A stretch of DNA of 64,000 nt from Terriglobia bacterium (GTDB lineage: Bacteria > Acidobacteriota > Terriglobia > Terriglobales > Acidobacteriaceae): assembly GCA_020072645.1 (NCBI GenBank), contig JAIQGK010000011.1, positions 1-64,000 on the forward strand, in the 5' to 3' direction. Position 1 is the stretch's first letter, and every line of letters starts with the position of its first letter. This document shows, in pieces, positions 1-64,000 of the stretch. The position numbers were made by a program, and so were the translations under genes. The notes below the pieces were generated by a model, which worked only from the letters and a program-made list of their open reading frames with translations, was not told the DNA's origin and did not search any database.

Positions 1-49
1 TGGCAATTTGCTGGAAACTCGGATGAAAATCACAGCCTATAATCTTCAT
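1..49 (-). CDS. IS110-family transposase, N-terminal fragment cut by window edge
   Basis: Reading leftward from an ATG at 47-49, only 16 codons lie in the window (MKIIGCDFHPSFQQIA). An AAGGAG ribosome-binding site sits about 8 bases upstream, which supports the start. The peptide resembles the first beta strand of DEDD-type IS110 transposases, where the Asp in GCD would be the first catalytic acid of the RuvC-like fold. The family call rests on recall of this N-terminal signature and only 16 residues, so it is tentative. The rest of the gene lies outside the window. Confidence 0.55.
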   Translation of the reverse strand, partial: MKIIGCDFHPSFQQIA

Positions 50-396
50 TGGCGGCTCCTTTCGTTCCGAGTCTTGGTTTTCGTCAACTCAAGTTTACTC
101 GGCACTCGTTAGGAGCCGTCGTTGTTATGAAATCAAGCCAAGCACCGATGCTCTGCCCCTTTTCCATGCTTCGGATGCGAGGCGAAGGATCTGCTCTGCT
201 GCTCTTCAGGGCAGCCGATAAATCCAAGCAGTCTTGGATAGCCCTACGGTCCAGCGGAGCCGATCCTTCGGCTTCGCGAAAACCGTGTCGAAAATCTTTG
301 CAGTTCACATGGCTTGCCTCAGGATAGCGGGTCGCGGGGGCGAGATGGAATCGCTGACCGCGATGTGTGTAGTGGATACAGCAACTCAGAAAGGCT
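50..396 (-). mobile_element. Probable untranslated left end of the IS110-like element
   Basis: These 347 bases lie between the transposase start and the end of the DUF2207 gene and carry no convincing coding frame; reading frames here lack ribosome-binding sites and family features. Known IS110 elements have a long non-coding left end upstream of the recombinase that encodes a guide (bridge) RNA. Size, position and orientation fit that arrangement. The exact outer boundary is not visible, because IS110 elements usually lack long terminal inverted repeats. The boundary at about 396 is inferred from the neighbouring gene. Confidence 0.4.
190..280 (-). ncRNA. Candidate structured RNA (bridge-RNA-like hairpins)
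   Basis: Three adjacent hairpins can be drawn upstream of the transposase start: AGCCGA/TCGGCT with a 4-base loop (258-273), ATCCAAG/CTTGGAT with a 4-base loop (222-239), and GCTGC/GCAGC with an 8-base loop (198-215). Serial hairpins in the 5-prime flank of an IS110 recombinase are what a bridge RNA would look like. Target- and donor-binding loops cannot be assigned without the element's other end. The hairpins are seen; the function is inferred. Confidence 0.25.
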
Positions 397-1587
397 CTAT
401 CGCTCCACAATGGCGTCAGAAAAAGCCGATGCCATTTTGTCGCCCCAGCCCTCACGCACATTCAACGCAATAGCATAAGGGAGGAAGCGGTTCATCAGCT
501 CCGCGCGCTGCTCCGGAGTGTTTACCCGGTCCAGCGGGTCCTGCTCCACGCGCATAAGAAATTCGCGGAACCCGGCAAGCTGCTGCAATATCAGAAGACC
601 TCGCGGCGTGGGAGCGCGCATGATCACAAAAAAGATGCTGTTAAGCACTACGGAGAGCAATAGCGCCAGCACAAAACCGTGGGATTGCGGCAAGGCGCCA
701 AAATAAATCACTGCTCCGGGCAGGCCAAAGAAAAGCACGGGAACAATAAAGCGCGTTACACGTTGCCTCATCGAGGGACGCGTTGGCTTTGAAGTCCATA
801 TTCCACCAATCACCATGCTGGCAATCGACGTGAACATGAACAGCCAGAAGGTTATAAACATTGAGGAAGATGCTTCCAGGGTCGCCGCCGTGTACAGGGC
901 CCATGCGAGTGTGGCAACCGCGCCAATGCCGGCATATCGGAAGTTCTGGCGGAAGTAAACGCCTTGGAGATTTTTGCTGTAGGTTTCCTGCAGGGCGTCA
1001 ATATAGCCCTTAAGGGTCGGCCCAGCCAATGGATCGATGACCACCTGGCTCTCCGGTGAGAGCGATCGCCCAACAGCCGCGCCGGAACCGGTACTCACAG
1101 CGCTGGTGCCCCGCATTGATGCGGCCACAGGACTGCGCGAAATACTGCTCGCCTGACTGCTTGAATTTTGCTGGCTCGAAGCAGGCAATGACGCCGCGCC
1201 AAGAATCGCAGTGTTGGAATCAGCATACGGCTGCACTATGGAGACGGCGTTGAAGAGAGTTTTTATCAAAGAAGCTTCATCCGGCAGCAGGATGCCCGAA
1301 GAATTGAGCAGAGAGACAGCATAGGACCCGGCCTGCGGCTGGATTGCGACGACGCCTTTGGCCGCAAGTCCGGCCAGCACCGCTGCCAGCGTTGTGCCGT
1401 CACTGCCGCCGGTAAGGACATAGCGCGCTACGCCGGGAGAAATTCCCGCCGGCGGCTCATAGCGGGGAGCCACATTTCCGATCTTGGGATCGCGCCCCAC
1501 CGCCAGCCAGCAGACTAGGTAAAAAACAAGCAATAACCCGGGGAAAGCGAGACGGTAAAAGTCAGAGATCGCAAAGAGAGTCGCCAT
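397..1587 (-). CDS. DUF2207-type membrane protein, short at both ends
   Basis: This 396-residue protein opens with a transmembrane helix (about residues 10-30), then a GRDP motif and a YEPPAGISP segment followed by a winged-helix-like stretch (about 45-100), as in the C-terminal half of DUF2207 membrane proteins. Two further hydrophobic regions lie at about 215-255 and 275-320. Family members usually carry a signal peptide and a roughly 200-residue extracytoplasmic domain before this point, and often a Gly/Ser-rich tail after it. Both are missing. An in-frame stop lies about 24 bases upstream of the ATG, and no good ribosome-binding site is seen. The 3-prime end abuts the IS110-like DNA, so the tail may have been lost by insertion. 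Function unknown; possibly a pseudogene. Confidence 0.6.
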   Translation of the reverse strand: MATLFAISDFYRLAFPGLLLVFYLVCWLAVGRDPKIGNVAPRYEPPAGISPGVARYVLTGGSDGTTLAAVLAGLAAKGVVAIQPQAGSYAVSLLNSSGILLPDEASLIKTLFNAVSIVQPYADSNTAILGAASLPASSQQNSSSQASSISRSPVAASMRGTSAVSTGSGAAVGRSLSPESQVVIDPLAGPTLKGYIDALQETYSKNLQGVYFRQNFRYAGIGAVATLAWALYTAATLEASSSMFITFWLFMFTSIASMVIGGIWTSKPTRPSMRQRVTRFIVPVLFFGLPGAVIYFGALPQSHGFVLALLLSVVLNSIFFVIMRAPTPRGLLILQQLAGFREFLMRVEQDPLDRVNTPEQRAELMNRFLPYAIALNVREGWGDKMASAFSDAIVER

Positions 1588-1729
1588 AAGAGATGAGTTA
1601 AACGCAATACCCTAATCAGCAGCAGCTTGGGCGAGATTCTACTTGGTTTCTACGATCTTTAGTCAGAAAAGACGGTCCAAAAAGTCAGAAAAAATGGTCT
1701 AAAAAAAACCAGCTTCAAAAACGCAGGGC

Positions 1730-1762
1730 AGAAAAACAAAGCCCGGCTGGACCGGGCTTGGC
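1730..1762 (-). terminator. Rho-independent terminator of trxA
   Basis: Read on the minus strand, AGCCCGG and CCGGGCT pair around a short loop and are followed by a T-rich run (TTTGTTTTT). The hairpin begins about 20 bases after the trxA stop codon. Confidence 0.8.
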
Positions 1763-1781
1763 TAATGACTGGGAAATGAAA

Positions 1782-2114
1782 TTAGCTGACGTGCTTTTTC
1801 AGGGCTTTTTCAATCACGTCGCGGCTCACATAGCCCACTATCTGCTCCTGCACCTGGCCACTCTTGAAGATGAGCAGCGTGGGAATGCCGCGCACCCCGT
1901 AACGCTGCGGAGTTGCCGGGCTGCTGTCCACATCCATTTTGCCCACCTTTACTTTGCCCTGATATGCGGCTGCCACTTCGTCCACCACGGGCGCCAGCAT
2001 TTTGCAAGGGCCACACCAGGCTGCCCAAAAATCGATCATCACTGGTTGATCGCTCTTGAGCACCTCCTGGTCAAAATTGCCATCTGTAATTTCAAGAATT
2101 CCCACGCTCTCCAT
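1782..2114 (-). CDS. trxA: Thioredoxin
   Basis: A 110-residue thioredoxin, the normal family length. It reduces disulfides in cytoplasmic proteins and is itself recycled by thioredoxin reductase. The active site WCGPCK places the redox cysteines at residues 34 and 37, after the usual DFWA strand. The cis-proline loop is present as GIPTLL. There is no signal peptide, so it is cytoplasmic. A GAAGGTAGG sequence upstream of the ATG can act as ribosome-binding site. It stands alone, with its own terminator downstream. Confidence 0.95.
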   Translation of the reverse strand: MESVGILEITDGNFDQEVLKSDQPVMIDFWAAWCGPCKMLAPVVDEVAAAYQGKVKVGKMDVDSSPATPQRYGVRGIPTLLIFKSGQVQEQIVGYVSRDVIEKALKKHVS

Positions 2115-2462
2115 GAAGTGCCTACCTTCGATTAAAAATTTGTCACGCCCAGAAACCGGCTTTGCGACCTTCTATCCTAGCAAATGTATTAGATGAAGCT
2201 GCTCCATTTAGGTTGCGAAAATCACCTAAATAACTGTGGAGCAAAGAGATATAGTCAGCGCAGCCAAAGTTACCAAAGTGACGTGGACGAAGGGACAGGG
2301 TGGTTCTAGACTTTCCCTCGGTGGTAAGGCAGTTCTGGGGGAGGGCTGCCGGGCGTCCTGCGATTCGTCGCGGGACGCTTGTTTTTTTGGCGAGAAACGA
2401 AGAGAGCGGTCGCCCTTATATCAAAGGAACGCCCGCCCCTATCGTCTTATTTTCTAGGCTAG
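2115..2462. other. Gene-free stretch between trxA and the lipoprotein gene
   Basis: About 350 bases with no supported gene. Open frames occur on the plus strand, but they have no start signals or recognisable protein features. It should hold the trxA promoter on the minus strand and the 3-prime end of the lipoprotein transcript. I see no clear promoter, repeat or terminator. Confidence 0.4.
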
Positions 2463-2945
2463 TTAGCGTCGGTCGTGATCCCGGTCGTGATCGTGATCGC
2501 GGTCTTTGTCGCGATCTTTCCGCACATCGTGGCGATTCCTGTCTGCCTTGTGGCGATCGCGGTCTCCATCTCGCTCCCGAGCCACCTGCCTGCCGCCATT
2601 CCACCGCCGGTCATCAGCATCGTGGTCATTTCTGCGCCGGTCATCAGCGTCATGGTCGTTCCTGACTGCATGATCGCGGAAGCGCGGATCGTTGCGGAAA
2701 CGCGCTTCATTCTGGCGTCTCCATTCCCAATATTCCCGCTGGCGCTCACGGTTCAGCCGGTTGTACTCGACATAGTTATAGCGCCGCTCAGCCAGCCATT
2801 GGCGATAATACGGGTCGTTGTATCCGTAGTAGCCTCCGGAGCCGTAATAAGGGTCATTTCCTCGATACCGGTGTTCCGCGCATCCGGTCGTCACGATTGT
2901 CCCCAGAGCCAGAGTTGAAATTAAAAGTCCTGAAAATAGGCGCAT
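2463..2945 (-). CDS. Small charged lipoprotein with Asp/Arg/His repeats
   Basis: About 160 residues from the ATG at 2945, which has an AGGAGG ribosome-binding site; an ATG 63 bases upstream is in frame but lacks one. A short hydrophobic signal ends in TTGC, a slightly atypical lipobox, so the mature protein should start with a lipidated Cys. A Tyr/Gly-rich segment follows, then an Arg-rich helix (RLNRERQREYWEWRR). The tail is almost entirely Asp, Arg, His and Lys, including two copies of a 10-residue unit NDHDADDRRR and a run of DRDHD-type repeats. The DNA is correspondingly repetitive at 2463-2665. The composition suggests an unstructured, possibly metal-binding surface protein. No family function recognised. 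Confidence 0.7.
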   Translation of the reverse strand: MRLFSGLLISTLALGTIVTTGCAEHRYRGNDPYYGSGGYYGYNDPYYRQWLAERRYNYVEYNRLNRERQREYWEWRRQNEARFRNDPRFRDHAVRNDHDADDRRRNDHDADDRRWNGGRQVARERDGDRDRHKADRNRHDVRKDRDKDRDHDHDRDHDRR

Positions 2946-3241
2946 GAAACCTGTTTCCTCCTTGTCCCCGTGCATAGTGCTGTTTAGAGAATTAGATGTA
3001 AGTGGCACGACTCACGGCTGAACGCGCCTCAGAGAGGCTAAACAAAATTTAACGGTAAAAATTGGGCAACCTAAGCAGAGTTGCTGTCTGGTTCTGGCGC
3101 AACAAATGTTGGTGAACATAGAAACTCCACTGTGGGCCAGGCACTTAAATTTCCTCCGCGCAAAGTGTTATCCTCAAAGGTTAGGACTCCTCAGGAACTA
3201 CCCGCTGGAGCAGTTCCCTTTCAGTCTGGAACACACACGAG

Positions 3242-5728
3242 ATGAGCAGCAAAAGCGCACAGTTATCGACAAGTGAAATTTCCCTCGGGTCTGATCAGGC
3301 TCGTGAGCAGGTGTTTGACACCTTCCGCCGCTGGGGCTACCTCGACGCCAACCTGAATCCGTTTGGCGGTCCAATTGGCGGAGGCTATCCCGATCTGCCC
3401 TCCGACGGCGAGGGTGTGGAAGAGGCCCGGCGGATTTATTGCGGGACCATCGGCGCGGAGTTCATGCATCTGCCGCAGCGCGATCGCCGCGAATGGATCC
3501 AGAAGCGGATGGAAAATCCCGGTACGCAAAAGGTAGACCGTCGCTGGCTGGCCGAGCGCCTGCTCCAGGCGGATCTCTTCGAGCAGATCTTGCAGACCCG
3601 TTACCTGGGAACCAAGCGTTATTCCGGTGAAGGCGCAACGGCGCAGATTCCTCTCTTGGACATGGTCCTGGAAACCGCATCAGAACTTGGCGCCACGACC
3701 ACTGTTATGGCCATGAGCCACCGCGGACGCCTTACGGTGATGACCTTGACCGTTGGCATTCCGGCAGACAATATTTTTGCCGGATTTGAAGATGTTGATC
3801 CCCGCAGCGTGCTAGGCGGTGGCGACGTGAAATATCACCAGGGCGCGACCGGCGAATTCCACACGCGCAAAGGCAAAGTGATTCGCATGCACCTGGTTTC
3901 CAATCCCAGCCATCTTGAGGCGGTTGATCCCGTTGCCCTGGGACGCACGCTGGCCAAGCAAAAACATGTTGGCGAAAACGGCGTGAAGGAAATTGTTCCC
4001 ATCATCATGCATGGTGACGCTGCTTTTGCCGGACAGGGCATCTGGGCGGAAACGCTGAACTTTGCCGGACTGAAAGGCTATTCCGTGGGCGGAGCGATCC
4101 AGGTGATCATAAATAACCTGATAGGCTTCACCACGAATCCACGCGAACTGCATACGTCGCGCTTCTCGTCTGATCTGGCCAAGCGCCAGCCCATTCCCAT
4201 CTTCCACGTGAATGCGGAAGATCCTGAAGCGGTGCTGCGCGTCGCGCGCATGGCGACCGAGTATCGCTACCAGTTCGGCAGCGACGTTGTCATCGATCTC
4301 ATCGGATATCGCCGCCACGGACACAGCGAGGTGGACGATCCCACCATCACGCAGCCGCTGCTTTACAAGAAGATTAATTCGCATCGTCCGCTGTTTGAGA
4401 TTTATGCCGAGCAGAACAAGATTGATACCACGGAGATGGCGCAGAAATTCCGCGCCAAGGTGGACGCAGCCTACGACCACGCGGCGCAGATGCAGAAGTC
4501 TCCCGTGCTGCGCAAGCTGCCGCATTATTGGGACAAATATCGCGGTGGCCGTTACAAGAAAGAATATGAAGTCGCCACTGCGGTGGACGCCGGCAAACTG
4601 CAAGAGATCACTGAAAAGCTGACGACGTATCCCGAAGGTTTTGCTATTCATCCCAAGGTCAAGAAGCTGTTGGAGCAGCGCGAGAAAATGGGCACGGGCA
4701 AGCTGCCGGTGGACTACGGTATGGCTGAGGCGCTGGCTTTTGGATCGCTTTTGGTCGAAGGTATTCCAGTGCGGCTTTCCGGACAGGATGCGCGGCGCGG
4801 AACTTTCAACCATCGCCACTCTTGCCTGATCGATACGGAAACTGAAAAAGAATACGTCCCGCTTTGCCATATACGTCCCAACCAGGCATGGTTTGAAGCC
4901 TACAACTCGATTCTTTCTGAAGCCGCGGTGCTGGGCTTTGAATATGGCTTCAGCCGCGACTATCCTGACGGGCTCACTTTGTGGGAAGCGCAGTTTGGCG
5001 ACTTTGCCAATGGCGCGCAGGTCATCATTGATCAGTTCATTGTTGCTGGTGAAGACAAATGGGGACTGCTCTCCGGCTTGGTGATGCTGCTGCCGCATGG
5101 CTATGAAGGCCAGGGGCCGGAACACTCCAGCGGACGCATTGAGCGCTATCTGCAACTCGCCGCCAAAGACAACATCCAGGTCGCTCAGCCATCGACCGCA
5201 GCGCAATACTTCCATTTGTTGCGGCGTCAGGCGTTGCGCAGCTGGCGCAAGCCGTTAATCGTGTTTACGCCCAAAGGCATGCTGCGGCATCCTGACGCTG
5301 CCAGTCCGTTGAGCGAATTTACCGGCGGAAATTTTCAAACTGTAATCCAGGACAGTGAAATAACCAACGCCGAGCGGATCATCGTATGCAGCGGCAAGGT
5401 CGGGCACGAACTGCGGCGTGAGCGCAAGCGCCGCAAGGATGCAAAGACGGCCATCATTTTTCTGGAGCAACTTTTCCCGCTGCCTGAAGCCGAACTGGAA
5501 GCGGCATTCGCGCAGCACACAAACGCGCGCGAGTTTCTGTGGGTGCAGGAAGAGCCAGCTAACATGGGCGCGCTCAATTTCCTGGCGCCGCAACTGGAGC
5601 GTCTGGCCCGAGGCGTGCCGTTCCGCTCTGTAAAACGTTCGCCGTCATCGAGTCCATCAACAGGGTCGCACACGGCGCATGAGATGGAGCAGAAGACACT
5701 GTTGGAGCTGGCGTTTAAGGCCTTTTAG
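3242..5728 (+). CDS. sucA: 2-oxoglutarate dehydrogenase E1 component
   Basis: An 828-residue thiamine-diphosphate enzyme that decarboxylates 2-oxoglutarate in the TCA cycle and passes the succinyl group to E2. Clear E1 signatures are AMSHRGRL, GDVKYH, the GDAAFAGQG cofactor-binding segment with NNLIGFTT, YRRHGHSEVDDP, VRLSGQDARRGTF and LPHGYEGQGPEHSS. It is about 100 residues shorter than the E. coli protein and lacks the N-terminal stretch that docks to E2. The usual RFSLEGG motif appears as RYSGEGA. No sucB or lpd gene is adjacent, so the other subunits must be elsewhere. The upstream gap (2946-3241) holds no gene and no strong ribosome-binding site. Confidence 0.93.
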   Translation: MSSKSAQLSTSEISLGSDQAREQVFDTFRRWGYLDANLNPFGGPIGGGYPDLPSDGEGVEEARRIYCGTIGAEFMHLPQRDRREWIQKRMENPGTQKVDRRWLAERLLQADLFEQILQTRYLGTKRYSGEGATAQIPLLDMVLETASELGATTTVMAMSHRGRLTVMTLTVGIPADNIFAGFEDVDPRSVLGGGDVKYHQGATGEFHTRKGKVIRMHLVSNPSHLEAVDPVALGRTLAKQKHVGENGVKEIVPIIMHGDAAFAGQGIWAETLNFAGLKGYSVGGAIQVIINNLIGFTTNPRELHTSRFSSDLAKRQPIPIFHVNAEDPEAVLRVARMATEYRYQFGSDVVIDLIGYRRHGHSEVDDPTITQPLLYKKINSHRPLFEIYAEQNKIDTTEMAQKFRAKVDAAYDHAAQMQKSPVLRKLPHYWDKYRGGRYKKEYEVATAVDAGKLQEITEKLTTYPEGFAIHPKVKKLLEQREKMGTGKLPVDYGMAEALAFGSLLVEGIPVRLSGQDARRGTFNHRHSCLIDTETEKEYVPLCHIRPNQAWFEAYNSILSEAAVLGFEYGFSRDYPDGLTLWEAQFGDFANGAQVIIDQFIVAGEDKWGLLSGLVMLLPHGYEGQGPEHSSGRIERYLQLAAKDNIQVAQPSTAAQYFHLLRRQALRSWRKPLIVFTPKGMLRHPDAASPLSEFTGGNFQTVIQDSEITNAERIIVCSGKVGHELRRERKRRKDAKTAIIFLEQLFPLPEAELEAAFAQHTNAREFLWVQEEPANMGALNFLAPQLERLARGVPFRSVKRSPSSSPSTGSHTAHEMEQKTLLELAFKAF

Positions 5729-5810
5729 CACGGCAACAATGCAGCATCGCAAGTGAGCCATGGGTCATCAAAAATCGGGGTACTTATAAACGAAATGAAA
5801 GGTGGTTGAA

Positions 5811-6452
5811 ATGGCACAAGGAACAGTAACCGCACATGAGGTCCCGGCGCTGCCATATGCGTACAACGCGCTGGAGCCGCACATTGACGAGCAAACCATG
5901 CATCTGCACCATGACAAGCACCATGCGGCATACGTAACCAAGCTGAACGGTGCAATTGAGAAACATCCTGAACTGGGAAGCAAGAGCCCTGAAGATCTTT
6001 TGCGCAACCTGAGTGCGCTGCCTGAAGACGTGCGCGGCGCGGTCCGCAATAACGGCGGCGGGCACGTGAACCACACCATGTTCTGGCAAATCATGGGACC
6101 GAAAAAAGGCGGCAATCCTACCGGCGCGGTTGCCGACGCCATCAATAAAACCTTCGGCAGCTTTGACGCCTTCAAAGAAAAGTTTGAAGCCGCCGGAGCA
6201 AATCAGTTCGGCAGCGGCTGGGCCTGGCTGGTAAAAACCAAGTCCGGCGAATTCAAAATTACTTCCACCCCGAACCAGGACAATCCCATTTCCAACGGCG
6301 AATTTCCGGTTCTTGGCAACGATGTCTGGGAGCACGCTTACTACCTCAAATATCAAAACCGTCGCCCCGACTACCTGAAAGCCTGGTGGAACGTGGTGAA
6401 CTGGGACGAGGTCAACAAGCGTCTGGCCCAGGCCGACAGCTTTTTCAAATAA
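5811..6452 (+). CDS. sodA: Superoxide dismutase, Mn/Fe type
   Basis: A 213-residue iron/manganese superoxide dismutase that converts superoxide to oxygen and hydrogen peroxide. The N-terminal helical hairpin carries MHLHHDKHH, with the first metal-ligand His at residue 33. The C-terminal domain has GSGWAWL and [19 protein letters not shown], supplying the remaining ligands. I chose the ATG at 5811 because GAAAGGTGG lies just upstream; an in-frame GTG at 5802 would overlap that site. There is no signal peptide. Mn and Fe forms cannot be told apart with certainty from these residues. A strong terminator follows. Confidence 0.95.
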
Positions 6453-6468
6453 ATTCTTTGCTTTTGTT

Positions 6469-6497
6469 AAGCCGCTCATTCCGAGCGGCTTTTTTTA
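6469..6497 (+). terminator. Rho-independent terminator after superoxide dismutase
   Basis: A 9-bp stem AAGCCGCTC/GAGCGGCTT around a 5-base loop runs straight into seven T residues, 16 bases after the sod stop codon. Confidence 0.92.
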
Positions 6498-6616
6498 TCA
6501 ACTCATGTAACGATCACACCTCAAGTAGCACTACCTTCGCGCACGAAACAGCAAGATAAGTGTGCTATAAGGTGGGTGCGAACCCCCAAATTAAAACTCA
6601 AATCTAGCGACGAAGG

Positions 6617-7396
6617 ATGAGGTGTGTTTTGAACAGATTCTTAGCGGGAACTTGTGTGTTTGTGTTTGCCTTTTTTGCGTTTGGTTCTGCGTATGCGCAG
6701 GAATTCAATGGTTTTTACGTGGGTGGAAATGCCGGCGTGGTGTCCGGGCGCATCAGCCCTCAGACCACTCCCATTTTCAGCCCGACCGGTTATTTTGCTT
6801 CGACGAGCACACCGGCCATTGCCACTGCCAGCGCGGCGCAGCACTTTGATCCAGACCGTTTGACCGCCGGGGGACAGGTGGGTTTCACCCATCAGTGGGA
6901 CTCCTTTGTTTTTGGCATTGAGGCCGACTTTGGCACTTTGAGTTCCAGCAAGACCAGCAGTACCACGGTAACCTATCCCTGCTGCTCGCCTACGGCTTTC
7001 ACCATTACCCAGGCCACGGAAACTAGCAAGTTGTTTACGCTGCGCCCGCGTTTTGGCGTTGCCTTCGGAAAAGTCTTTCTCTATGGTACGGCCGGCCCCG
7101 CCTTCAGCCACATCAAGTACAGCGCTCTGTTTACTGACACGTTTGCTACCGCGCACGAAAGCGCCAGCTTTGATGCCAGCACGCTCGGCTGGGCCGTTGG
7201 CGCCGGCAGTGAGTTCAAGATCGCTAAGCATTTATCGGTCAAGGGAGAATACCTGCGCCTGGGTTTTGGAGATCAGACGCTGAGCCAAAACCTTACGGCT
7301 TTTACTCCCGCCATTGCATTTCCGAGCAATGTTTTCACCCACAGCGTTGACGTCAACTTGGATGTCGTCCGTGCCGGTGTTAACTTCCGCTTCTAA
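6617..7396 (+). CDS. Outer-membrane beta-barrel protein
   Basis: A 259-residue exported protein with a signal peptide cleaved after AYA (about residue 27). The mature part has alternating amphipathic strands, GFYVGGNAG near its start and a C-terminal Phe (NFRF), all typical of small opacity/Omp25-like 8-strand barrels. Repeated patterns such as FGIEADF, LFTLRPRFGVAFG and LSVKGEYLRLGFG are barrel hairpins. Cargo unknown. The ATG at 6617 has its ribosome-binding site touching it; a TTG at 6629 is better spaced from GATGAGGTG and may be the true start, giving the same mature protein. Its own terminator follows. Confidence 0.8.
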   Translation: MRCVLNRFLAGTCVFVFAFFAFGSAYAQEFNGFYVGGNAGVVSGRISPQTTPIFSPTGYFASTSTPAIATASAAQHFDPDRLTAGGQVGFTHQWDSFVFGIEADFGTLSSSKTSSTTVTYPCCSPTAFTITQATETSKLFTLRPRFGVAFGKVFLYGTAGPAFSHIKYSALFTDTFATAHESASFDASTLGWAVGAGSEFKIAKHLSVKGEYLRLGFGDQTLSQNLTAFTPAIAFPSNVFTHSVDVNLDVVRAGVNFRF

Positions 7397-7416
7397 CTGC
7401 TAATAGCACGATACGG

Positions 7417-7439
7417 GCCGCCCTTCGGGGCGGCTTTTT
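7417..7439 (+). terminator. Rho-independent terminator after the barrel gene
   Basis: GCCGCCC and GGGCGGC pair around a TTCG tetraloop, followed by five T residues, 20 bases after the stop codon. Confidence 0.92.
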
Positions 7440-7452
7440 ATTGAGCGGCTTT

Positions 7453-7875
7453 TTACGGCTTGGCGTTTACCAGCCACGCCGCCCAGCCGGTCAGGATCGC
7501 CAGCACAGCGGAAAATATTGTAGGCGGCAGCACAAAATATCTCCAGCTCAGCGCGATGCCTACCACTTGCAATCCGAAGAAGACCCAGCCCAGCGGACCG
7601 ATCGCCTGCGGCGTGTTTCGCGCCATTGTGCCCAGGTGCCAGGCCAGAAACGCGCAGAACAGCAGATAGGCCGTGCAGAACAGCCCAAAGCCGCGATAGA
7701 AATCGCCGTACGTAAGGCTTTTTCCACCCACGCTGAAGCGCACATTGTCCATGGCTTGTTGCACCGCAACGCCCTCCGGCGTAGGTGCTTTGAACTTCAA
7801 AAATCCAAGCGTGTGGCCGACGGCAAACAGTACCAGGACGAATGCGGAGATGCGGTATAGCAACGTAGTGGTCAT
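7453..7875 (-). CDS. Four-helix integral membrane protein, unknown function
   Basis: A 140-residue protein with four predicted membrane helices (about residues 8-26, 62-80, 92-110, 117-136). The segment SVGGKSLTYGDFYRGFGL between helices 1 and 2 is polar and is probably the conserved core. The pattern resembles the LIC_13387-type family of small membrane proteins, which has no established role; that match is from memory and tentative. Transcribed toward the barrel-gene terminator and not coupled to any neighbour. Confidence 0.65.
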   Translation of the reverse strand: MTTTLLYRISAFVLVLFAVGHTLGFLKFKAPTPEGVAVQQAMDNVRFSVGGKSLTYGDFYRGFGLFCTAYLLFCAFLAWHLGTMARNTPQAIGPLGWVFFGLQVVGIALSWRYFVLPPTIFSAVLAILTGWAAWLVNAKP

Positions 7876-7986
7876 GGGCGCTCCAATCCTGCTGCACAGG
7901 TTTTTCGGGTGAATCAGTGTACCTGATTCTTCTGGAGGGTCGACCGTTTTATCTGCTGCTGCCCTTTTATTCTCAAATCTTCTTAT

Positions 7987-8202
7987 TCATAAATCCTCAA
8001 ACAGTTCTCCTAATGGCGTCTTCAGGCCCATTGCCAGCAATTCAATAAACTTCAGGCAAGGCTCCTGTTTGCCATTCTCAATCCGTGAAACGGTCGCCTG
8101 GTCGGTTCCCACCCGCTCGGCGTATACAGTTTGGCTGAGGCCCTTCGCGTTTCGTATTTGCCGGACCCGCCTGCCGAATCTCACAACAATATCTCTGGAC
8201 AT
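7987..8202 (-). CDS. XRE-family HTH regulator, minimal
   Basis: A 71-residue single-domain DNA-binding protein. The Cro/C1-type helix-turn-helix spans about residues 8-60 and includes IRNAKGLSQTVYAERVG and TVSRIENGKQEP, where the recognition helix sits. It has no second domain, so it probably binds DNA as a dimer through the helix-turn-helix itself. It is divergent from the small gene at 8280, and the 77 bases between them hold an inverted repeat that may be its operator. It could be a stand-alone repressor or an antitoxin-like partner of that gene. Confidence 0.85.
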   Translation of the reverse strand: MSRDIVVRFGRRVRQIRNAKGLSQTVYAERVGTDQATVSRIENGKQEPCLKFIELLAMGLKTPLGELFEDL

Positions 8203-8220
8203 GCCTCCAGTGTCGGCTCT

Positions 8221-8252
8221 ATGATCTTCCGGACATATAACTGATAGATCAT
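8221..8252. promoter_or_regulatory. Candidate operator between divergent genes
   Basis: A perfect 7-bp inverted repeat, ATGATCT (8221-8227) and AGATCAT (8246-8252), separated by 18 bases, lies between the XRE regulator and the gene at 8280. Its position suits autoregulation by the XRE protein; binding is inferred. Confidence 0.35.
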
Positions 8253-8279
8253 ATTAACGAAATTGAACATGGAGACGCA

Positions 8280-8642
8280 ATGGCTGCCCTTGATGCTGCC
8301 CAAAAGGCCCAGATTTATCGCATTCTGTACCGCCTGAACTTTTCCTTCGCGCGGATTGTGGACTCCTGCCGTGAACTGCAGGAGACCGGTGTCTTCAGGA
8401 CTAAATTTACCCGGCTGCACCAGGCGTTCGCGCAAGAGCTGCAGGCGGAGATAAATGAAGAGGTGCTCGGCATTTTGCAAGGCATCGAATCGGACGACCA
8501 GTACCGTTTTGGAAAGGTAAGAGACGCGCGTGACAAGGAATTGCGCGACCCTGATGATGTTTTCATCCATGCCAAAGAACGCAGAAAGGAACTCGCCAGA
8601 CAGCGCAAGAAAAAGCCAAGGGGCAAAAAGCGAGTTGGCTAG
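8280..8642 (+). CDS. Small helical basic-tailed protein, unknown function
   Basis: A 120-residue soluble protein beginning at an ATG preceded by GGAGA. The first 75 residues look mainly alpha-helical (RILYRLNFSFARIVDSCREL, then FAQELQAEINEEVLGIL). The tail is strongly basic (KERRKELARQRKKKPRGKK), which could bind nucleic acid. It is divergent from the XRE regulator 77 bases away and may be controlled by it. I do not recognise the family. A toxin-antitoxin or phage-remnant origin is possible but unsupported. Confidence 0.6.
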   Translation: MAALDAAQKAQIYRILYRLNFSFARIVDSCRELQETGVFRTKFTRLHQAFAQELQAEINEEVLGILQGIESDDQYRFGKVRDARDKELRDPDDVFIHAKERRKELARQRKKKPRGKKRVG

Positions 8643-8690
8643 AAGCCGTCTTTCTTCTCGCAATGACAGCCAAATGGTAAACTTAAGAGT

Positions 8691-8721
8691 TTGCCCTGCT
8701 CGATCAGACTCTTCATATAGT
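8691..8721 (+). promoter_or_regulatory. Possible promoter of the acyl-CoA operon
   Basis: TTGCCC (8691-8696) and TATAGT (8716-8721) are spaced 19 bases apart, 12 bases before the thiolase start. The -10 is good and the spacing slightly long for a housekeeping sigma factor. Confidence 0.35.
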
Positions 8722-8732
8722 AGGTTTCTCAT

Positions 8733-9935
8733 ATGGCACAAGCTACAGACATTGCAATCGTAAGCGGCGCGCGCACGCCCATGGGCCGCTATTGCGGCAA
8801 ATTGCGCGACTTTACCGCTATGGACCTGGCCGCGGTCGCCAGCCAGGAAGCAATCCGGCGTTCCGGCGTCGATCCCAAAGAATTTGACCATGCCGTCTTT
8901 GGCAATGCGCAACAAACATCAGGCGACTCGCTCTATGGCGCGCGGCATGTTGCGCTCAAGGCCGGGCTGCCCATTGAAACGCCCGCGCTTACCGTGAACC
9001 GCCTTTGCGGATCGGGCATGCAGTCGCTGGTGAACGCCGCGCAGATGATCCAACTGGGTGAAGCCAACACAGTGCTGGCCGGCGGAATGGAATCCATGTC
9101 GCAGGCGCCTCATGTGGTCCGGGGCGCGCGCTGGGGCCTTGGCCTGGGTGAAGGCAAACTGGAAGACTCGCTCATGGTGGCGCTGCTGGACACGTATTGC
9201 GGACTTTACATGGCGAACACCGCTGAACTTTATGCCGAGCAGCAGGGCATCACGCGCCAGCACATGGACGAATTTTCTCTTCAGTCGCAGCAGAAAGCCG
9301 GCGCGGCGCAGAAGGCCTGCCGCCTGGCGGAAGAGATTGTTCCGGTGGCGCTCAAGAACCGCAAAGGCGAACCCACAGGCGAGATGTTTGAGAAAGACGA
9401 CCACCTGCGTCCTGAGACAACGATGGAAGGTCTGGCCAAACTGAAGGCTGCTTTCGGCAAAAATGGGACTGTCACGGCGGGCAATGCCAGCGGCATCGTG
9501 GATGGCGGCGCAGCCGTGGTGATGATGACTCTTGCTCAGGCTGAAAAACGCGGTCTTAAGCCCATGGGCCGCATCGTGAGCTGGGGTATTGCCGGCGTCG
9601 ATCCCAAGATCATGGGCAGCGGCCCCGTGCCGAGTACGCGCGCGGCGCTCAAGAAAGCCGGGCTAAAGCTGGATGAAATTGACCTGATCGAAGTCAACGA
9701 GGCGTTTGCCGGACAGTATCTTGCCGTCGAAAAAGAGCTTGGCCTTGATCGCAACAAAGTGAACGTCAACGGCGGCGCGATTGCCCTTGGTCATCCGCTG
9801 GGAGCCACAGGCACGCGGCTGGTGATTACGCTGTTGCACGAGTTGCGGCGTCGCAAAGCCCAGTATGGCCTGGCGACGGCATGCATCGGCGGCGGACAGG
9901 GAATTGCGATGATTGTGGAGAATTTGCAGCGGTAA
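8733..9935 (+). CDS. Acetyl-CoA acetyltransferase (thiolase)
   Basis: A 400-residue thiolase that condenses two acetyl-CoA to acetoacetyl-CoA or performs the reverse cleavage. The acylated Cys is residue 92 in NRLCGSGMQ; the catalytic His lies in GHPLGATG and the second Cys in CIGGGQG near the C-terminus. NEAFAGQYLAVEKELG is the usual thiolase segment. It heads a run with a hydroxyacyl-CoA dehydrogenase and an enoyl-CoA hydratase, so the likely role is C4 acyl-CoA interconversion or the end of beta-oxidation. Whether the physiological direction is synthetic or degradative cannot be decided from sequence. Confidence 0.93.
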   Translation: MAQATDIAIVSGARTPMGRYCGKLRDFTAMDLAAVASQEAIRRSGVDPKEFDHAVFGNAQQTSGDSLYGARHVALKAGLPIETPALTVNRLCGSGMQSLVNAAQMIQLGEANTVLAGGMESMSQAPHVVRGARWGLGLGEGKLEDSLMVALLDTYCGLYMANTAELYAEQQGITRQHMDEFSLQSQQKAGAAQKACRLAEEIVPVALKNRKGEPTGEMFEKDDHLRPETTMEGLAKLKAAFGKNGTVTAGNASGIVDGGAAVVMMTLAQAEKRGLKPMGRIVSWGIAGVDPKIMGSGPVPSTRAALKKAGLKLDEIDLIEVNEAFAGQYLAVEKELGLDRNKVNVNGGAIALGHPLGATGTRLVITLLHELRRRKAQYGLATACIGGGQGIAMIVENLQR

Positions 9936-9941
9936 AAAATC

Positions 9942-10073
9942 TTTACCACAGAGGCCGCAGAGGAACACTGAGGAGTTTCTTCTTTGCTTCTGGCAGTGTT
10001 TGCTTCGCCGAGTTTTTCGGGTTTGAATCTCAGGATAAGACCTCCGTGATCCTCTGTGTCCTCTGTGGTTAAA
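9942..10073. repeat. Foldback repeat with CCACAGAGG ends
   Basis: The intergenic region between thiolase and dehydrogenase starts with TTTACCACAGAGG (9942-9954) and ends with the inverted CCTCTGTGGTTAAA (10060-10073). Inner copies of CAGAGG and CCTCTG repeat the motif. This is a roughly 130-bp palindromic element with no coding capacity, probably a dispersed genomic repeat. It sits within the operon and could form a stem in the transcript. Confidence 0.7.
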
Positions 10074-10083
10074 AAGGAAAATC

Positions 10084-10974
10084 ATGACGATTAAAAAAGT
10101 TGGTGTTCTCGGTTGCGGTCTGATGGGCTCAGGCATTGCCCAGGTCAGCGCTGTTGCCGGTTATGACGTTACCGTGCTGGAGCAGGAACAGAAGTTTCTC
10201 GATAAAGGCTTTGCCGGCATCGAAAAGTCGCTGGCCAAGTTTGCCGAGAAGCCGGAGAAGACCGGTATCACTCCGGAGAAGGCCAAGGAATCCCGCGCAC
10301 GCATCAAGGGAACGACTAGCCAGAAGGACCTCGCCGATTGCGACATCATCATTGAAGCCATTATTGAGAACGTGGATGTGAAGAAGAAGACATTTGCGGA
10401 GCTCGATGCCATCGTAAAAAAAGAGGCCATCTTCGCCAGCAACACCTCTTCTATTTCCATTACTGAGGTTGCTGCTGCCACCAGGCGCGCTGACCGATTT
10501 GTGGGCCTGCACTTCTTCAATCCTGTCCCACTGATGAAGCTGGTGGAAGTGGTGCGCACCATCGCTACGGACAACGCCGCGTTTGAAACAGCCTATGAAT
10601 TCGGCAAGAGCCTGGGAAAAATTCCTGTCCGCACCAGTGACAAGACTGGTTTCATCGTAAACCGGCTGCTGGTGCCATACATGCTTGACGCGATCCGTGC
10701 CTATGAAGAAGGCGTGGGCTCGATTCCGGATATCGACAACGCCATGAAGATGGGCTGCGGTTACCCCATGGGCCCGTTCACGCTGCTGGATTTTGTGGGA
10801 CTCGACACGACTTATTACATTACCCACGTGATGTTTGACGAGTTTCGCGAACGTCGCTTTGCCTCGCCGCCATTGCTCAAGCGGCTGGTAATGGCCGGCT
10901 GGTACGGCCGCAAGACAGGCAAAGGGTTTTACGATTACGCAGATCCAAATAATCCTGTAGCGCAGAAATTCTAA
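10084..10974 (+). CDS. hbd: 3-hydroxybutyryl-CoA dehydrogenase
   Basis: A 296-residue enzyme interconverting acetoacetyl-CoA and 3-hydroxybutyryl-CoA with NAD(P). The Rossmann motif GCGLMGSG starts at residue 10. ASNTSSISI and GLHFFNPVPLMKLVE carry the catalytic Ser/Asn and His. The C-terminal helical domain has DKTGFIVNRLLVPYM and GCGYPMGPFTLLDFVGLD. The length matches stand-alone short enzymes rather than large FadB fusions. It is followed after three bases by a small membrane protein and then the enoyl-CoA hydratase, implying one transcript. Confidence 0.93.
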   Translation: MTIKKVGVLGCGLMGSGIAQVSAVAGYDVTVLEQEQKFLDKGFAGIEKSLAKFAEKPEKTGITPEKAKESRARIKGTTSQKDLADCDIIIEAIIENVDVKKKTFAELDAIVKKEAIFASNTSSISITEVAAATRRADRFVGLHFFNPVPLMKLVEVVRTIATDNAAFETAYEFGKSLGKIPVRTSDKTGFIVNRLLVPYMLDAIRAYEEGVGSIPDIDNAMKMGCGYPMGPFTLLDFVGLDTTYYITHVMFDEFRERRFASPPLLKRLVMAGWYGRKTGKGFYDYADPNNPVAQKF

Positions 10975-10977
10975 TTC

Positions 10978-11376
10978 ATGCCGCGCCCCGGATTGGTCAC
11001 GACCGTTGCAGTTGGTGAGAGCATCGCCGCAGTGGCTTTTGTCTTGGTGCTTGCCGATCTGATTCGTGGCGCAAAAGGCACTGGGTATTTTCCTGTCATG
11101 GGAACGGTGCTGGAGATTGGGCTGATTGTGCTCGTGCTCGCCACTGCTGTTGCCCTTTGGAAAGGCAAACGGTGGGGCTGGTGGCTGGCCTTGATCATCG
11201 ACCTGCTCGGCGCAGTTATTTTCTTATGGGATCCGGTTGAGCGCCACGTCTGGCCTGACGTCGACGAATTGGTCTTTATTGTCCTTTTCGTGGTGTTGCT
11301 TGCATTGTTGCTCCTGCCGCAGGCTCGCAGTTTCTTTTTTGGCCGAAACGAAGCGCGTGTGTTCAAAGAGTCATAA
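10978..11376 (+). CDS. Small membrane protein inside the acyl-CoA operon
   Basis: A 132-residue protein with about four hydrophobic helices (residues 8-27, 40-60, 68-86, 97-115). The loop KGKRWGWW is notable. The ATG lies three bases after the dehydrogenase stop and the stop two bases before the next ATG, so it is translated as part of the operon. No known family or catalytic motif is recognised. Its place suggests a link to lipid metabolism, but nothing in the protein shows one. Confidence 0.65.
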   Translation: MPRPGLVTTVAVGESIAAVAFVLVLADLIRGAKGTGYFPVMGTVLEIGLIVLVLATAVALWKGKRWGWWLALIIDLLGAVIFLWDPVERHVWPDVDELVFIVLFVVLLALLLLPQARSFFFGRNEARVFKES

Positions 11377-11378
11377 CC

Positions 11379-12155
11379 ATGGAAAACCTTAAACTCGAAA
11401 AGAAAAACACTATCGCTTACGTCACCATCGACCGTCCCAAGGTGCTCAATGCCCTGAACATGGCGACCATGCAGGAACTGTGGCAGGTCTTCACCGATCT
11501 GAAAGATGACAAGCAGATTCGTGTCGTCATCCTCACCGGTAGCGGAGAGAAAGCTTTTGTTGCCGGCGCCGACATCAACGAATTGGCGAAGAACGATCCC
11601 GTTGTGGCCAAGGCATACACGCACAAGGGACAGGCCACGCTTGACCTGATCGAGAACCTTGGCAAGCCGGTGATCGGCTGCATCAATGGCTTCGCCCTGG
11701 GCGGCGGATGCGAGATCGCCATGGCCTGCACTATGCGCTTGGCCAGCGAGAACGCAAAGCTCGGCCAGCCCGAAGTTAAACTCGGCCTCATTCCCGGTTA
11801 TGGAGGAACGCAGAGGCTGCCACGACTGGTCGGCACGGGACTTGCCATGCAGATTCTTCTCACCGGAGAGATGATTACAGCACAGGAAGCGCATCGCATC
11901 GGCCTGTTGAATGAAGTTGTTCCGGCTGACCGGCTCATTCCGCGCGCTGAAGAGATTGCGCAGAAGATCATCGGCATGGCTCCGCTGGCCATCCAGTACT
12001 GCATGGAAGCAGTGAACCAGGGCATGAACATGACGTTGCCTGAGGGCCTCTTTCTTGAAGCGACTCTCTTCGGCATGTGCTGCGCCACCGAAGACAAGCG
12101 AGAAGGCACCACGGCCTTTCTTGAAAAGCGCGCCGCGAATTTCCAGGGCAAGTAA
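11379..12155 (+). CDS. Enoyl-CoA hydratase (crotonase)
   Basis: A 258-residue crotonase-fold enzyme that adds water to crotonyl-CoA and other enoyl-CoAs. The oxyanion-hole segments are AFVAGADINELA and GFALGGGCEIAMAC, and the two catalytic acids are expected in the latter and in GQPEVKLGLIPGYGG. The C-terminal EDKREGTTAFLEKR is typical of hydratases. It completes the thiolase-dehydrogenase-hydratase set upstream. The start ATG is two bases after the membrane protein's stop. Confidence 0.93.
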   Translation: MENLKLEKKNTIAYVTIDRPKVLNALNMATMQELWQVFTDLKDDKQIRVVILTGSGEKAFVAGADINELAKNDPVVAKAYTHKGQATLDLIENLGKPVIGCINGFALGGGCEIAMACTMRLASENAKLGQPEVKLGLIPGYGGTQRLPRLVGTGLAMQILLTGEMITAQEAHRIGLLNEVVPADRLIPRAEEIAQKIIGMAPLAIQYCMEAVNQGMNMTLPEGLFLEATLFGMCCATEDKREGTTAFLEKRAANFQGK

Positions 12156-12157
12156 CC

Positions 12158-12427
12158 ATGCATCCAGACTGGGAACCGGACAAGCTTGCCACCGCCGCCA
12201 TTTTCTATAACCTGCATGAAGCGGACATCGCCAAGGGCCTGCTGGACTCCTGTGGGGTAGACTGTTTCCTGTGCGATGAACACATGCACCGCGTTCATCC
12301 GCTGACCAGTGAAATCATTGGCGGCGTGCGGCTTCAGGTTGCGCAACAGGATATTGAGTTGGCCAAAGAGCTGCTCAAGGAATACATACCACCCGAGGAT
12401 CCCTCAGGCCCCGGGCGGATAGAATGA
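12158..12427 (+). CDS. DUF2007-like putative signalling protein
   Basis: An 89-residue soluble protein. The segment LATAAIFYNLHEADIAKGLL, the central GVDCFLCDEH and the later IGGVRLQVAQQDIELAKELL match the ferredoxin-like fold of DUF2007 proteins, described as putative prokaryotic signal-transducing proteins. The mechanism is unknown. It starts two bases after the hydratase stop and ends just before the ribH fusion, so it bridges the acyl-CoA and riboflavin parts of the same transcript. Confidence 0.75.
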   Translation: MHPDWEPDKLATAAIFYNLHEADIAKGLLDSCGVDCFLCDEHMHRVHPLTSEIIGGVRLQVAQQDIELAKELLKEYIPPEDPSGPGRIE

Positions 12428-12434
12428 CTGATTG

Positions 12435-13310
12435 ATGATTAAGGGCATTACCACAATCCGCCACGTCGCCGGCAGCAAAGAGTTCAAGGCGCTCAGCAAA
12501 CTATTTGACGCCATGGGATTCGAGCGCGGAACTCCGTGGAAGACCGCGCGCGGCCAGGGCGCACCGTTCAAAGTGCCGCTCGGGCAGGTTGAGTTCGTTG
12601 AAGGCCTTGAAACCATCCATGCCGATATCTGGATTGAGGTTACAGACCTAGATTCGATTCGCGACGTGCTGGCAAAAGAAAACGTCAAGGGCGCGGACAA
12701 AATCCAGCAGACGGCATGGGATTCACGGTTTCTGGTAGCTGAACCCGCCAAAGGATCGAAAATCCTTTTCTGGCAGAAAAACCGTCCCAGTCAGGAAGCG
12801 ATTGAAGGTGAACTCAACGCTCACGGCATGCGCTTTGGCGTGGTGGTGAGCCGATGGAACTCGCTCATCACGGAGCGACTTCTTCAAGGCGCGCTCGACG
12901 GGCTGCGCCGCAGCGGCGCTCGCACAGAAGATATTACAGTCGTCCGAGTGCCGGGAGCATTTGAAATTCCATCGCAGGCGCGCACGCTGGCTGAGAGTGG
13001 AAAATACGATGCCATCGTCACTCTGGGTTGTTTGATCCGCGGCGAAACCACGCATTACGAGCACATCTCCACTGAAGTCACGCGGGGCATCGGGCAGTCG
13101 GCACAGGAAACCGGCGTGCCGCACACTTATGGTGTGCTGACCTGTGAGAACCTTGAGCAAGCGCTGGATCGCGCAGGGCTGAAGGCCGGCAACAAGGGTT
13201 TTGAAGCAGCCGTTTCCGCCATTGAGATGGTGAGCCTGCAGCGGAAGACGCAAAGCCGTGCGAAGGCGAAAGCCACGTCTAGAAAAAAGACGAAGAGCAA
13301 AGGTCGCTAA
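12435..13310 (+). CDS. ribH: Glyoxalase-like domain fused to lumazine synthase
   Basis: About 291 residues. Residues 1-117 resemble a VOC/glyoxalase-type fold (DIWIEVTDLDSIRDVLAKE and a closing ILFWQKN strand). From about residue 125 a complete 6,7-dimethyl-8-ribityllumazine synthase follows: RFGVVVSRWNSLITERLL, VPGAFEIP, TLGCLIRGETTHYEH with the catalytic His, then GVLTCENLEQALDR. The tail is Lys/Arg-rich. Lumazine synthase makes the riboflavin precursor and is normally about 155 residues. No stop, credible start codon or well-spaced ribosome-binding site separates the halves, so a genuine fusion is the simplest reading. I use the ATG at 12435; an in-frame TTG lies just before. The stop directly abuts nusB. 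Confidence 0.85.
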   Translation: MIKGITTIRHVAGSKEFKALSKLFDAMGFERGTPWKTARGQGAPFKVPLGQVEFVEGLETIHADIWIEVTDLDSIRDVLAKENVKGADKIQQTAWDSRFLVAEPAKGSKILFWQKNRPSQEAIEGELNAHGMRFGVVVSRWNSLITERLLQGALDGLRRSGARTEDITVVRVPGAFEIPSQARTLAESGKYDAIVTLGCLIRGETTHYEHISTEVTRGIGQSAQETGVPHTYGVLTCENLEQALDRAGLKAGNKGFEAAVSAIEMVSLQRKTQSRAKAKATSRKKTKSKGR

Positions 13311-13742
13311 ATGGGGACCCGACGTAAATCTCGAGAACTCTGCCTGCAAATGCTCTTTCAGTGGGACATGGGAAAGCAAGCGCCGGAGCACGTGAAAAAG
13401 ACTTTCTGGTCGGAGCGCGGAGAAGTGGATGAAGAGACGCGCAACTTTGCCGATGACATCTTCCAGATCGCCGTTGACCGCCAGCAGGAAATAGATGACC
13501 TGATCCAGAAGCACGCTCAGCACTGGCGCATGGAGCGCATGGCAGCGGTGGACCGCAACGTCCTGCGCACGGGCGTGGCCGAGTTCCTGGGCCCATATCA
13601 CACGCCCCGCCCGGTGGTGATCAATGAAGCGCTGGAAATCGCGCGCAAGTTTTCCGCCCCTGAGTCCGTGCAGTTCATCAATGGCGTGCTGGATTCGGTG
13701 GGGAAAGAGCTCTCATCTTCTGTAATCCCGAAGCGAAGCTGA
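13311..13742 (+). CDS. nusB: Transcription antitermination factor NusB
   Basis: A 143-residue all-helical NusB, which with NusE (S10) binds boxA RNA and supports rRNA antitermination. TRRKSRELCLQMLFQWD at the N-terminus and ERMAAVDRNVLRTGVAEFL and VINEALEIARKFS later are characteristic. The ribH-nusB order is common in bacteria. The start ATG follows the ribH stop with no gap. The last codons (VIPKRS) are encoded by a copy of the dispersed CCCGAAGCG repeat, so the original C-terminus may have been replaced. Confidence 0.93.
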   Translation: MGTRRKSRELCLQMLFQWDMGKQAPEHVKKTFWSERGEVDEETRNFADDIFQIAVDRQQEIDDLIQKHAQHWRMERMAAVDRNVLRTGVAEFLGPYHTPRPVVINEALEIARKFSAPESVQFINGVLDSVGKELSSSVIPKRS

Positions 13743-13866
13743 GGGATCCCTTTCCCCTCAAGAATATTCTGCTTCTCCGCATGCAAGTTGCAGCTTGTTA
13801 GACATCAAGAACTCTGTGGCAATAGGGCTCCCTCACCCCGCTGTGCGGGATTCGGGATTTCAGAAG
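13722..13866. repeat. Degenerate copies of the GAAATCCCGA/GAGGGATC repeat
   Basis: ATCCCGAAGCGAAGCTGAGG (from 13724) overlaps the nusB 3-prime end, and GGATTCGGGATTTCAG ends at about 13865 in inverted orientation. They are decayed ends of the foldback family seen intact at 16057 and 30110. The interior carries no gene. Confidence 0.55.
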
Positions 13867-13936
13867 CAGCAATGCTAAAATAAAGCACTTCATCGCCTCT
13901 GGTACCGCAATACATAAATACTGACGGACTTTCGCA

Positions 13937-14974
13937 TTGAAAAAGACTTCGATCACATACGCCGACAGCGGCGTTGACATTGACCGCGCCGACCGCGCCA
14001 AGCAGCGCATTAAGTACCTGGCTCATCGCACGTTCACGCCGGGAGTAGTGAGCGAGATCGGCGGCTTCGGCGGCATGTTCGCCATTGACAAGAAAAAGTT
14101 TCGCGACCCCGTGCTGGTTTCCAGCGTTGACGGCGTCGGCACCAAGCTCAAAGTCGCTTTCATGATGAACCTGCATCACACCGTGGGCGGCGACCTGGTA
14201 AACCACTGCGTGAATGACATTGCCGTGCAGGGGGCAACGCCTCTTTTCTTCATGGATTACCTTGCCACCGGCTCGCTTGATCCGGAGATTGCGGAAAAGA
14301 TTGTTGAAGGCATGGCCGACGCCTGCCGGCACAACGGCTGCGCGCTGATCGGTGGTGAAACGGCTGAGATGCCGGGTTTCTACCACAAAGGCGAATACGA
14401 TCTGGCTGGTTTTATTGTTGGTGTGGTGGAAAAAAGTAAAATCATCACCGGCGAGAACGTTGAAGTCGGAGACGTGCTGGTGGGATTGCCTTCCAACGGC
14501 TTGCATACCAACGGATACTCCCTGGCCCGCAAATTGTTTTTCGATGTCGCCAAATACACGCCCGATACCTACGTGAACGAAATGAAAGCCAAAGCCGGCG
14601 CCGAGCTCATGCATACGCACAAGAGTTACTGGCCGGTGCTGAAGAAGCTGATTGCGGCTGAGCTGGTGCATGCCATGGCGCACATCACCGGCGGCGGTAT
14701 TACGGACAATCTGCCGCGCGTGCTGCCCAAAGGCACCGGAGCGGTGGTGGAAATGGGCACATGGCCTATTCTGCCGGTGTTTACCCACATGCAGCACATT
14801 GGCAACGTGCCGCAGGAAGACATGATGCGGACCTTCAACATGGGGATCGGCATGGTGCTGGTGGTGCCGGCAAAAAAGTTCAAGCGTGTGCAATCCATGA
14901 TTGAAAAGATGGGCGAGAAAGCTTATCTCATCGGGCGGATCGTCAAGGGCGACCGCAAAGTCCACTACGCATAA
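13937..14974 (+). CDS. purM: Phosphoribosylformylglycinamidine cyclo-ligase
   Basis: A 345-residue AIR synthetase that closes the imidazole ring in purine synthesis using ATP. ITYADSGVDID, the nucleotide-binding SSVDGVGTKLKVA, NDIAVQGATPLFFMDYLA, ALIGGETAEMPGFY and HITGGGITDNLPR are signature segments. The start is a TTG at 13937, supported because it places KTSITYADSGVDID at the usual N-terminal distance. It is followed after one base by purN and then dut, forming a nucleotide operon. Confidence 0.95.
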   Translation: MKKTSITYADSGVDIDRADRAKQRIKYLAHRTFTPGVVSEIGGFGGMFAIDKKKFRDPVLVSSVDGVGTKLKVAFMMNLHHTVGGDLVNHCVNDIAVQGATPLFFMDYLATGSLDPEIAEKIVEGMADACRHNGCALIGGETAEMPGFYHKGEYDLAGFIVGVVEKSKIITGENVEVGDVLVGLPSNGLHTNGYSLARKLFFDVAKYTPDTYVNEMKAKAGAELMHTHKSYWPVLKKLIAAELVHAMAHITGGGITDNLPRVLPKGTGAVVEMGTWPILPVFTHMQHIGNVPQEDMMRTFNMGIGMVLVVPAKKFKRVQSMIEKMGEKAYLIGRIVKGDRKVHYA

Positions 14975-14975
14975 C

Positions 14976-15605
14976 ATGGCTACCCTGAAAAAATTGGGAA
15001 TCCTGCTTTCCGGCCGTGGCTCGAATTTTGAGGCCATTGCGGATTTCATAAAAGCCGGAAGGCTTCACGCCGAAATCGCAATTGTAATTTCCAATCGCGC
15101 AGACGCTCCTGGCCTTGAGTCGGCAAAGCGGCGCGGTTTGAACGCCGTGTTGATAGCTTCCAAAGGCCGTGTCCGTGAGGAGCATGACGCGGACGTTATA
15201 GCGGCGCTGCATCATGCGCAAGTGGATTTGATCTGCCTGGCCGGCTATATGCGCCTGCTTTCACCTCACTTCATACAGGCTTTTCCCGATCGCATCGTCA
15301 ACATTCATCCGTCATTGTTACCGGCGTTCCCCGGCATGGACGCGCAGAAGCAGGCGCTGGAATATGGCGTGAAGGTGACCGGCTGTACCGTGCATTTTGT
15401 CGATGAGCATTTGGACAACGGCCCAATCATCTTGCAGAAGACCGTGCCTGTGCTGGATGGCGATGATGTAAATGCGCTCTCGGCCAGAATTCTGGAGCAG
15501 GAGCACGCGGCGTATTCAGAGGCCATTGGGCTGTTGCTCTCCGGCGAATTCGAGATTCAGGGCAGAGCGGTTGTGCGACGCCAAGTCCGTGCGGAGGGCA
15601 AGTAG
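14976..15605 (+). CDS. purN: Phosphoribosylglycinamide formyltransferase
   Basis: A 209-residue folate-dependent GAR transformylase, the third step of purine synthesis. The N-terminal LLSGRGSNFEA loop binds phosphoribosyl. Catalytic residues are Asn109 and His111 in IVNIHPSLLPAFPG and Asp147 in EHLDNGPI. The ATG at 14976 is one base after the purM stop; an earlier in-frame ATG lies inside purM and would add residues foreign to the family. The stop directly precedes the dut GTG start. Confidence 0.95.
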   Translation: MATLKKLGILLSGRGSNFEAIADFIKAGRLHAEIAIVISNRADAPGLESAKRRGLNAVLIASKGRVREEHDADVIAALHHAQVDLICLAGYMRLLSPHFIQAFPDRIVNIHPSLLPAFPGMDAQKQALEYGVKVTGCTVHFVDEHLDNGPIILQKTVPVLDGDDVNALSARILEQEHAAYSEAIGLLLSGEFEIQGRAVVRRQVRAEGK

Positions 15606-16037
15606 GTGCTTAGTGTGAAGTTGCTGTCTGCCGCTGCCAAGGCGCCCACAGTTGCACATCCGGGAGAAGACCTGGGCTATGACATTTACTCCGCTGAAAC
15701 CGTAACACTGGAAGGCCGCAGCCATGCCATCGTCTCCACCGGGATTGCTATTGAATGCACGTCTCCGACCGGTGAGCCAATGGGCGCGCTGCTTCGGGAT
15801 AAATCATCCATGGCTGCGCGGCGCTTGGTGCTGACCGGCGGCGTGATTGATTCGGGCTATCGCGGCGAGATCAAAGTCCTGATGGAAAATCTGAGTGACT
15901 TGCCCGCGACCATCCGCGCTGGCGATAAGATCGCCAACCTGATTCCTTATCCAGTGCTGACAGGCGAGGTCAAAGTCGTCGATGATCTGAATGAATCGAG
16001 CCGCAAGGCGGGTGGCTTTGGGTCTTCGGGACGGTAG
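15606..16037 (+). CDS. dut: dUTP diphosphatase
   Basis: A 143-residue trimeric-type dUTPase that hydrolyses dUTP to dUMP, keeping uracil out of DNA and feeding dTMP synthesis. The five family motifs are present in order: EDLGYDIYSA, LLRDKSSMA, GGVIDSGYRGEIKV, GDKIANLI and KAGGFGSSG. Motif 2 differs from the usual GRSSLA form. The start is GTG, immediately after the purN stop. It is the last gene of purM-purN-dut; a foldback repeat begins about 20 bases later. Confidence 0.92.
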   Translation: MLSVKLLSAAAKAPTVAHPGEDLGYDIYSAETVTLEGRSHAIVSTGIAIECTSPTGEPMGALLRDKSSMAARRLVLTGGVIDSGYRGEIKVLMENLSDLPATIRAGDKIANLIPYPVLTGEVKVVDDLNESSRKAGGFGSSGR

Positions 16038-16056
16038 GAGATAGTCGCCGGGCCTT

Positions 16057-16240
16057 TTCTGAAATCCCGAAGCGTAGCGAGGGATCGCTATAATTTGGTA
16101 ATTGAGTAATTTGGTAAATTAGAAACTTCGACCTGTGCGATTTGGCAATAGCCAAGTGTGCTTTCGAATTTACTAAATTACCGATTTACCCAATTACCAA
16201 ATTCAGCTATAGGGTTCCCTCGCTACGCTCGGGATTTCAC
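16057..16240. repeat. Foldback (MITE-like) element between dut and tyrS
   Basis: A roughly 184-bp inverted-repeat element. The left end TCTGAAATCCCGAAGCGTAG is mirrored by CTACGCTCGGGATTTCA at the right end (to 16239). The complementarity continues inward through AT-rich arms (AATTTGGTAATTGAGTAA versus TTACCCAATTACCAAATT). There is no coding frame. It ends six bases before the tyrS ATG, so the tyrS leader lies inside the element. Confidence 0.8.
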
Positions 16241-16245
16241 AAAAA

Positions 16246-17511
16246 ATGGCAAACTTTCCTCCTGTAGAAGAACAACTGGCATACATCAAGAAGGGCGCGT
16301 CGGAGATCATTCATGAGCGCGAACTGCGCGAGCGCCTTGAGCAATCTCTCAAGACCGGCAAGCCGATGCGGGTAAAAGCCGGTTTTGATCCCACGGCGCC
16401 TGACCTGCACGTTGGCCACACAGTGCTCATGCGCAAGCTGAAGCACTTCCAGGACCTGGGACATACGGTGATCTTTCTCATCGGGGACTTCACGGCAATG
16501 ATCGGCGACCCGACCGGGCGCTCCGTCACGCGGCCGCCTTTGACGCGCGAAGATGTGGACCGCAATGCAGAGACCTACAAAACACAGGTCTTCAAAATTC
16601 TTGACCGCGAGAAGACGGTCATCGATTTCAACTCCCGCTGGTTTTCCAAAATGGCGGTGGAAGATTTTCTCCGACTGTGCGCCAGGTTCACCTTGTCCCA
16701 GATGCTGGAGCGCGAAGAGTTTCACAAACGATTTCATGAAGAAAAGCCCATCCACATGCATGAAATGATGTATTGCATTTGCCAGGGCTATGATTCCGTG
16801 GCGCTGGAAGCCGACGTGGAACTTGGCGGCACGGACCAGAAGTTCAACCTGCTCATGGGGCGCAATCTCCAGCGCGACTACGGCCAGCCATCGCAAATCG
16901 TTCTCACCATGCCGTTGCTTGAAGGCACCGATGGGGTACAGAAGATGTCGAAGAGTTATGGCAACTACATCGGCATCAGCGAACCTCCGCAGGAGATCTA
17001 CGGCAAAGTAATGTCGATTTCTGACGATCTGATGTGGAGATATTACGAGCTGCTTACAGATGTTAAGGTGTCTGAGATTGAGCAGATGAAAGCCGACGCG
17101 GCTTCAGGCAAGCAACATCCGATGCAGCTGAAGAAAGCGCTGGCACGCAGGATTGTTCAGGACTTCCATGGAGAACAAGCTGCGGCCGCAGCGGATGAGA
17201 ACTGGGCAAAACAGTTTCAGAAGGACGAGGTGCCGGAGAATGTGGAAAGCCAGACTATTGCCTTCGCCGAGGTGCGTTCCGGTTCGGAGGCTGATCAGTC
17301 TCCGTATCCGGGCATTGTCAAAATGGATAAATTGATTGTGAAGGCTGGTCTTGCAGATTCAGCGACCGATGCTCAACGAAAGAGAAAGCAGAACGCAGTA
17401 AAGATCGATGAAAAAATAGTTGATGACCATGCACTAATCTGGAATCGACCATTAAGCGATGAATTCATTTTGAAGGTAGGCAGAAAAATGAAACGCATTA
17501 AGTTCATCTAA
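16246..17511 (+). CDS. tyrS: Tyrosyl-tRNA synthetase
   Basis: A 421-residue class I synthetase charging tRNA-Tyr. The HIGH-type motif is HVGH at residues 55-58 after [10 protein letters not shown]; the KMSKS loop follows LLEGTDGVQ. The C-terminal S4-like RNA-binding domain starts near [15 protein letters not shown]. Gaps and length resemble the TyrZ-type enzymes. The ATG is preceded only by CGGGATTTCACAAAAA from the foldback element, and no ribosome-binding site is visible, which is odd for an essential gene. Confidence 0.95.
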
Positions 17512-17533
17512 GGAGCATCGATCTAAAGTTTTT

Positions 17534-17610
17534 TGTGGCACAGGCACTCTTGCCTGTGCTTGAGTGAAAATAAGAAGGACGCAGGCACAGACAGGAGTGT
17601 CTGTGCCACA
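17534..17610. repeat. Pair of inverted REP hairpins upstream of the RAYT gene
   Basis: REP1 is TGTGGCA followed by an 8-bp perfect stem GCACAGGC/GCCTGTGC with a 6-base loop (17538-17559). REP2 is in opposite orientation: a 10-bp perfect stem GGCACAGACA/TGTCTGTGCC with a GGAG loop (17584-17607), followed by ACA. Together they form a BIME-like unit. A third copy lies at the other end of the transposase gene. Confidence 0.8.
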
Positions 17611-17653
17611 CAGGTCTGGGCCATGGAAGATCGAAAGAGACAAGGTCTCAGCA

Positions 17654-18163
17654 ATGCATTTTTATCGGAGAAATCTGCCACATATCCAAGAGTTCGACGC
17701 GACTTATTTTGTGACCTTTCGTGTCTGGAAGTATCCCTATCTTCCTCCGATTGCTCGGTTCATTGCGCTGCGGCATTGTCTCTTTGAAGATGGACGAAGA
17801 ATCGAGCTTCATGCCTGTGTCATCATGCCAACCCACGTTCATCTCTTGTTTACTGCTCTGGAAGACGAGCGTGGTTATCCATTTTCTCTTGCTGAGATCA
17901 TGAAAGGGATAAAAGGCGTTTCAGCGCGCAATATAAATAAACTGCTGAAAAGACGTGGTCAGCTCTGGCAGGATGAATCCTTTGACCGAATCATGCGTGC
18001 TGGAGAGTTTCAGGACAAGCTGGATTACATCATTGCCAATCCAATTAGTGCTGGACTCGCTAAGCGGCCCGGCCAATATAAATGGGTTTGGGTACAGAAG
18101 ATCCCACAGGAAGGAGTGCCTGTGCCACAAAGATCTACCCCGAACGTCTCTTCTTCCTCATGA
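17654..18163 (+). CDS. REP-associated tyrosine transposase (RAYT)
   Basis: A 169-residue Y1 HUH-type single-strand endonuclease/transposase. The metal-binding HxH is His61-Val-His63 in MPTHVHLLF and the nucleophile is Tyr125 in KLDYIIANPISAGL; RNINKLLKRRGQLWQDESFD lies between. RAYTs cut and mobilise REP hairpins and are usually domesticated single-copy genes. The ATG at 17654 has AAGG upstream; the reading frame stays open further upstream, into REP2. The last 20 or so codons are encoded by the downstream REP copy. The stop overlaps the lipid-kinase start. Confidence 0.85.
   Translation: MHFYRRNLPHIQEFDATYFVTFRVWKYPYLPPIARFIALRHCLFEDGRRIELHACVIMPTHVHLLFTALEDERGYPFSLAEIMKGIKGVSARNINKLLKRRGQLWQDESFDRIMRAGEFQDKLDYIIANPISAGLAKRPGQYKWVWVQKIPQEGVPVPQRSTPNVSSSS
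18105..18129 (-). repeat. REP hairpin at the 3-prime end of the RAYT gene
   Basis: CACAGG and CCTGTG pair around AAGGAGTG, followed by CCACA. The order matches REP2, so the transposase gene is bracketed by REPs. It lies within the RAYT coding sequence. Confidence 0.75.
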
Positions 18164-19002
18164 TCGCCGCCGCGCTCCTTCACCCGGACGTGTCGCCCAA
18201 AGTTGTTGATCGCTTCAGAAGCAGCGGCGTTGAGATAAAAATGCTGGACCATCTGGAACAGCCTGAAAACTATTCTGCCGCTCTCATCTTCGGCGGCGAC
18301 GGCACTGTCCATCGCCATCTCCCTCAACTTTATCACTACAAAACTCCCACGCTGGTGGTACCCACCGGCAGCGGCAATGATTTTGCCAAAGGGTTGGGAA
18401 TCCGCAGTGTAGAAACCGCATTGCAATCATGGAAGCAGTTTTGCTCGAACGGAAAGAATGTAAGAGAGATCGACTTAGGTGTGATCCGTGCCAGCAGCAA
18501 TGAAACGCTCTTTTGTTGCGTGACCGGAGTGGGAATGGACGCAGAGGCCAACGCCCGCGCTAATCGAATGCCGGCATGGCTAAAAAGCAGAGGTGGATAT
18601 GTCTTGGCGGCCTTGCAATCTCTCATCGCGTTCAGCCCTGCTGAAATGAACATATCGGCTGAAGGACGAGAAATCCGGCGGTCCGCGTTCTTTATTGCTG
18701 TGGGAAATGCTCTTAGCTATGGCGGCGGGATGAAAGTAACACCGCAGGCCACGCTCGATGACGGATTGCTGGACGTCTGTCTGGTCAGCAAAATGAACAA
18801 ACTCAAACTGCTTTGCTGGGTGCCAACCATTTTTTTCGGCCAACACCTGCGGCTCAAGCAAGTGGAATACTTTCAGGCCAGTCAGATAAAGATCGAGACT
18901 GAGCGCAAGCTGGATCTCTACGCTGATGGTGATTATGCTGGGCAAACCCCTGTGGAGATTGGGCTTATCCGGCACGGGATGCGCGTGATCGTTCCCGCTT
19001 AG
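18160..19002 (+). CDS. Diacylglycerol kinase-like lipid kinase
   Basis: About 280 residues, DAGK/YegS-type catalytic fold. ALIFGGDGTVHRHL is the nucleotide-binding GGDGT motif, followed by VVPTGSGNDFAKGLG and, in the second domain, GGGMKVTPQATLDDGLLDV. Members phosphorylate diacylglycerol, sphingoid bases or other lipids; the substrate here is unknown. The ATG at 18160 overlaps the RAYT stop (ATGA) and gives the expected N-terminal length; in-frame codons upstream are REP-derived. No clear ribosome-binding site, so it may be translationally coupled. Confidence 0.88.
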   Translation: MIAAALLHPDVSPKVVDRFRSSGVEIKMLDHLEQPENYSAALIFGGDGTVHRHLPQLYHYKTPTLVVPTGSGNDFAKGLGIRSVETALQSWKQFCSNGKNVREIDLGVIRASSNETLFCCVTGVGMDAEANARANRMPAWLKSRGGYVLAALQSLIAFSPAEMNISAEGREIRRSAFFIAVGNALSYGGGMKVTPQATLDDGLLDVCLVSKMNKLKLLCWVPTIFFGQHLRLKQVEYFQASQIKIETERKLDLYADGDYAGQTPVEIGLIRHGMRVIVPA

Positions 19003-19139
19003 GCCTCAACCGGGCTGAAACTTAGGAGATTTTCACGTTGCGGGCCGGTCTGGGACATCAATCGCTCCCAAAAGTGTGTATCTCGCTGTAAGCAAAACGG
19101 TTCTTGACGCCGAAGCCTATTTCAGGTGGAATAAAAGCC

Positions 19140-19475
19140 ATGACCAAAGCCGATTTGATTGAAGAGGTTTCACGCCTGGCAGAGCTGACACGCAAAGACA
19201 GCGAAATTATTGTGGAAACCATTTTTGACAGCGTGGTTCGCTCTCTGCGCTCCGGCGACAAGATTGAGATCCGTGGCTTTGGCAGTTTCCGCACCCGGCA
19301 GCGCAAGCCTCGCGTGGGCCGCAACCCGAAAACCGGCGCGCGGGTGGAAGTGCCGGCAAAGAAAATCCCTTATTTCAAGCCCAGCAAAGAACTTAAGGAC
19401 GTAATCAATCACGGAAAGCCGGGAGAAGCAGCAGCTCCCTCCGCCGCACCGGCGGCCGAAGGTCCAACTTCTTAA
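19140..19475 (+). CDS. HU/IHF-family DNA-binding protein
   Basis: A 111-residue nucleoid protein. MTKADLIEEVSRLAELTRKD forms the dimerising helices, IEIRGFGSFRTRQRKPR the saddle strands, and GRNPKTGARVEVPAKK the DNA-inserting arm with its conserved Pro. An Ala/Pro-rich tail follows. The GRNPKTGA arm is shared by HU and IHF, and a partner subunit cannot be assigned. AGGTGG lies about 10 bases before the ATG at 19140. It stands alone. Confidence 0.93.
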   Translation: MTKADLIEEVSRLAELTRKDSEIIVETIFDSVVRSLRSGDKIEIRGFGSFRTRQRKPRVGRNPKTGARVEVPAKKIPYFKPSKELKDVINHGKPGEAAAPSAAPAAEGPTS

Positions 19476-19509
19476 CTTCTGAACCCGGCAAGTCTCTTTC
19501 AGCACTCTC

Positions 19510-20349
19510 TTAACTCCGGAACTTCCGGAACCAGAGCCCAATTCCTCCGCTTACCAGTCCCAACAAACCTAAGAGCGGCAAGAACGTTGCTGTCGCGGGT
19601 AGACGGCGGCTGCCTTGCGCATCGTTCGATTGCTGATTCTGGTTGATCTGTGGTGTGGTGGAATTTTCCGCACTGGCGGAGTTATTAGCAGACTGACCCG
19701 CAGGCGGCGGCGTTCCGGTCTGGCCGTTGGCAACTTGTCCCTGCTGGCTCGTCAAAGCATTCGCCTGCTGGGTTGACTGCGCGCTCTGCGTTGCGTTCTG
19801 AGTTCCCGTGCCCTGGCCGCTTTGTTCCAGCGGAGGCATGTTCTTTGCCATGGTCACGCCGCTCTTGTTGTTCAACATCGTCTGCACGTCTTCATTACTC
19901 AGGACTCGCGCGTTCCGAGTGCCTTTTTCCGCTTTGTAACGGCTTGAAACTTCCGCCAGGCTGATCGTGCCCGGCGCGGACGCTTCGGCAGATCCACCCA
20001 CAAAAGTCGAACTTCCCAGATCAGTCACGGCTGTCTGATTTGCTGATTCGGAAAGGTTTGTTGATTCTGAAAGGGAAGCGCTCGGTGTGCTCACAATCGT
20101 CGCTGGACTAGAAGGAACGCTCGTGGTTTCAATTCCATTCGTCGCGTTGCTGATACCTGCTCGGCCCGCATCACTGATGCCGGCGGTAGGAACCGGATTT
20201 GGGAAGCCTGCGGAGGGGGTGACCAGTATGGGACCACCAAACGGTCCGTTAACGGGCGTGGTTGTTGTGGACGGATTGGATGTTTGGCCTTGTCCCAAGA
20301 CAGCTGAAAATACTGCGAGCCCGGTAATAAGCAAAATTCCGCGCGGCAT
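19510..20349 (-). CDS. Exported low-complexity protein with LPxTx-like sorting tail
   Basis: A 279-residue protein with an N-terminal signal peptide (about residues 1-22), then a long Ser/Thr/Gln/Asn-rich region without recognisable domain. A short less biased segment, ISLAEVSSRYKAEKGTRNAR, lies near the middle. The C-terminus has LPATAT, a hydrophobic helix LLGLLGLVSGGIGLWF and the basic end RKFRS. That tripartite tail is the pattern of sortase or exosortase-type surface anchoring; similar LPQTA-type tails occur in other acidobacterial proteins as far as I recall. No sortase gene is in the window. Function unknown. Confidence 0.7.
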   Translation of the reverse strand: MPRGILLITGLAVFSAVLGQGQTSNPSTTTTPVNGPFGGPILVTPSAGFPNPVPTAGISDAGRAGISNATNGIETTSVPSSPATIVSTPSASLSESTNLSESANQTAVTDLGSSTFVGGSAEASAPGTISLAEVSSRYKAEKGTRNARVLSNEDVQTMLNNKSGVTMAKNMPPLEQSGQGTGTQNATQSAQSTQQANALTSQQGQVANGQTGTPPPAGQSANNSASAENSTTPQINQNQQSNDAQGSRRLPATATFLPLLGLLGLVSGGIGLWFRKFRS

Positions 20350-20447
20350 AGATCACCCCTGACGTGTACCTGATTATTGGATTACCCAAAGGTAAAGAGG
20401 GGATGCCAGAGTACTTACTCGTCCGGCGATTTCAGCTACTCACAATT

Positions 20448-21464
20448 TCAGCTACCTACAAAACGGGCGTACAGGCTGCGCGCCACGGAAGCATCGTTCG
20501 TCCCTTTGATGATGGCCCGGCCATCGGGAAAGAGGGTCATTTCAAATGGCTCACGCCAGAATTTCAACACGAATGCATTGTGCTTCACCGTGCCGTGCGC
20601 GCCCAGACGGGCTGACATCTCAGCAAAGTCCACAGGGCGGTTGCGTTCATGGATCTGAACAGAGTTCCTGCCGCACAATGTGATTTGTGGTCGGCGCTCT
20701 CCTGCCAGATGAACAAACTCACGCTTGTCACAGGTCTGGCAGCCGGAACGCGGCCGAGCAGCCGCGATCTCGGCCTGCTCATTGCTCCATACATCGAAAG
20801 AGAGCAATGTGCGGCGTAGCTTATCCTTTGCTCCTACCAGAAATTTAATTGCCTCAGTCGCTTCGATTGATCCAATCAAATTGACTGCGCTGTTCAGGAT
20901 TCCCGCCGTGTCACACGTTTCCACTGTACCCTGCGGCGGCGCAGGGAACACACAGGCCAGGCAAGCCGTTTCGCCGGGGATCACATTCATGGTCACGGCG
21001 TAAGAGGCAACGGCGGCGGCATAAATCCAGGATTTGCCATGTTTTACGGCAAAATCGTTGATGAGATAGCGGGTCTCAAAGTTATCGGTTGCGTCCAGAA
21101 TCAAATCGGCGTTCGCAAGAAGTTGCTCAATGTTTTCCGGCGTCAGATCAGCCACCACGGGAGTGGCTTGAACCTCGGAATTAAAAGCTGCGATCTTGCG
21201 CGCCGCCGCTACTGCCTTGGGTAGCGATTCAGCGGCATCGGCTTCATCAAACAACGATTGGCGTTGGAGATTGCTTGGTTCAACGTAATCCCGATCGATA
21301 ATAGTTAAATGTCCCACCCCGGCCCGGGCCAGCAAACCGGAAACGCAGGCGCCCGTCGCGCCACAGCCCACAATCGCAACCCGGCCTTTGGCCAGACGGT
21401 GCTGCCCTTCTGCTCCGATGCCCGGAAAAAGCACCTGCCGTGAGTATCGATCCTCAAACTTCAT
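20448..21464 (-). CDS. moeB: MoeB/ThiF-family adenylyltransferase
   Basis: A 338-residue E1-like enzyme that adenylates the C-terminal glycine of a sulfur-carrier protein (MoaD or ThiS type) for molybdopterin or thiamine synthesis. RYSRQVLFPGIG opens the protein; GCGATGACVSGLLARAGVG is the ATP-binding loop, and DATDNFETRYLIND is characteristic. Zinc cysteines are in CLAC and CQTC. About 85 residues follow CQTC, ending in FPDGRAIIKGTNDASVARSL, an extra C-terminal domain. No carrier gene is adjacent, so MoeB versus ThiF is not decided. Divergent from the Omp85 gene. Confidence 0.88.
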   Translation of the reverse strand: MKFEDRYSRQVLFPGIGAEGQHRLAKGRVAIVGCGATGACVSGLLARAGVGHLTIIDRDYVEPSNLQRQSLFDEADAAESLPKAVAAARKIAAFNSEVQATPVVADLTPENIEQLLANADLILDATDNFETRYLINDFAVKHGKSWIYAAAVASYAVTMNVIPGETACLACVFPAPPQGTVETCDTAGILNSAVNLIGSIEATEAIKFLVGAKDKLRRTLLSFDVWSNEQAEIAAARPRSGCQTCDKREFVHLAGERRPQITLCGRNSVQIHERNRPVDFAEMSARLGAHGTVKHNAFVLKFWREPFEMTLFPDGRAIIKGTNDASVARSLYARFVGS

Positions 21465-21613
21465 GCCACATTTATTATAGGTGTTTGAAGGTTAAGGGGT
21501 TTATGCGTTTCGTCGCAGCCAAGCTTACAATGCTCTGAAAAGCTTGCGTGCAACTTAGGTCCAATCTGCTGCCATCGAACTCTACAAAGCGACCTCCAAT
21601 TAAGGGGCTTCTA

Positions 21614-24600
21614 TTGCCGCGCTGCCGATCAGTGTGCCTGATGGTCGTGCTCTGCCTGAGCGTGTCCTTTGCCCAGGAGCAGGAAGCTTTTGCGCCTCAA
21701 AGCACCCAAAAAGCCACCCCATCGCCCCAAAGCGCTCCTACCCCGATCCCCAACACGCAGGTCCCGCCAGCCCCTGAGCCTGCTTCTTCTCCTGCCAGCG
21801 CGTCTCCGGCGGTGCAACTCTCTAGCGGACTCAACAGCTTGCAGGGGCTTAAAGTTGCAATGATTCAAGTAAACGGTCCGGGAATCGACGATGTGGAGAG
21901 CCTGCTGACAATACTGCCGCAGAAGGTAAATGAGCCGCTGGATCGATACAAGATCAGGCAGTCCGTACAGGCGCTTTACAACACTGGCCGTTTCGCGGAA
22001 ATCCAGGTGGAAGCCCAGCGCAATCCCGCCGGGGAAGTGGTTCTGGCGTTCGATGCTCGCGAAAACTATTTCTTTGGGTCCATTCTGGCAGAGGGTTCGC
22101 CTGTCCACCCAACTGACAACCAATTGGTCAATGCCAGCAAACTCAATCTGGGTGAGCAATACACTGACGAAAAGATCGCCGCAGGAATCGAGGGAATGCA
22201 GCGAACGCTGCAGGAGAATGGGTTTTACCAGGCCACAATCAAGCCATACTATGAGTGGGATTCGCGCAATCAGCAGGTCAAGGTGGAGTTTATGGTGGAC
22301 CGGGGGAAGCTTGCGCGCGTAGGAGTGATCAACGTTGGAGGGTCATCCGGTTATAGCGCGGAAGAAATCACAAACATCGCCAAGCTGCATTCGGGGGACG
22401 TGGTTTCCGCCGGTCGCCGCACACGGGCCTTGCAGCGGCTGCGCAAACTCTACCAGAAGCAGGACCGGCTGGAAGCCCAGGTCACCATGACACAGCGAAC
22501 CTACCACCCGGAGACCAATCGGCTGGATTACACCTTTGAGATCAACCGTGGCCCGGTGGTGGACGTTAAAGTGGAAGGCGCAAAAATGCGCCGCGGGCAG
22601 GTCAAGAAATTGGTCCCGGTTTTTGAAGAAAGCGCGGTTGACGATGATCTGCTGAATGAAGGGGCGCGCAACATACGCGACTATTTTCAATCGAAGGGCT
22701 TTTTTGACGTGAAGGTTACGTATGAGCAAGCGCAGGATTCGACTACCGAAAGGCGCACCATAATTTTTCACATCGAAAGGAACGAACGGCACAAGCTGGT
22801 GGAGCTGGCGATACAGGGCAACCATTACTTCCAACGCGAAGACTTGCGCGAGCAGATGGTCATGCAGCCGGCCGGCGGTTTACTGCTATACGGCTTATTC
22901 AGTCAGTCCATCCTGGCTCGCGACGTGCAATCAATTGAAAACCTTTATCGCAATAACGGTTTTCTTCAGGCCAAAGTCACGCCAGAAGTGCAAGATAATT
23001 ATGGCAAGCAAGGCCACATCCGCGTAAACATGGTTGTGGTAGAAGGCCCGCAGACGCTCGTGGGAAAATTGAAGATTGAGGGTAATGAGGCCCTTCCGGA
23101 GGGCCAGATTCGCGGCCTGATCACGGCTTCAGAAGGTCAACCCTATTCTGATTCCATGGTGATCACAGACCAGTCAGCGATTCTGGAGCAATACTACAAT
23201 CTGGGGTTTCCCAAAGTGAAATTCGATTACACCACGCAGCCCGAAGCGGATAATCCCAATAGGATTGACGTGATGTATACCATCAATGAAGGCGCGCAGG
23301 TTTTTGTAGATAAGGTCCTGATTTCCGGCCTGAACTATACGCGGCCGTTTATTGTGGACCGTGAAATCAAGATTGGCGCCGGCGACCGGCTGAGCCAGAG
23401 TCAGATGCTCGATTCCCAGCGCCGCTTGTACGACATGGGTATCTTCAATGAAGTAGGCGTGGCGGTGCAGAACCCTGAAGGCGACGCCACTAATAAAAAA
23501 ATAAACTTCCAGCTCTCTGAAGCGCGGCGATATACATTTAATTACGGTCTTGGGCTCGAAGTGCAGACAGGACAGCCCAGCGGCACCACTAATCCCCAGG
23601 GAAACACTGGCGTCAGCGGCCGCGTGTCATTCGATGTCACGCGCCTTAACTTTCGCGGACGCGATCACACGGTCACTCTCAAGACCCGTTACGGTAACCT
23701 GGAAAAGCTGGCGCTCGTGGGCTACGGCGCTCCACGGCTGTTCGATTCGCAAAAACTTACGCTCGATTTTACGGCCTTCTACCAGGAGACCAATGACGTG
23801 AGCACATTCACCTCTAAGCGGTTGGAAGGATCGGCTTCCATCAAGCATGAGATGAACCGCGCCACAACGCTTCTGTATCGCCTCATTTACCGGCGCGTCA
23901 GCACGAGCAATTTGGTCATCGATCCCCACCTGGTGCCGCTGTTTTCACAGGCGGTGCGCGTTGGCATGCCGGATTTTAGCTACGTCCGCGATACTCGCGA
24001 TAACCCTATCGAGTCGCTCAAGGGAACATTCAACTCGCTTGATCTGGGCGTCGCCTCCGGGATATTCGGTTCTCAGGCAAACTTCACGCGCGTGGTGGTG
24101 CAGAACTCCAGCTACTACCAATTTCATAAGCGCCGCTGGGTGTTTGCCCGGTCCACGCGCATAGGTGTGGAAGAACCGTTCGCTTCCACTGACTTTGCTC
24201 CGCTTCCTGAACGCTTCTTCGCCGGTGGCAGCACGTCGCATCGCGGATTCGGTATCAACCAAGCGGGTCCACGTGACCTTACCAGCGGCTTTCCTCTGGG
24301 CGGCGAGGCACTGTTTTTGAACAACCTTGAATTGCGTACCCCGCCGCTGCCGCTTCCTTATGTTGGCAACAATTTAAGCGCGGTAGTGTTTCATGATATG
24401 GGGAATGTTTTTTCCACGGCCGGCGATATGGCCAACAGCATCCTTAAGTTTTCTCAGCCTGACCGGAGCCTCTGCTTGCATCCAGCCGCGGCAACCTGCA
24501 ACTTCAATTATGTGTCGCACGCGGTGGGCGCGGGTGCACGGTATCGTACCCCAATCGGCCCGGTGAGTTTTGATGTTGGTTATAACCTCAACCCGCCGGC

Positions 24601-24694
24601 ATTTCCCATTTCTGCGCCTGCTGCTCCTGCAGTCCCTTCTTCACAGGTGCTGAAGCATTTCAATTTCTTTTTCAATATTGGACAGACTTTCTGA
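21614..24694 (+). CDS. bamA: Omp85-family outer-membrane assembly protein (BamA/TamA type)
   Basis: About 1,026 residues. After a signal peptide and a Pro/Ser/Ala linker come some seven POTRA-like repeats (each with a GxxxF pattern such as NTGRFAEIQVE, ENGFYQATI, SKGFFDVKV, NNGFLQAKV, NLGFPKVKF, DMGIFNEVGV). A 16-strand barrel follows from about residue 640. The Omp85 loop motif is GGSTSHRGFG. It would insert or secrete outer-membrane proteins. The seven POTRAs exceed the usual five of BamA and three of TamA. TTG at 21614 has AAGGGG six bases upstream; a GTG at 21548 is less well supported. The stop overlaps the next ATG. Confidence 0.9.
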   Translation: MPRCRSVCLMVVLCLSVSFAQEQEAFAPQSTQKATPSPQSAPTPIPNTQVPPAPEPASSPASASPAVQLSSGLNSLQGLKVAMIQVNGPGIDDVESLLTILPQKVNEPLDRYKIRQSVQALYNTGRFAEIQVEAQRNPAGEVVLAFDARENYFFGSILAEGSPVHPTDNQLVNASKLNLGEQYTDEKIAAGIEGMQRTLQENGFYQATIKPYYEWDSRNQQVKVEFMVDRGKLARVGVINVGGSSGYSAEEITNIAKLHSGDVVSAGRRTRALQRLRKLYQKQDRLEAQVTMTQRTYHPETNRLDYTFEINRGPVVDVKVEGAKMRRGQVKKLVPVFEESAVDDDLLNEGARNIRDYFQSKGFFDVKVTYEQAQDSTTERRTIIFHIERNERHKLVELAIQGNHYFQREDLREQMVMQPAGGLLLYGLFSQSILARDVQSIENLYRNNGFLQAKVTPEVQDNYGKQGHIRVNMVVVEGPQTLVGKLKIEGNEALPEGQIRGLITASEGQPYSDSMVITDQSAILEQYYNLGFPKVKFDYTTQPEADNPNRIDVMYTINEGAQVFVDKVLISGLNYTRPFIVDREIKIGAGDRLSQSQMLDSQRRLYDMGIFNEVGVAVQNPEGDATNKKINFQLSEARRYTFNYGLGLEVQTGQPSGTTNPQGNTGVSGRVSFDVTRLNFRGRDHTVTLKTRYGNLEKLALVGYGAPRLFDSQKLTLDFTAFYQETNDVSTFTSKRLEGSASIKHEMNRATTLLYRLIYRRVSTSNLVIDPHLVPLFSQAVRVGMPDFSYVRDTRDNPIESLKGTFNSLDLGVASGIFGSQANFTRVVVQNSSYYQFHKRRWVFARSTRIGVEEPFASTDFAPLPERFFAGGSTSHRGFGINQAGPRDLTSGFPLGGEALFLNNLELRTPPLPLPYVGNNLSAVVFHDMGNVFSTAGDMANSILKFSQPDRSLCLHPAAATCNFNYVSHAVGAGARYRTPIGPVSFDVGYNLNPPAFPISAPAAPAVPSSQVLKHFNFFFNIGQTF

Positions 24695-25368
24695 TGAGAG
24701 CGCGCCGCCATTTCGTAATCGTTCTGCTGCTTGCCGGAATCGCGCAGGCCCAGGTGGTAGATCGTATGGTGGCGGTCGTCAACAAGCACGTGATTCTGGA
24801 AAGCGAGCTTGATCAAGCCACGCGGGTGGAATTTCTGCTGCAATCCAAACCGATTGAACGTGTGACCTCTGTTGATCGAACGGCGGTCCTGGAGCGTCTG
24901 ATCGACCGCTCCCTACTTGACCAGCAGATTGTGAATCCGGCCATGCTGGATCCTGCGCCGGAAGAGCTGAAGTCAAAGATTGAAGAGCTGCGGCAAGGCA
25001 TTCCTGGCGTCTCGACGAATGAAAACTGGAAAACCATCCTTGCCGGCTACGGCCTGACGCAGCAGGACGTGGAAGAACAACTGACATCGCAATTCCGAAT
25101 TCTTCGCTTTATCGATCTGCGCTTTCGCGGGTTGGTGCGCATCGATAAAGAAGCGATTGCCGTCTACTATCGAGACCGTTTTCTACCTGAGGTGCGCAAG
25201 CGCAACGCTTCCGAGCCTCAACTCTCAGAGGTGTCAGACAAGATTGAGCAGATACTTGCGGAGCAGCGCATTGACGAGCTTTTGAATAACTGGCTGAAGA
25301 CTTTGCGCGCCCAGGCCCACATTGAGCGCATGTTGCCGCCGGCCGCGACGAACGCTGGGACCCCATGA
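24694..25368 (+). CDS. SurA-like periplasmic chaperone without PPIase domain
   Basis: A 224-residue secreted protein. The signal peptide ends at QAQ (about residue 20), then VVDRMVAVVNKHVILESELD, the opening of the SurA N-terminal domain. The helical chaperone core continues through RLIDRSLLDQQIV and ILRFIDLRFRGLVRIDKE, and the C-terminal helix follows. Parvulin domains, normally after this core, are absent, so it should be a chaperone only. It overlaps the Omp85 stop (TGATG) and the tamB start (ATGA), so the three are translated together and act on outer-membrane proteins. Confidence 0.82.
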   Translation: MRARRHFVIVLLLAGIAQAQVVDRMVAVVNKHVILESELDQATRVEFLLQSKPIERVTSVDRTAVLERLIDRSLLDQQIVNPAMLDPAPEELKSKIEELRQGIPGVSTNENWKTILAGYGLTQQDVEEQLTSQFRILRFIDLRFRGLVRIDKEAIAVYYRDRFLPEVRKRNASEPQLSEVSDKIEQILAEQRIDELLNNWLKTLRAQAHIERMLPPAATNAGTP

Positions 25369-28300
25369 GCAGCAAAACCGATGTAGACATTGCGCCGCCC
25401 CCTACGCCAGCGAAGAAGCGCAAACTCAGACGGTTCATTCTCTTTACCTGTGTGGCACTGGCCGTTACCGTGGCCGGCCTCTTGATCTATCTGAACAGCG
25501 GCTCCTTCCGCGAGACTGTCCGGCAAAGAGTGATCACCGAACTGCGGCAGATGACGGGTGGCACGGTTGAAGTGGAATCATTTACCTGGAATCTTTCCAC
25601 GCTTCATTTTGAAGCCCGCAATGTGACGATCCATGGGCGTGAGGCGGTAGGCGAAGTCCCTTATGCCCATGCTGATCGTATCGGAGTCGATGTAAAGATC
25701 ATTTCATTCTTCACCCGCAAGATTTCCCTCGAGAAGGTGGCCATTGATCGCGTTGTGCTTCATTTGTTGATTTATCCGGACGGCACCACCAACCAGCCTT
25801 CACCACAGGCGGGCGCGGCCTCCGATGGAGAACCAACCCAGAACCTGTTCGATCTTGCGATAAAACAGATTGCGGTGCGGCAAGGCACGCTCATGCTCGA
25901 CCAGGAGAGGATCCCGTTTGATCTTGACGGCAAGGATATTTCCGCCGGCATGAACTATGTTCCCAGCCAGAAAGCCTATGACGGCCACCTTGATTTCGCG
26001 CCGCTGACGATTGCTTACAGAAATGCGCCGCCAATGCAGGCGGAAATGCATGCCAATTTCACCCTGCATTCGGGCGAAACCGAAATCAAATCGCTCCGTC
26101 TCGCAGCGGGCAGCTCAAACGTTGAAGCCAGTGGAACGCTGCGCAATTACAGCAATCCGGAACTCACGCTGCAATACCAGGCTTCGCTGGACCTGGCTCA
26201 GGTAGGGAATACGGCAAAGTGGCGGCAGCTTCGTGCCGGCCGGGCCGAATTGAAGGGCAAGGGCTCATATCAAAACAATCGCTACTCTTCGCAAGGAAAC
26301 CTCACTGTTCGCGATCTGGAATGGCATGATGCGACGGCGCGCATCTCCTCGGTTGACGCATCCTCACCGTATTCAGTAACACAAGACAAAATCGTTCTCT
26401 CCCGCCTGATCGCGCATGCATTCGGCGGCACTGTGCAGGGCGACGTACAGATTTCGAACTGGAATTCCTCTGTGACAGCAGGCAAGAAAACGTTGCCGCA
26501 ACAGGGAACAACGCGGCTTCATTTATCCGGCGTTCAAGCCAGCAAGGTTGCGGCTGCAATTTCCTCGGCTAAGATGCCGTTGGACAAGATTGAATTGGCT
26601 GGGAGCATTTCCGGTGACGTCAATTCCGCCTGGACAGGACCTCTGGAACGAGCAGTCTCTTCATTGAAATTGGATGTCTCCCCGCCTGCATCGCCTTCGC
26701 CCAAAGAAGTTCCAATCACCGCACAACTGCAAGCCACCTATCATGGCGATGTCCGCACGCTCGACGTGGCCGGTCTGACTCTGGCAACGCGTGCCATTCG
26801 CGTAAACGCCACCGGGTCCTTGGGATCGGAAAAAGCGCAGGCGCATGTTTCCCTCAATGCGACTGACTTGCGCGAATTACAGCCGGCGCTCGACGCACTT
26901 GAACCGGGAACACGTATTCCTGTCACGCTGGAGGGGCGATCATCATTCAATGGAGTAATTTTCGGCAGGCTCGACGCGCTCTCAACGCGCGGCCATCTTG
27001 AACTGGAAAAATTTGACACGGAATTCCATCTAGCCAGCCAGCCTAAAGGCGCGCGAACCAAGCCTGCGCGAATCCATTGGGACGCACTCTCTGCTGAAGT
27101 CGCATACTCACCCTCGATGCTGTCTCTTCAGCGTGGAACACTGCGTCGTGGCACGGCCCAACTGGGATTTTCCGCGACCACAACGTTGCGTCAGGGCGAC
27201 TTTGACGAAAACACAAGCCAGCTCAATGTCACGCTACATATCCTGAATGAAAATGTGGCAGACATGCAGGCCCTTGGCGGGACAAGCTATGCAATCACGG
27301 GCATTGCGAATGCCGACCTGCAAGCCGCCGGCACTTTGCGGAACTTGCAGGGTAGCGGCAAGCTGCAAATCGCCAAATTAACGATCTATGGAGAACCTTT
27401 CAAGACTTTTTCCAGCGACTTGCGCCTGAGCGGAAGCGAGGCGCGGCTGGAAAATATTCAGCTTGCCCACAATGGCGCGCGGTTTACCGGGTTTGTGGCC
27501 TACGATCTTGGAAATCAAAATTATCGTTTCGATCTCACCGGCGGCAACATAGAGCTTGCGAATTTTAAGCGTTTTGATCTGCCGCGCCTTTCGGTTCAAG
27601 GACAGACTGGATTTCATCTGACCGGTTCCGGCACTGAGGATGCGCCGGTCATCAATGGCCAAATCGATCTCCGCAATATTGTGTTGAACCGTGAAACGGT
27701 GGGCAGCCTCACGATTCTGGCGGAGACACACGGCGAAAATGTGCAGCTGCGCGGACGCTCGAATTTTGAAAACGCAGAGTTGAACCTGGATGGTTCAGTC
27801 CACCTTCGTGATCAATGGCCGGGACAGATCGCTTTAAAGTTCTCGCATCTCGACTTTGACCCTTTGATTCGCGCTTATTTCCAGGGTCAGATCACGGGCC
27901 ACTCATCCATTGCCGGTGAAATTGACATCCATGGACCCATGAAGCGGCCGGGCAGCCTGGTGATCACCGGCAATGTGACTCAGCTCTCCGCCGATGTTGA
28001 GAACGTGAAGCTGCAAAATGATGGCCCGATTCATTTCGGGCTGGAAAATCAATCGCTGAAGGTAGATGAGTTTCACCTGACGGGAACAGAAACAGACCTC
28101 TCCGCAAAAGGCGCTGTGCAACTCACGGGCGAACACATGCTTGACCTGCGTTCGCGCGGACGGTTCAACCTGAAACTATTGCAGGCATTTAATCCGAACC
28201 TGGTAGCGAATGGTCCGGCGACTTTTACAGTGAATGTCAATGGGCCTTCAGCGCGCCCGCAACTGAGTGGAAGACTTGAGCTGAAAGATGCGTCCGCCTC

Positions 28301-29444
28301 GCTGCTTGATCTGCCGAATGGGCTCAGCCACATCACTGGTTCGCTGGTATTTGCGCAGGACCGCATGCAGATTGAAAAGCTTACGGCGCACACCGGTGGC
28401 GGGGAGTTGGATGTCGGCGGATTTTTGGCTTACCGCAATGGAATCTATTTTGATCTCACCGCGAAAGGTAGTGACGTCCGGCTGCGCTATCCGCCGGGCG
28501 TAAGCTCGTCCGCCGATGCGACGCTGCGTTACACTGGGTCGGCAAAAAGTTCATTGCTCTCCGGAGATATTCTGATTACCCGGTTTGGCATGAATCCGCA
28601 TTTTGATTTTGCCAACTATCTGGCGCAGAGCAAAAAAGCGCCGATCATCTCCACGCTGAATCCATTTCTGGACAACATGCGTCTGGACATGCACATTACT
28701 TCCACGCCGGAGTTGCAGGTGGAAACGTCCCTGGCCAAGCTTTCCGGCGATCTTGATCTGCGTGTCCGTGGGACCGCGGCACGCCCGGCCATTGTGGGCA
28801 GGGTAAACATTGCTGAAGGCGATGTTTTCTTCAACGGCACAAAGTATAAGCTGGAGCGTGGTGACATTACCTTAAGCAACCCGCTCACTATCGAGCCTGT
28901 CATCAACCTTGATATGTCTACCCGAGTGCAGGGCTATGACGTAACGATCGGACTGCATGGACAGGCGATAGGCGGCAAGGGAATCAGCATGACGTACCGC
29001 TCTGATCCGCCGCTGGCAAATTCTGACATCATCGCGCTGCTGGCCTTTGGCCGTACTCGCGGACAAAATGTTTATACCGCGAGCCAGCCAGGTGTGAACA
29101 CGCCAGGTGTGAACACGAATGACACGGCTTCAGCTTCCAACGCGATCCTGGGTGAAGCGCTCAATGCCACCTTCAGTGATCGCGTGCAGCGGCTCTTCGG
29201 CGCCAGCCGGGTAAAAATCGATCCTCAGTTTATTGGCTCGGAAAACAATCCCAGCGCGCGCGTGACGATTGAACAGCAGATCAGCAATAACATTACGTTT
29301 ACTTACGTCACCAGCCTCACGCAATCAGCCGAGACGGTGATTCAGGTGGAATACAATTTCGATAAGAACGTATCGATCGTAGCTGTTCGAGACCAGAACG
29401 GGGTACTGGGATTTGACATCCACATACGCAGGCGGAAAAAGTGA
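25365..29444 (+). CDS. tamB: TamB-type translocation/assembly protein (DUF490)
   Basis: A 1,359-residue inner-membrane-anchored protein. One N-terminal helix (about residues 24-44) is followed by a very long series of beta-rich repeats that form a hydrophobic groove spanning the periplasm. The C-terminal DUF490 region includes GDVFFNGTKYKLERGDITL, YDVTIGLHGQAI and LANSDIIALLAFGRTR. TamB partners Omp85 proteins and is implicated in barrel assembly and lipid transport. The start overlaps the SurA-like stop by four bases, matching a TamA-TamB pairing with the Omp85 gene two genes upstream. Confidence 0.9.
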   Translation: MSSKTDVDIAPPPTPAKKRKLRRFILFTCVALAVTVAGLLIYLNSGSFRETVRQRVITELRQMTGGTVEVESFTWNLSTLHFEARNVTIHGREAVGEVPYAHADRIGVDVKIISFFTRKISLEKVAIDRVVLHLLIYPDGTTNQPSPQAGAASDGEPTQNLFDLAIKQIAVRQGTLMLDQERIPFDLDGKDISAGMNYVPSQKAYDGHLDFAPLTIAYRNAPPMQAEMHANFTLHSGETEIKSLRLAAGSSNVEASGTLRNYSNPELTLQYQASLDLAQVGNTAKWRQLRAGRAELKGKGSYQNNRYSSQGNLTVRDLEWHDATARISSVDASSPYSVTQDKIVLSRLIAHAFGGTVQGDVQISNWNSSVTAGKKTLPQQGTTRLHLSGVQASKVAAAISSAKMPLDKIELAGSISGDVNSAWTGPLERAVSSLKLDVSPPASPSPKEVPITAQLQATYHGDVRTLDVAGLTLATRAIRVNATGSLGSEKAQAHVSLNATDLRELQPALDALEPGTRIPVTLEGRSSFNGVIFGRLDALSTRGHLELEKFDTEFHLASQPKGARTKPARIHWDALSAEVAYSPSMLSLQRGTLRRGTAQLGFSATTTLRQGDFDENTSQLNVTLHILNENVADMQALGGTSYAITGIANADLQAAGTLRNLQGSGKLQIAKLTIYGEPFKTFSSDLRLSGSEARLENIQLAHNGARFTGFVAYDLGNQNYRFDLTGGNIELANFKRFDLPRLSVQGQTGFHLTGSGTEDAPVINGQIDLRNIVLNRETVGSLTILAETHGENVQLRGRSNFENAELNLDGSVHLRDQWPGQIALKFSHLDFDPLIRAYFQGQITGHSSIAGEIDIHGPMKRPGSLVITGNVTQLSADVENVKLQNDGPIHFGLENQSLKVDEFHLTGTETDLSAKGAVQLTGEHMLDLRSRGRFNLKLLQAFNPNLVANGPATFTVNVNGPSARPQLSGRLELKDASASLLDLPNGLSHITGSLVFAQDRMQIEKLTAHTGGGELDVGGFLAYRNGIYFDLTAKGSDVRLRYPPGVSSSADATLRYTGSAKSSLLSGDILITRFGMNPHFDFANYLAQSKKAPIISTLNPFLDNMRLDMHITSTPELQVETSLAKLSGDLDLRVRGTAARPAIVGRVNIAEGDVFFNGTKYKLERGDITLSNPLTIEPVINLDMSTRVQGYDVTIGLHGQAIGGKGISMTYRSDPPLANSDIIALLAFGRTRGQNVYTASQPGVNTPGVNTNDTASASNAILGEALNATFSDRVQRLFGASRVKIDPQFIGSENNPSARVTIEQQISNNITFTYVTSLTQSAETVIQVEYNFDKNVSIVAVRDQNGVLGFDIHIRRRKK

Positions 29445-29447
29445 CGC

Positions 29448-30110
29448 ATGAGCGGGAATGGCACACAGCCGTTCGCAACTGAGCGCTTCACCATGGTGGA
29501 AAGCCAGTTGCGCCAGCGTGGCATCCACGATGAGCGCTTGCTCGCGGCCATGAGCAAAGTGCCTCGGCATGAATTTGTGAGCCAGCAAAACTGGAATGAA
29601 GCGTATGCCGACCATCCTGTTCCGATCGCAGAAAAGCAGACAACCTCACAACCTTACATGATTGCCGCCATGATTCAGGCGGCGGAGATCAAGCCGGAAG
29701 ACCGCGTCCTGGAAATTGGCGCAGGTTCGGGATACCAGACCGCACTGCTTGCGGAACTGGCAAGCCAGGTTTTTGCCGTGGAGAGGTATGCGTCGCTGGC
29801 GGAGACGGCGCAGAAGACACTGGAACGGCTGGGCTATCGCAATGCCAAGATCATTACTGGTGATGGGTCGCTGGGGCTGTTGGAAGCCGCGCCCTACGAT
29901 GCCATCATCGTATCGGCCGCAGCTCCGCGCATCCCGCAGGCCCTCATGGACCAGCTCGCTGTCGGCGGACGTCTGCTGATTCCTGTAGGAGATGCCGAAG
30001 AACAAGTTTTGCAACTCGTCCAGCGGCACGCGGATGGCAGTACCACGGTGCGGACGCTGGAAGGCTGCCGCTTTGTGCCGTTGATCGGGGAACAGGGGTT
30101 TGTGGTTTGA
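29448..30110 (+). CDS. pcm: Protein-L-isoaspartate O-methyltransferase
   Basis: A 220-residue SAM-dependent enzyme that methylates isoaspartyl residues to repair aged proteins. The N-terminal RQRGIHDERLLAAMSKVPRH, the QTTSQPYMIAAM substrate segment and the SAM-binding VLEIGAGSGYQTALLA (from residue 87) are typical. It starts three bases after the tamB stop. The final base of its stop codon is the first base of the 35-bp inverted repeat, so the element inserted exactly at the gene's end. Confidence 0.93.
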   Translation: MSGNGTQPFATERFTMVESQLRQRGIHDERLLAAMSKVPRHEFVSQQNWNEAYADHPVPIAEKQTTSQPYMIAAMIQAAEIKPEDRVLEIGAGSGYQTALLAELASQVFAVERYASLAETAQKTLERLGYRNAKIITGDGSLGLLEAAPYDAIIVSAAAPRIPQALMDQLAVGGRLLIPVGDAEEQVLQLVQRHADGSTTVRTLEGCRFVPLIGEQGFVV

Positions 30111-30276
30111 TTCTGAAATCCCGAGCGGAGCGAGGGATCACTATGCTTATCCAGGTATGCGAGGGCTATAGATCTGCTCGCTTGAATTTCCATTGATTCC
30201 GTCGAGACGGCGTCGTGTTTGCCGGTTAAATTCCTGTGGCTATAGTGATCCCTCGCTCCGCTCGGGATTTCAGAAT
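30110..30276. mobile_element. MITE-like element with perfect 35-bp terminal inverted repeats
   Basis: The left arm at 30110-30144 (ATTCTGAAATCCCGAGCGGA at its start) is repeated exactly, inverted, at 30242-30276. The 97 bases inside carry no gene. The arms match the ends of the foldback at 16057 and the fragments at 13722 and 50319. Terminal repeats, small size and no coding capacity fit a non-autonomous transposable element. I see no obvious target-site duplication, and no transposase of matching kind is in the window. Confidence 0.85.
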
Positions 30277-30286
30277 AAAATACTCT

Positions 30287-31159
30287 GTGCCTCTCCTCAC
30301 CAACATCAAAACCACGCTGGAGATGATCAAGTGGGAGCATTCCATCTTTGCCCTGCCATTTGCTCTCTGCGCTGCCATGCTTGCCGCCGGAGGAATGCCC
30401 ACCGCGGCCAAGCTGGGGTGGATCGTTTTATGCATGATCTCCGCTCGCTCTGCTGCTATGGCATTCAATCGAATTGCTGATGCGAGAATTGACGCGGCCA
30501 ATCCTCGCACGGCCATGCGCGCGATTCCTGCCGGCACGCTTTCACAGAAATTTGCGACTGTCTTTGTCGTGGTCGCTTGCCTGCTGTTTATCTTTGGGGC
30601 GGCCAAACTCAATCGCGTAACGCTGCTGCTGTCTCCGGTGGCGCTGGCGGTGGTGCTGTTTTATTCCTATACCAAGCGATTCACGCGCTGGTCGCACCTT
30701 GTGCTGGGATTCGCGCTGGGCATTGCTCCTGCCGCGGCCTGGATCGCGGTGCGGGGCTCGCTCGATCCGCGCATTTTGTTGCTTACGGCGGCTGTGACTT
30801 TCTGGGTCGGTGGCTTTGATGTCCTTTATGCCTGCCAGGATATTGAATTCGATCGCGCCAACTCGCTCAACTCGATTCCACAAGCCATGGGCGTTCCCAA
30901 GGCTCTCATCGTGGCCCGGACTTTGCATATGCTCATGCTTGGCCTGCTCATTGCGTTGGTCGTAGTATTCGGACTCGGCAAGCTGGCGATCATCGGAGTT
31001 ATTGTGGTGGCGGCGCTTCTGGCTTATGAACACTCGCTGGTCGCTTCAGACGATCTCAGCAAATTGAACGCTGCGTTTTTCACCATGAATGGCGTGATTG
31101 CCGTGGTGTTTTTCGTCTTTGTGGCAGCCGACCTACTAATAAGAAACTCTCATTCGTAA
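30287..31159 (+). CDS. ubiA: UbiA-type polyprenyltransferase
   Basis: About 290 residues with 8-9 membrane helices. The two Asp-rich prenyl-diphosphate motifs are NRIADARID (in MAFNRIADARIDAANPRT) and DIEFDRANSLNSIP. The enzyme attaches a polyprenyl chain to an aromatic acceptor. In menaquinone-using bacteria such stand-alone UbiA-like genes often serve the futalosine pathway (MqnP), which I think likely but cannot prove. GTG at 30287 gives a normal N-terminus; the frame upstream is encoded by the inverted-repeat element. No ribosome-binding site is visible. Confidence 0.88.
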   Translation: MPLLTNIKTTLEMIKWEHSIFALPFALCAAMLAAGGMPTAAKLGWIVLCMISARSAAMAFNRIADARIDAANPRTAMRAIPAGTLSQKFATVFVVVACLLFIFGAAKLNRVTLLLSPVALAVVLFYSYTKRFTRWSHLVLGFALGIAPAAAWIAVRGSLDPRILLLTAAVTFWVGGFDVLYACQDIEFDRANSLNSIPQAMGVPKALIVARTLHMLMLGLLIALVVVFGLGKLAIIGVIVVAALLAYEHSLVASDDLSKLNAAFFTMNGVIAVVFFVFVAADLLIRNSHS

Positions 31160-31160
31160 A

Positions 31161-31240
31161 AACCTTACCGCTGATGACACTGATCAAACTGATTTTCACT
31201 GATCTGATCCAGTTCGATCAGTGTCATTAGTAGCAAGGTT
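31161..31240. repeat. 80-bp foldback repeat with ATGACACTGATC arms
   Basis: Left arm 31161-31185 and right arm 31216-31240 share AACCTT and ATGACACTGATC in inverted orientation, with a few mismatches between. It directly follows the ubiA stop and could act as a terminator-like hairpin. A related unit lies at 36136. Confidence 0.7.
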
Positions 31241-31258
31241 TGTTTACACTAATCTTCC

Positions 31259-32857
31259 ATGCGCGATCCGGTTGAACTGGAAATCTTTAAGAGTCTTTTC
31301 CACTCCATTGCGGAAGAGATGGGCGCTGCCTTGCGCCGCACGGCGTTTTCTCCCAACATCAAAGAACGTCGCGATTATTCCTGCGCAGTATTTGACGGCG
31401 CGGGAGAAGTAGTCGCCATGGGCGATCATATGCCGGTGCATCTGGGGTCGATGCCCATGTCCGTCAGAGCCGCTGTGGAGACGCTCACGCTCAGTCCTGG
31501 CGACGTGGCGATCTTGAATGATCCCTTCTGCGGCGGCACTCACCTGCCGGACATTACGCTGGTTGCGCCGGTTTTCATCGGCGGTAAAAGCAAGGACCGG
31601 CGCATTACGAAGCCTGCATTTTATGTGGCATCGCGAGCCCACCATGCCGACGTCGGAGGAACGTATGCCGGATCCATGGGAATCTGTCGCGAAATATATC
31701 AGGAAGGCATCCGCATTCCTCCCATCAAGCTCATTGCGGGAGGCAAGTTGCAGGATGATGTGTTTCGCCTACTGCTCAACAATGTGCGCACTCCGGAAGA
31801 ACGCGAAGGCGATCTTAATGCGCAGATTGCGGCCTGCCACACTGGTGAAGCGCGATTGCTGGAGATCACGCAGCGTTATGGCCTTGCGCGCGTGCAGCAG
31901 GTGATGGACGAGTTGCAGGAATATTCTGAAAAGCTGATGCGGGCGTTTCTCGGCAAGGTCCCGCATGGCCGCTATGAAGCTGAAGATTTTCTGGATGACG
32001 ATGGCGCGGGTTCAGGGCCGGTCCGCATTGCGGTGACACTTACGTTTCAAAAGGCGGCAGGAGGCAAGCCGCTGGTAACTGTTGATTTCACCGGCAGTTC
32101 GCCGCAAGTCGCAGGCAGCATCAACGCCGTGGATGCCATTGCTTTCTCAGCGTGCTTCTACGTCTTCCGCTGCCTGTTGCAGGAAGATGTTCCAGCAGCA
32201 GCGGGACTGATGCGCCCCGTGCGGATGATTGCGCCTAAGGGAACGGTGGTGAATGCGCGGCCGCCGGCGGCCGTCGCGGGTGGAAACGTTGAGACTTCAC
32301 AGCGCATCGTCGATGTGTTGCTGCGCGCGCTGGCCAAGGCCATGCCGGACCGCGTGCCTGCCGGCTCTTCCGGCACCATGAATAACCTGACCATCGGCGG
32401 CATCGACGAACGCACCGGCGAGCCCTTTGCCTACTACGAAACGATTGCGGGCGGCATGGGAGCGCGTCCTGACCGGGCGGGAGTGAGCGGCGTGCATACA
32501 CACATGACGAACTCGCTGAATACTCCGGCAGAGGCGCTGGAGTATGCGTATCCTTTGCGCGTGACGGAATATTCTTTGCGGAAAAACAGCGGCGGAGCGG
32601 GGAAGTTCCGTGGCGGTGACGGCATTGTGCGCGAAGTCGAACTGCTCGCCGATTCTGAAGTGACGCTGCTGACCGATCGCCGCAGCCGCGGTCCATATGG
32701 ATTGCAGGGCGGCGCGGACGGTGCGGCAGGACGAACCCAGGTTGTCCATCAGAACAGCATGAGCGAAACCCTTCCCGGCAAAACCAGCGTACGCCTGAAA
32801 AAAGGCGACAAGGTCAGAATTGAATCCCCCGCAGGCGGCGGCTGGGGCAGGCCATAG
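31259..32857 (+). CDS. hyuB: Hydantoinase B / oxoprolinase family subunit
   Basis: A 532-residue HyuB-type protein. PVELEIFKSLFHSIAEEMGAAL, SPNIKERRDYSCAVFD, HMPVHLGSMPMSV, NDPFCGGTHLPDITL and SRAHHADVGG are signature segments; GGMGARPDRAGVSGVHTHM and SGGAGKFRGGDG close the protein. HyuB normally pairs with HyuA to open cyclic imides such as N-methylhydantoin or 5-oxoproline with ATP. No HyuA gene is adjacent, so substrate and partner are unknown, and the subunit may be encoded elsewhere. The ATG lies 19 bases after a foldback repeat. Confidence 0.9.
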   Translation: MRDPVELEIFKSLFHSIAEEMGAALRRTAFSPNIKERRDYSCAVFDGAGEVVAMGDHMPVHLGSMPMSVRAAVETLTLSPGDVAILNDPFCGGTHLPDITLVAPVFIGGKSKDRRITKPAFYVASRAHHADVGGTYAGSMGICREIYQEGIRIPPIKLIAGGKLQDDVFRLLLNNVRTPEEREGDLNAQIAACHTGEARLLEITQRYGLARVQQVMDELQEYSEKLMRAFLGKVPHGRYEAEDFLDDDGAGSGPVRIAVTLTFQKAAGGKPLVTVDFTGSSPQVAGSINAVDAIAFSACFYVFRCLLQEDVPAAAGLMRPVRMIAPKGTVVNARPPAAVAGGNVETSQRIVDVLLRALAKAMPDRVPAGSSGTMNNLTIGGIDERTGEPFAYYETIAGGMGARPDRAGVSGVHTHMTNSLNTPAEALEYAYPLRVTEYSLRKNSGGAGKFRGGDGIVREVELLADSEVTLLTDRRSRGPYGLQGGADGAAGRTQVVHQNSMSETLPGKTSVRLKKGDKVRIESPAGGGWGRP

Positions 32858-32890
32858 ATCGGTGATCAGTTGATCTGGTGATCTGCCCTG
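32858..32890. repeat. Short GGTGATC/TTGATC repeat
   Basis: GATCGGTGATCAGTTGATC and TGGTGATCTGCC follow the hyuB stop. The same arrangement recurs at about 36186-36220, making it a second dispersed family of short direct repeats. Confidence 0.55.
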
Positions 32891-32975
32891 GGGCAGACCA
32901 GCTTACTGGTCAAGACCACGAGTGCAAACCTTGATCTGCTAAGTGCCAATTGCTACTGCAGCTAACTGCTAATTG

Positions 32976-35900
32976 CTACTGCTGTGGCGTCGGAGTCGGC
33001 GTAGCCTGATCTTTCTTCTTCCTGTTCAGCACCTGGCCCAGCACATCGCCCAAGTTCGGAGCGGCAGGAGTGGGCGTAGCTTGGGGCTGTTGTCCCTGAT
33101 TGCTGCCGACGGCTGGACTTGCAGGCTGCTGTTGGTTTTGTTGCTGTTGCTGCTTACCGCCGATTGCGTCCAGAATCCCGCCAATGCCGCCCTTCTGCTG
33201 CTGGCCTGCGGGCTGCTGTCCGTTCGCGCCTCCCTGGTTCTTGTTCCCAAGAATCGCGCCCAGAATCCCCGTCGTTAGCTGGCCCGGATTTTTGCTGCTG
33301 GGCAGTAGATTGTCTAATTTCATCTTGGCAATCTGTTGTACGTCGGGTGCAACCTGCGGATGCTGAAATGTACCGGTCACGATCACCGGCAGCACCAGCT
33401 CGCCCTGATTATTGGCAAGCGCGGTGTTCATGAATCCACCGACTTGTGTGCCGCCTACCTGTTGGCTGATGGCTTTGTTGAGCACAGCCGTTACATGCAA
33501 ATTCAGAGACTGATCGGCCAGATTGATCAAGCCGGCGGCGGCCATGGTGCCGCCATCAATCACCGCTTTGAGATTATTTGTCTGGGCAAGGCCATTTTTC
33601 ACATCGAAGTTTCCGGTAACTTGAACGAGGTCAGTAAAGCCTTTGGGTGCCCCAAACCCATTGCCCAGAAATTTCCCCACAGAGGCCAACTCATGCAGCA
33701 GATCAAGATTCATGAGTTTGCCGTTTGTAAGATTAATGGCCATGTTGCCGTTCAGGCTGCGCGCGATATTGGCAGAAGAAGAGCTGAAGCTTGCATTCAC
33801 GTTCGAAGCCAGCAGCCCGTAGATAGTCTGCTTCACATCGGAAACCGATGAGATCAGTTTATTGGCATCGACTTTCTCGGTCTTCAAATTCACGTTGTAC
33901 ACGGGCTGCGCCGGGCGCATGTCGATCGTGATGGCGCCGGTTTCTTTTCCGCCGTAAACGTCTGCCGTGACGGGATTCATCTTGATCAGGCCGTGATCCA
34001 GTGTCACGTTGGCATGCGCATTGTTCAAAAGCAGATCGTCATACTGAATAACGCCGATGGCAACCGTGCCGCCGCCGGTCATCTTGGTGAGCATGCTGGG
34101 CTCAGCTTTGGTCTGCGCGTTGGCTTCAGGCACAACGCGCCAGAAGCTTGCACGTTTGGCGGGCTGCGCCGGAGTGGCGGCAAAGATCTGCTGAAGCTCT
34201 GCCACGTTCACTTTGTCCGCGTTCAAGGCAAACTGGACTTGAGGCGCTTCAAAGTTCTTGAGCGTGATTGTGCCGCCGGCGTTGGTACTGCCGAGCGTGA
34301 GGGCAATGTTCTGTAGCGAGGCCGAGTTCTGGCTGAAGCGGATATCGGAGTTCTTGATCTGCAGCGGCTTGGTCAGCGAAGGCATTTTCAGCGTGGCATT
34401 GCTGATCTTGCCGGTCCCATCAAAGTTCAGCGCGGACATGTTCTTGGTGGAGCCTTGCGCCTTCACGTCGAGCGAGAGTGCTCCATCGCCGGAAACGCCA
34501 TCTACCGCCGATACGCCCGCAGCTTTGGCGATGTTGATCAGCTCGCCGATGCGTGCATTCGGGGCGCGCAAGGTGGCGCTGATGGAACTGTTGGGCGCGC
34601 TGTATTGCGATAGCGCAAAGCTGACGTTGACGGTGGTTGAGCCGGTCGTCGCCGCAAATTCATTAGAGCGCACGGTTTCCGGCGTGAGAGCCAAAGTAAT
34701 GTCATTGACTTTGACCGGTTGAGGAATTTCTTTACCGCTGATATCAAGATTGCGTGCCGAAAGCTGGCCGTTCAATGCCGGCTTGTCCATGGCTCCGCGC
34801 GCCTGGATATCGGCATTGACCTGGCCTTTTACGTCCACGTCCTTGCCGAATGCGACTCCGAATGCCGAGGCCAGCCTCGCCATTTCCGCGATGGAAGCAT
34901 TCGACGCCGTGAGTTTGAGGTCGATCTGCGAGGGGGTTGGTTTGGTATTGACGGTGCCTGCCAGAGAGATTGGCGTCGCGCCCAGCTTAAGATCACCCTT
35001 GTGAACCTGGATGACGTCGTTGGTCAGATCGTCGGCAACGTCATAATCCAGCGTAATGGGATAGCCGACATTCACGGTGTGAATGCGCGCGTTCTCCACT
35101 TTGATCGTTCCATTGGAAGACAGCTTGCCGCCGGAGTTTTTCACTTTGGCGCTACCGGTGAGCACCGCGTCAATTCCATTGAGCGACTGTGAGTTCAGGA
35201 ATTTTTGCGCCGCGCCGGTAGATACCTGGTCCAGCCGCAACACGCCATCAAAGGGCGTATTCAGCATGTCAGCTTCTTTGATCGGGCCGCCTTTGCCTTC
35301 CAGCCAGATGGCCTGCTTGCCTTCGCCGGGCAGATGCGCCGTGAGCTTCATGCTGAATTGCTGGTCCGGCGCAAAGTCGTTCACATTGAGATCAATGTGG
35401 TCGTACACCGCGCGGGATTGATGTTTCTGCAGATCGGTAATCGCCACCTGTCCATCATTGATGAAGAGGTTAGCCAGCGTGAGTTGGCCGGCGGGCTGCT
35501 TGCCAGCAGGAGATTGCGATCCTGGTGGTCCCGTTGTCGTGGTAGGCGTTGGACCTTGCGCAGGTTGCGAAGGCGTTTTCTGCGCGGCAGTCGGTTTGGA
35601 TTCCTGCCCCAAGGTTGCAAAGTTCCAGACGCCCTGGGCGTTGCGCACCAATCCAATGTGGGGATGCACCAGTTCCAGCGAATTCACTTCAAGCTGCTTG
35701 CGCAATAGTGGCCAGAATTTGACGCTTACAGCCAACTTATCTGCCGTAGCGAACGGACGATTCGTGGCGAATTGAGGGTCTTCAGCAATCGTCGTGTTCT
35801 CGACATCGAACGCCGGCGGGAACAGACGCAAGCTCATATTGCCCAGCGTCACCTGTCGTCCCAGCCGTTTCTCCAGCTGCGACTGAATTTGTCCGTGATA

Positions 35901-35990
35901 TTGATTCACGTTGATCAGGTGCGGCACGATAAGGACCGCTGCGATCAATACAACGACAATGACGGCGATTGCGATACCAAGTTTGCGCAT
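32976..35990 (-). CDS. Large AsmA-family envelope protein
   Basis: A 1,004-residue protein. One N-terminal membrane helix (about residues 4-25) precedes VNQYHGQIQSQLEKRLGRQV, the AsmA domain start. A long beta-helical periplasmic body follows, with an AsmA C-terminal region around MAINLTNGKLMNLDLLHELA. The end is Gln/Pro-rich and unstructured. AsmA-like proteins bridge inner and outer membranes and affect phospholipid transport and outer-membrane composition. Shares this theme with TamB upstream. It is convergent with hyuB and far from any partner, so its role is inferred from the family only. Confidence 0.88.
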   Translation of the reverse strand: MRKLGIAIAVIVVVLIAAVLIVPHLINVNQYHGQIQSQLEKRLGRQVTLGNMSLRLFPPAFDVENTTIAEDPQFATNRPFATADKLAVSVKFWPLLRKQLEVNSLELVHPHIGLVRNAQGVWNFATLGQESKPTAAQKTPSQPAQGPTPTTTTGPPGSQSPAGKQPAGQLTLANLFINDGQVAITDLQKHQSRAVYDHIDLNVNDFAPDQQFSMKLTAHLPGEGKQAIWLEGKGGPIKEADMLNTPFDGVLRLDQVSTGAAQKFLNSQSLNGIDAVLTGSAKVKNSGGKLSSNGTIKVENARIHTVNVGYPITLDYDVADDLTNDVIQVHKGDLKLGATPISLAGTVNTKPTPSQIDLKLTASNASIAEMARLASAFGVAFGKDVDVKGQVNADIQARGAMDKPALNGQLSARNLDISGKEIPQPVKVNDITLALTPETVRSNEFAATTGSTTVNVSFALSQYSAPNSSISATLRAPNARIGELINIAKAAGVSAVDGVSGDGALSLDVKAQGSTKNMSALNFDGTGKISNATLKMPSLTKPLQIKNSDIRFSQNSASLQNIALTLGSTNAGGTITLKNFEAPQVQFALNADKVNVAELQQIFAATPAQPAKRASFWRVVPEANAQTKAEPSMLTKMTGGGTVAIGVIQYDDLLLNNAHANVTLDHGLIKMNPVTADVYGGKETGAITIDMRPAQPVYNVNLKTEKVDANKLISSVSDVKQTIYGLLASNVNASFSSSSANIARSLNGNMAINLTNGKLMNLDLLHELASVGKFLGNGFGAPKGFTDLVQVTGNFDVKNGLAQTNNLKAVIDGGTMAAAGLINLADQSLNLHVTAVLNKAISQQVGGTQVGGFMNTALANNQGELVLPVIVTGTFQHPQVAPDVQQIAKMKLDNLLPSSKNPGQLTTGILGAILGNKNQGGANGQQPAGQQQKGGIGGILDAIGGKQQQQQNQQQPASPAVGSNQGQQPQATPTPAAPNLGDVLGQVLNRKKKDQATPTPTPQQ

Positions 35991-36135
35991 TGCTGCCCCA
36001 CAGAGCGCCAGTTATTTGGAAAGGCGCTTATTCGATTTTGATGCCAGGGTTTCCCTACAAAGTTTGAAGCCCGGTGCAATGGTATGGTTGCAGACACCTC
36101 AGAAACAGGCAAAGAGGATGAGAACAAAACCCCAA

Positions 36136-36220
36136 ACCTCACCGCTGATAACACTGATAACACTGATTTACACCGGATCAAGGGCGCCAGATCGGGTGAT
36201 CCGTTGATCGGGTGATCGCC
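36136..36220. repeat. Two adjoining dispersed repeats
   Basis: ACCGCTGATAACACTGATAA (from 36141) matches the arm of the foldback at 31161. AGATCGGGTGATCCGTTGAT (from 36190) matches the repeat after hyuB at 32858. The two families lie next to each other here. Confidence 0.55.
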
Positions 36221-36459
36221 CATGATCGGAAGGCAATACTTACAATTGATGAATATTGGTAAACATTAAGCGGTCTTTAGATAGCGTGGAACTTCAAAAA
36301 GCAAGCACAAGGTCCCTCCGACCTACTCGCGCGCTGATTTGCCCATTCCCGCCAAAACCGGGCGCGAATGGGAAACCCGACCTGCGCGCGTTCCCCTTTC
36401 GGCCGTTGGGATGACGAAGATTTATGGGACGCAAACTGTACCATTACTACCAGGTTTGT

Positions 36460-36489
36460 TTGACGACGCTGCCGATTTCTTGCTAAACT
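36460..36489 (+). promoter_or_regulatory. Candidate sigma-70 promoter of the TPR gene
   Basis: TTGACG (36460-36465) and TAAACT (36484-36489) are separated by 18 bases, 43 bases before the GTG start of the downstream gene. Confidence 0.5.
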
Positions 36490-36531
36490 CAAGGTTTCAT
36501 TGCCACTTATCCCACCGAAAAGGTTTTCCAA

Positions 36532-37248
36532 GTGCCAGGTTATACCCGTCGTCAATTGAAAGAAGATAAGTTCGCCGCAACTGCCCAGGGCGCAGCGCAA
36601 TGGGCCACAGGTCACCGCCAGACTGTTATTTGGACAGTTGGCCTTGCGCTGGTTGCCGTCTTGTTGACCACCGGTGTAATCACGTGGCGCAGCCGCCAGT
36701 CCGATGAGGCCAATACCCAATTGTCGGCAGCCATGCGCACTCTGGACGCGCAGATTTTGCCGGCCGGCTCACCGCCCCCGGCTGAAGATTCGGGTCCCAC
36801 GTTTCCCACAATTGCCGATCGCGCAAAAGCCGCGCAAAAGCAGTTTCAGGCCATTGCCGATAAATATTCCACCGTTTCTCCGGGCAGGATTGCCCGTTAT
36901 ATGAGCGGAATCGCATTGATGCAGGCGGGCGACAAGACAGGCGCGGAGAAAGAGTTGAAGACGGCGTCCGATTTTAGGGACAAGGACGTGGCTGCCCTGG
37001 CCAAGATGGCCCTGGCGTCCATATATCGCGGGACAAACCGCGCGCCGGAAGCCATTGCCATTTACAAAGATCTTTCCGAACACCCAACGGTGACAGTATC
37101 GAAGCCGCAGGCGCAACTGGAACTGGCTGAGATGTATGAAAGCACAGATCCGCAGCAGGCAACTCTGATTTACCAGCAATTGCAAAAAGAGGATCCGCGA
37201 AGTCCTGCAGCCCAGGTGGCCGGGCAGAAACTTACCAAGGCCAAATAA
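36532..37248 (+). CDS. Membrane-anchored TPR protein (YfgM-like)
   Basis: A 238-residue protein with a cytoplasmic N-terminus (YTRRQLKEDKFAATAQ), one membrane helix at about residues 30-50, and a periplasmic TPR region from about residue 95 (ALMQAGDKTGAEKELKTAS, LAKMALASIYRGTNRAPEAI). This layout matches YfgM-type proteins, which aid periplasmic folding and outer-membrane assembly. No BamB-like neighbour is present. It starts at GTG 36532 downstream of a good promoter candidate. The specific partner is unknown. Confidence 0.75.
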   Translation: MPGYTRRQLKEDKFAATAQGAAQWATGHRQTVIWTVGLALVAVLLTTGVITWRSRQSDEANTQLSAAMRTLDAQILPAGSPPPAEDSGPTFPTIADRAKAAQKQFQAIADKYSTVSPGRIARYMSGIALMQAGDKTGAEKELKTASDFRDKDVAALAKMALASIYRGTNRAPEAIAIYKDLSEHPTVTVSKPQAQLELAEMYESTDPQQATLIYQQLQKEDPRSPAAQVAGQKLTKAK

Positions 37249-37408
37249 CCCAGTCCAAGTAAAAGTTCAGAATCCAAAGCTGACCAGAGCACAAACGAGG
37301 TTCTGCTCGCCCGAGTGGAATTATGCGGCAACCTTCGCGGTGAATCCGCAATCTCTATTAAGCAGGCGGCACTCAATTCTGGCTGCCAAATTCACCAGGA
37401 GTTTAAGC

Positions 37409-37654
37409 ATGAAATCCTTTTTGGCAGGGTTGGGAATTGGTATTGGTTTGGGGATTCTTTTTGCCCCGATGAGCGGCGAAGAAACACGCGAAAATCTTAC
37501 ACAACGGGCCAGCGATCTGGCAGACTCAGCACGTGACCTGGCGAACCAGGGTCGCGACAAGGTCCGCACCACGGTTTCTGCAATTCGCGGACAGGCTGAC
37601 CGTTTTGCAAGCAACGTTCAGGAAGCCACCGGGACGGAAACCCGTAACCTCTAA
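37409..37654 (+). CDS. YtxH-domain protein
   Basis: An 81-residue protein from the ATG at 37409, which has AGGAG seven bases upstream. A glycine-rich hydrophobic N-terminus (GLGIGIGLGILFAPMSGEETR) is the YtxH signature, followed by an amphipathic helix with repeated SARDLANQGRDK-type segments. YtxH proteins are small membrane-associated proteins linked to general stress in Gram-positives; the molecular role is unknown. It stands alone. Confidence 0.8.
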   Translation: MKSFLAGLGIGIGLGILFAPMSGEETRENLTQRASDLADSARDLANQGRDKVRTTVSAIRGQADRFASNVQEATGTETRNL

Positions 37655-37681
37655 CCCATCAATCTACAAAGTGCGTGATGA

Positions 37682-37704
37682 GGCGGCGGAGAAAGTCCGC
37701 CGCC
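37682..37704 (+). terminator. Strong hairpin, probable terminator
   Basis: GGCGGCGGA and TCCGCCGCC form a 9-bp stem around a 5-base loop, about 28 bases after the YtxH gene. There is no long T run, so termination is likely but not certain. Confidence 0.6.
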
Positions 37705-37716
37705 ACGCTACTTTCC

Positions 37717-37746
37717 TTGACACTCTCTCCATACCCCCTTTATCCT
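37717..37746 (+). promoter_or_regulatory. Candidate promoter of yceD-rpmF-plsX-fabD
   Basis: TTGACA (37717-37722), a consensus -35, is followed after 18 bases by TATCCT (37741-37746). It lies about 95 bases upstream of yceD. Confidence 0.55.
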
Positions 37747-37841
37747 TAAGGTATTGTCAACGATCGTGAGGCATCGGTCGCCGATCGTCCCAGCGTTCCC
37801 CCGACAAACTAGAGCCACTTGAATTTTCCGGAGCGCCCCTT

Positions 37842-38393
37842 ATGTTTATAAAAGTAAAGGATCTTGAGCTCCGAAATCTTGAATTTGACGAGACTTTTGC
37901 GCCTGGCGCAATCGACTTGCTGGAAGATCAGATTCAGACTGCGCCTTTGAAGTCGGCAGGTCGAGCGGAACTGATTCGCGAGAACCGCGGTGGCCGAAAT
38001 GTTGTTGAAGACATCAGGCTGGTAGGCAGCTTTTCGACAGAAGTTGAAGTCAAATGCGCCCGCTGCCTTGATCCGGTGCATAATGCGCTGGCGGAAAAAT
38101 TTGATTTGCTATACCGGCCTTTGGGCGTGGATGCGGGACGGGATGAAGTCGCGATCACCGAAGCCGACACAGAGATTGGTTATTATCAGGGTGAGGGATT
38201 GCTGCTGGAAGACGTTTTGAAGGAGCAGATCCTTCTGGCCCTGCCAGTGAAGCAGCTTTGCCGCACCAACTGCAAAGGGCTCTGCCCGCAGTGCGGCAAG
38301 AACCTGAACGTGGAAAGCTGCGATTGCGTGACGGCGATGCCCGATCCGCGATGGTCGGCGCTGGAAGATATTCGCAAGAAGTTGGAACGATAA
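37842..38393 (+). CDS. yceD: YceD/DUF177 protein
   Basis: A 183-residue soluble protein of the YceD family, implicated in 23S rRNA accumulation. The conserved VEVKCARCLDPV and the C-terminal cluster CRTNCKGLCPQCGKNLN with CDC provide several cysteines, probably a zinc site. It is followed at about 50 bases by rpmF, the standard family arrangement, then plsX and fabD. These link ribosome assembly to fatty-acid and phospholipid synthesis. Confidence 0.88.
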   Translation: MFIKVKDLELRNLEFDETFAPGAIDLLEDQIQTAPLKSAGRAELIRENRGGRNVVEDIRLVGSFSTEVEVKCARCLDPVHNALAEKFDLLYRPLGVDAGRDEVAITEADTEIGYYQGEGLLLEDVLKEQILLALPVKQLCRTNCKGLCPQCGKNLNVESCDCVTAMPDPRWSALEDIRKKLER

Positions 38394-38444
38394 AAAGTAA
38401 GATCAGCGCGCAGGCTTGTGCCGGCGCCAGGAGAAAGGGAAACA

Positions 38445-38630
38445 ATGCCAAATCCAAAACGGCGGCACTCAAAAGCACGCACCTCGAGTCGCCGCGCACA
38501 TGACTTCCTTACCGCGCATTCCGCTTCGGAATGTCCCAACTGCCATGAGAAAAAGATGCCGCATCGCGTATGTCCAAAGTGCGGCTACTACAAAGGCCGT
38601 GAAGTAGCGCAGGTAAAAGAAAACGCCTAA
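38445..38630 (+). CDS. rpmF: Ribosomal protein bL32
   Basis: A 61-residue protein of the large ribosomal subunit. It opens with PNPKRRHSKARTSSRRAHD, and CPNCHEKKMPHRVCPKCGYY gives the paired CxxC zinc knuckles of the zinc-binding form. The ATG at 38445 has GAAAGGGAA upstream; a frame-compatible start 27 bases earlier is less typical. The stop directly precedes the GTG of plsX. Confidence 0.95.
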   Translation: MPNPKRRHSKARTSSRRAHDFLTAHSASECPNCHEKKMPHRVCPKCGYYKGREVAQVKENA

Positions 38631-39716
38631 GTGCAAACGCCAGTGGAAACTGTCATAGCCGTCGATGCAATGGGTTCAGACCGGCATCCCAGGCCCGAGA
38701 TCGAGGGTGCGCTGCTGGCCGCTCGCCATTATGGCGTACGAGTGATGCTGGTGGGGCCTGAAGAGCTGCTGCGGCGCGAGCTTGCAGGCCATCCCACCGC
38801 GCAAAACCTGCCGATTGACGTGGTAAACGCCACGCAAGTCATTGAAATGGAAGAAAAAGCCGTGCAGGCGGTGCGGACCAAGAAAGACTCCAGCATGCAC
38901 GTGGGCCTGCGGCTGGTAAAAGAAAAGAAAGCCGTGGGGTTTGTGACTGCCGGCAATACCGGCGCTGCAATGGCCGCGGCCAAGATGGTTCTGGGCGCTC
39001 TGCCCGGAGTCGACCGTCCCGCACTGGCCAGCGTATTTCCTACTCAAGCGGGCAAGGACAAGCCTTCCATCCTGATTGACGTGGGCGCCAACGTGGATTC
39101 CAAGCCGCACAACCTGGCGCAGTTTGCGCTGATGGGCGCAATGTACTATCGCGCGATCTTCAAGAATACCAAGCCGACGGTGGGCATCCTTTCCATTGGT
39201 GAAGAAGAAGGCAAAGGCAACGAACTCACGCGCAAAGCCCACTCGCTGATCAAGGACTTGCCGATCAATTTTCTGGGCAATGTTGAAGGCCGCGATTTAT
39301 ACAACGGCAAAGTGGATGTTATTGTCTGTGACGGCTTCGTCGGCAACGTGGCGCTCAAGATTTCTGAAGGGCTGGTGGAAGCGGTACGCTATCTGCTGAA
39401 AGAATCCCTCACCTCAACAATTACTTCCCAGGTAGGCGCGCTGCTGGCGCGCAAGGCATTCGCCAACTTCGGCCGCAAGCTTGACTATGCCGAATACGGC
39501 GGAGCGCCGCTGCTCGGGCTGAAAGGCGTCGCTATCGTAGGCCATGGACGCTCAAATGCTAATGCCATGAAGAATGCCATCCGTGTGGCCAAAGAATTTT
39601 ACGAGTCAGGCATAAATACCAATATCGAAAAAGAACTCGGCGCGGCGCGGTCAGAATCACAATCCATGCGGCCGGACTCATACCTTGGCCCTGACAAGGC
39701 GGAAGAATCCGCATGA
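38631..39716 (+). CDS. plsX: Phosphate acyltransferase PlsX
   Basis: A 361-residue enzyme converting acyl-ACP to acyl-phosphate, the first step of phosphatidic acid synthesis through PlsY. VIAVDAMGSDRHPRPEIEGA opens the protein; GFVTAGNTGAAMAAAKMVLG, LIDVGANVDSKP, SIGEEEGKGNEL and VDVIVCDGFVGNVALK are signatures. The usual AMGGDHAP appears as AMGSDRHP. The start is GTG, with no gap from rpmF. The stop overlaps the fabD ATG by four bases. Confidence 0.95.
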   Translation: MQTPVETVIAVDAMGSDRHPRPEIEGALLAARHYGVRVMLVGPEELLRRELAGHPTAQNLPIDVVNATQVIEMEEKAVQAVRTKKDSSMHVGLRLVKEKKAVGFVTAGNTGAAMAAAKMVLGALPGVDRPALASVFPTQAGKDKPSILIDVGANVDSKPHNLAQFALMGAMYYRAIFKNTKPTVGILSIGEEEGKGNELTRKAHSLIKDLPINFLGNVEGRDLYNGKVDVIVCDGFVGNVALKISEGLVEAVRYLLKESLTSTITSQVGALLARKAFANFGRKLDYAEYGGAPLLGLKGVAIVGHGRSNANAMKNAIRVAKEFYESGINTNIEKELGAARSESQSMRPDSYLGPDKAEESA

Positions 39717-40666
39717 GCCACGGCCCGATTGCTTTCCTCTTCCCCGGACAGGGATCACAAGCAGCAGGAATGGGAAAAGAGCTGGCATCGCTCTACCCCG
39801 TCGCGAGGCACACGTTTCAGGAAGCTGACGACGCTCTGGGATTTTCTATCTCTCAAGTCTGTTTTGAAGGGCCGAACGATCAGCTTAAGCTCACTGAAAA
39901 TACTCAGCCTGCCATCCTGACGATGAGCACCGCAGTCGCGCGTGTGCTGCAAGAAAAAGGAATTGTTCCCCAGTTTGCCGCTGGTCACAGCTTAGGCGAA
40001 TACTCCGCTCACGTGGCTGCCGGAACACTTTCTTTTGCTGAGGCCGTCCGTACCGTGCACAATCGGGGACGCTACATGCAGGAAGCTGTGCCGGCGGGTG
40101 AAGGCGGAATGGCGGCAATCCTGGGAATGACGCTGGACGAGTTGCAACAAGTTTGCGCCGACGCTGCGCAGGGTGAAATTGTTTCTCCGGCAAACATCAA
40201 TTCACCGGATCAAATCGTAATTTCAGGACATCAAAAAGCGGTAGAACGCGCCGCCGATCTGGCTAAACAACGCGGAGCTAAGAAGGCCGTGATGCTGGTG
40301 GTGAGCGCACCTTTTCATTGCGAGTTGATGAGGCCGGCGCAAGACCGGCTGGAAGCAGATTTACAAAAGCTTCATTTCAACAATCCCGAATTGCCGGTGA
40401 TCGCGAACATTGATGCAACGCCAAAGGCTACCGCTGAAGGCTCACGCCAAGCGCTGGTGCGTCAGGTAACAGGCGCTGTGCAGTGGTCCAAATGCATGCA
40501 GACGCTGATTGGCCTCGGCGTGCAAATATTTATTGAGGTCGGACCCGGTAAGGTGCTCACAGGCTTGATGCGCCAGATTGATCGGTCACAGACTTGCCTG
40601 AATGCCGAGGATGAAGCGTCGGTCCAGAAGGTGAGCAATCTATTCGCGGCATCGGCGAAAGAATAA
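39713..40666 (+). CDS. fabD: Malonyl-CoA:ACP transacylase
   Basis: A 317-residue enzyme that loads malonyl groups onto acyl carrier protein for fatty-acid elongation. FLFPGQGSQAAGMG binds CoA; the nucleophile Ser93 is in GHSLGEYSAH; the catalytic His is in SAPFHCELM. It is translationally coupled to plsX (ATGA overlap). fabH, often between plsX and fabD, is absent here. Soluble and cytoplasmic. Confidence 0.95.
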   Translation: MSHGPIAFLFPGQGSQAAGMGKELASLYPVARHTFQEADDALGFSISQVCFEGPNDQLKLTENTQPAILTMSTAVARVLQEKGIVPQFAAGHSLGEYSAHVAAGTLSFAEAVRTVHNRGRYMQEAVPAGEGGMAAILGMTLDELQQVCADAAQGEIVSPANINSPDQIVISGHQKAVERAADLAKQRGAKKAVMLVVSAPFHCELMRPAQDRLEADLQKLHFNNPELPVIANIDATPKATAEGSRQALVRQVTGAVQWSKCMQTLIGLGVQIFIEVGPGKVLTGLMRQIDRSQTCLNAEDEASVQKVSNLFAASAKE

Positions 40667-40670
40667 CCTG

Positions 40671-40699
40671 CCACAGAGAAGATCGAACTTCTACTGTGG
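40671..40699. terminator. Hairpin between convergent genes
   Basis: CCACAGAGAAG pairs with CTTCT-A-CTGTGG around ATCGAA, just after the fabD stop and overlapping the end of the opposing gene. No T run follows, so it may act on both strands only weakly. Confidence 0.4.
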
Positions 40700-41170
40700 G
40701 CCGTGGCACGCCACAGAAACCGGCGAGTCACTGATGGTCTTGCTCTTCTTTTCCACCCACATGGACCTGGGTTCTGCGCGGTTGTTGATGATCACTACCA
40801 CGACAACGCCGCTGGGAGAGACAAATTCTTTCTTCGGCGGTTCCAGCGCACAATCAATCCGATGACTGGTGATCGCGCCGTACTCGCCCTGCGGTCCCCA
40901 ATCCATCCTGAACTGGTTCACTGAGTAGTTGGCGAACTTTTCAGGATGCTGCTTCCAGTCTGGATCGCCTTCATAGATTCCGTAGGCCTTGTCAAAATTT
41001 TTCTGCTCGATTGCCTGAAAAAAATTGTTGATGACCTTCTTCTCGGAATCGTAGCGCGTGATGTAAAGATAAGCCGAGATGGCGATTACCGCCACAACAA
41101 TGGTCGCAATGATTTTCCGGCGGCGCTCTGCCGGTCGCGGATCGTATTCTTTTGCATCCATCAATGCCAT
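40691..41170 (-). CDS. Single-pass membrane protein of unknown function
   Basis: A 159-residue protein with one N-terminal membrane helix (about residues 20-38), then a soluble domain. KVINNFFQAIEQKNFDKAYG suggests a small alpha+beta (NTF2-like) fold, and VVVVVIINNRAEPRSMWVEKKS is a late strand pair. The family is not recognised. AAAGGAAAC precedes the ATG at 41170. It lies 12 bases downstream of the ABC permease and is co-directional, so it may be the last gene of the export operon. Confidence 0.65.
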   Translation of the reverse strand: MALMDAKEYDPRPAERRRKIIATIVVAVIAISAYLYITRYDSEKKVINNFFQAIEQKNFDKAYGIYEGDPDWKQHPEKFANYSVNQFRMDWGPQGEYGAITSHRIDCALEPPKKEFVSPSGVVVVVIINNRAEPRSMWVEKKSKTISDSPVSVACHGPQ

Positions 41171-41182
41171 GCGATGTTTCCT

Positions 41183-42313
41183 TTACAGAGTGCGTTTAAA
41201 GAGCAATGTAGAAAACGCGAATGCGGCTAAGGCGAACCCACCAAGATACAGCAGGTCAGGCCAGATTGCAGCCAGCCCTACCCCTTTGAGCAGGATGGCC
41301 TTGAAGCCGCGAACCGAATAAGTAAACGGATCGACCCAGGCGATCCATTGCAGCCAGCGGGGAAAAGCCTGCACCGGATAAATTGCGCCGCTGGGAAAAT
41401 ACAACAGGGTGTTTAGAATGCCGAACACGGCGCGCGGAATCAGGGGATCGTTGACCCGCACCATCATGACAAACATCATGGAGATAAATGCGAATGAAGT
41501 GGCGCCGATCAGCAATAGCAGCCAGATAAAGTTTGCGGGTTGAAACGTGGAGCCCACGCCGGCAATTAACGATCCAAGAAGCGTAAGCACAATGCCTGCG
41601 CCCATGGCCTTGAGCGCGCCGGCCACATTCAATCCGGCAACGAGTTCCAGCTTTGTAATGGGCGTAACCAGATAGCCTTCGTGCACTCCGCGGGCTTTGT
41701 CGTCAATATAAACAATGCCGCCGCCAATCATGACGCTGACGAACATCGCCAGCGTAATGGAACCGGGCAGCAGGTATTTCATATATTCGATATAGGGATA
41801 GAGCTCCACAACCTGAAGCTCAATCTGCTGGACCACGCGGGGCTGGACCTCCGGCTGATTGAGCGCCGCCACCAGTTGGGTCATTTCATCTTCAAAGGTG
41901 GCAGTCATGAAGTTGTCAGTGTTATCGAGTACCAGGCCGATGTGGGGCCTGGTCTGCTCGTACACATTGCGTGAGAACTGCGGCGGAATCACCAGCCCGG
42001 CATTCAGATCGCCGCGACGGACGGCGGCAATCATGACTTGCTCGTCTGGATACATGATCGGCTGAAAGGTGCGCGCGTTGCTCTGGACTGCGCGTAGCGC
42101 TTCCATTACGCGAATGGCTTGTGGGCCGGTATCGTGTGAAACGATTCCAATCTTAGCGTCTTTGATCTTGCCGCCAAAGGCGTTGCCCAGCACGATAAGT
42201 TGGACAAGCGGAAAGACCATGGCGGCAACCATGAGGGCAGGTGAGCGGAAGAACTTGCGCAGATCGCGTTCCACGATTGCCATCATGCGCCCGCTCTTGA
42301 AGAAGGTGCGCAT
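41183..42313 (-). CDS. ABC-2 type transporter permease
   Basis: About 376 residues. One N-terminal helix after RDLRKFFRSPALM, a large extracytoplasmic domain (about 50-175), then five helices with GGGIVYIDDKARGVHEGYLVTP between them, as in YhhJ/YbhR-type ABC-2 permeases. Together with the ATPase and HlyD-type protein it forms a YbhGFSR-like exporter for drugs or lipophilic compounds. The ATG at 42313 lies just after the ATPase stop; an upstream in-frame GTG would overlap it. Substrate unknown. Confidence 0.88.
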   Translation of the reverse strand: MRTFFKSGRMMAIVERDLRKFFRSPALMVAAMVFPLVQLIVLGNAFGGKIKDAKIGIVSHDTGPQAIRVMEALRAVQSNARTFQPIMYPDEQVMIAAVRRGDLNAGLVIPPQFSRNVYEQTRPHIGLVLDNTDNFMTATFEDEMTQLVAALNQPEVQPRVVQQIELQVVELYPYIEYMKYLLPGSITLAMFVSVMIGGGIVYIDDKARGVHEGYLVTPITKLELVAGLNVAGALKAMGAGIVLTLLGSLIAGVGSTFQPANFIWLLLLIGATSFAFISMMFVMMVRVNDPLIPRAVFGILNTLLYFPSGAIYPVQAFPRWLQWIAWVDPFTYSVRGFKAILLKGVGLAAIWPDLLYLGGFALAAFAFSTLLFKRTL

Positions 42314-42315
42314 GC

Positions 42316-43311
42316 TTACTTGCCCCACGCTACGGGAGATTGGTAAAGCGGCGAATCCACAATCTGATCGCGCAACTGTCTTCCGGTGAAGTGAACAAAA
42401 ACGTCGTCCAGCGTGGTGCTCTGCACCGTTAAGGTTTTCACTACAACATTGGAGTGAACTGCTGTTTCCACAAGAGCTGTGGTGGTGCGCGAACCATCTT
42501 CAGTGAGGATGCGATACATGTCCGCGCCTTCCGGCTGCACGGATTTCACGCCCGCAAGGCCTTCCAGAGTCCTATGCCAGTTGGCAGGAGGCTGAAGAAA
42601 TTGCGCTTCAATCACGCTGGACCCGGGAATGCTGTTTTTGAGATTGCGCGGCGTGTCCAGCGCCACCAGCTTGCCGTGGTCGACAATAGCAATGCGATCA
42701 CAGAGACGGTCGGCTTCATCCATGTAATGCGTGGTGATCAGGACCGTGAGGTTCCGCTGCTGCTTGATGTTGGTAATCATTTCCCAAACAGCGACGCGGG
42801 ACACAGGATCAAGGCCGGTGGTAGGCTCATCGAGAAAAAAGATTCGCGGGCGATGTACCAGGCCGCGCGCTATCTCCAGGCGCCGGCGCATGCCGCCGGA
42901 AAGATTTCGTGCTGGAGCGTCTCGCCACTGATTGAGATCGACCAGAGTAAGCAACTCGTCTATGGACTTGTCGCGGTCGGCAGCTGGAATACCGTAGAGC
43001 TTGGAATAAATGCTCAGGTTCTCCCATACGGTGAGGTCGCCGTCACTGGTCATGGCCTGGGGAATCACGCCCATGGATCGCCGCGCGGTGTTTGGATTTT
43101 TGCGCACGTCAGCACCTTCAATAATGGCGGTGCCGGAAGTGATGTCGAGCAAGGTGGTCATCATCCGGATCAGCGTTGACTTTCCCGCGCCATTGGGGCC
43201 GAGCAGGCCAAAAATTTCGCCTTCTTCCACCGCGAAAGAGACACCGTCAACCGCTGTGAAGTTCCCGAAGCGCTTCACGATGTCGACGACTTGGATCGCG
43301 GGGGCAGGCAT
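42316..43311 (-). CDS. ABC transporter ATP-binding protein
   Basis: A 331-residue ATPase. Walker A is GPNGAGKS (residues 38-45), the signature LSGGMRRRLEIARGL, and Walker B IFFLDEPTTGLDPVSR. It resembles DrrA-like ATPases with a C-terminal regulatory extension (about residues 230-331). It powers the adjoining ABC-2 permease. The start lies directly after the HlyD gene, in one operon with TetR upstream. Confidence 0.93.
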   Translation of the reverse strand: MPAPAIQVVDIVKRFGNFTAVDGVSFAVEEGEIFGLLGPNGAGKSTLIRMMTTLLDITSGTAIIEGADVRKNPNTARRSMGVIPQAMTSDGDLTVWENLSIYSKLYGIPAADRDKSIDELLTLVDLNQWRDAPARNLSGGMRRRLEIARGLVHRPRIFFLDEPTTGLDPVSRVAVWEMITNIKQQRNLTVLITTHYMDEADRLCDRIAIVDHGKLVALDTPRNLKNSIPGSSVIEAQFLQPPANWHRTLEGLAGVKSVQPEGADMYRILTEDGSRTTTALVETAVHSNVVVKTLTVQSTTLDDVFVHFTGRQLRDQIVDSPLYQSPVAWGK

Positions 43312-44376
43312 TTAGCGGCCTTCTATTTTGGCTTTGGGAACAAGGACTTCCGCCGTCATTCCGGGAACAAGGTTCTTCTTGCTGTTATCCAATTGCAACT
43401 TGAGCGAGATGGCTTTGATATCGCGCTTGCGGCGGTTCACGTCACGTTGTGTGGCGAAATCAGCTTCCGGCGCCTTGAAAATAACTTTGCCGGAGACGAT
43501 ATCGCCTGAGGGCAGGCGGACATTCAACTTGTCACCAATTGCAATGTGCACTGCTTCAGTTTCAGGAATGGCGGCGCGAACCCAGGTGTCGCTCAGGTCT
43601 GTGATGATGGCGATGGCCTGGCCGAGATTCACGACCTCGCCTTCGCGGGCCGCGCGAACGGTGACAATTCCACTTACGGGCGCGGTGACTTTGGTATAGC
43701 CAAGGCGGGCTTCAGCGGCTTCCAATTGGGCCTTGGCATTCAACTGCTGTGCGCGCGTGGAGGCGACGTTGCTCTGCGCAGCCTGGGTCTGGCGTGTGTG
43801 GGCCTGCGCCGTTACCAGGTCTGCTTGCGCGGCGCGAGACTGGTCCTCCGCGGCACGGACCAAAGCCTGCTGCGCCTTGAGTTGCGCTTCTGCCTGGTCT
43901 GCCTGCTGTTGTGAAGCAACACCCTGCTTTGCCAACTCGACAGAGCGTCGCGTATCTCCCTGGATGCGCTGCAAATCAGCCTGTGCCTGAAGCAATGTTG
44001 CCTGGGCAGCGCGCAAACGAGCCTCGGCGTTGATCACGCCGCTGGATGTTTCGCCGGCGGTCTGCTCTTCCGTGGCGCGTGTCTGTGAAACCTGGTGGCG
44101 AAGGCTGGCCAGCATAGCTTCTGCAGCCTGGCGATCTGCGTTGAGTTCCTGCGAGTCGAGCACTGCGATGGTGTCCCCGGCTTTTACTTCAGTGCCTTCG
44201 TCAATGGCCAGGCGCTCAATTCGTCCGCTGATTTTTGGACTGACGACCACCTGATTGGCATCAACGGTGCCGATCAGCACAAGGTCAGACGAGTGGTCGA
44301 CGGAAAAAAAATAATAGATGGTGGCAATGACCAGCAGCAGTCCGAGAAAGGCGAAAAAGCTGTTGCGCGTGCTCAT
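43312..44376 (-). CDS. HlyD-type membrane fusion protein
   Basis: About 354 residues. An N-terminal membrane helix (about residues 8-26) is followed by a lipoyl-like half motif (VVSPKISGRIERLAIDEGTEV), a long coiled coil rich in Ala/Gln (about 80-200), a second lipoyl half (VTAPVSGIVTVRAAREGEVV) and a beta-barrel domain. It links the ABC exporter to the outer envelope, like YbhG or EmrA. The ATG at 44376 overlaps the tetR stop (ATGA). Confidence 0.9.
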   Translation of the reverse strand: MSTRNSFFAFLGLLLVIATIYYFFSVDHSSDLVLIGTVDANQVVVSPKISGRIERLAIDEGTEVKAGDTIAVLDSQELNADRQAAEAMLASLRHQVSQTRATEEQTAGETSSGVINAEARLRAAQATLLQAQADLQRIQGDTRRSVELAKQGVASQQQADQAEAQLKAQQALVRAAEDQSRAAQADLVTAQAHTRQTQAAQSNVASTRAQQLNAKAQLEAAEARLGYTKVTAPVSGIVTVRAAREGEVVNLGQAIAIITDLSDTWVRAAIPETEAVHIAIGDKLNVRLPSGDIVSGKVIFKAPEADFATQRDVNRRKRDIKAISLKLQLDNSKKNLVPGMTAEVLVPKAKIEGR

Positions 44377-45059
44377 GATTTGCAGACCTTCTGCGCCGCG
44401 GCTGGAGTGAAGACGGCGGCGCAAATGAAATCAAGCACGGCGGCTCGTCGAGCGGCGATTCGCTCCGGAGAAGCAGGATCGCCGGCGTGCATAAAGTGTT
44501 GTGCGGGCATGCTGATGAAATAAAAAACGATAGTGCCGATGATGGATGTCACTGTCTGGATGGCATCAACCTTGCGGAAATCGCCGGCGCTAATGCCTTC
44601 TTCAATAAGCTTTTCCAGGCGGCTATACAAGGGCTTGCCGTGGCGCTCCATAATGCGGCTGGCAGCGGGTGAGAGCGCGCGTCCCGCGCTGCGCATAAAT
44701 TCGCGCTGCACCAGTCGCGGATAAACTGGCGCGCTGGCAATGTAGTCAAAGTGGGTTTGCGCATAGAGCAGCAATCTTTCACGCGGAGGAAGATCAGGAC
44801 GCTCAAGAACGCTCGCGACTCGCTCATGCAGACCGGAAAAAACCTGGTCCAGCGCGGCGGCGTAGAGGCCTTCTTTATCCTTGAAGTAGTAATAGAGTAA
44901 GGCTTTGTTGACGCCGGCGCGGCGCGCAATCTCATCTGTGCGCGCTCCGGTCACGCCTTCATGGGCAAACTCTTCCAAAGCGGCTTTAAGGATGGCGGCG
45001 CGGGTCTTTTCAGGTTCGCCGCGCGAGCCAGATTTGCCGGATTTGATGGCTGAAGACAT
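44373..45059 (-). CDS. TetR-family transcriptional regulator
   Basis: A 228-residue repressor. The helix-turn-helix lies in GARTDEIARRAGVNKALLYYYFKDKEGLY (about residues 38-68), the YbiH/CecR-like pattern; the rest is an all-helical ligand and dimerisation domain. It is first in the export operon and lies directly downstream of overlapping palindromes, so it probably represses its own operon until a transported compound binds it. Confidence 0.92.
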   Translation of the reverse strand: MSSAIKSGKSGSRGEPEKTRAAILKAALEEFAHEGVTGARTDEIARRAGVNKALLYYYFKDKEGLYAAALDQVFSGLHERVASVLERPDLPPRERLLLYAQTHFDYIASAPVYPRLVQREFMRSAGRALSPAASRIMERHGKPLYSRLEKLIEEGISAGDFRKVDAIQTVTSIIGTIVFYFISMPAQHFMHAGDPASPERIAARRAAVLDFICAAVFTPAAAQKVCKS

Positions 45060-45064
45060 TTAAT

Positions 45065-45095
45065 TAACTGGTTAGTTAGATTATCAGATAATCTA
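45065..45095. promoter_or_regulatory. Probable TetR operator
   Basis: Two adjoining palindromes lie just upstream of tetR: TAACT-GGTT-AGTTA (45065-45078) and the perfect 19-bp TAGATTATC-A-GATAATCTA (45077-45095). The position at the operon start suits autoregulation; protein binding is inferred. Confidence 0.65.
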
Positions 45096-45286
45096 CGGCG
45101 ATGCGCAAATCCTTGTTCTACGCGGAAGGAGTGGTACATCAGCTGTTGGGCCGAATTCGCGGGGACGGTTAATACGATAATCGAATCGCGCGATCACGGC
45201 CCATGAATTTTGGGGACAGGTGCTCTTTGCCGGATTTGTTAAAATGAATAGTTTGCCTTCTTGATCTTGCCATACTTAGGAATTGA

Positions 45287-46345
45287 ATGCCTGAAACCAT
45301 GCTTGCCGTAGTGAAACCGGAGGCCGCGCCGGGAGCGGACGTCCGGCAGATGCCCGTTCCACAATTTGGCCCGGATGATGTCCTGGTGAAAGTGAAAGTA
45401 GCATCAGTCTGCGGCACCGATCTGCACATATACAACTGGGACCAGTGGGCGCAAAACCGGATCAAGCCGCCATTGATTCCCGGCCATGAGTTCTGCGGGC
45501 ACGTGGTAGCTACAGGCAAGAACGTAACGGCAGTGAAGGAAGGCGACTTTGTTTCCGCCGAGATGCATGTGGCCTGCGGCAAGTGCTACCAGTGCCGCAC
45601 CGGCGAAGCCCACATTTGCCAGCATGTGAAGATCATTGGCGTGGACGCCAACGGTGCTTTCGCCGAGTTCGTGAAGATCCCAGAATCGAATATCTGGAAG
45701 ATTGACCCGGGCATTCCGGCGGATTATGCCAGCGTGCTTGATCCGCTGGGCAACGCCGTGCACACGGTTCTGGCCGGCGAGATTGCCGCCAAGACGGTGG
45801 CGATCATCGGCTGCGGGCCCATTGGCCTGTTCTGTATTGCCGTGGCGCGTGCGTGTGGCGCCAGTGAAGTGTATGCGCTGGAAATCAACGACCATCGGCG
45901 CAAGCTGGCGGAAAAGATGAAGGCCGACCACGTGCTGAATCCGGCGAAAGATAACGTCTATGAGCAGGTAATGGAGGCCACGGGCGGCACCGGCGTGGAC
46001 GTGATCCTGGAAATGTCCGGACATCCTGACGCGATCCGCCTGGGATTCAAGATACTGCGGCTCGGTGGCCGTGCTTCTCTGCTGGGAATTCCGTCCAAGC
46101 CGATGGAGTTGAACCTGGCCAACGACATTATTTTTAAAGGCGCGCTGGTGCAGGGCATTAATGGACGGCAAATGTACAAGACCTGGTTCCAGATGAACGC
46201 TCTGCTCAAGGCGAACAAGCTCGATCTTGATCCGGTGATTACAGACCGCATGCCAATGGCGGATTTCAGCAAAGGCATGGACCGGCTGCGTACGGGCGAG
46301 TCGAGTAAAATTTTGTTGTATCCGAATGGAATACAGAAGAGTTAG
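45287..46345 (+). CDS. tdh: L-threonine 3-dehydrogenase
   Basis: A 352-residue zinc-dependent enzyme oxidising threonine to 2-amino-3-ketobutyrate with NAD. Catalytic zinc ligands are Cys42 and His67-Glu68 (SVCGTDLHIYN, GHEFCG); the structural zinc uses Cys97, Cys100, Cys103 and Cys111. The Rossmann motif GCGPIGLF lies near residue 176. AGGAA precedes the ATG. It pairs with kbl downstream, the classical threonine-to-glycine route. Its stop codon lies in the first bases of the foldback repeat that separates the two genes. Confidence 0.95.
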   Translation: MPETMLAVVKPEAAPGADVRQMPVPQFGPDDVLVKVKVASVCGTDLHIYNWDQWAQNRIKPPLIPGHEFCGHVVATGKNVTAVKEGDFVSAEMHVACGKCYQCRTGEAHICQHVKIIGVDANGAFAEFVKIPESNIWKIDPGIPADYASVLDPLGNAVHTVLAGEIAAKTVAIIGCGPIGLFCIAVARACGASEVYALEINDHRRKLAEKMKADHVLNPAKDNVYEQVMEATGGTGVDVILEMSGHPDAIRLGFKILRLGGRASLLGIPSKPMELNLANDIIFKGALVQGINGRQMYKTWFQMNALLKANKLDLDPVITDRMPMADFSKGMDRLRTGESSKILLYPNGIQKS

Positions 46346-46575
46346 CCGCAGATTTGTGCAGATGGGCGTAGATCAAAAAGCTTAGCCGCGAATTTCGCGA
46401 ATAAACGCGAATTAGGAAATTTTGTAATTGGGTAATTGAGTAATTTGAGATTCGCAAACCGCGAATGCGGAGAAAGAAATTGTGAGTCGTCTTTAAATTT
46501 GATTCGCGTCTATTCGCGTTGATTCGCGGCCCAATGATTTTTTGATCTGCGCCCATCTGCGAAGATCAGTGGCAA
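46343..46575. repeat. Large foldback repeat of the CCGCGAAT family
   Basis: Arms run from TAGCCGCAGATTTGTGCAGA (46343) and TAGCCGCGAATTTCGCGAAT to the mirrored GATTCGCGTTGATTCGCGGC (ending at about 46530) and TTTTGATCTGCGCCCATCTG (to about 46559). The arms pair over roughly 70 bases each, with mismatches. No coding. The same core appears at 50163 and as the terminal repeats around the GxxExxY gene at 51674. Confidence 0.8.
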
Positions 46576-46599
46576 AGAAATTTTTTTCAGGAGTGCGAC

Positions 46600-47814
46600 A
46601 TGCCAACCACCACGACCCGCCCCCAGCTTTCATACCTCGCCGACCAGATGAACGAACTCAAGCAGAAGGGCACGCACTTTAAGCTGCGTGTGCTTCAGGA
46701 TGAGCAAGCGCCGGAGTGCACGGTAGATGGCAAACACGTCATCAATCTGGCGTCGAACAATTATCTGGGGCTGACGACGCATCCCAAGTTGCGCGAAGCC
46801 GCTATCGCAGCGATTAAGAAGTATGGCGTAGGCTCAGGCGCGGTGCGCACTGTGAGCGGGACCATGTCAATCCACATGGAGCTGGAAGAAAAGATTGCGC
46901 GATTCAAGAACACTGAGGCGTGCGTGGTCTTTCAGTCAGGCTTTGCGGCGAATGCGGGGACGGTTTCGGCCATTCTGGGCAAAGACGATTTCATTATCTC
47001 CGACGAACTGAACCATGCCAGCATTATCGATGGCGCGCGGCTCTCGCGGGCCAAGATCAAGGTTTTTCGCCACAAAGACACGGCGCACGCGGAAGAGCTA
47101 TTGAAAGAAGTTGCCGGCGAGCCCGGGCATAAGCTGATCATTACCGACGGCGTGTTTTCCATGGATGGCGACATTGGCCCGCTGCCCGCGCTGTGTGACC
47201 TGGCGGAAAAATATGGCGCCATCATGATGATTGATGACGCGCATTCTTCCGGAGTGCTGGGGCGCAATGGCCGGGGGACGGTGGACCACTATAAAGTCCA
47301 CGGCAGAGTTGATATACAGGTGGGAACTTTATCAAAAGCTATTGGGGCGCTGGGCGGTTATGTATGCGGATCAAAAGACCTGATTGATTTTCTCTATCAC
47401 CGCGCGCGGCCATTTTTATTTTCCACGTCGCATCCGCCGTCAGTGGCGGCGACCTGCATTGCCGCCTTTGACGTGCTGGAGCAGGAGCCCGAGTTGATGG
47501 ACAAGCTCTGGGCGAATACGCGTTTCTTCAAGAAAGAGCTGGGACTGCTCGGTTTCAACATCGGTGGCAGCATTACTCCGGCCAGCGAGACGCCGATCAC
47601 GCCGATCATCATCGGCGATGGACGCCTGACGATGGATTTCAGCCGCGAGCTGTTCAATGAGGGCGTGTTCACGCCAGGCATCGCGTTCCCGACTGTGGCG
47701 GAAGGCAAGGCGCGACTGCGGACCATTATGACCGCCACCCACACGCAGAATCAGCTGACGAAGGCGCTGGAGATTCTGAAGAAAGTGGGAACGCGGATGG
47801 GGATTATCCGCTAG
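46600..47814 (+). CDS. kbl: Glycine C-acetyltransferase (2-amino-3-ketobutyrate CoA ligase)
   Basis: A 404-residue PLP enzyme that cleaves 2-amino-3-ketobutyrate with CoA to glycine and acetyl-CoA. The cofactor Lys246 lies in VGTLSKAIGALGG; MMIDDAHSSGVLG binds the pyridine ring; SNNYLGLTTHPKL is the typical N-terminal part. Upstream tdh produces its unstable substrate. The insertion of a foldback between them has widened the gap to 254 bases, but both run in the same direction. Confidence 0.95.
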   Translation: MPTTTTRPQLSYLADQMNELKQKGTHFKLRVLQDEQAPECTVDGKHVINLASNNYLGLTTHPKLREAAIAAIKKYGVGSGAVRTVSGTMSIHMELEEKIARFKNTEACVVFQSGFAANAGTVSAILGKDDFIISDELNHASIIDGARLSRAKIKVFRHKDTAHAEELLKEVAGEPGHKLIITDGVFSMDGDIGPLPALCDLAEKYGAIMMIDDAHSSGVLGRNGRGTVDHYKVHGRVDIQVGTLSKAIGALGGYVCGSKDLIDFLYHRARPFLFSTSHPPSVAATCIAAFDVLEQEPELMDKLWANTRFFKKELGLLGFNIGGSITPASETPITPIIIGDGRLTMDFSRELFNEGVFTPGIAFPTVAEGKARLRTIMTATHTQNQLTKALEILKKVGTRMGIIR

Positions 47815-47827
47815 CAGTCTGCGCGAA

Positions 47828-48877
47828 TCATCTCGAGTTGTATTGGAAGGCAATGTTGGATTCGACCTCAACCGGCTGGTCAAGCAGCAGGTAGGGGCGA
47901 AATTTATATTTTTTTACGGCCTCCAGAATGGCTTTCCGCAGGGGTTCAGGACCGTCGGACGCAGTGGCTTCAACTACGCTTCCATCTTTCCCAACAACAA
48001 AATGAACCATTACTTTGCCGTCGGCCCCTCGCGGATAGTTTGGCTCGGCGGTGGAAACCAAATATTCCATCACAATATTGGGAGGGATGGCTATGCGTCC
48101 TCCGAGTGGCCCGGCGCTGTCTGCCGGCGGCGCAAAGAATGCTTCGCTTACTCCGCTGATCTCTCCAAGTTCTTCGACGTGAATTTTGAGAAAAGTCTTG
48201 TTGTCATGAGCGATAGAAATATCTTTTGCCACATAGCGCCCGAGAAATGGGACGATGTTGTCGTACGTTGTCGTCTTGGCTAAGTTCTCCTGGACGAAGC
48301 GAAGCATCGCGGAATTGGGATTGAAGCAAAACATCGGCAAGCCGAGGAAAACGATGCGCGACTCCGTCTTGCGAAGAGTAACGCAAGGAAGCCTGGTGCT
48401 GCCCAGTTTGGTCTCCACCTTTTCAGGCCTGGTCGAGTGATCGCCCCACCTTGCCTGACGCAAAGGGCGCCAAGTTGCATCCATCACATCCATGATGGCG
48501 GCATCGGGCCAGCGTTGATCGCCAGAGCGATAAAGCCCGGAGTCATTGGCTACGTCCGTTTGCTTCAGGTTGTCACTTAGGATGATGCGTTTGTACTTTT
48601 TGGGCCCGGCAAAAAATTCTTCCACCATACCGCTGTGAACGTTGTCGCCATCCTGGTCGAATTGTTCATACGACAACTTAATATGCCAGCGCTTATTCGA
48701 TGTGTCGTCCAGACCGTTCATCGCGGACGCCAGTTTGAGCATGTCACCCGCGGCGCGAGGAACCTTTACCGAGAGCGGGTCGGCTTGGGCCTTAGAGTTG
48801 GCGGCATCATTCTCCAGGGAAGTGGCAACCGCGCTGATCGCCAAGGCGAAGACAAGTAAGGTGACGGCCTTTTGCAT
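47828..48877 (-). CDS. Exported protein with TonB C-terminal-like domain
   Basis: A 349-residue protein with a signal peptide (MQKAVTLLVFALAISAVA). Residues 30-260 are of unknown fold, with one or two Cys and an LGLPMFCFNPNSAMLRF segment. The C-terminal region from about residue 265 (PNYPRGADGKVMVHFVVGKDGSVVEA, RKAILEAVKKYKFRPYLL) is a TonB C-terminal-type domain. There is no obvious N-terminal anchor and no ExbB/D genes, so it need not energise transport. The ATG at 48877 is chosen by the signal peptide; a longer frame runs back into the opposing fructose-bisphosphatase gene and is unlikely. Confidence 0.78.
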   Translation of the reverse strand: MQKAVTLLVFALAISAVATSLENDAANSKAQADPLSVKVPRAAGDMLKLASAMNGLDDTSNKRWHIKLSYEQFDQDGDNVHSGMVEEFFAGPKKYKRIILSDNLKQTDVANDSGLYRSGDQRWPDAAIMDVMDATWRPLRQARWGDHSTRPEKVETKLGSTRLPCVTLRKTESRIVFLGLPMFCFNPNSAMLRFVQENLAKTTTYDNIVPFLGRYVAKDISIAHDNKTFLKIHVEELGEISGVSEAFFAPPADSAGPLGGRIAIPPNIVMEYLVSTAEPNYPRGADGKVMVHFVVGKDGSVVEATASDGPEPLRKAILEAVKKYKFRPYLLLDQPVEVESNIAFQYNSR

Positions 48878-49030
48878 GCCCGTGAGTGTACCGTGCGCAT
48901 GTCCCGGCCGCCAAGGCTTGGGCAGGTCACGGAGGGGCCGCGACTTGAAGGTCTCACACCCGCCCGTGACCTCTGTCACAGCTTGTGCGTGCTCTTGGCC
49001 TGACAATTCTAGTAGGTGTGGAGGCTCTCT

Positions 49031-50152
49031 ATGAAAACGACGTTGAGCGTAATCAAGGCGGATATCGGTTCTATTGGTGGGCATATTGCGCCATCGAAAC
49101 GGTTGCTGGAACGGGTGAAAGAAGTGGTGGAAACATCCGGCAAATCGATCATCACTGACCACTTTATCAGTCACACCGGTGATGATGTGGCCATCCTGAT
49201 GACGCACCGGCGCGGCGTGAACGACGAAAAAGTCCACAAGATGGCGTGGGACGCATTTGTCGCCGGCACGGCGGTGGCGAAAGAGGAAGGTCTCTATGGA
49301 GCCGGCCAGGACCTTTTGAAAGATTCGTTCTCCGGCAACGTGCGCGGTATGGGACCGGCAGTAGCAGAGATGGAAGTGGAGGAGCGTCCGAACGATCCAT
49401 TCCTGTTTTTTGCCGCCGACAAGACAGATCCCGGAGCTTATAACCTGCCGCTGTTTCTGACTTTTGCCGACGTGATGACAACGCCGGGCCTCATCCTCTC
49501 TCCCAAGTTGAGCCAGGGATTTCGCTGGGTGGTGATGGATGTAAATTACACCGAAGGCGACCGGGTCATCGAACTGAACACACCGGAAGAAATCTATGAC
49601 CTAGCGGCTTTGCTACGTGACAACCAGCGCTACGTGGTGGAGTCAGTGTGGTCGCGCGCGACGGGAGAGCAATGCGTGGCAGTTGCGACATCTCGTCTTC
49701 ACAACATCGCCGGCAAATACACTGGCAAGGACGATCCGGTGATGCTAGTGAGAACGCAGATGAACTTCCCTGCAACCGGTGAGGTGCTGGCGCCCTATGC
49801 CATTGGACATTTTGTGGGTGGCGGAATGCGCGGATCGCACCAGATGCCGCTGATGCCGGTGGCGATGAATACAGGGACGTCCTATTTTGACGGGCCGCCG
49901 CTGGTATCGTGCGCCGCTTTCTGCGTGCACAACGCCAAGCTGACCGAGCCGGCGGACACGTTTGCCCATCCTTTCTGGGATGAGGTGCGGGCCAACGCGA
50001 GCCGAAAAGCGATTGAGATGCGTCGCCAGGGATTCAGCGGAGCGGCCATGCTGCCGATGGCCGAGCTGGAATATACCGGCGTGATGGAGATGCTGGACAA
50101 GATGGACAAACGGTTTACTGTCCGGATGAAAAAGACGACTGTGGCGGCTTAG
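49031..50152 (+). CDS. fbp: Class V fructose-1,6-bisphosphatase/aldolase
   Basis: About 373 residues. KTTLSVIKADIGSIGGHIAPS, SHTGDDVAILMTH, FFAADKTDPGAYNLPLF and SYFDGPPLVSCAAFCVHN are hallmarks of the archaeal-type bifunctional FBP aldolase/phosphatase. It can condense dihydroxyacetone phosphate with glyceraldehyde 3-phosphate and dephosphorylate the product, pushing carbon into gluconeogenesis. It is common in archaea and thermophiles and less common in soil bacteria. GGAGG lies six bases before the ATG at 49031. It is divergent from the TonB-domain gene. Confidence 0.92.
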   Translation: MKTTLSVIKADIGSIGGHIAPSKRLLERVKEVVETSGKSIITDHFISHTGDDVAILMTHRRGVNDEKVHKMAWDAFVAGTAVAKEEGLYGAGQDLLKDSFSGNVRGMGPAVAEMEVEERPNDPFLFFAADKTDPGAYNLPLFLTFADVMTTPGLILSPKLSQGFRWVVMDVNYTEGDRVIELNTPEEIYDLAALLRDNQRYVVESVWSRATGEQCVAVATSRLHNIAGKYTGKDDPVMLVRTQMNFPATGEVLAPYAIGHFVGGGMRGSHQMPLMPVAMNTGTSYFDGPPLVSCAAFCVHNAKLTEPADTFAHPFWDEVRANASRKAIEMRRQGFSGAAMLPMAELEYTGVMEMLDKMDKRFTVRMKKTTVAA

Positions 50153-50162
50153 GGGACAAGCT

Positions 50163-50285
50163 GGCCGCAGATTTCGCAGATAAGATCAAAATCTTTGGCC
50201 GCGAATGAACGCAAATTAACACGAATCACACCAGAGTACGGAGAAATTTGCTTGAAGCGATTCGTGTCGATTCGCGGCTAAATTT
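50163..50285. repeat. Foldback repeat of the CCGCGAAT family
   Basis: GGCCGCGAATGAACGCAAAT (from 50198) is mirrored by GATTCGTGTCGATTCGCGGC (to 50278). The flank GCCGCAGATTTCGCAGAT recalls the copy at 46343. No gene inside. Confidence 0.75.
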
Positions 50286-50318
50286 GTTTTGCGCATAATC
50301 GAGACGATGTGGCGGTAG

Positions 50319-50364
50319 GGATCCCTCCCCTTCAGCGAGAACTCAGGGTCGGGATTTCAGAAAA
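50319..50364. repeat. Fragment of the GAAATCCCGA foldback family
   Basis: GGGATCCCTCCCCTTCAGCG and GGTCGGGATTTCAGAAAA are a diverged copy of the element end found intact at 30110. It lies just after the CCGCGAAT foldback and before pyrC. Confidence 0.5.
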
Positions 50365-50365
50365 G

Positions 50366-51664
50366 CTACGCCCGGAATACTAAAGCCCCACCCACAACCG
50401 TCGCCATCACTTTACCCTGCATCTGACGGCCATCGAACGGCGAGTTTCTTGATTTTGAATGCGACTGCGCGACGTGGTACGTCCATTTCTTTGCGGGATC
50501 GAAGATGGTGACGTCTGCGCGGGCGCCCACGGCCAGTGTGCCGCGGCCCTGCAGGTTCATCACGCGTGCAGGATTAGCGGAGAGCAGTTCAACAATCCGC
50601 CGCAGCGGGACATTGTGACGGTAGTGCAAGACTGAGATGCACAGTCCGAGCGCAGTCTCGAGGCCAGTAATGCCGAAAGGCGCGCGATCAAATTCCTGGT
50701 TTTTTTCATGCGCGGAGTGCGGAGCATGGTCTGTGGCGACGCAGTCAACAGCGCCATCGGCAAGGCCGGCGAGAAGGGCATCGCGGTCTTCACGCGAGCG
50801 CAGAGGCGGATTCATTTTGTAATTGGTGTCGTACTGGCCTACTTCCTCATCGAGCAGCGTGAAGTGGTGCGGGGTGATCTCGCAGGTCACGCGCAGGTGG
50901 TCACGCTTGGCCTTGCGGACGGCGCGCAGAGCAGCGGCGGTGGAAAGATGGGCAACGTGGTAGCGGCCTTTGGTTTCTGCCGTGAGCCGGATGTCGCGTT
51001 CGACGATCGAGCTCTCGGCTTCGCCTGGCCAGCCGCGCAGGCCCAAGCGGAAAGCCGTTGGGCCTGCATTCATTGCGGAGCCTTCCGTCATGCGGCAATC
51101 TTCGGCGTGCTGGACCACAGGCATGTTGAGCGCGGATGCAGCGATCAGCGTCTGGCGCATGATCTTGTCGTCGAGGATGGGCTTGCCGTCGTCGCTCAGA
51201 GCCACGGCGCCAGCGCGCTTGAGCGCGGCGAAATCGGTAAGTTGTTCGCCGCGGCTGCCGACCGTCGCAGCGGCGACTGCAAAAACATTGACGTGCGCGC
51301 CGCGTGCAGGATCGAGCATCCAGCGAGTGATCTCCGGCGAGTCGTTCACAGGGCTTGTATTCGGCATGGTGCAGACAGAGGTGAATCCGCCGGCAGCGGC
51401 GGCCATGGTGCCGCTGGCAATGGTCTCTTTGTGCGATTGGCCGGGCTCGCGCAGATGGACATGAATATCGATAAAGCCGGGAGCGACGACGAGTCCACGC
51501 GCGTTGAAAGTGTCATCGGCCTTGCCGCGTAGTTTCCCGGCAGGCGCGACTTCAACCACGCGACCTCCTTTGAGCAGAAGATCGTACTTGCCCTCAAGAT
51601 GCTCAGCGGGGTCGATGAGAAGACCGTTGCGAATTGCGAGAGATCTTTTATTGTTCAAGTGCAA
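50366..51664 (-). CDS. pyrC: Dihydroorotase
   Basis: A 432-residue zinc enzyme closing carbamoyl-aspartate to dihydroorotate. Metal His68 and His70 lie in DIHVHLREPG; further ligands are in PVVQHAEDCR and VAHLST; the catalytic Asp is in CVATDHAPHS. It is a class I-type enzyme that usually associates with PyrB. It is downstream of pyrR, pyrB and the inserted GxxExxY gene, with a gap of only three bases after the latter's stop. The start appears to be a TTG (51664 or 51658), weaker than expected, perhaps altered by the insertion. Confidence 0.93.
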   Translation of the reverse strand: MHLNNKRSLAIRNGLLIDPAEHLEGKYDLLLKGGRVVEVAPAGKLRGKADDTFNARGLVVAPGFIDIHVHLREPGQSHKETIASGTMAAAAGGFTSVCTMPNTSPVNDSPEITRWMLDPARGAHVNVFAVAAATVGSRGEQLTDFAALKRAGAVALSDDGKPILDDKIMRQTLIAASALNMPVVQHAEDCRMTEGSAMNAGPTAFRLGLRGWPGEAESSIVERDIRLTAETKGRYHVAHLSTAAALRAVRKAKRDHLRVTCEITPHHFTLLDEEVGQYDTNYKMNPPLRSREDRDALLAGLADGAVDCVATDHAPHSAHEKNQEFDRAPFGITGLETALGLCISVLHYRHNVPLRRIVELLSANPARVMNLQGRGTLAVGARADVTIFDPAKKWTYHVAQSHSKSRNSPFDGRQMQGKVMATVVGGALVFRA

Positions 51665-51667
51665 AAC

Positions 51668-52099
51668 CTATTTAGCCGCGAATGCACGCGAATGAACACG
51701 AATTCCTTTCTTGCTATTCTCGAAAATGAAGCGCTTAAAGTGGGGTTTGGGACCGAAGTTGAGCAGAAGTCCTACTTCAATTTCCGTGGCGCGCAAATAA
51801 TTCAGGATTTGGGCCTCGTGTGATGGATCAAGTACACGGGCCGCTTTCAGTTCCAGTAGGACTGCATTATTTACCATGAGATCAGCCTTGTATTCACCGA
51901 TTACTCTGCCGTGAAACCAAATCGGCGTGGCAATTTGCCGCGCGACACTCAATCCTGCCTCGGTCAGTCCTATGTACAGCGCTTCTTCGTACACTGCTTC
52001 GAGAAATCCATACCCCAACTCGTTATACACCGAATAAAAAACACCGACGATTTGATGACACAAATCCCAATGTTTTCTTTCGTGTTCATTCGCGTTCAT
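51668..52099 (-). CDS. GxxExxY protein, PD-(D/E)XK-like nuclease fold
   Basis: About 143 residues from the ATG at 52099, which lies inside the inverted repeat; a GTG at 52120, overlapping the pyrB stop, is the alternative. The naming motif is Gly31-Phe-Leu-Glu34-Ala-Val-Tyr37 in LGYGFLEAVYEEAL. A PD-(D/E)XK-like core follows: Asp73 in EYKADLMV and Glu83-x-Lys85 in LLELKA, which would bind metal. Family members are of unknown function and often occur in many copies in environmental bacteria. Both termini are partly encoded by the repeats (MNANEHERK and RVHSRAFAAK), supporting a repeat-linked mobile unit. Nuclease activity is inferred, not known. Confidence 0.85.
   Translation of the reverse strand: MNANEHERKHWDLCHQIVGVFYSVYNELGYGFLEAVYEEALYIGLTEAGLSVARQIATPIWFHGRVIGEYKADLMVNNAVLLELKAARVLDPSHEAQILNYLRATEIEVGLLLNFGPKPHFKRFIFENSKKGIRVHSRAFAAK
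51674..51702. repeat. Terminal inverted repeat of the GxxExxY element (pyrC side)
   Basis: AGCCGCGAATGCACGCGAAT continuing through GAACACGAA. It is the mirror of 52079-52107 with one mismatch and encodes the last residues of the GxxExxY protein. Confidence 0.85.
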
Positions 52100-52107
52100 T
52101 CGCGGCT
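52079..52107. repeat. Terminal inverted repeat of the GxxExxY element (pyrB side)
   Basis: TTCGTGTTCATTCGCGTTCA continuing through TTCGCGGCT on the plus strand. It contains the likely ATG of the GxxExxY gene on the minus strand. Confidence 0.85.
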
Positions 52108-52116
52108 GATCCTGGT

Positions 52117-53028
52117 TCACGCGACCCCCAGACAGCTAGCCAGAATCGCCATCCTTACATACACGCCGTTGTGGACTTGTTCTTCAATAAGGGACTGGGC
52201 GCCGTCGGCGACTTCACTTTGAATTTCCATGCCGCGCACCATGGGGCCGGGATGCATCACGATAGCGTCACTTTTGGCCAGCTTCAAGCGTTCCGGGGTC
52301 AGTTGGTATTGGGCGATATAACTATGCACGTCAAGTTTAAGTCCGGCGAGGCGCTCTTTCTGCACGCGCAGCATCATGATCACGTCGGCTTTTCGTGCAG
52401 CTTCGTCGATGTGGCGGCTGACTTTCACGCCAGGAGCGAGCGAAGCTGCATAGTCGGGCAGCAATTCCGGCGGGCCGCAGAGAATGATCTGTGTGCCGAA
52501 TTTTGAGAGCAGGTGAACATTGGAGCGCACCACGCGGCTGTGCTGGATATCGCCCACCATGGTGATGCGCAGGCCTTTCAACGAGCGCTTGTGGCGCAGA
52601 ATTGTGTAGGCGTCCAGCAGGGCCTGGGAAGGATGCTCATGCATGCCGTCGCCGGCATTGATGATGGGAACTTTGAGGTTGCGCGCGAGCACGTGCGGCG
52701 CACCGGAAGCGGGATGGCGAACGACAATGCAATCCGAGCCGAGAGCCTGAAGAGTTTTTCCGGTATCAACCAGGGACTCGCCTTTTTCGATGCTGGAGGA
52801 AACTGCATTGATGATTGAAGTGTGGGTGCCAAGCAGTTTGGCGGCAAACTCGAATGAGACCCGGGTCCGCGTGGATGGTTCGTAGAAAAGAAGCGCAATG
52901 CGCTTGCCACGGAGCAAGGGCTGAGGCTTGCCAGACTGCATGCGCCGCGCCAGCTTGAGAAAAGAAGCGATTTCATCCGCCGAGAGGTGCTCGAGTTCGA
53001 GTAACGAGCGTGTGCGGGGCATGCTCAA
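52117..53028 (-). CDS. pyrB: Aspartate carbamoyltransferase catalytic subunit
   Basis: A 303-residue enzyme transferring carbamoyl phosphate to aspartate. The carbamoyl-phosphate loop is FYEPSTRTRVSFE (from residue 48); HPSQALLDAYT and MHPGPMVRGMEI shape the aspartate site. A regulatory PyrI is not seen. A TTG at 53028 overlaps the pyrR stop (TTGA) and suggests coupling; an ATG at 53022 is the alternative. The C-terminal codons run up to the GxxExxY element without disruption. Confidence 0.93.
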   Translation of the reverse strand: MSMPRTRSLLELEHLSADEIASFLKLARRMQSGKPQPLLRGKRIALLFYEPSTRTRVSFEFAAKLLGTHTSIINAVSSSIEKGESLVDTGKTLQALGSDCIVVRHPASGAPHVLARNLKVPIINAGDGMHEHPSQALLDAYTILRHKRSLKGLRITMVGDIQHSRVVRSNVHLLSKFGTQIILCGPPELLPDYAASLAPGVKVSRHIDEAARKADVIMMLRVQKERLAGLKLDVHSYIAQYQLTPERLKLAKSDAIVMHPGPMVRGMEIQSEVADGAQSLIEEQVHNGVYVRMAILASCLGVA

Positions 53029-53600
53029 GAAATGCGTTCCACCAGCAGGACCTGCTCTTCCTTATCAATTTCATTCAGCTTGACTTCAATAATTTCAGAA
53101 TCACTGGTTTGGACGGCGCGGCCGACGAAAGCAGCTTCAATCGGCAATTCGCGGTGTCCGCGATCGATAAGAACGCAGAGTTGCACGCGACGAGGGCGCC
53201 CGTGGTCAAAAAGCGCGTCCATGGCGGCTCGGACTGTGCGGCCGGTATAAAGCACGTCATCCAGCAGGATCACGTTTTTATCCACAATGTCAGTTCCCAG
53301 AGGCGTGGCTTTTTTGATCACCGGGCTGGTGCCGACGGTGGAAAGATCGTCGCGGTAGAGGGTGATATCCAGAGTGCCTACGGGCACAGGCGTCTTTTCA
53401 ATCTGCTGAATCAGGGCGGCCAGGCGGGTGGCCAGCGGAACGCCACGGCGCTTGATGCCAACAAGCACAAGGTTTTCCACGCCATTATTTTTTTCTACGA
53501 TCTGGTGGGCCAAACGGACGAGTGTCCGCTCAATTTCAGAGCCGGACATCAGTCGCCCTTTCACGTGCAGGTTGGGAAGTCGAGTGGAGGCAGGATTCAT
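53025..53600 (-). CDS. pyrR: PyrR pyrimidine regulator / uracil phosphoribosyltransferase
   Basis: About 191 residues. It binds UMP and pyr mRNA in well-studied relatives to attenuate transcription, and can have UPRTase activity. The PRPP loop is VILLDDVLYTGRTVRAAMDAL; GIKRRGVPLA and LYRDDLSTVG are typical. It leads pyrB, the GxxExxY gene and pyrC. The ATG at 53600 is preferred over upstream codons. No attenuator hairpin was identified upstream, since the next gene ends only about 48 bases away. Confidence 0.93.
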   Translation of the reverse strand: MNPASTRLPNLHVKGRLMSGSEIERTLVRLAHQIVEKNNGVENLVLVGIKRRGVPLATRLAALIQQIEKTPVPVGTLDITLYRDDLSTVGTSPVIKKATPLGTDIVDKNVILLDDVLYTGRTVRAAMDALFDHGRPRRVQLCVLIDRGHRELPIEAAFVGRAVQTSDSEIIEVKLNEIDKEEQVLLVERIS

Positions 53601-53647
53601 GTCACCGCATGATATCCGAAGGGAGCGCGCTGCGCCAAACGGCATTC

Positions 53648-54316
53648 TTAAGGCCGATTTCTGGCCTTTCCCAGCGCTACCGCCAGGGTGCCGCTACCCA
53701 TGCCAATAACCAGAAAAGCCAAAAGAATGGTGCCCATGCCGATGGCGGTCAAGAAAATCAGTCCATGCGGGGTCGCAAACCATTGCGTCATCTGCTGGGC
53801 TTGAGGATCAGGATTCTGGGCGGCAATCTCATGAATCCTGGCGATCATCATTTCGCGATACTGAGTCCGCCAAAGGTTAATGGTGGCAAGGAAGCAAGCC
53901 AGAAAGAATCCAAAGCTCAGCACTCCCATTACAGCTCCCATGCGGGCGCCTTGGCCGGCGCGAATAGGGGGTGGGTGGTCCCGGCGATAACGGGCAATGG
54001 CCCAGATCAAGTTGGCGGGAAGTAGAACGAAGAGGCCCAGCGGGGCGAGGGGAACCGTGAGAATGCCGGTGACAGCGGCCAGGGGAGCGGCCGCGCGGAT
54101 GAAATCCCTCCAGGCAATCCCAGTTGAAAGAGCAAGGCCACCAGATGGCGGAAACGGCCGTTCTGGGAATACATGTGGTAAGTCCTGCGACTGCTTTTCA
54201 GGGACGTCAAGGGGCTGCTCAGGTCGTGACACTCTGATCTGCGGCGCACCGCATGCCGGACAAAAAGCGAGCTGCCCTTCAATGGAATGTCCGCAGCGGT
54301 GGCAATCGCTTTGCAT
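53648..54316 (-). CDS. Zinc-ribbon membrane protein
   Basis: About 222 residues. The N-terminal zinc ribbon is CHRCGHSIEGQLAFCPACG, with two CxxC pairs. A Pro-rich linker follows, then four membrane helices (about residues 76-105, 125-150, 190-215). Such zinc-ribbon membrane proteins are often of unknown function. It is co-directional with and close to pyrR and could share its transcript. The ATG at 54316 starts the ribbon neatly; an earlier in-frame ATG has no better support. Confidence 0.7.
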   Translation of the reverse strand: MQSDCHRCGHSIEGQLAFCPACGAPQIRVSRPEQPLDVPEKQSQDLPHVFPERPFPPSGGLALSTGIAWRDFIRAAAPLAAVTGILTVPLAPLGLFVLLPANLIWAIARYRRDHPPPIRAGQGARMGAVMGVLSFGFFLACFLATINLWRTQYREMMIARIHEIAAQNPDPQAQQMTQWFATPHGLIFLTAIGMGTILLAFLVIGMGSGTLAVALGKARNRP

Positions 54317-54603
54317 ATATTTCACGTTACAAGAGCTTTTCTGGCTTGGCAAACCGGACGCATGTGAATCCCGACGCGACTGAGAGAAGCTGCAAATTCT
54401 TTCCTAATCAGTAGTACAAGGAAGTGCGTGTCATCCTGCATCTCTGCGGGGAAAAGAGAGCTTTTGGTCGCTAAAAAGCACAAAAACATTCCATTCGCTA
54501 TATCAAAACGGGAAACACCGGACTCTACTTCAACAAGCACCCAAAAAATTTAACCATTCTGCACCGCAGAAGAAAACGTGTCTTCCGGGAGAAGGAAAAG
54601 ACC

Positions 54604-54729
54604 GTGAAAAAGACCCTCGTTCGTGTATTGGTAGTTGTTGCCTTAATGGCGCTTGGTTCTACCACTGTTCTGGCCGATGGCGGCAATAAGCCTTGCCTTC
54701 CCGGAACTATCTGTTCGATCGCCAGGTAG
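54604..54729 (+). CDS. Tiny secreted peptide with two cysteines
   Basis: A 41-residue frame from GTG at 54604, with GGAGAAGGA upstream. The N-terminus KKTLVRVLVVVALMALGS is a strong signal peptide ending around VLA-DGG. The mature part is only about 16 residues and carries CLPGTIC, able to form one disulfide. Tiny genes of this type are easily missed; the ribosome-binding site and signal peptide are the support. It precedes two membrane-protein genes by 74 bases. Function unknown; a signalling or bacteriocin-like peptide is conceivable. The upstream gap (54317-54603) holds no other gene. Confidence 0.7.
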   Translation: MKKTLVRVLVVVALMALGSTTVLADGGNKPCLPGTICSIAR

Positions 54730-54803
54730 TAACAGAACGCCCCTGACAATGGGAAAGCGCTGAGGTTGTCGTGTCCATATTCCTGGGTTAACCTGTCGGA
54801 CAG

Positions 54804-55568
54804 GTGAAGTACGTAGATATTGCGTTCGCACTGTTCCCGCCAGTCTTGCAGACATGGCTGGCCTTATTGCTTGTGCGCCGCCGGGCGCACAAGAGCTTTC
54901 CCTTTTTTTTTACCTATACTGTCTTTGCAGTAGCCGCAGAAGTGTGCAAATTCGCGGTCGCCCGGTATACCCAGCACCCCATGAGGTACTTCTATCTTTA
55001 CTGGGGAGCGGAGGTCATTTATGCCACGCTGGGTTTTCTTGCCATCCACGAGGTTTTTCGCCGGGTATTTGAGAATTTTAAAAGCCTCCCCTGGTTCAAA
55101 TTTCTCTTACCCATGGTGGGATTGGGCATGCTCGCCATTTCTGCTCTGATCTCAATTGTGCACAGGGCCGTGGAAACAGGGCCGTTTCTGGAGGGGATTT
55201 ATTCTTTGCAGATTGCGGTCCGCTGTCTGCAGATTGGAGTGTTTTTTCTCATTTTTTTTCTGGCCAGAACATTCGAGTTGGATTACCGGCAATATGCCTT
55301 TGGGATTGCGGCCGGCTTCGGCATTGCCGCTGCCGGCATTTTATTGGGTACCTTGGTAAGGACAGGCCTTGGATTAAAATCTCTAATGTTTTTTCAGTAC
55401 GTCCCAATTGTGGCATACTGTATTGCGGTAACGGTTTGGCTGGTGTCTTTTGTTCGCCCTGAGCCAGAGGATCTTTTCCGTGACTTCCGGCACCTGTTTA
55501 CCCCAGATTTGTTTTTGGGGCGGCTCCAGAGGTACAAGCAAGACGTAAGAGGCATTTTTAAGCCATGA
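54804..55568 (+). CDS. Seven-helix membrane protein, unknown function
   Basis: A 254-residue protein with about seven hydrophobic helices (residues 5-22, 33-53, 66-86, 100-120, 130-152, 165-185, 198-220) and a charged cytoplasmic C-terminal tail. No transporter motif or catalytic residues are recognised. The GTG start has a 13-bp palindrome CCTGTC-G-GACAGG overlapping it (54792-54804). The stop overlaps the next ATG (ATGA), so the two are translated together. The tiny secreted peptide just upstream makes a transport or receptor role plausible but unproven. Confidence 0.7.
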   Translation: MKYVDIAFALFPPVLQTWLALLLVRRRAHKSFPFFFTYTVFAVAAEVCKFAVARYTQHPMRYFYLYWGAEVIYATLGFLAIHEVFRRVFENFKSLPWFKFLLPMVGLGMLAISALISIVHRAVETGPFLEGIYSLQIAVRCLQIGVFFLIFFLARTFELDYRQYAFGIAAGFGIAAAGILLGTLVRTGLGLKSLMFFQYVPIVAYCIAVTVWLVSFVRPEPEDLFRDFRHLFTPDLFLGRLQRYKQDVRGIFKP

Positions 55569-56188
55569 CTGTATACGCTTTATTGCTCGTTATATTGGCG
55601 TTGATCAGCGCAAGCGCGCTTTACTTCTTCCTGGGACGCTTGTCCAGCTTTCCCTGCCGCACCATCCGTGACGTTCCCGCTTTTCTGCAACCGGTAGATT
55701 CCGCCGGCATGATGGAGCTGTTGAACCCGCAAACTGAAGAATATCTGCATTCGGCGATGACCGGGGTGGCGTGGCGACTGGAGCAGCGCAAGAGCCTCCA
55801 TTTCATGCGCGAGCATCTGTTGCGGATGTCGCACAATGCCCACATTCTTTTGGAGTGGTCAAACGCTGAACTTAAACGGCAGATTGTGGGACAGAGTGAA
55901 GAAGACGGCGAATGCTACCGCGATTGCGCGCGCCAGTTGCACGTAGCGGCCATTGAATTCAGGCTGTTTGCGATTTTGTCGCTTATCAAAATCAATTTGT
56001 GGCTGGTGTTTCGCACGCAGACATGGCTGCCTCTTTCGCCACCCAGCCTGGCTGAACTCAACCATCTGGGCAGCTTCCGCTTTTTTGAGCTGTATTCAAA
56101 CCTCACGCGCGCGGTATCCGAACTGGGCCGGCACTACGGCACGGAGTTTCGCGATGAACTGCTGAGAGCGTGGGCAGTAGCAGCCTGA
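55565..56188 (+). CDS. Membrane-anchored protein coupled to the seven-helix protein
   Basis: A 207-residue protein with one N-terminal membrane helix (about residues 4-22) and a helical soluble domain containing REHLLRMSHNAHILLEWSN. Three conserved-looking Cys are present (CRTIRD, ECYRDC). The family is not recognised. Coupled to the upstream gene by a 4-base overlap, so it likely acts with it at the membrane. It is convergent with the KaiBC module. Confidence 0.65.
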   Translation: MTVYALLLVILALISASALYFFLGRLSSFPCRTIRDVPAFLQPVDSAGMMELLNPQTEEYLHSAMTGVAWRLEQRKSLHFMREHLLRMSHNAHILLEWSNAELKRQIVGQSEEDGECYRDCARQLHVAAIEFRLFAILSLIKINLWLVFRTQTWLPLSPPSLAELNHLGSFRFFELYSNLTRAVSELGRHYGTEFRDELLRAWAVAA

Positions 56189-56204
56189 GCCGAAGGTCCT
56201 CCGC

Positions 56205-56564
56205 CTAGTATCCCTTGAGCAAATGCTTCAGCGTTGCCGTCAACGCCAGTGCGTCGTGGTCTGGAACTACTGCGTCCACGCCGGCCGGCAGCTCAGAACC
56301 AACAATTTTTCCCCGCACTACCAGTACTACGCACAAGCTGCGCCGGATCATCTTGAGAGACTGCGCCACCGACCAACCTTCTGTCTGGATAAAGTGTTCC
56401 TGGTCCAGAATGACCGCGTCCACGGGGTTGTTCACGCAGATGGCAACAGCGTGGTCCGGCGTGAACGTTGTCACCAGCCGATAGCCCAGGCCCTTCAAGG
56501 CCTTTGCTGTCTGGCTGTGCCTGCGGTCGGCAAGCAGCACAATTGTGACTTGGGAGCCCTTCAT
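56205..56564 (-). CDS. Receiver-like domain protein, second copy of the Kai module
   Basis: About 119 residues, CheY-like alternating fold. TIVLLADRRHSQTAKALKGLG starts it; AVILDQEHF keeps an Asp where the phospho-acceptor would be, but the usual acidic pair near the N-terminus and the late Lys pocket are not evident, suggesting a degenerate receiver. The ATG at 56564 lies after the KaiB stop, and it is the last gene of the module. It could bind KaiC or KaiB as a pseudo-receiver. Inference only. Confidence 0.65.
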   Translation of the reverse strand: MKGSQVTIVLLADRRHSQTAKALKGLGYRLVTTFTPDHAVAICVNNPVDAVILDQEHFIQTEGWSVAQSLKMIRRSLCVVLVVRGKIVGSELPAGVDAVVPDHDALALTATLKHLLKGY

Positions 56565-56574
56565 AGACGGAGAG

Positions 56575-56946
56575 TTAGCGCCATCCCCCCGCTGGGCGTA
56601 GATCAAGGCCTACCAGTACGCGCTCAGTGTTTGAGAGGTCCCCGATAATTTTCTTTACCGGAGTGGGCAGACGCCGGACCAGAGTTGGAACGGCAATGAT
56701 CTGATCACCACGCGCCAGCATGGGACGCTCCAGCAAATCGACAACCTGGATTTTATAGGCGCCGTGCATGTGCTCCTCACAGAGGCGCTTGAGGTTTTCA
56801 AAAGCGCGGATGGAAGTAGGAGTCATCCCGGCGACGTAAAGCCGCAGCTCCCATACCGGGCGCTTGAACGGACTGGCCTTCGATTTCTTCCGATGCGCCG
56901 AACCATTTTTCTCCAGCCTGCCGGCTAGTTTTTTACTTATTGCCAT
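56575..56946 (-). CDS. kaiB: KaiB-like protein
   Basis: About 123 residues. The thioredoxin-like KaiB fold is seen in [41 protein letters not shown] and [21 protein letters not shown] basic N-terminal extension of about 30 residues precedes it. KaiB of clock systems changes fold to bind KaiC and timing partners. The ATG at 56946 overlaps the KaiC stop by 14 bases, so the two proteins are made together. Confidence 0.9.
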
Positions 56947-58393
56947 GAATCTCAATTCCTTTATCACTCAAAGTAAAACGATGCATGCGCGTGTCATGGG
57001 ACATGCCGCGGGATTTCAAAAGATTCAGTGTGCGCATGCGCTCCGACTCGCCCTGATCGACATCACCCAGGACCACCCATGTGTCCATCAAGGATGAGAT
57101 GCCAACGGCGGTTTCTTCCATGACGCCTGAGCCAAACACAAGATTCGTGAACATTGCTGTAACGTGTTTGAGCTTGAGGAAATCAATCAGACGAGTGAGC
57201 ATGGCCTTGACGGAATGCAGATCGCCGACGGCGACCAAATTGGTGATGGGATCGATGATGACCGAGGTCGGCTTAAATTCCTGAATTTCGTTATAGATGG
57301 TGGCGAGATGGCTTTCCAATCCCGCAGCCGTGGGCCGGGTGGCATGAATACGCAAAAGGCCGCGGTTGATCCATTTTTCCAGGTCCTGCCCAACGGAACT
57401 CATGTTGCGAAGGATCTGGCTGGGAGATTCTTCATAAGCAAAGTAAAGAGCGCGTTCGCCGCGCGCACAGGCTGCGCCCGCGAAAGCGGCGGCGAAGGAG
57501 GACTTACCCGTTCCGGCCGTGCCGGTGATCAACACGCTGCTTCCGCGGAAGAAACCTTTCTTGCCCAACATGGCGTCGAGAGTCGGTACGCCGGAAGAAA
57601 TTCGCTCTGTGGAAGCGGTGTGGTTAAGTCCGAGGGAGGTGATGGGGACCACGGAAATTCCCTGATTATCGAGCAGAAAAGGATATTCGTTGGTCCCGTG
57701 CGACGAGCCGCGATACTTCACTACGCGCAAACGGCGGGTGGAGATCTGCTCATTGACGCGGTGATCGAGAACAAGAACGCAGTCCGCCACATACTCTTCC
57801 AGCCCGTAGCGCATAAGCGTGCGTTCACCCATTTCAGCGGTGACTACAGCGGTTACGCCGGCGTCCTTCAGCCAGTGGAACAGGCGACGGAGTTCAGCGC
57901 GCACAACGCCGTCATTCTTCAGACCCAGAAAAAGAAGCTCGATGGTATCCAGCAGCACGCGCTTGGCCTTGACCTGCTCAATGGCCGCGCGCAGGCGAAT
58001 GAAGAGGCCCTCAAGATCGTATTCGCCGGTTTCTTCAATCAGCTTGCGCTCAATGTGTACGTAATCGATGGCCAGTTTTTTTTGCCGGATCAACGCAGGC
58101 AGGTCATAGCCTAGAGAGGCCATGTTCGTGACAAGCTCCTCGGCTGTTTCTTCCATGGCAATGCAGACGCCGGGCTCGTTATAAAGCAGCGCGCCGCGCA
58201 CCAGGAATTCAAGTCCCAGCAGCGTTTTGCCGGCGCCGGGGCCGCCACAAACCAGCGCTGTCCGGCCCTTGGGAAAGCCCCCATGCATGACTTGGTCAAG
58301 CCCGCGTATTCCGGTGGGGACCTTTTCCAGCACCAGAGAAGACAGGCCAGGGGAGTTATTTTTTTTCTTTTTCTGCACACTACGTGCCGGCAT
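56933..58393 (-). CDS. kaiC: KaiC-family double ATPase
   Basis: A 486-residue protein with two RecA-like domains. CI has Walker A GGPGAGKT (residues 50-57) and the acidic pair at 81-82. CII has GTAGTGKS (291-298) and Glu321-Glu322, and ends with [15 protein letters not shown]. In CII the position of the cyanobacterial phosphosites Ser431/Thr432 reads Ser433-Ser434 in GISSLMDTW, so autophosphorylation is plausible. KaiC proteins outside cyanobacteria serve stress and timing roles, often without KaiA. Here it is followed by KaiB and flanked by two receiver-like genes. Confidence 0.92.
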
Positions 58394-58410
58394 ATTTTTT
58401 CGCTTTTCTC

Positions 58411-58914
58411 TCAGACAGCTGAATTTTTTGGCGTTTTGGAACCAGATATTTTGGCCGATACATCGTTGCCATCATGGGACGAAGCCGCCTTCGCGGAGCC
58501 ATGACTATCCTGTGAGGCTCGATGATGATCGTGATCTGGCGCAGGGTGCGCTGAGCCATCACCATCCCGCGAAAGCACGCGCTGTAGTGCTTCCAGCAAC
58601 AGATGCGGATCGCCCAGCGACTCCAGATGCTGGTCAATCAGTCCGGCCGGCAACTGTGAGCCACTGGTCTTACTTAGAGCAACAATCGGCACCGCGCGGT
58701 TTAGCGCCTTGAAAACGCGAGCAAGTTGAAACCGCAGTTCGCCGTTAATAGAGTCACCAAAAACAACGGCACTCACCGCAGAGGTTTTAAAAATCCGCAC
58801 GGCTTCATCGGGATCGTTAACTGCGACAATCTGATAACCGGCCCTTTCCAGAATCATGTTCCGGGTGATTTGGGCCGGTGAGATTTTGCTTACACAAAGG
58901 ACAGTCCATCCCAT
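58411..58914 (-). CDS. Receiver-like domain protein, first gene of the Kai module
   Basis: A 167-residue protein with a CheY-like domain (residues 1-118) and an unstructured His/Ser/Asp-rich tail. SAVVFGDSINGEL holds a possible Asp54 phospho-acceptor; the N-terminal acidic pair is missing (VLCVSKIS), so it is probably a pseudo-receiver. It starts the operon 17 bases before kaiC. In some systems such proteins are output or input partners of KaiC. No kinase is adjacent. Confidence 0.7.
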   Translation of the reverse strand: MGWTVLCVSKISPAQITRNMILERAGYQIVAVNDPDEAVRIFKTSAVSAVVFGDSINGELRFQLARVFKALNRAVPIVALSKTSGSQLPAGLIDQHLESLGDPHLLLEALQRVLSRDGDGSAHPAPDHDHHRASQDSHGSAKAASSHDGNDVSAKISGSKTPKNSAV

Positions 58915-59231
58915 GAATGTCAGGTCTTCCGTAAAATTTTATTTTTTGCTCTCAGGGTCTAAGCGCTCTAAACCAACCCGCGCGGACTTGAACACTAGTC
59001 AACATGAATACAGAGCCGCGTCAACTCAACAGATGCGAAAGGGGCCTCAACATCTGGGAACCGGATTAAGCCAGTTCGTTTAACGCTTCCTATGATGCTG
59101 ACTGAGGCAGGTTTGGATGCTTTTTTACAATGCAGGAACGAAGTCCGGCGATCAGTTAAAAAGGATGACCAAATTTCGGCCATCCTCTTAATATTTTGCA
59201 AGTTCCTGGAACGCGCAGAGTTCCGGCATGT
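58915..59231. other. Gene-free stretch upstream of the Kai module
   Basis: About 320 bases between the Kai module and the lipoprotein gene on the same strand. It must hold the promoter of the Kai operon, but no clear box or repeat was seen. No gene is supported. Confidence 0.4.
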
Positions 59232-59813
59232 TTAATTTGTATCGTTTCCTCCCCAGGCGCGCACATAGACGAGAGTAAATTCTGTGCCGGAGTTTTTGGG
59301 CTTGATGGCCACGACGCGCTGGTTATTTTCTGTTCCAACCTTGAGTTCTTGTTTGTAACCGTGGTCAGTCCCGGTGCGATCATCGCAGGTCACGTCGGCG
59401 TCTTTATCGTGGTGGTGAAAATTCATACTGAAGCCGCCGGTGCAGTCCAGGACTTTGCCATATTTGCCCATGTCCTTGCGATAGAACGAGAGCACTTTGT
59501 CAGATGGATCGTCGCTTTCATATTTCAGCGCGACCACCTTCAGGCCGAACAGCGAGCTGGAAATATTCACGTTGGCGCTGTGATGGCGATCATCGTCATC
59601 GTCACTTTTGGCAACGCGGGCGCCGGGATAAGCCGAGAGACCAGTGTCCTTAACATCAGAAGCGCCTTCTTTCACGCTGAGCGAGCCAAACGGCGTTTTG
59701 ATATCGACGTCATCTTTTTTGCCATCGCCTTTATCGTGCGTGGTGACGGAGCAACCCGCGAGCGCAAGAAGACTAATGAACCCCAACAATGCATGGAATA
59801 GCGATCGGCGCAT
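59232..59813 (-). CDS. Lipoprotein with an acidic Asp-rich loop
   Basis: About 193 residues with a lipobox LALAGC after a short signal peptide; AAAGGAA lies before the ATG at 59813. The mature part includes DDVDIKTPFGSLSVKEG, an Asp run (KSDDDDDRHH), KVLSFYRKDMGKYGKV and a final beta-rich portion. No family is assigned with confidence. It sits upstream of the Kai module but is separated by a 317-base gap, so co-transcription is uncertain. Confidence 0.72.
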   Translation of the reverse strand: MRRSLFHALLGFISLLALAGCSVTTHDKGDGKKDDVDIKTPFGSLSVKEGASDVKDTGLSAYPGARVAKSDDDDDRHHSANVNISSSLFGLKVVALKYESDDPSDKVLSFYRKDMGKYGKVLDCTGGFSMNFHHHDKDADVTCDDRTGTDHGYKQELKVGTENNQRVVAIKPKNSGTEFTLVYVRAWGGNDTN

Positions 59814-59951
59814 AATGTTCCTTTCCGATGTGGAGCTGGAAATCACTCTTCGTGCTCCCTGCCTGTTCATACGCTCCAGAGGGACGAAAAGTTCCCGCAT
59901 TCCGCAAAACAGCACGCCAGCCGGAAATCAAGGGAAACGGCAGAAACCAGA

Positions 59952-60662
59952 TCATTCATTATCTGGTTTTGCGCCGGGCAGGCGTTTTCTCAGGAATGCG
60001 ATTTGTCCTACGTGATGGGCCTCGTGCTCGCAAACGTGGAACCACTTGCAATAATTGTTGGTCGGCCCCCAGACCCATTCTTTGTCGACGGCCAGGAGCC
60101 AGGCATCATCACGCTTGCGGAACTCCGCCAGTGACTTCGCGCGGGTCTCCTGAAGAATGTTCAGGTAGTAGTCCCGATCGTGGCCCTTGATCGTCTTCCG
60201 CCCCGCGTCTCCAAGATTCATGGCCGGGTCCCACTGCTGCTTTACGGAAGCGGGCCATGTATTCCACTTTTTCCCTTCGAAGGTATTGAGCTGATAGTAA
60301 GTCTCAGTGGCCGCCAGATGAAGCATCAGAGCGCCGATGGTATTGGCATTGCGGTCGATGAGGTAGTCCAGATCAGCCGCCGTCAGATTTTTAGTAGCAT
60401 TGATGATGCCGTTGGCCTCGCGCATCCAGGTGAGCATGGAGACGAAAGATCCCATCTGCGGCCCGTAACCTGGTTTCGGTCCAATGACGTTGAGATTTGC
60501 GTCGCTAGCCTGAGCGATCTCTGGCAGGAAGAGAGCACCTCCCAATAGAGTGGAGAATCCGGCTGTAAGAGCGGCTGACCCTTTTAGAAAGCTTCTACGA
60601 TTGGAAATGCACTCGTTGTTGACGCTTTGGCCATCCAGGGAATCCTGTTTGCTTTCTGCCAT
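59952..60662 (-). CDS. DinB-fold protein with Tat-type signal
   Basis: A 236-residue protein. NRRSFLKGSAALTAGF looks like a twin-arginine signal, so it is exported folded. The body is helical, with IGALMLHLAATETYYQLNTFEG and the C-terminal HVCEHEAHHVGQIAFLRKRLPG giving the three-His metal pattern of DinB/DUF664 four-helix-bundle proteins. Members often act as metal-dependent thiol transferases; substrate unknown. AAGGAG precedes the ATG at 60662. Confidence 0.8.
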   Translation of the reverse strand: MAESKQDSLDGQSVNNECISNRRSFLKGSAALTAGFSTLLGGALFLPEIAQASDANLNVIGPKPGYGPQMGSFVSMLTWMREANGIINATKNLTAADLDYLIDRNANTIGALMLHLAATETYYQLNTFEGKKWNTWPASVKQQWDPAMNLGDAGRKTIKGHDRDYYLNILQETRAKSLAEFRKRDDAWLLAVDKEWVWGPTNNYCKWFHVCEHEAHHVGQIAFLRKRLPGAKPDNE

Positions 60663-60681
60663 GCTTGTCTCCTTATAGTAC

Positions 60682-61266
60682 TTAAACGATAGGCTCATAA
60701 TAGCGCTCGCCGGCGCAACCGCGGCAGACGGTCTTAGCGCCGAGTTTGACCTCGCGACGAAAATTGATTCCTTCACCGCATTGCGCGCAGACGATCCGCT
60801 CGCCTTTATAGCCGGGAAACTCTTCCGGCGGCAGCTCCACGTGGACGGGTTGCGCATGGAAAAGCTGTTCGTCGGTCATTTCACGATAGGCCAGCATCTG
60901 CTGCTGGTTCTTGCTTTCGATTTCCGGATGCATGCTTTTGGCCAGGGCCTTCGATGACTCGCGAGCGGCCACACGCACCGCTTTGCCTGTTTCTACGTCA
61001 ACAAAAGTAGCGGCGACCTTGCCCCAATCGCGAAACTTGAGAGCACGCTTGCCCAGACGGCAGCCGGTTACCACCATAACCGCGTCCGTGGCGCAGCGGT
61101 CGATTTCAACGAACGTGACGATGCGCTTGCGGTCCTTACCCTGGGGATCTTCAAGCCCAAGTTTCTTCAGACCAAACATGGCCATGCGAACGCCGAGAAC
61201 CTGTCCGGCGCAAAGATGGCCGTGCGCTATGGCGGCATCATCGAGATATTCCTGCAGAGATTTCAT
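60682..61266 (-). CDS. fmdE: FmdE-type protein with C-terminal zinc finger
   Basis: A 194-residue protein. The FmdE domain includes AAIAHGHLCAGQVLGVRMA, IVTFVEIDRCATDAVMVVTG and CRLGKRALKFRDWGKVAATF. The C-terminal CAQCGEG and CRGC form a zinc ribbon. FmdE-like proteins are associated with molybdenum or tungsten formylmethanofuran dehydrogenase or oxidoreductase maturation, but also occur in organisms without it. No Mo enzyme is adjacent, so the role is open. The start overlaps the upstream gene's stop. Confidence 0.85.
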   Translation of the reverse strand: MKSLQEYLDDAAIAHGHLCAGQVLGVRMAMFGLKKLGLEDPQGKDRKRIVTFVEIDRCATDAVMVVTGCRLGKRALKFRDWGKVAATFVDVETGKAVRVAARESSKALAKSMHPEIESKNQQQMLAYREMTDEQLFHAQPVHVELPPEEFPGYKGERIVCAQCGEGINFRREVKLGAKTVCRGCAGERYYEPIV

Positions 61267-61901
61267 TGTTGCGGGCCCTCTTCTTCTGCTGTTTCCGGCT
61301 GCAGATCGGCGCTGTGCGCATGAACCAAAAAGCTGGTTTTTTCTCCGGCGGTGGTGAAGGTCACACGGCTGGGCGAGCGTTCCCATGTGGGCGCGGCACA
61401 GCCCGGGCCAGCATATTCTTTTCGCAAAAGAGGTTTGCGCCTGCCCAGTTGTGAAACGACCATATAGCTTTTGGAAGCGTCGTCGGAAGCGCCACAATAA
61501 GCGGCATAATCACGATACCAGCTTGCTTGTGATGTGTCGCCATCGAAAGCGGGCAGATTCAATTGCGCCACATGCCCGGTTTGGCGGTCAACGCTGATCC
61601 ATCCATCCAACCGCCAAACCCACTGCTGCGGCTTCTTTTCTTCAGGAAGAGCGTCATTGATACGGTAGGCGCGCCGCACAACGAAAAGCCGGTCAGTGAC
61701 CTCATGTGTGGCGCCCGTGGTGAACTCACGGAGGTGACCGTCGATCAAGAGCTCGCGAACTCTGAGCGGCTGCTTTTCGCCGGCTTCCGTGCGGACCTCC
61801 ACAGTTCGCCACTGACCCAGGACGACGGTATGGGCTTTTGGAGCGGCAAAGCTGCTGCTGGAGAGCAGCAAAGAGCTGATGAATATGCAAAGTGGGCGCA
61901 C
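61263..61901 (-). CDS. Periplasmic protein of unknown function coupled to FmdE
   Basis: About 212 residues with a signal peptide (RPLCIFISSLLLSSSSFA). Mature segments include LGQWRTVEVRTEAGEKQPLRV, WVWRLDGWISVDRQTG and YRDYAAYCG. The family is not recognised. GTG at 61901 gives a compact signal peptide; a TTG twelve bases upstream is also possible. The stop overlaps the FmdE start, so the two are expressed together and may share a function. Confidence 0.65.
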   Translation of the reverse strand: MRPLCIFISSLLLSSSSFAAPKAHTVVLGQWRTVEVRTEAGEKQPLRVRELLIDGHLREFTTGATHEVTDRLFVVRRAYRINDALPEEKKPQQWVWRLDGWISVDRQTGHVAQLNLPAFDGDTSQASWYRDYAAYCGASDDASKSYMVVSQLGRRKPLLRKEYAGPGCAAPTWERSPSRVTFTTAGEKTSFLVHAHSADLQPETAEEEGPQQ

Positions 61902-62221
61902 AGTGTGGCCCAATTATATGACCTTGCACCAAAAGAGTTGAAATTTGGGCGCGAGGCCGCTTTTGAAGTACCCGCGAGGTCACTTCTGGAGTATTAGACA
62001 GATTAATCATCGCGATTTTTGTCACTTGGAATTGTAAGCATGAAGCGGGAAAAGGCCTTATTAAAGGCCGATTCCACAGTGACAACGCCTAACGAATGGC
62101 GATGCCGGACTTTGATACTTTCAATTTGAAACAATTCCCATATAAAATTAAAGATCTCCCCCAATCTAACTGTTGCGGGCGCGCCCATATACTTTAGCCA
62201 GCGGCGATTACCGGGGTTTTT
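61902..62221. other. Gene-free stretch upstream of the HD-GYP gene
   Basis: About 320 bases between divergent genes, with a small hairpin GGCCTT-ATTA-AAGGCC at 62054-62069. It should hold promoters for both directions; none is clear. No gene supported. Confidence 0.4.
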
Positions 62222-63319
62222 GTGCTTTTGGACGACGACTCACAAGATAAACGCGTTCGAGAGTTGCTCGATACAACCCTCGACCCATCTCTACCCTCTC
62301 ATTTAGCGATGGCACCCATATCGGAAAGGGCAAGGGAGGAGTATGGCCGCTTTAAGCAGCGGGCGCCAAGAATTCTGGTTGTCGACGACAAACTAGACAC
62401 GCTCTTACTTCTTCGTGAACTCCTTTCCTCTCGCGGTTACGACATCATTACAGCCACAGAAGCGGAAGAAGCCAAGCAGATGGTCCACACGGAGCGGCCG
62501 GAGCTGATCCTGCTGGACGTGGTCATGCCGGGCAAGTCCGGTTATGACCTTTGCCGTGAACTCAAGGAAGATCCTTTTACCCGTCTGATACCGGTGGTGA
62601 TGATCACCGGACTTTCTGATCGCGACGACCGTGTGCGCGGCATCGAGGCCGGAGCGGATGATTTCCTGAGCAAGCCGCTGTATCCGGAAGAGCTGTTTGC
62701 GCGCGTCAAGTCGCTGCTGAAGCTCAAAGAGTTTACTGACGAACTGGAAAACGCCGAGGCCGTGCTGGTGGCTTTGGCGCTGGGCATTGAATCGCGCGAC
62801 CCGTACACCGGCAACCACTGTGAGCGGCTGGCACATTACGCCGCCGATCTGGGACACCATGTTGGCCTCGACGGCGACAGCATCATCGCTTTGAAGCGCG
62901 GCGGTTATCTGCATGACCTGGGCAAAGTTTCCATCCCCGATGAAATTCTCAAAAAAGGCACACGCCTGACCCCGGATGAATGGGAGATCATGAAGCAGCA
63001 TCCCGTCATAGGAGAGTCAATCTGCCGTCCGCTGAAATCGTTCCAGAACGTGTTGCCTATCATCCGCCATCACCATGAGCATTGGGACGGCAGCGGCTAT
63101 CCGGACCGGCTTACGGGCTACGATATTCCTCTGCTGGCGCGTGTTCTCCAGGTTGTTGACGTGTATGACGCGTTGCGCACCGCCCGCCCTTACAAACCGG
63201 CATTGACCCATGAAGAAGCCAAGCGCACCATGATTGAAGAAGCGGCGCGCGGCTACTGGGACCCCAATCTGGTACCTGAATTTTTCTCCATGCTCAAAAA
63301 GAAGGAACAAGCCGCATGA
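62222..63319 (+). CDS. Response regulator with HD-GYP phosphodiesterase domain
   Basis: A 365-residue two-domain protein. The receiver (about residues 48-165) has ILVVDDKLDT and the phospho-acceptor Asp in LILLDVVMPGKSG. The HD-GYP domain carries HDLGKVSIPD and HHEHWDGSGYP, the metal and GYP motifs that hydrolyse cyclic-di-GMP. A GTG start is used. It is followed with an ATGA overlap by a glycosyltransferase, hinting at control of surface polysaccharide. No cognate kinase is in the window. Confidence 0.93.
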   Translation: MLLDDDSQDKRVRELLDTTLDPSLPSHLAMAPISERAREEYGRFKQRAPRILVVDDKLDTLLLLRELLSSRGYDIITATEAEEAKQMVHTERPELILLDVVMPGKSGYDLCRELKEDPFTRLIPVVMITGLSDRDDRVRGIEAGADDFLSKPLYPEELFARVKSLLKLKEFTDELENAEAVLVALALGIESRDPYTGNHCERLAHYAADLGHHVGLDGDSIIALKRGGYLHDLGKVSIPDEILKKGTRLTPDEWEIMKQHPVIGESICRPLKSFQNVLPIIRHHHEHWDGSGYPDRLTGYDIPLLARVLQVVDVYDALRTARPYKPALTHEEAKRTMIEEAARGYWDPNLVPEFFSMLKKKEQAA

Positions 63320-64000
63320 GCCTGGCCATAGAGTTCCCCTTGTCGAACGAAAATTTACAGGCAGCCCAGCCGCAATACAGCATCGTGGTACCGGCTTACA
63401 ATGAGCGCGAGCGCATTGGCGGATCGCTGGAGCAGGTGCTGAAACACATCCGCGCGCAAAAATGGAGCGCTGAAGTAGTAGTGGTAAATGACGGCTCGCG
63501 CGACGATACCGCCGGCTTTGTCAGTCAGTTTGCCGCCGACCATCCCGAGGTGCGGCTGATCGAAAACCCCGGCAACCAGGGCAAAGGATACGCCGTGCGC
63601 AATGGCGTGCTCAACGCCCGGGGCAAAGTGATCCTTTTTACTGACGCCGATCTGTCTTCGCCGATCACCGAAGCAACCAAACTTTTTGCCGCGCTGGAAA
63701 AAGGCGCGGACGTGGCCATTGGTTCGCGCTGGCTCGATCCTTCACTGCAATTTCAGCGGCAGCCCCTGAAGCGGCAGATCATGTCCCGCGCCTTCAACCT
63801 GTTTACGCGGGCCGTGCTGACCTTTCCTTACCACGATACGCAATGTGGTTTTAAGGCCTTCACGCAGCGCGCGGCCCGAATGATCTTTCCTCTGCAGAAG
63901 GTCAACCGCTGGGGCTTTGACGCGGAAATCATTTACCTCGCGCACCACTTGAAGCTGGAAGTGGCTGAAGTGCCGGTGGCGTGGGGCAATGACGAGCGTT
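63316..64000 (+). CDS. GT2 glycosyltransferase, cut by window end
   Basis: The first 228 residues of a family 2 glycosyltransferase. SIVVPAYNERERIGGSLEQV, VVVNDGSRDDT and the DxD-type FTDADLSSP bind the nucleotide sugar. The pattern resembles dolichyl-/undecaprenyl-phosphate sugar synthases (DPM1-like). Start ATG overlaps the HD-GYP stop. The C-terminus, and any membrane helices, lie beyond the window. Confidence 0.9.
   Translation, partial: MSLAIEFPLSNENLQAAQPQYSIVVPAYNERERIGGSLEQVLKHIRAQKWSAEVVVVNDGSRDDTAGFVSQFAADHPEVRLIENPGNQGKGYAVRNGVLNARGKVILFTDADLSSPITEATKLFAALEKGADVAIGSRWLDPSLQFQRQPLKRQIMSRAFNLFTRAVLTFPYHDTQCGFKAFTQRAARMIFPLQKVNRWGFDAEIIYLAHHLKLEVAEVPVAWGNDER

Follow-up and report, generated by a model that had tools for sequence, protein, structure and literature searches.

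A GxxExxY gene between inverted core arrays at a pyrB–pyrC junction in the Acidobacteriaceae: a probable small mobile element

The insert between pyrB and pyrC

The window, by which we mean the whole stretch of 64,000 nucleotides analysed here, comes from a Terriglobia bacterium of the family Acidobacteriaceae and carries a pyr operon with a gene of the GxxExxY family between pyrB and pyrC, the position assigned to it by an earlier reading of the sequence alone. The features of the locus are:

50366–51664, minus strand: pyrC, dihydroorotase; downstream neighbour, uninterrupted
51668–52120, minus strand: GxxExxY gene (TIGR04256 / PF13366 PDDEXK_3); 150 amino acids from GTG
51674–51702, plus strand: downstream arm, cores CGCGAAT, CGCGAAT and CACGAAT; encodes the last residues
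52079–52107, minus strand: upstream arm (in gene orientation), cores CGCGAAT, CGCGAAT and CACGAAa, ~10 bp apart; holds an ATG
52117–53028, minus strand: pyrB, aspartate carbamoyltransferase; upstream neighbour, uninterrupted
53025–53645, minus strand: pyrR-type phosphoribosyltransferase; upstream of pyrB, uninterrupted

The encoded protein matches its family over the full length and far above the cut-off (TIGR04256, E 1.2e-37, 128.8 bits against a cut-off of 35, model positions 2–115 of 116), and PF13366 is the sole Pfam match of the gene at E 0.001; both library entries supply a family name only. Since pyrB, pyrC and the pyrR-type gene are all intact, the insertion preserves the operon, as had been proposed. 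The GTG of the reading frame overlaps the pyrB stop by 4 nt, and the ATG at residue 8, within the right-hand arm, is in our view the likelier start. The further proposal that the repeats supply the start and the last codons stands for the window, from this ATG onward and for the residues before the stop, and fails as a rule for the family, a start codon being available in the left arm at 33 of 121 GxxExxY loci and the stop lying in or beyond the right arm at 44 of the 121.

The 29-bp inverted repeats with one mismatch on which the sequence-only reading rested were recovered (28 of 29 nt complementary, 376 nt between them). They are not simple terminal repeats: each arm consists of three 7-bp cores (CGCGAAT or CACGAAT) about one helical turn (~10 bp) apart, the third core of the downstream arm having its last base at 51703, and the general form of the core is CRCNRAK. 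A 27-nt arm pattern with up to three mismatches matched three times in the window (100 shuffles: 0.00), and its third match is one arm of a gene-less palindrome at 50199–50277. A chance repeat as the origin of the arms was rejected on these shuffles and on shifted controls at other loci. Beyond the reach of the sequence-only reading were the nature of the arms as arrays of short cores, the many gene-less copies, and the tracking of protein lineage by core sequence.

Motif, fold and selection of the protein

The residues previously named as a PD-(D/E)XK core are D80, E90 and K92 in GTG-based numbering. In an alignment of 55 proteins (A1), comprising the window protein and those of 54 of 69 intact loci, with L078, L116 and L133 excluded, these residues are invariant together with G38, Y44, Y108 and F122. 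The AlphaFold model of the window protein is confident (mean pLDDT 91.6) and of mixed helix-strand type, and its best PDB matches are SSO0001, which we take to be Cas4, LHK-exonuclease, lambda exonuclease and Hjc, at modest query TM-scores (0.43–0.56 for the first seven matches); the homing enzyme I-Bth0305I also appears in the fold search, as a weak match (E 0.08). A PDB sequence search with the protein gave one match, at chance level. By motif and predicted model, the GxxExxY protein is filed as a putative member of the PD-(D/E)XK nuclease superfamily. In addition, dN/dS lies between 0.02 and 0.11 in nine close pairs, two more pairs being saturated, and the protein is therefore maintained.

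Inverted arms across GxxExxY loci

Inverted arms were called where a local score of 16 or more was reached no farther than 250 bp from the domain. By this measure they are present at 66 of the 73 loci from the phylum (shifted control 5/285), at 59 of 80 loci drawn from named genomes across many phyla (shifted control 8/404) and at 68 of 78 further loci, a set counted without a shifted control. Overall, 193 of 231 GxxExxY loci bear an inverted pair, so that these genes are not generally repeat-free; together with the comparison of pyr junctions given below, this figure supports the earlier suggestion that the gene is the coding part of a small mobile unit. An inverted pair above the cut-off was not seen at 38 of the 231 loci, including 21 of the many-phyla set, which represents the best 80 of at least 583 confirmed matches found with the single motif LGxGFLE[KSA]VY and therefore leans to the window's clade. 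Loci with internal stops (L078, L116 and L133) were kept in these counts. The typed loci with arms bear the labels of 12 phyla, and the layout at the pyr junction is one case of a general GxxExxY architecture.

The arms are not purely inverted, since a same-orientation comparison of the flanks also reached the cut-off at 21 of the 73 phylum loci. Left and right flanks of different loci, when paired, matched in 67 of 876 cases in the phylum set and in 193 of 960 in the many-phyla set, because the cores are common to several elements. Spacings between cores are mostly 8, 9 or 10 bp. The density of CRCNRAK is 3.5 per 100 nt in the arms (better strand) against a background of 0.27, a circular figure inasmuch as the form was derived from the arms of the 73- and 80-locus sets and then counted in those same arms; the independent test of the form is the number of arrays per genome, with the reversed pattern as control, to which we return below.

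With respect to orientation, both neighbours run with the gene at 68 of 108 loci scored and against it at 4. This bias fits the survival of copies that are read from a host operon, and a transcription-linked mechanism could be an alternative cause. Spread mainly by plasmids or phages was rejected, matches to the window protein (E 1e-5) being found in 8 of 72,556 plasmid records and in 0 of 50,697 phage records.

The same junctions in related genomes

A search detected pyrB in 59 of 60 genomes of the family, and the reading covered the 30 best loci. The gene is not a constant part of orthologous pyr operons: it stands at the pyrB–pyrC junction in two of these 30 loci, the window and L037, whose protein is 55% identical to the window copy and whose arms are of CACGGAT type. 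In about 10 of the 30, pyrC lies within 25 bp of pyrB or overlaps it. Judged by eye, the junction holds gene-less CACGGAG/CACAGAG palindromes in L054, L063 and L064, a GCAATTAGC-type palindrome in L036, which belongs to the same-genus genome of the sample, and single arms or remnants in L038, L048, L053, L056 and L060. An ordinary resident gene of the pyr operon is rejected by these junctions.

Empty sites were surveyed in a single, well-sampled genus within the phylum (41 genomes; flanks of nine loci searched, 20 regions fetched), the comparisons being between species (70–84% identity) rather than strains and the states of the sites again being judged by eye. Five congeners have an empty L121 site, and a sixth (L224) keeps an apparent element end (GGCGGGCAAAA). 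The L068 site looks empty in L216, L227 and L228, is occupied by a gene-less palindrome in L219, and retains partial arms in L229 and L233; a palindrome of different core is found at the L122 site in L220 and L221.

No target duplication was seen at the aligned empty sites of the sampled genus. For 19 arm pairs of the window's genome, the best flank identity was 0.44 against a mean maximum of 0.47 in shuffled pairings, a test of limited power because the element ends are not sharply defined. Long direct repeats were considered as target duplications and rejected as a general feature, since scores above 70 occur in only 4 of 125 loci. At these loci (L066, L158, L125 and L135) the long direct repeats flank the GxxExxY element with scores of 78–230, and in L066 a second copy of the apparent start of the downstream gene lies upstream of the element.

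The junctions also bear on the idea that nothing here is mobile in itself, in which case the arrays would serve the host as regulatory or nucleoid-protein sites and GxxExxY would be a nuclease or regulator of the host that acts on them. In this regard, strong purifying selection and the shared direction of the gene and its neighbours would be in keeping with a host function, as would, by their description, the paired multicopy sequences of Geobacter metallireducens, which were interpreted as IHF/HU-type regulator sites (PMC2700814). Empty sites and patchy presence between species argue against it, as do the arms that bound the gene itself at most loci examined, and we regard such a host role as quite improbable.

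Copies without the gene and array numbers per genome

Adjacent pairs of CRCNRAK cores number 25 in the window and 1 in the reversed window. Gene-less palindromes of the window include:

50199–50277, no strand assigned: MITE-like palindrome of the same core type as the GxxExxY insert; CGCAGAT pair just outside, at 50166–50181
46387–46528, no strand assigned: palindrome of the same core type as the GxxExxY insert; CGCAGAT-type cores outside on both sides (right: 46545–46571)
9947–10067, no strand assigned: palindrome of another core type, CACAGAG/CGCAGAG, from the core scan

Pairs of CGCTGAT/CACTGAT cores likewise occur without a GxxExxY gene at 31169–31184 and 36143–36167.

Four GxxExxY places were found in this genome by family search, namely the window copy, L002 between ispD- and ispF-like genes, L001 between an acyl-CoA dehydrogenase and a meaB-like gene (names taken from a reading of the translations), and the remnant L004. 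All four have inverted arms, of three core types (CGCGAAT, CGCGGAT and, at two places, CGCAAAG-like). When the window arm was used as query, the genome returned 35 places at E ≤10, 21 of them at E ≤0.06, and the 24 core clusters that were read comprise 17 inward-facing pairs without a gene, 6 single arms and 1 outward-facing pair. Some palindromes are nested or compound: a CGCGAAT palindrome lies just inside a CGCAGAT-type array in 8 of 18 left flanks, and on both sides in 3, as counted with a loose pattern and without a control. Examples are found at 46350–46571 and 50166–50277 of the window and in L016, L018, L023, L026 and L028.

Part of this picture would be explained by a homing-type parasite: the gene would sit in the loop of palindromes that are older and spread on their own, array sites would be cut by its protein, and the gene would be copied by recombination into further palindromes. 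The excess of gene-less palindromes over genes in this genome points in that direction, and so do the junctions that hold a palindrome in some species and the gene in others (by eye), the nesting of palindromes (loose pattern, without control) and the weak fold match to I-Bth0305I. Array numbers point the other way. Triple-core arrays were counted per genome in two sets, with the reversed pattern as control. In the first set (41 genomes chosen by hand, with genomes that have several GxxExxY copies over-represented), the median is 84 arrays (range 8 to 417) in the 22 with the gene and 1.5 in the 18 without it (maximum 5; total 37 against a control total of 15). In the second set (53 genomes, being all the not-yet-typed genomes of the 60-genome pyrB sample plus G050, which is in both sets), the median is 54 in the 29 genomes with the gene (total 2297, control 98) and 4.5 in the 24 without it (total 291, control 29), a difference with a Mann–Whitney p of 3e-7.

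Triple-core arrays usually number in the tens to hundreds where the gene is present and are few in most genomes without it, and exceptions exist. Fewer than 20 arrays accompany the gene in G015, G020, G026, G052 and G057 of the second set and in G151 and G157 of the first, and G003, G032 and G049 hold 92, 54 and 30 arrays with no GxxExxY gene found, through gene loss or another mover. In G050, five GxxExxY genes were discovered after its 307 arrays. A separate observation concerns G226, a draft genome of 6.6 Mb with 713 triple G-type arrays and a single detected GxxExxY gene. Because arrays are few in most genomes that lack the gene, palindromes seldom thrive without GxxExxY; this, apart from the three array-rich genomes named, argues against the homing-type parasite, as does the tracking of protein lineage by core type described in the next section, and we consider that explanation unlikely.

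The three array-rich genomes without a detected gene would also suit a passenger, in which case gene and arrays would both be moved by some other enzyme, for instance a Y1 (RAYT/TIRYT) transposase. A published account places Y1 transposases with inverted repeats in Acidobacteria (PMC3733652), and a Y1 match is present in 11 of 14 array-bearing genomes. A Y1 transposase as mover is weakened, however, by the 3 of 14 array-bearing genomes without a match and by the finding of facing core pairs on both sides at 0 of the 24 Y1 loci scanned (of 30), compared with 47 of 70 GxxExxY loci; moreover, a passenger would not need the co-inheritance of core and protein. With a test that covered Y1 transposases alone among transposase families, a passenger appears improbable to us. 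On contig 1 of G141, five Y1-transposase matches share identical scores, which may point to an element that was active recently.

Core type follows the protein lineage

A core type was assigned to loci that have arms and a minimum of three cores, first to 106 of 125 loci and then, by a wider typing that accepts A, G or T as seventh base at a 60% majority, to 164 of 193. On the tree of these 164 proteins, core base 7 changes 9 times, where shuffling gives a mean of 61.7. Base 5 of the core likewise tracks the protein: its observed value was reached by 6 of 5000 permutations in the T clade and by 0 of 5000 in the G clade, and in the G clade the tracking holds within one genus too; no tracking was seen for base 5 in the small Acidobacteriota T-clade sample, nor for bases 2 and 4 within clades. 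T- and G-type copies are found together in one genome (L001 vs L002 and L003), and core type therefore follows the protein, not the host.

The largest split in core type coincides with one substitution in the QxxxY motif, a single event on the tree. This raises the hypothesis of a single-residue specificity rule at residue 107 (N or H with T cores, S or T with G cores), which was perfect in the first 106 loci on the strength of one tree change and met with exceptions in the wider set: G cores accompany 77 of 79 S/T loci and T cores 74 of 85 N/H loci, the rest being A or G. The match between protein and core rests on few independent changes, and its exceptions are N with G cores and A cores. 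Residue 107 was readable in 29 of 33 single-gene genomes. Where it is S or T, G-ending arrays outnumber T-ending ones in 21 of 22 genomes, the remaining one having none; where it is N or H, T-ending arrays are the more numerous in 3 of 7 genomes and G-ending arrays in three, with one tie. In G084 and G119, which have N or H and predominantly G arrays, the arms of the gene itself are not of T type.

A model for the movement of GxxExxY elements

Observed in this work are the layout and its generality, the gene-less copies, the empty and re-occupied sites between species, the co-inheritance of core and protein, the purifying selection, the nuclease motif and the confident fold model; with these in hand, we put at roughly 85% the probability that the window GxxExxY gene and its arms form a small mobile element. 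We also lean, with more reserve, toward the GxxExxY nuclease as the mover of this element, acting on its own core arrays. DNA cleavage, core recognition and a role in movement are inferred for the protein, and we propose the following model. The minimal element would measure ~430 bp and comprise two arrays that face inward, with some three 7-bp cores (CRCNRAK) in each at a spacing of 8–10 bp, and one nuclease gene. Its protein would bind the core arrays of its own lineage and would nick or cut DNA at the array ends, or at a cruciform that the two arms could form. Once released or copied, the palindrome would be joined to a new site by host repair or recombination, and no target duplication would arise; as no such duplication was found, this joining step lacks an explanation. 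Copies that lose the gene would persist as short palindromes, possibly still moved in trans. Most surviving insertions would be those at gene boundaries, and most surviving intact genes would point the same way as the operon that transcribes them.

If this model is right, GxxExxY, a widespread orphan family, gains a concrete role and a candidate DNA substrate, and a common kind of dispersed palindrome would be explained. An element of ~430 bp with one gene of ~145 codons, moved by its own nuclease, would to our knowledge be among the smallest self-contained mobile elements and of unusual chemistry. We advance more tentatively, as one joint and somewhat doubtful proposal, that GxxExxY proteins are the mobility enzymes of an unrecognised, phylum-spanning class of transposable elements that is the source of the CACAGAG/CGCGGAT/CGCGAAT palindromes abundant in many bacterial genomes, that this class would pair a PD-(D/E)XK nuclease with helically phased core arrays instead of employing a DDE, HUH, serine or tyrosine transposase, and that four-helix proteins of the S23 type would run a parallel class with heptamer arrays.

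Comparison with known systems

In the portions of the open-access literature available to us, GxxExxY is mentioned in passing, without a link to repeats, flanking arrays or gene-less partners; the accessible parts of PMC10969869, PMC8934634 and PMC12085832 likewise do not tie it to repeats.

Free-standing PD-(D/E)XK homing endonucleases such as I-Bth0305I are small nuclease genes carried in an insert. The GxxExxY insert of the window differs from them in that no gene is interrupted and the insert bears its own inverted arrays. As for insertion into a site that is cut when empty, the trait of homing, the same sites are re-occupied between species, as judged by eye.

The intervening sequence of the Coxiella 23S rRNA (428 nt) resembles the GxxExxY insert as a palindromic insert with one small gene, and differs in protein fold and in a period of ~7 bp instead of 8–10 bp. 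Tandem heptamers ahead of the S23 gene, and an earlier suggestion of mobility, are found in the available text on Coxiella (PMC4990558), and the published S23 cases, as far as their sources were accessible, lie in rRNA. A four-helix S23 protein is absent from the insert, whose gene matches PF13366 only and gives a mixed helix-strand model. Four-helix S23/IVP genes (PF05635) occur in 46 of 99 genomes sampled, and 28 of 30 S23/IVP loci (L235–L264) have inverted arrays, mostly of ~7-bp units (shifted control 5/117); this similar layout suggests a general architecture served by unrelated proteins. The S23/IVP locus of the window's own genome, L255, has AGCAAATAGCAGCTGG-type arrays that resemble the L036 palindrome at pyrB–pyrC.

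The likeness to S23 genes raises the question of an RNA-level element, whose arms would pair in RNA and which would spread via RNA or cDNA. The direction bias of the neighbours and the missing target duplication are consistent with such a route. Selection for expression predicts the same bias, though, the predicted fold is of a type seen in DNA nucleases, one gene is all that fits in the element, which lacks a reverse transcriptase, and 0 of 12 loci gave an Rfam match at the gathering threshold, a result on which a known RNA family was also rejected. Spread at the RNA level is, in our judgement, highly improbable.

MITEs and insertion sequences are similar to the case described here in that short inverted-repeat derivatives outnumber the gene-bearing form, and the terminal inverted repeats and gene-less derivatives of classical IS and MITEs are both present; a DDE transposase match in the gene and a target duplication were not found. 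REP/RAYT pairs (REPtrons) and TIRtrons also combine a single small gene between inverted repeats with many gene-less palindromes. Their genes, according to the accessible part of the source, are HUH Y1 transposases (PMC3733652), whereas the GxxExxY insert holds a PD-(D/E)XK nuclease gene alone between arms built of 7-bp cores, and the repeat-flanked HUH Y1 transposase that marks REP/RAYT was not found, the window gene not being Y1. Because one defining feature of each was looked for and is missing, the element is not classed as a member of the IS, REP/RAYT or IVS groups. By analogy, the working of this probable GxxExxY mobile element would be closest to that of REP/RAYT pairs, or of MITEs and the element from which they derive.
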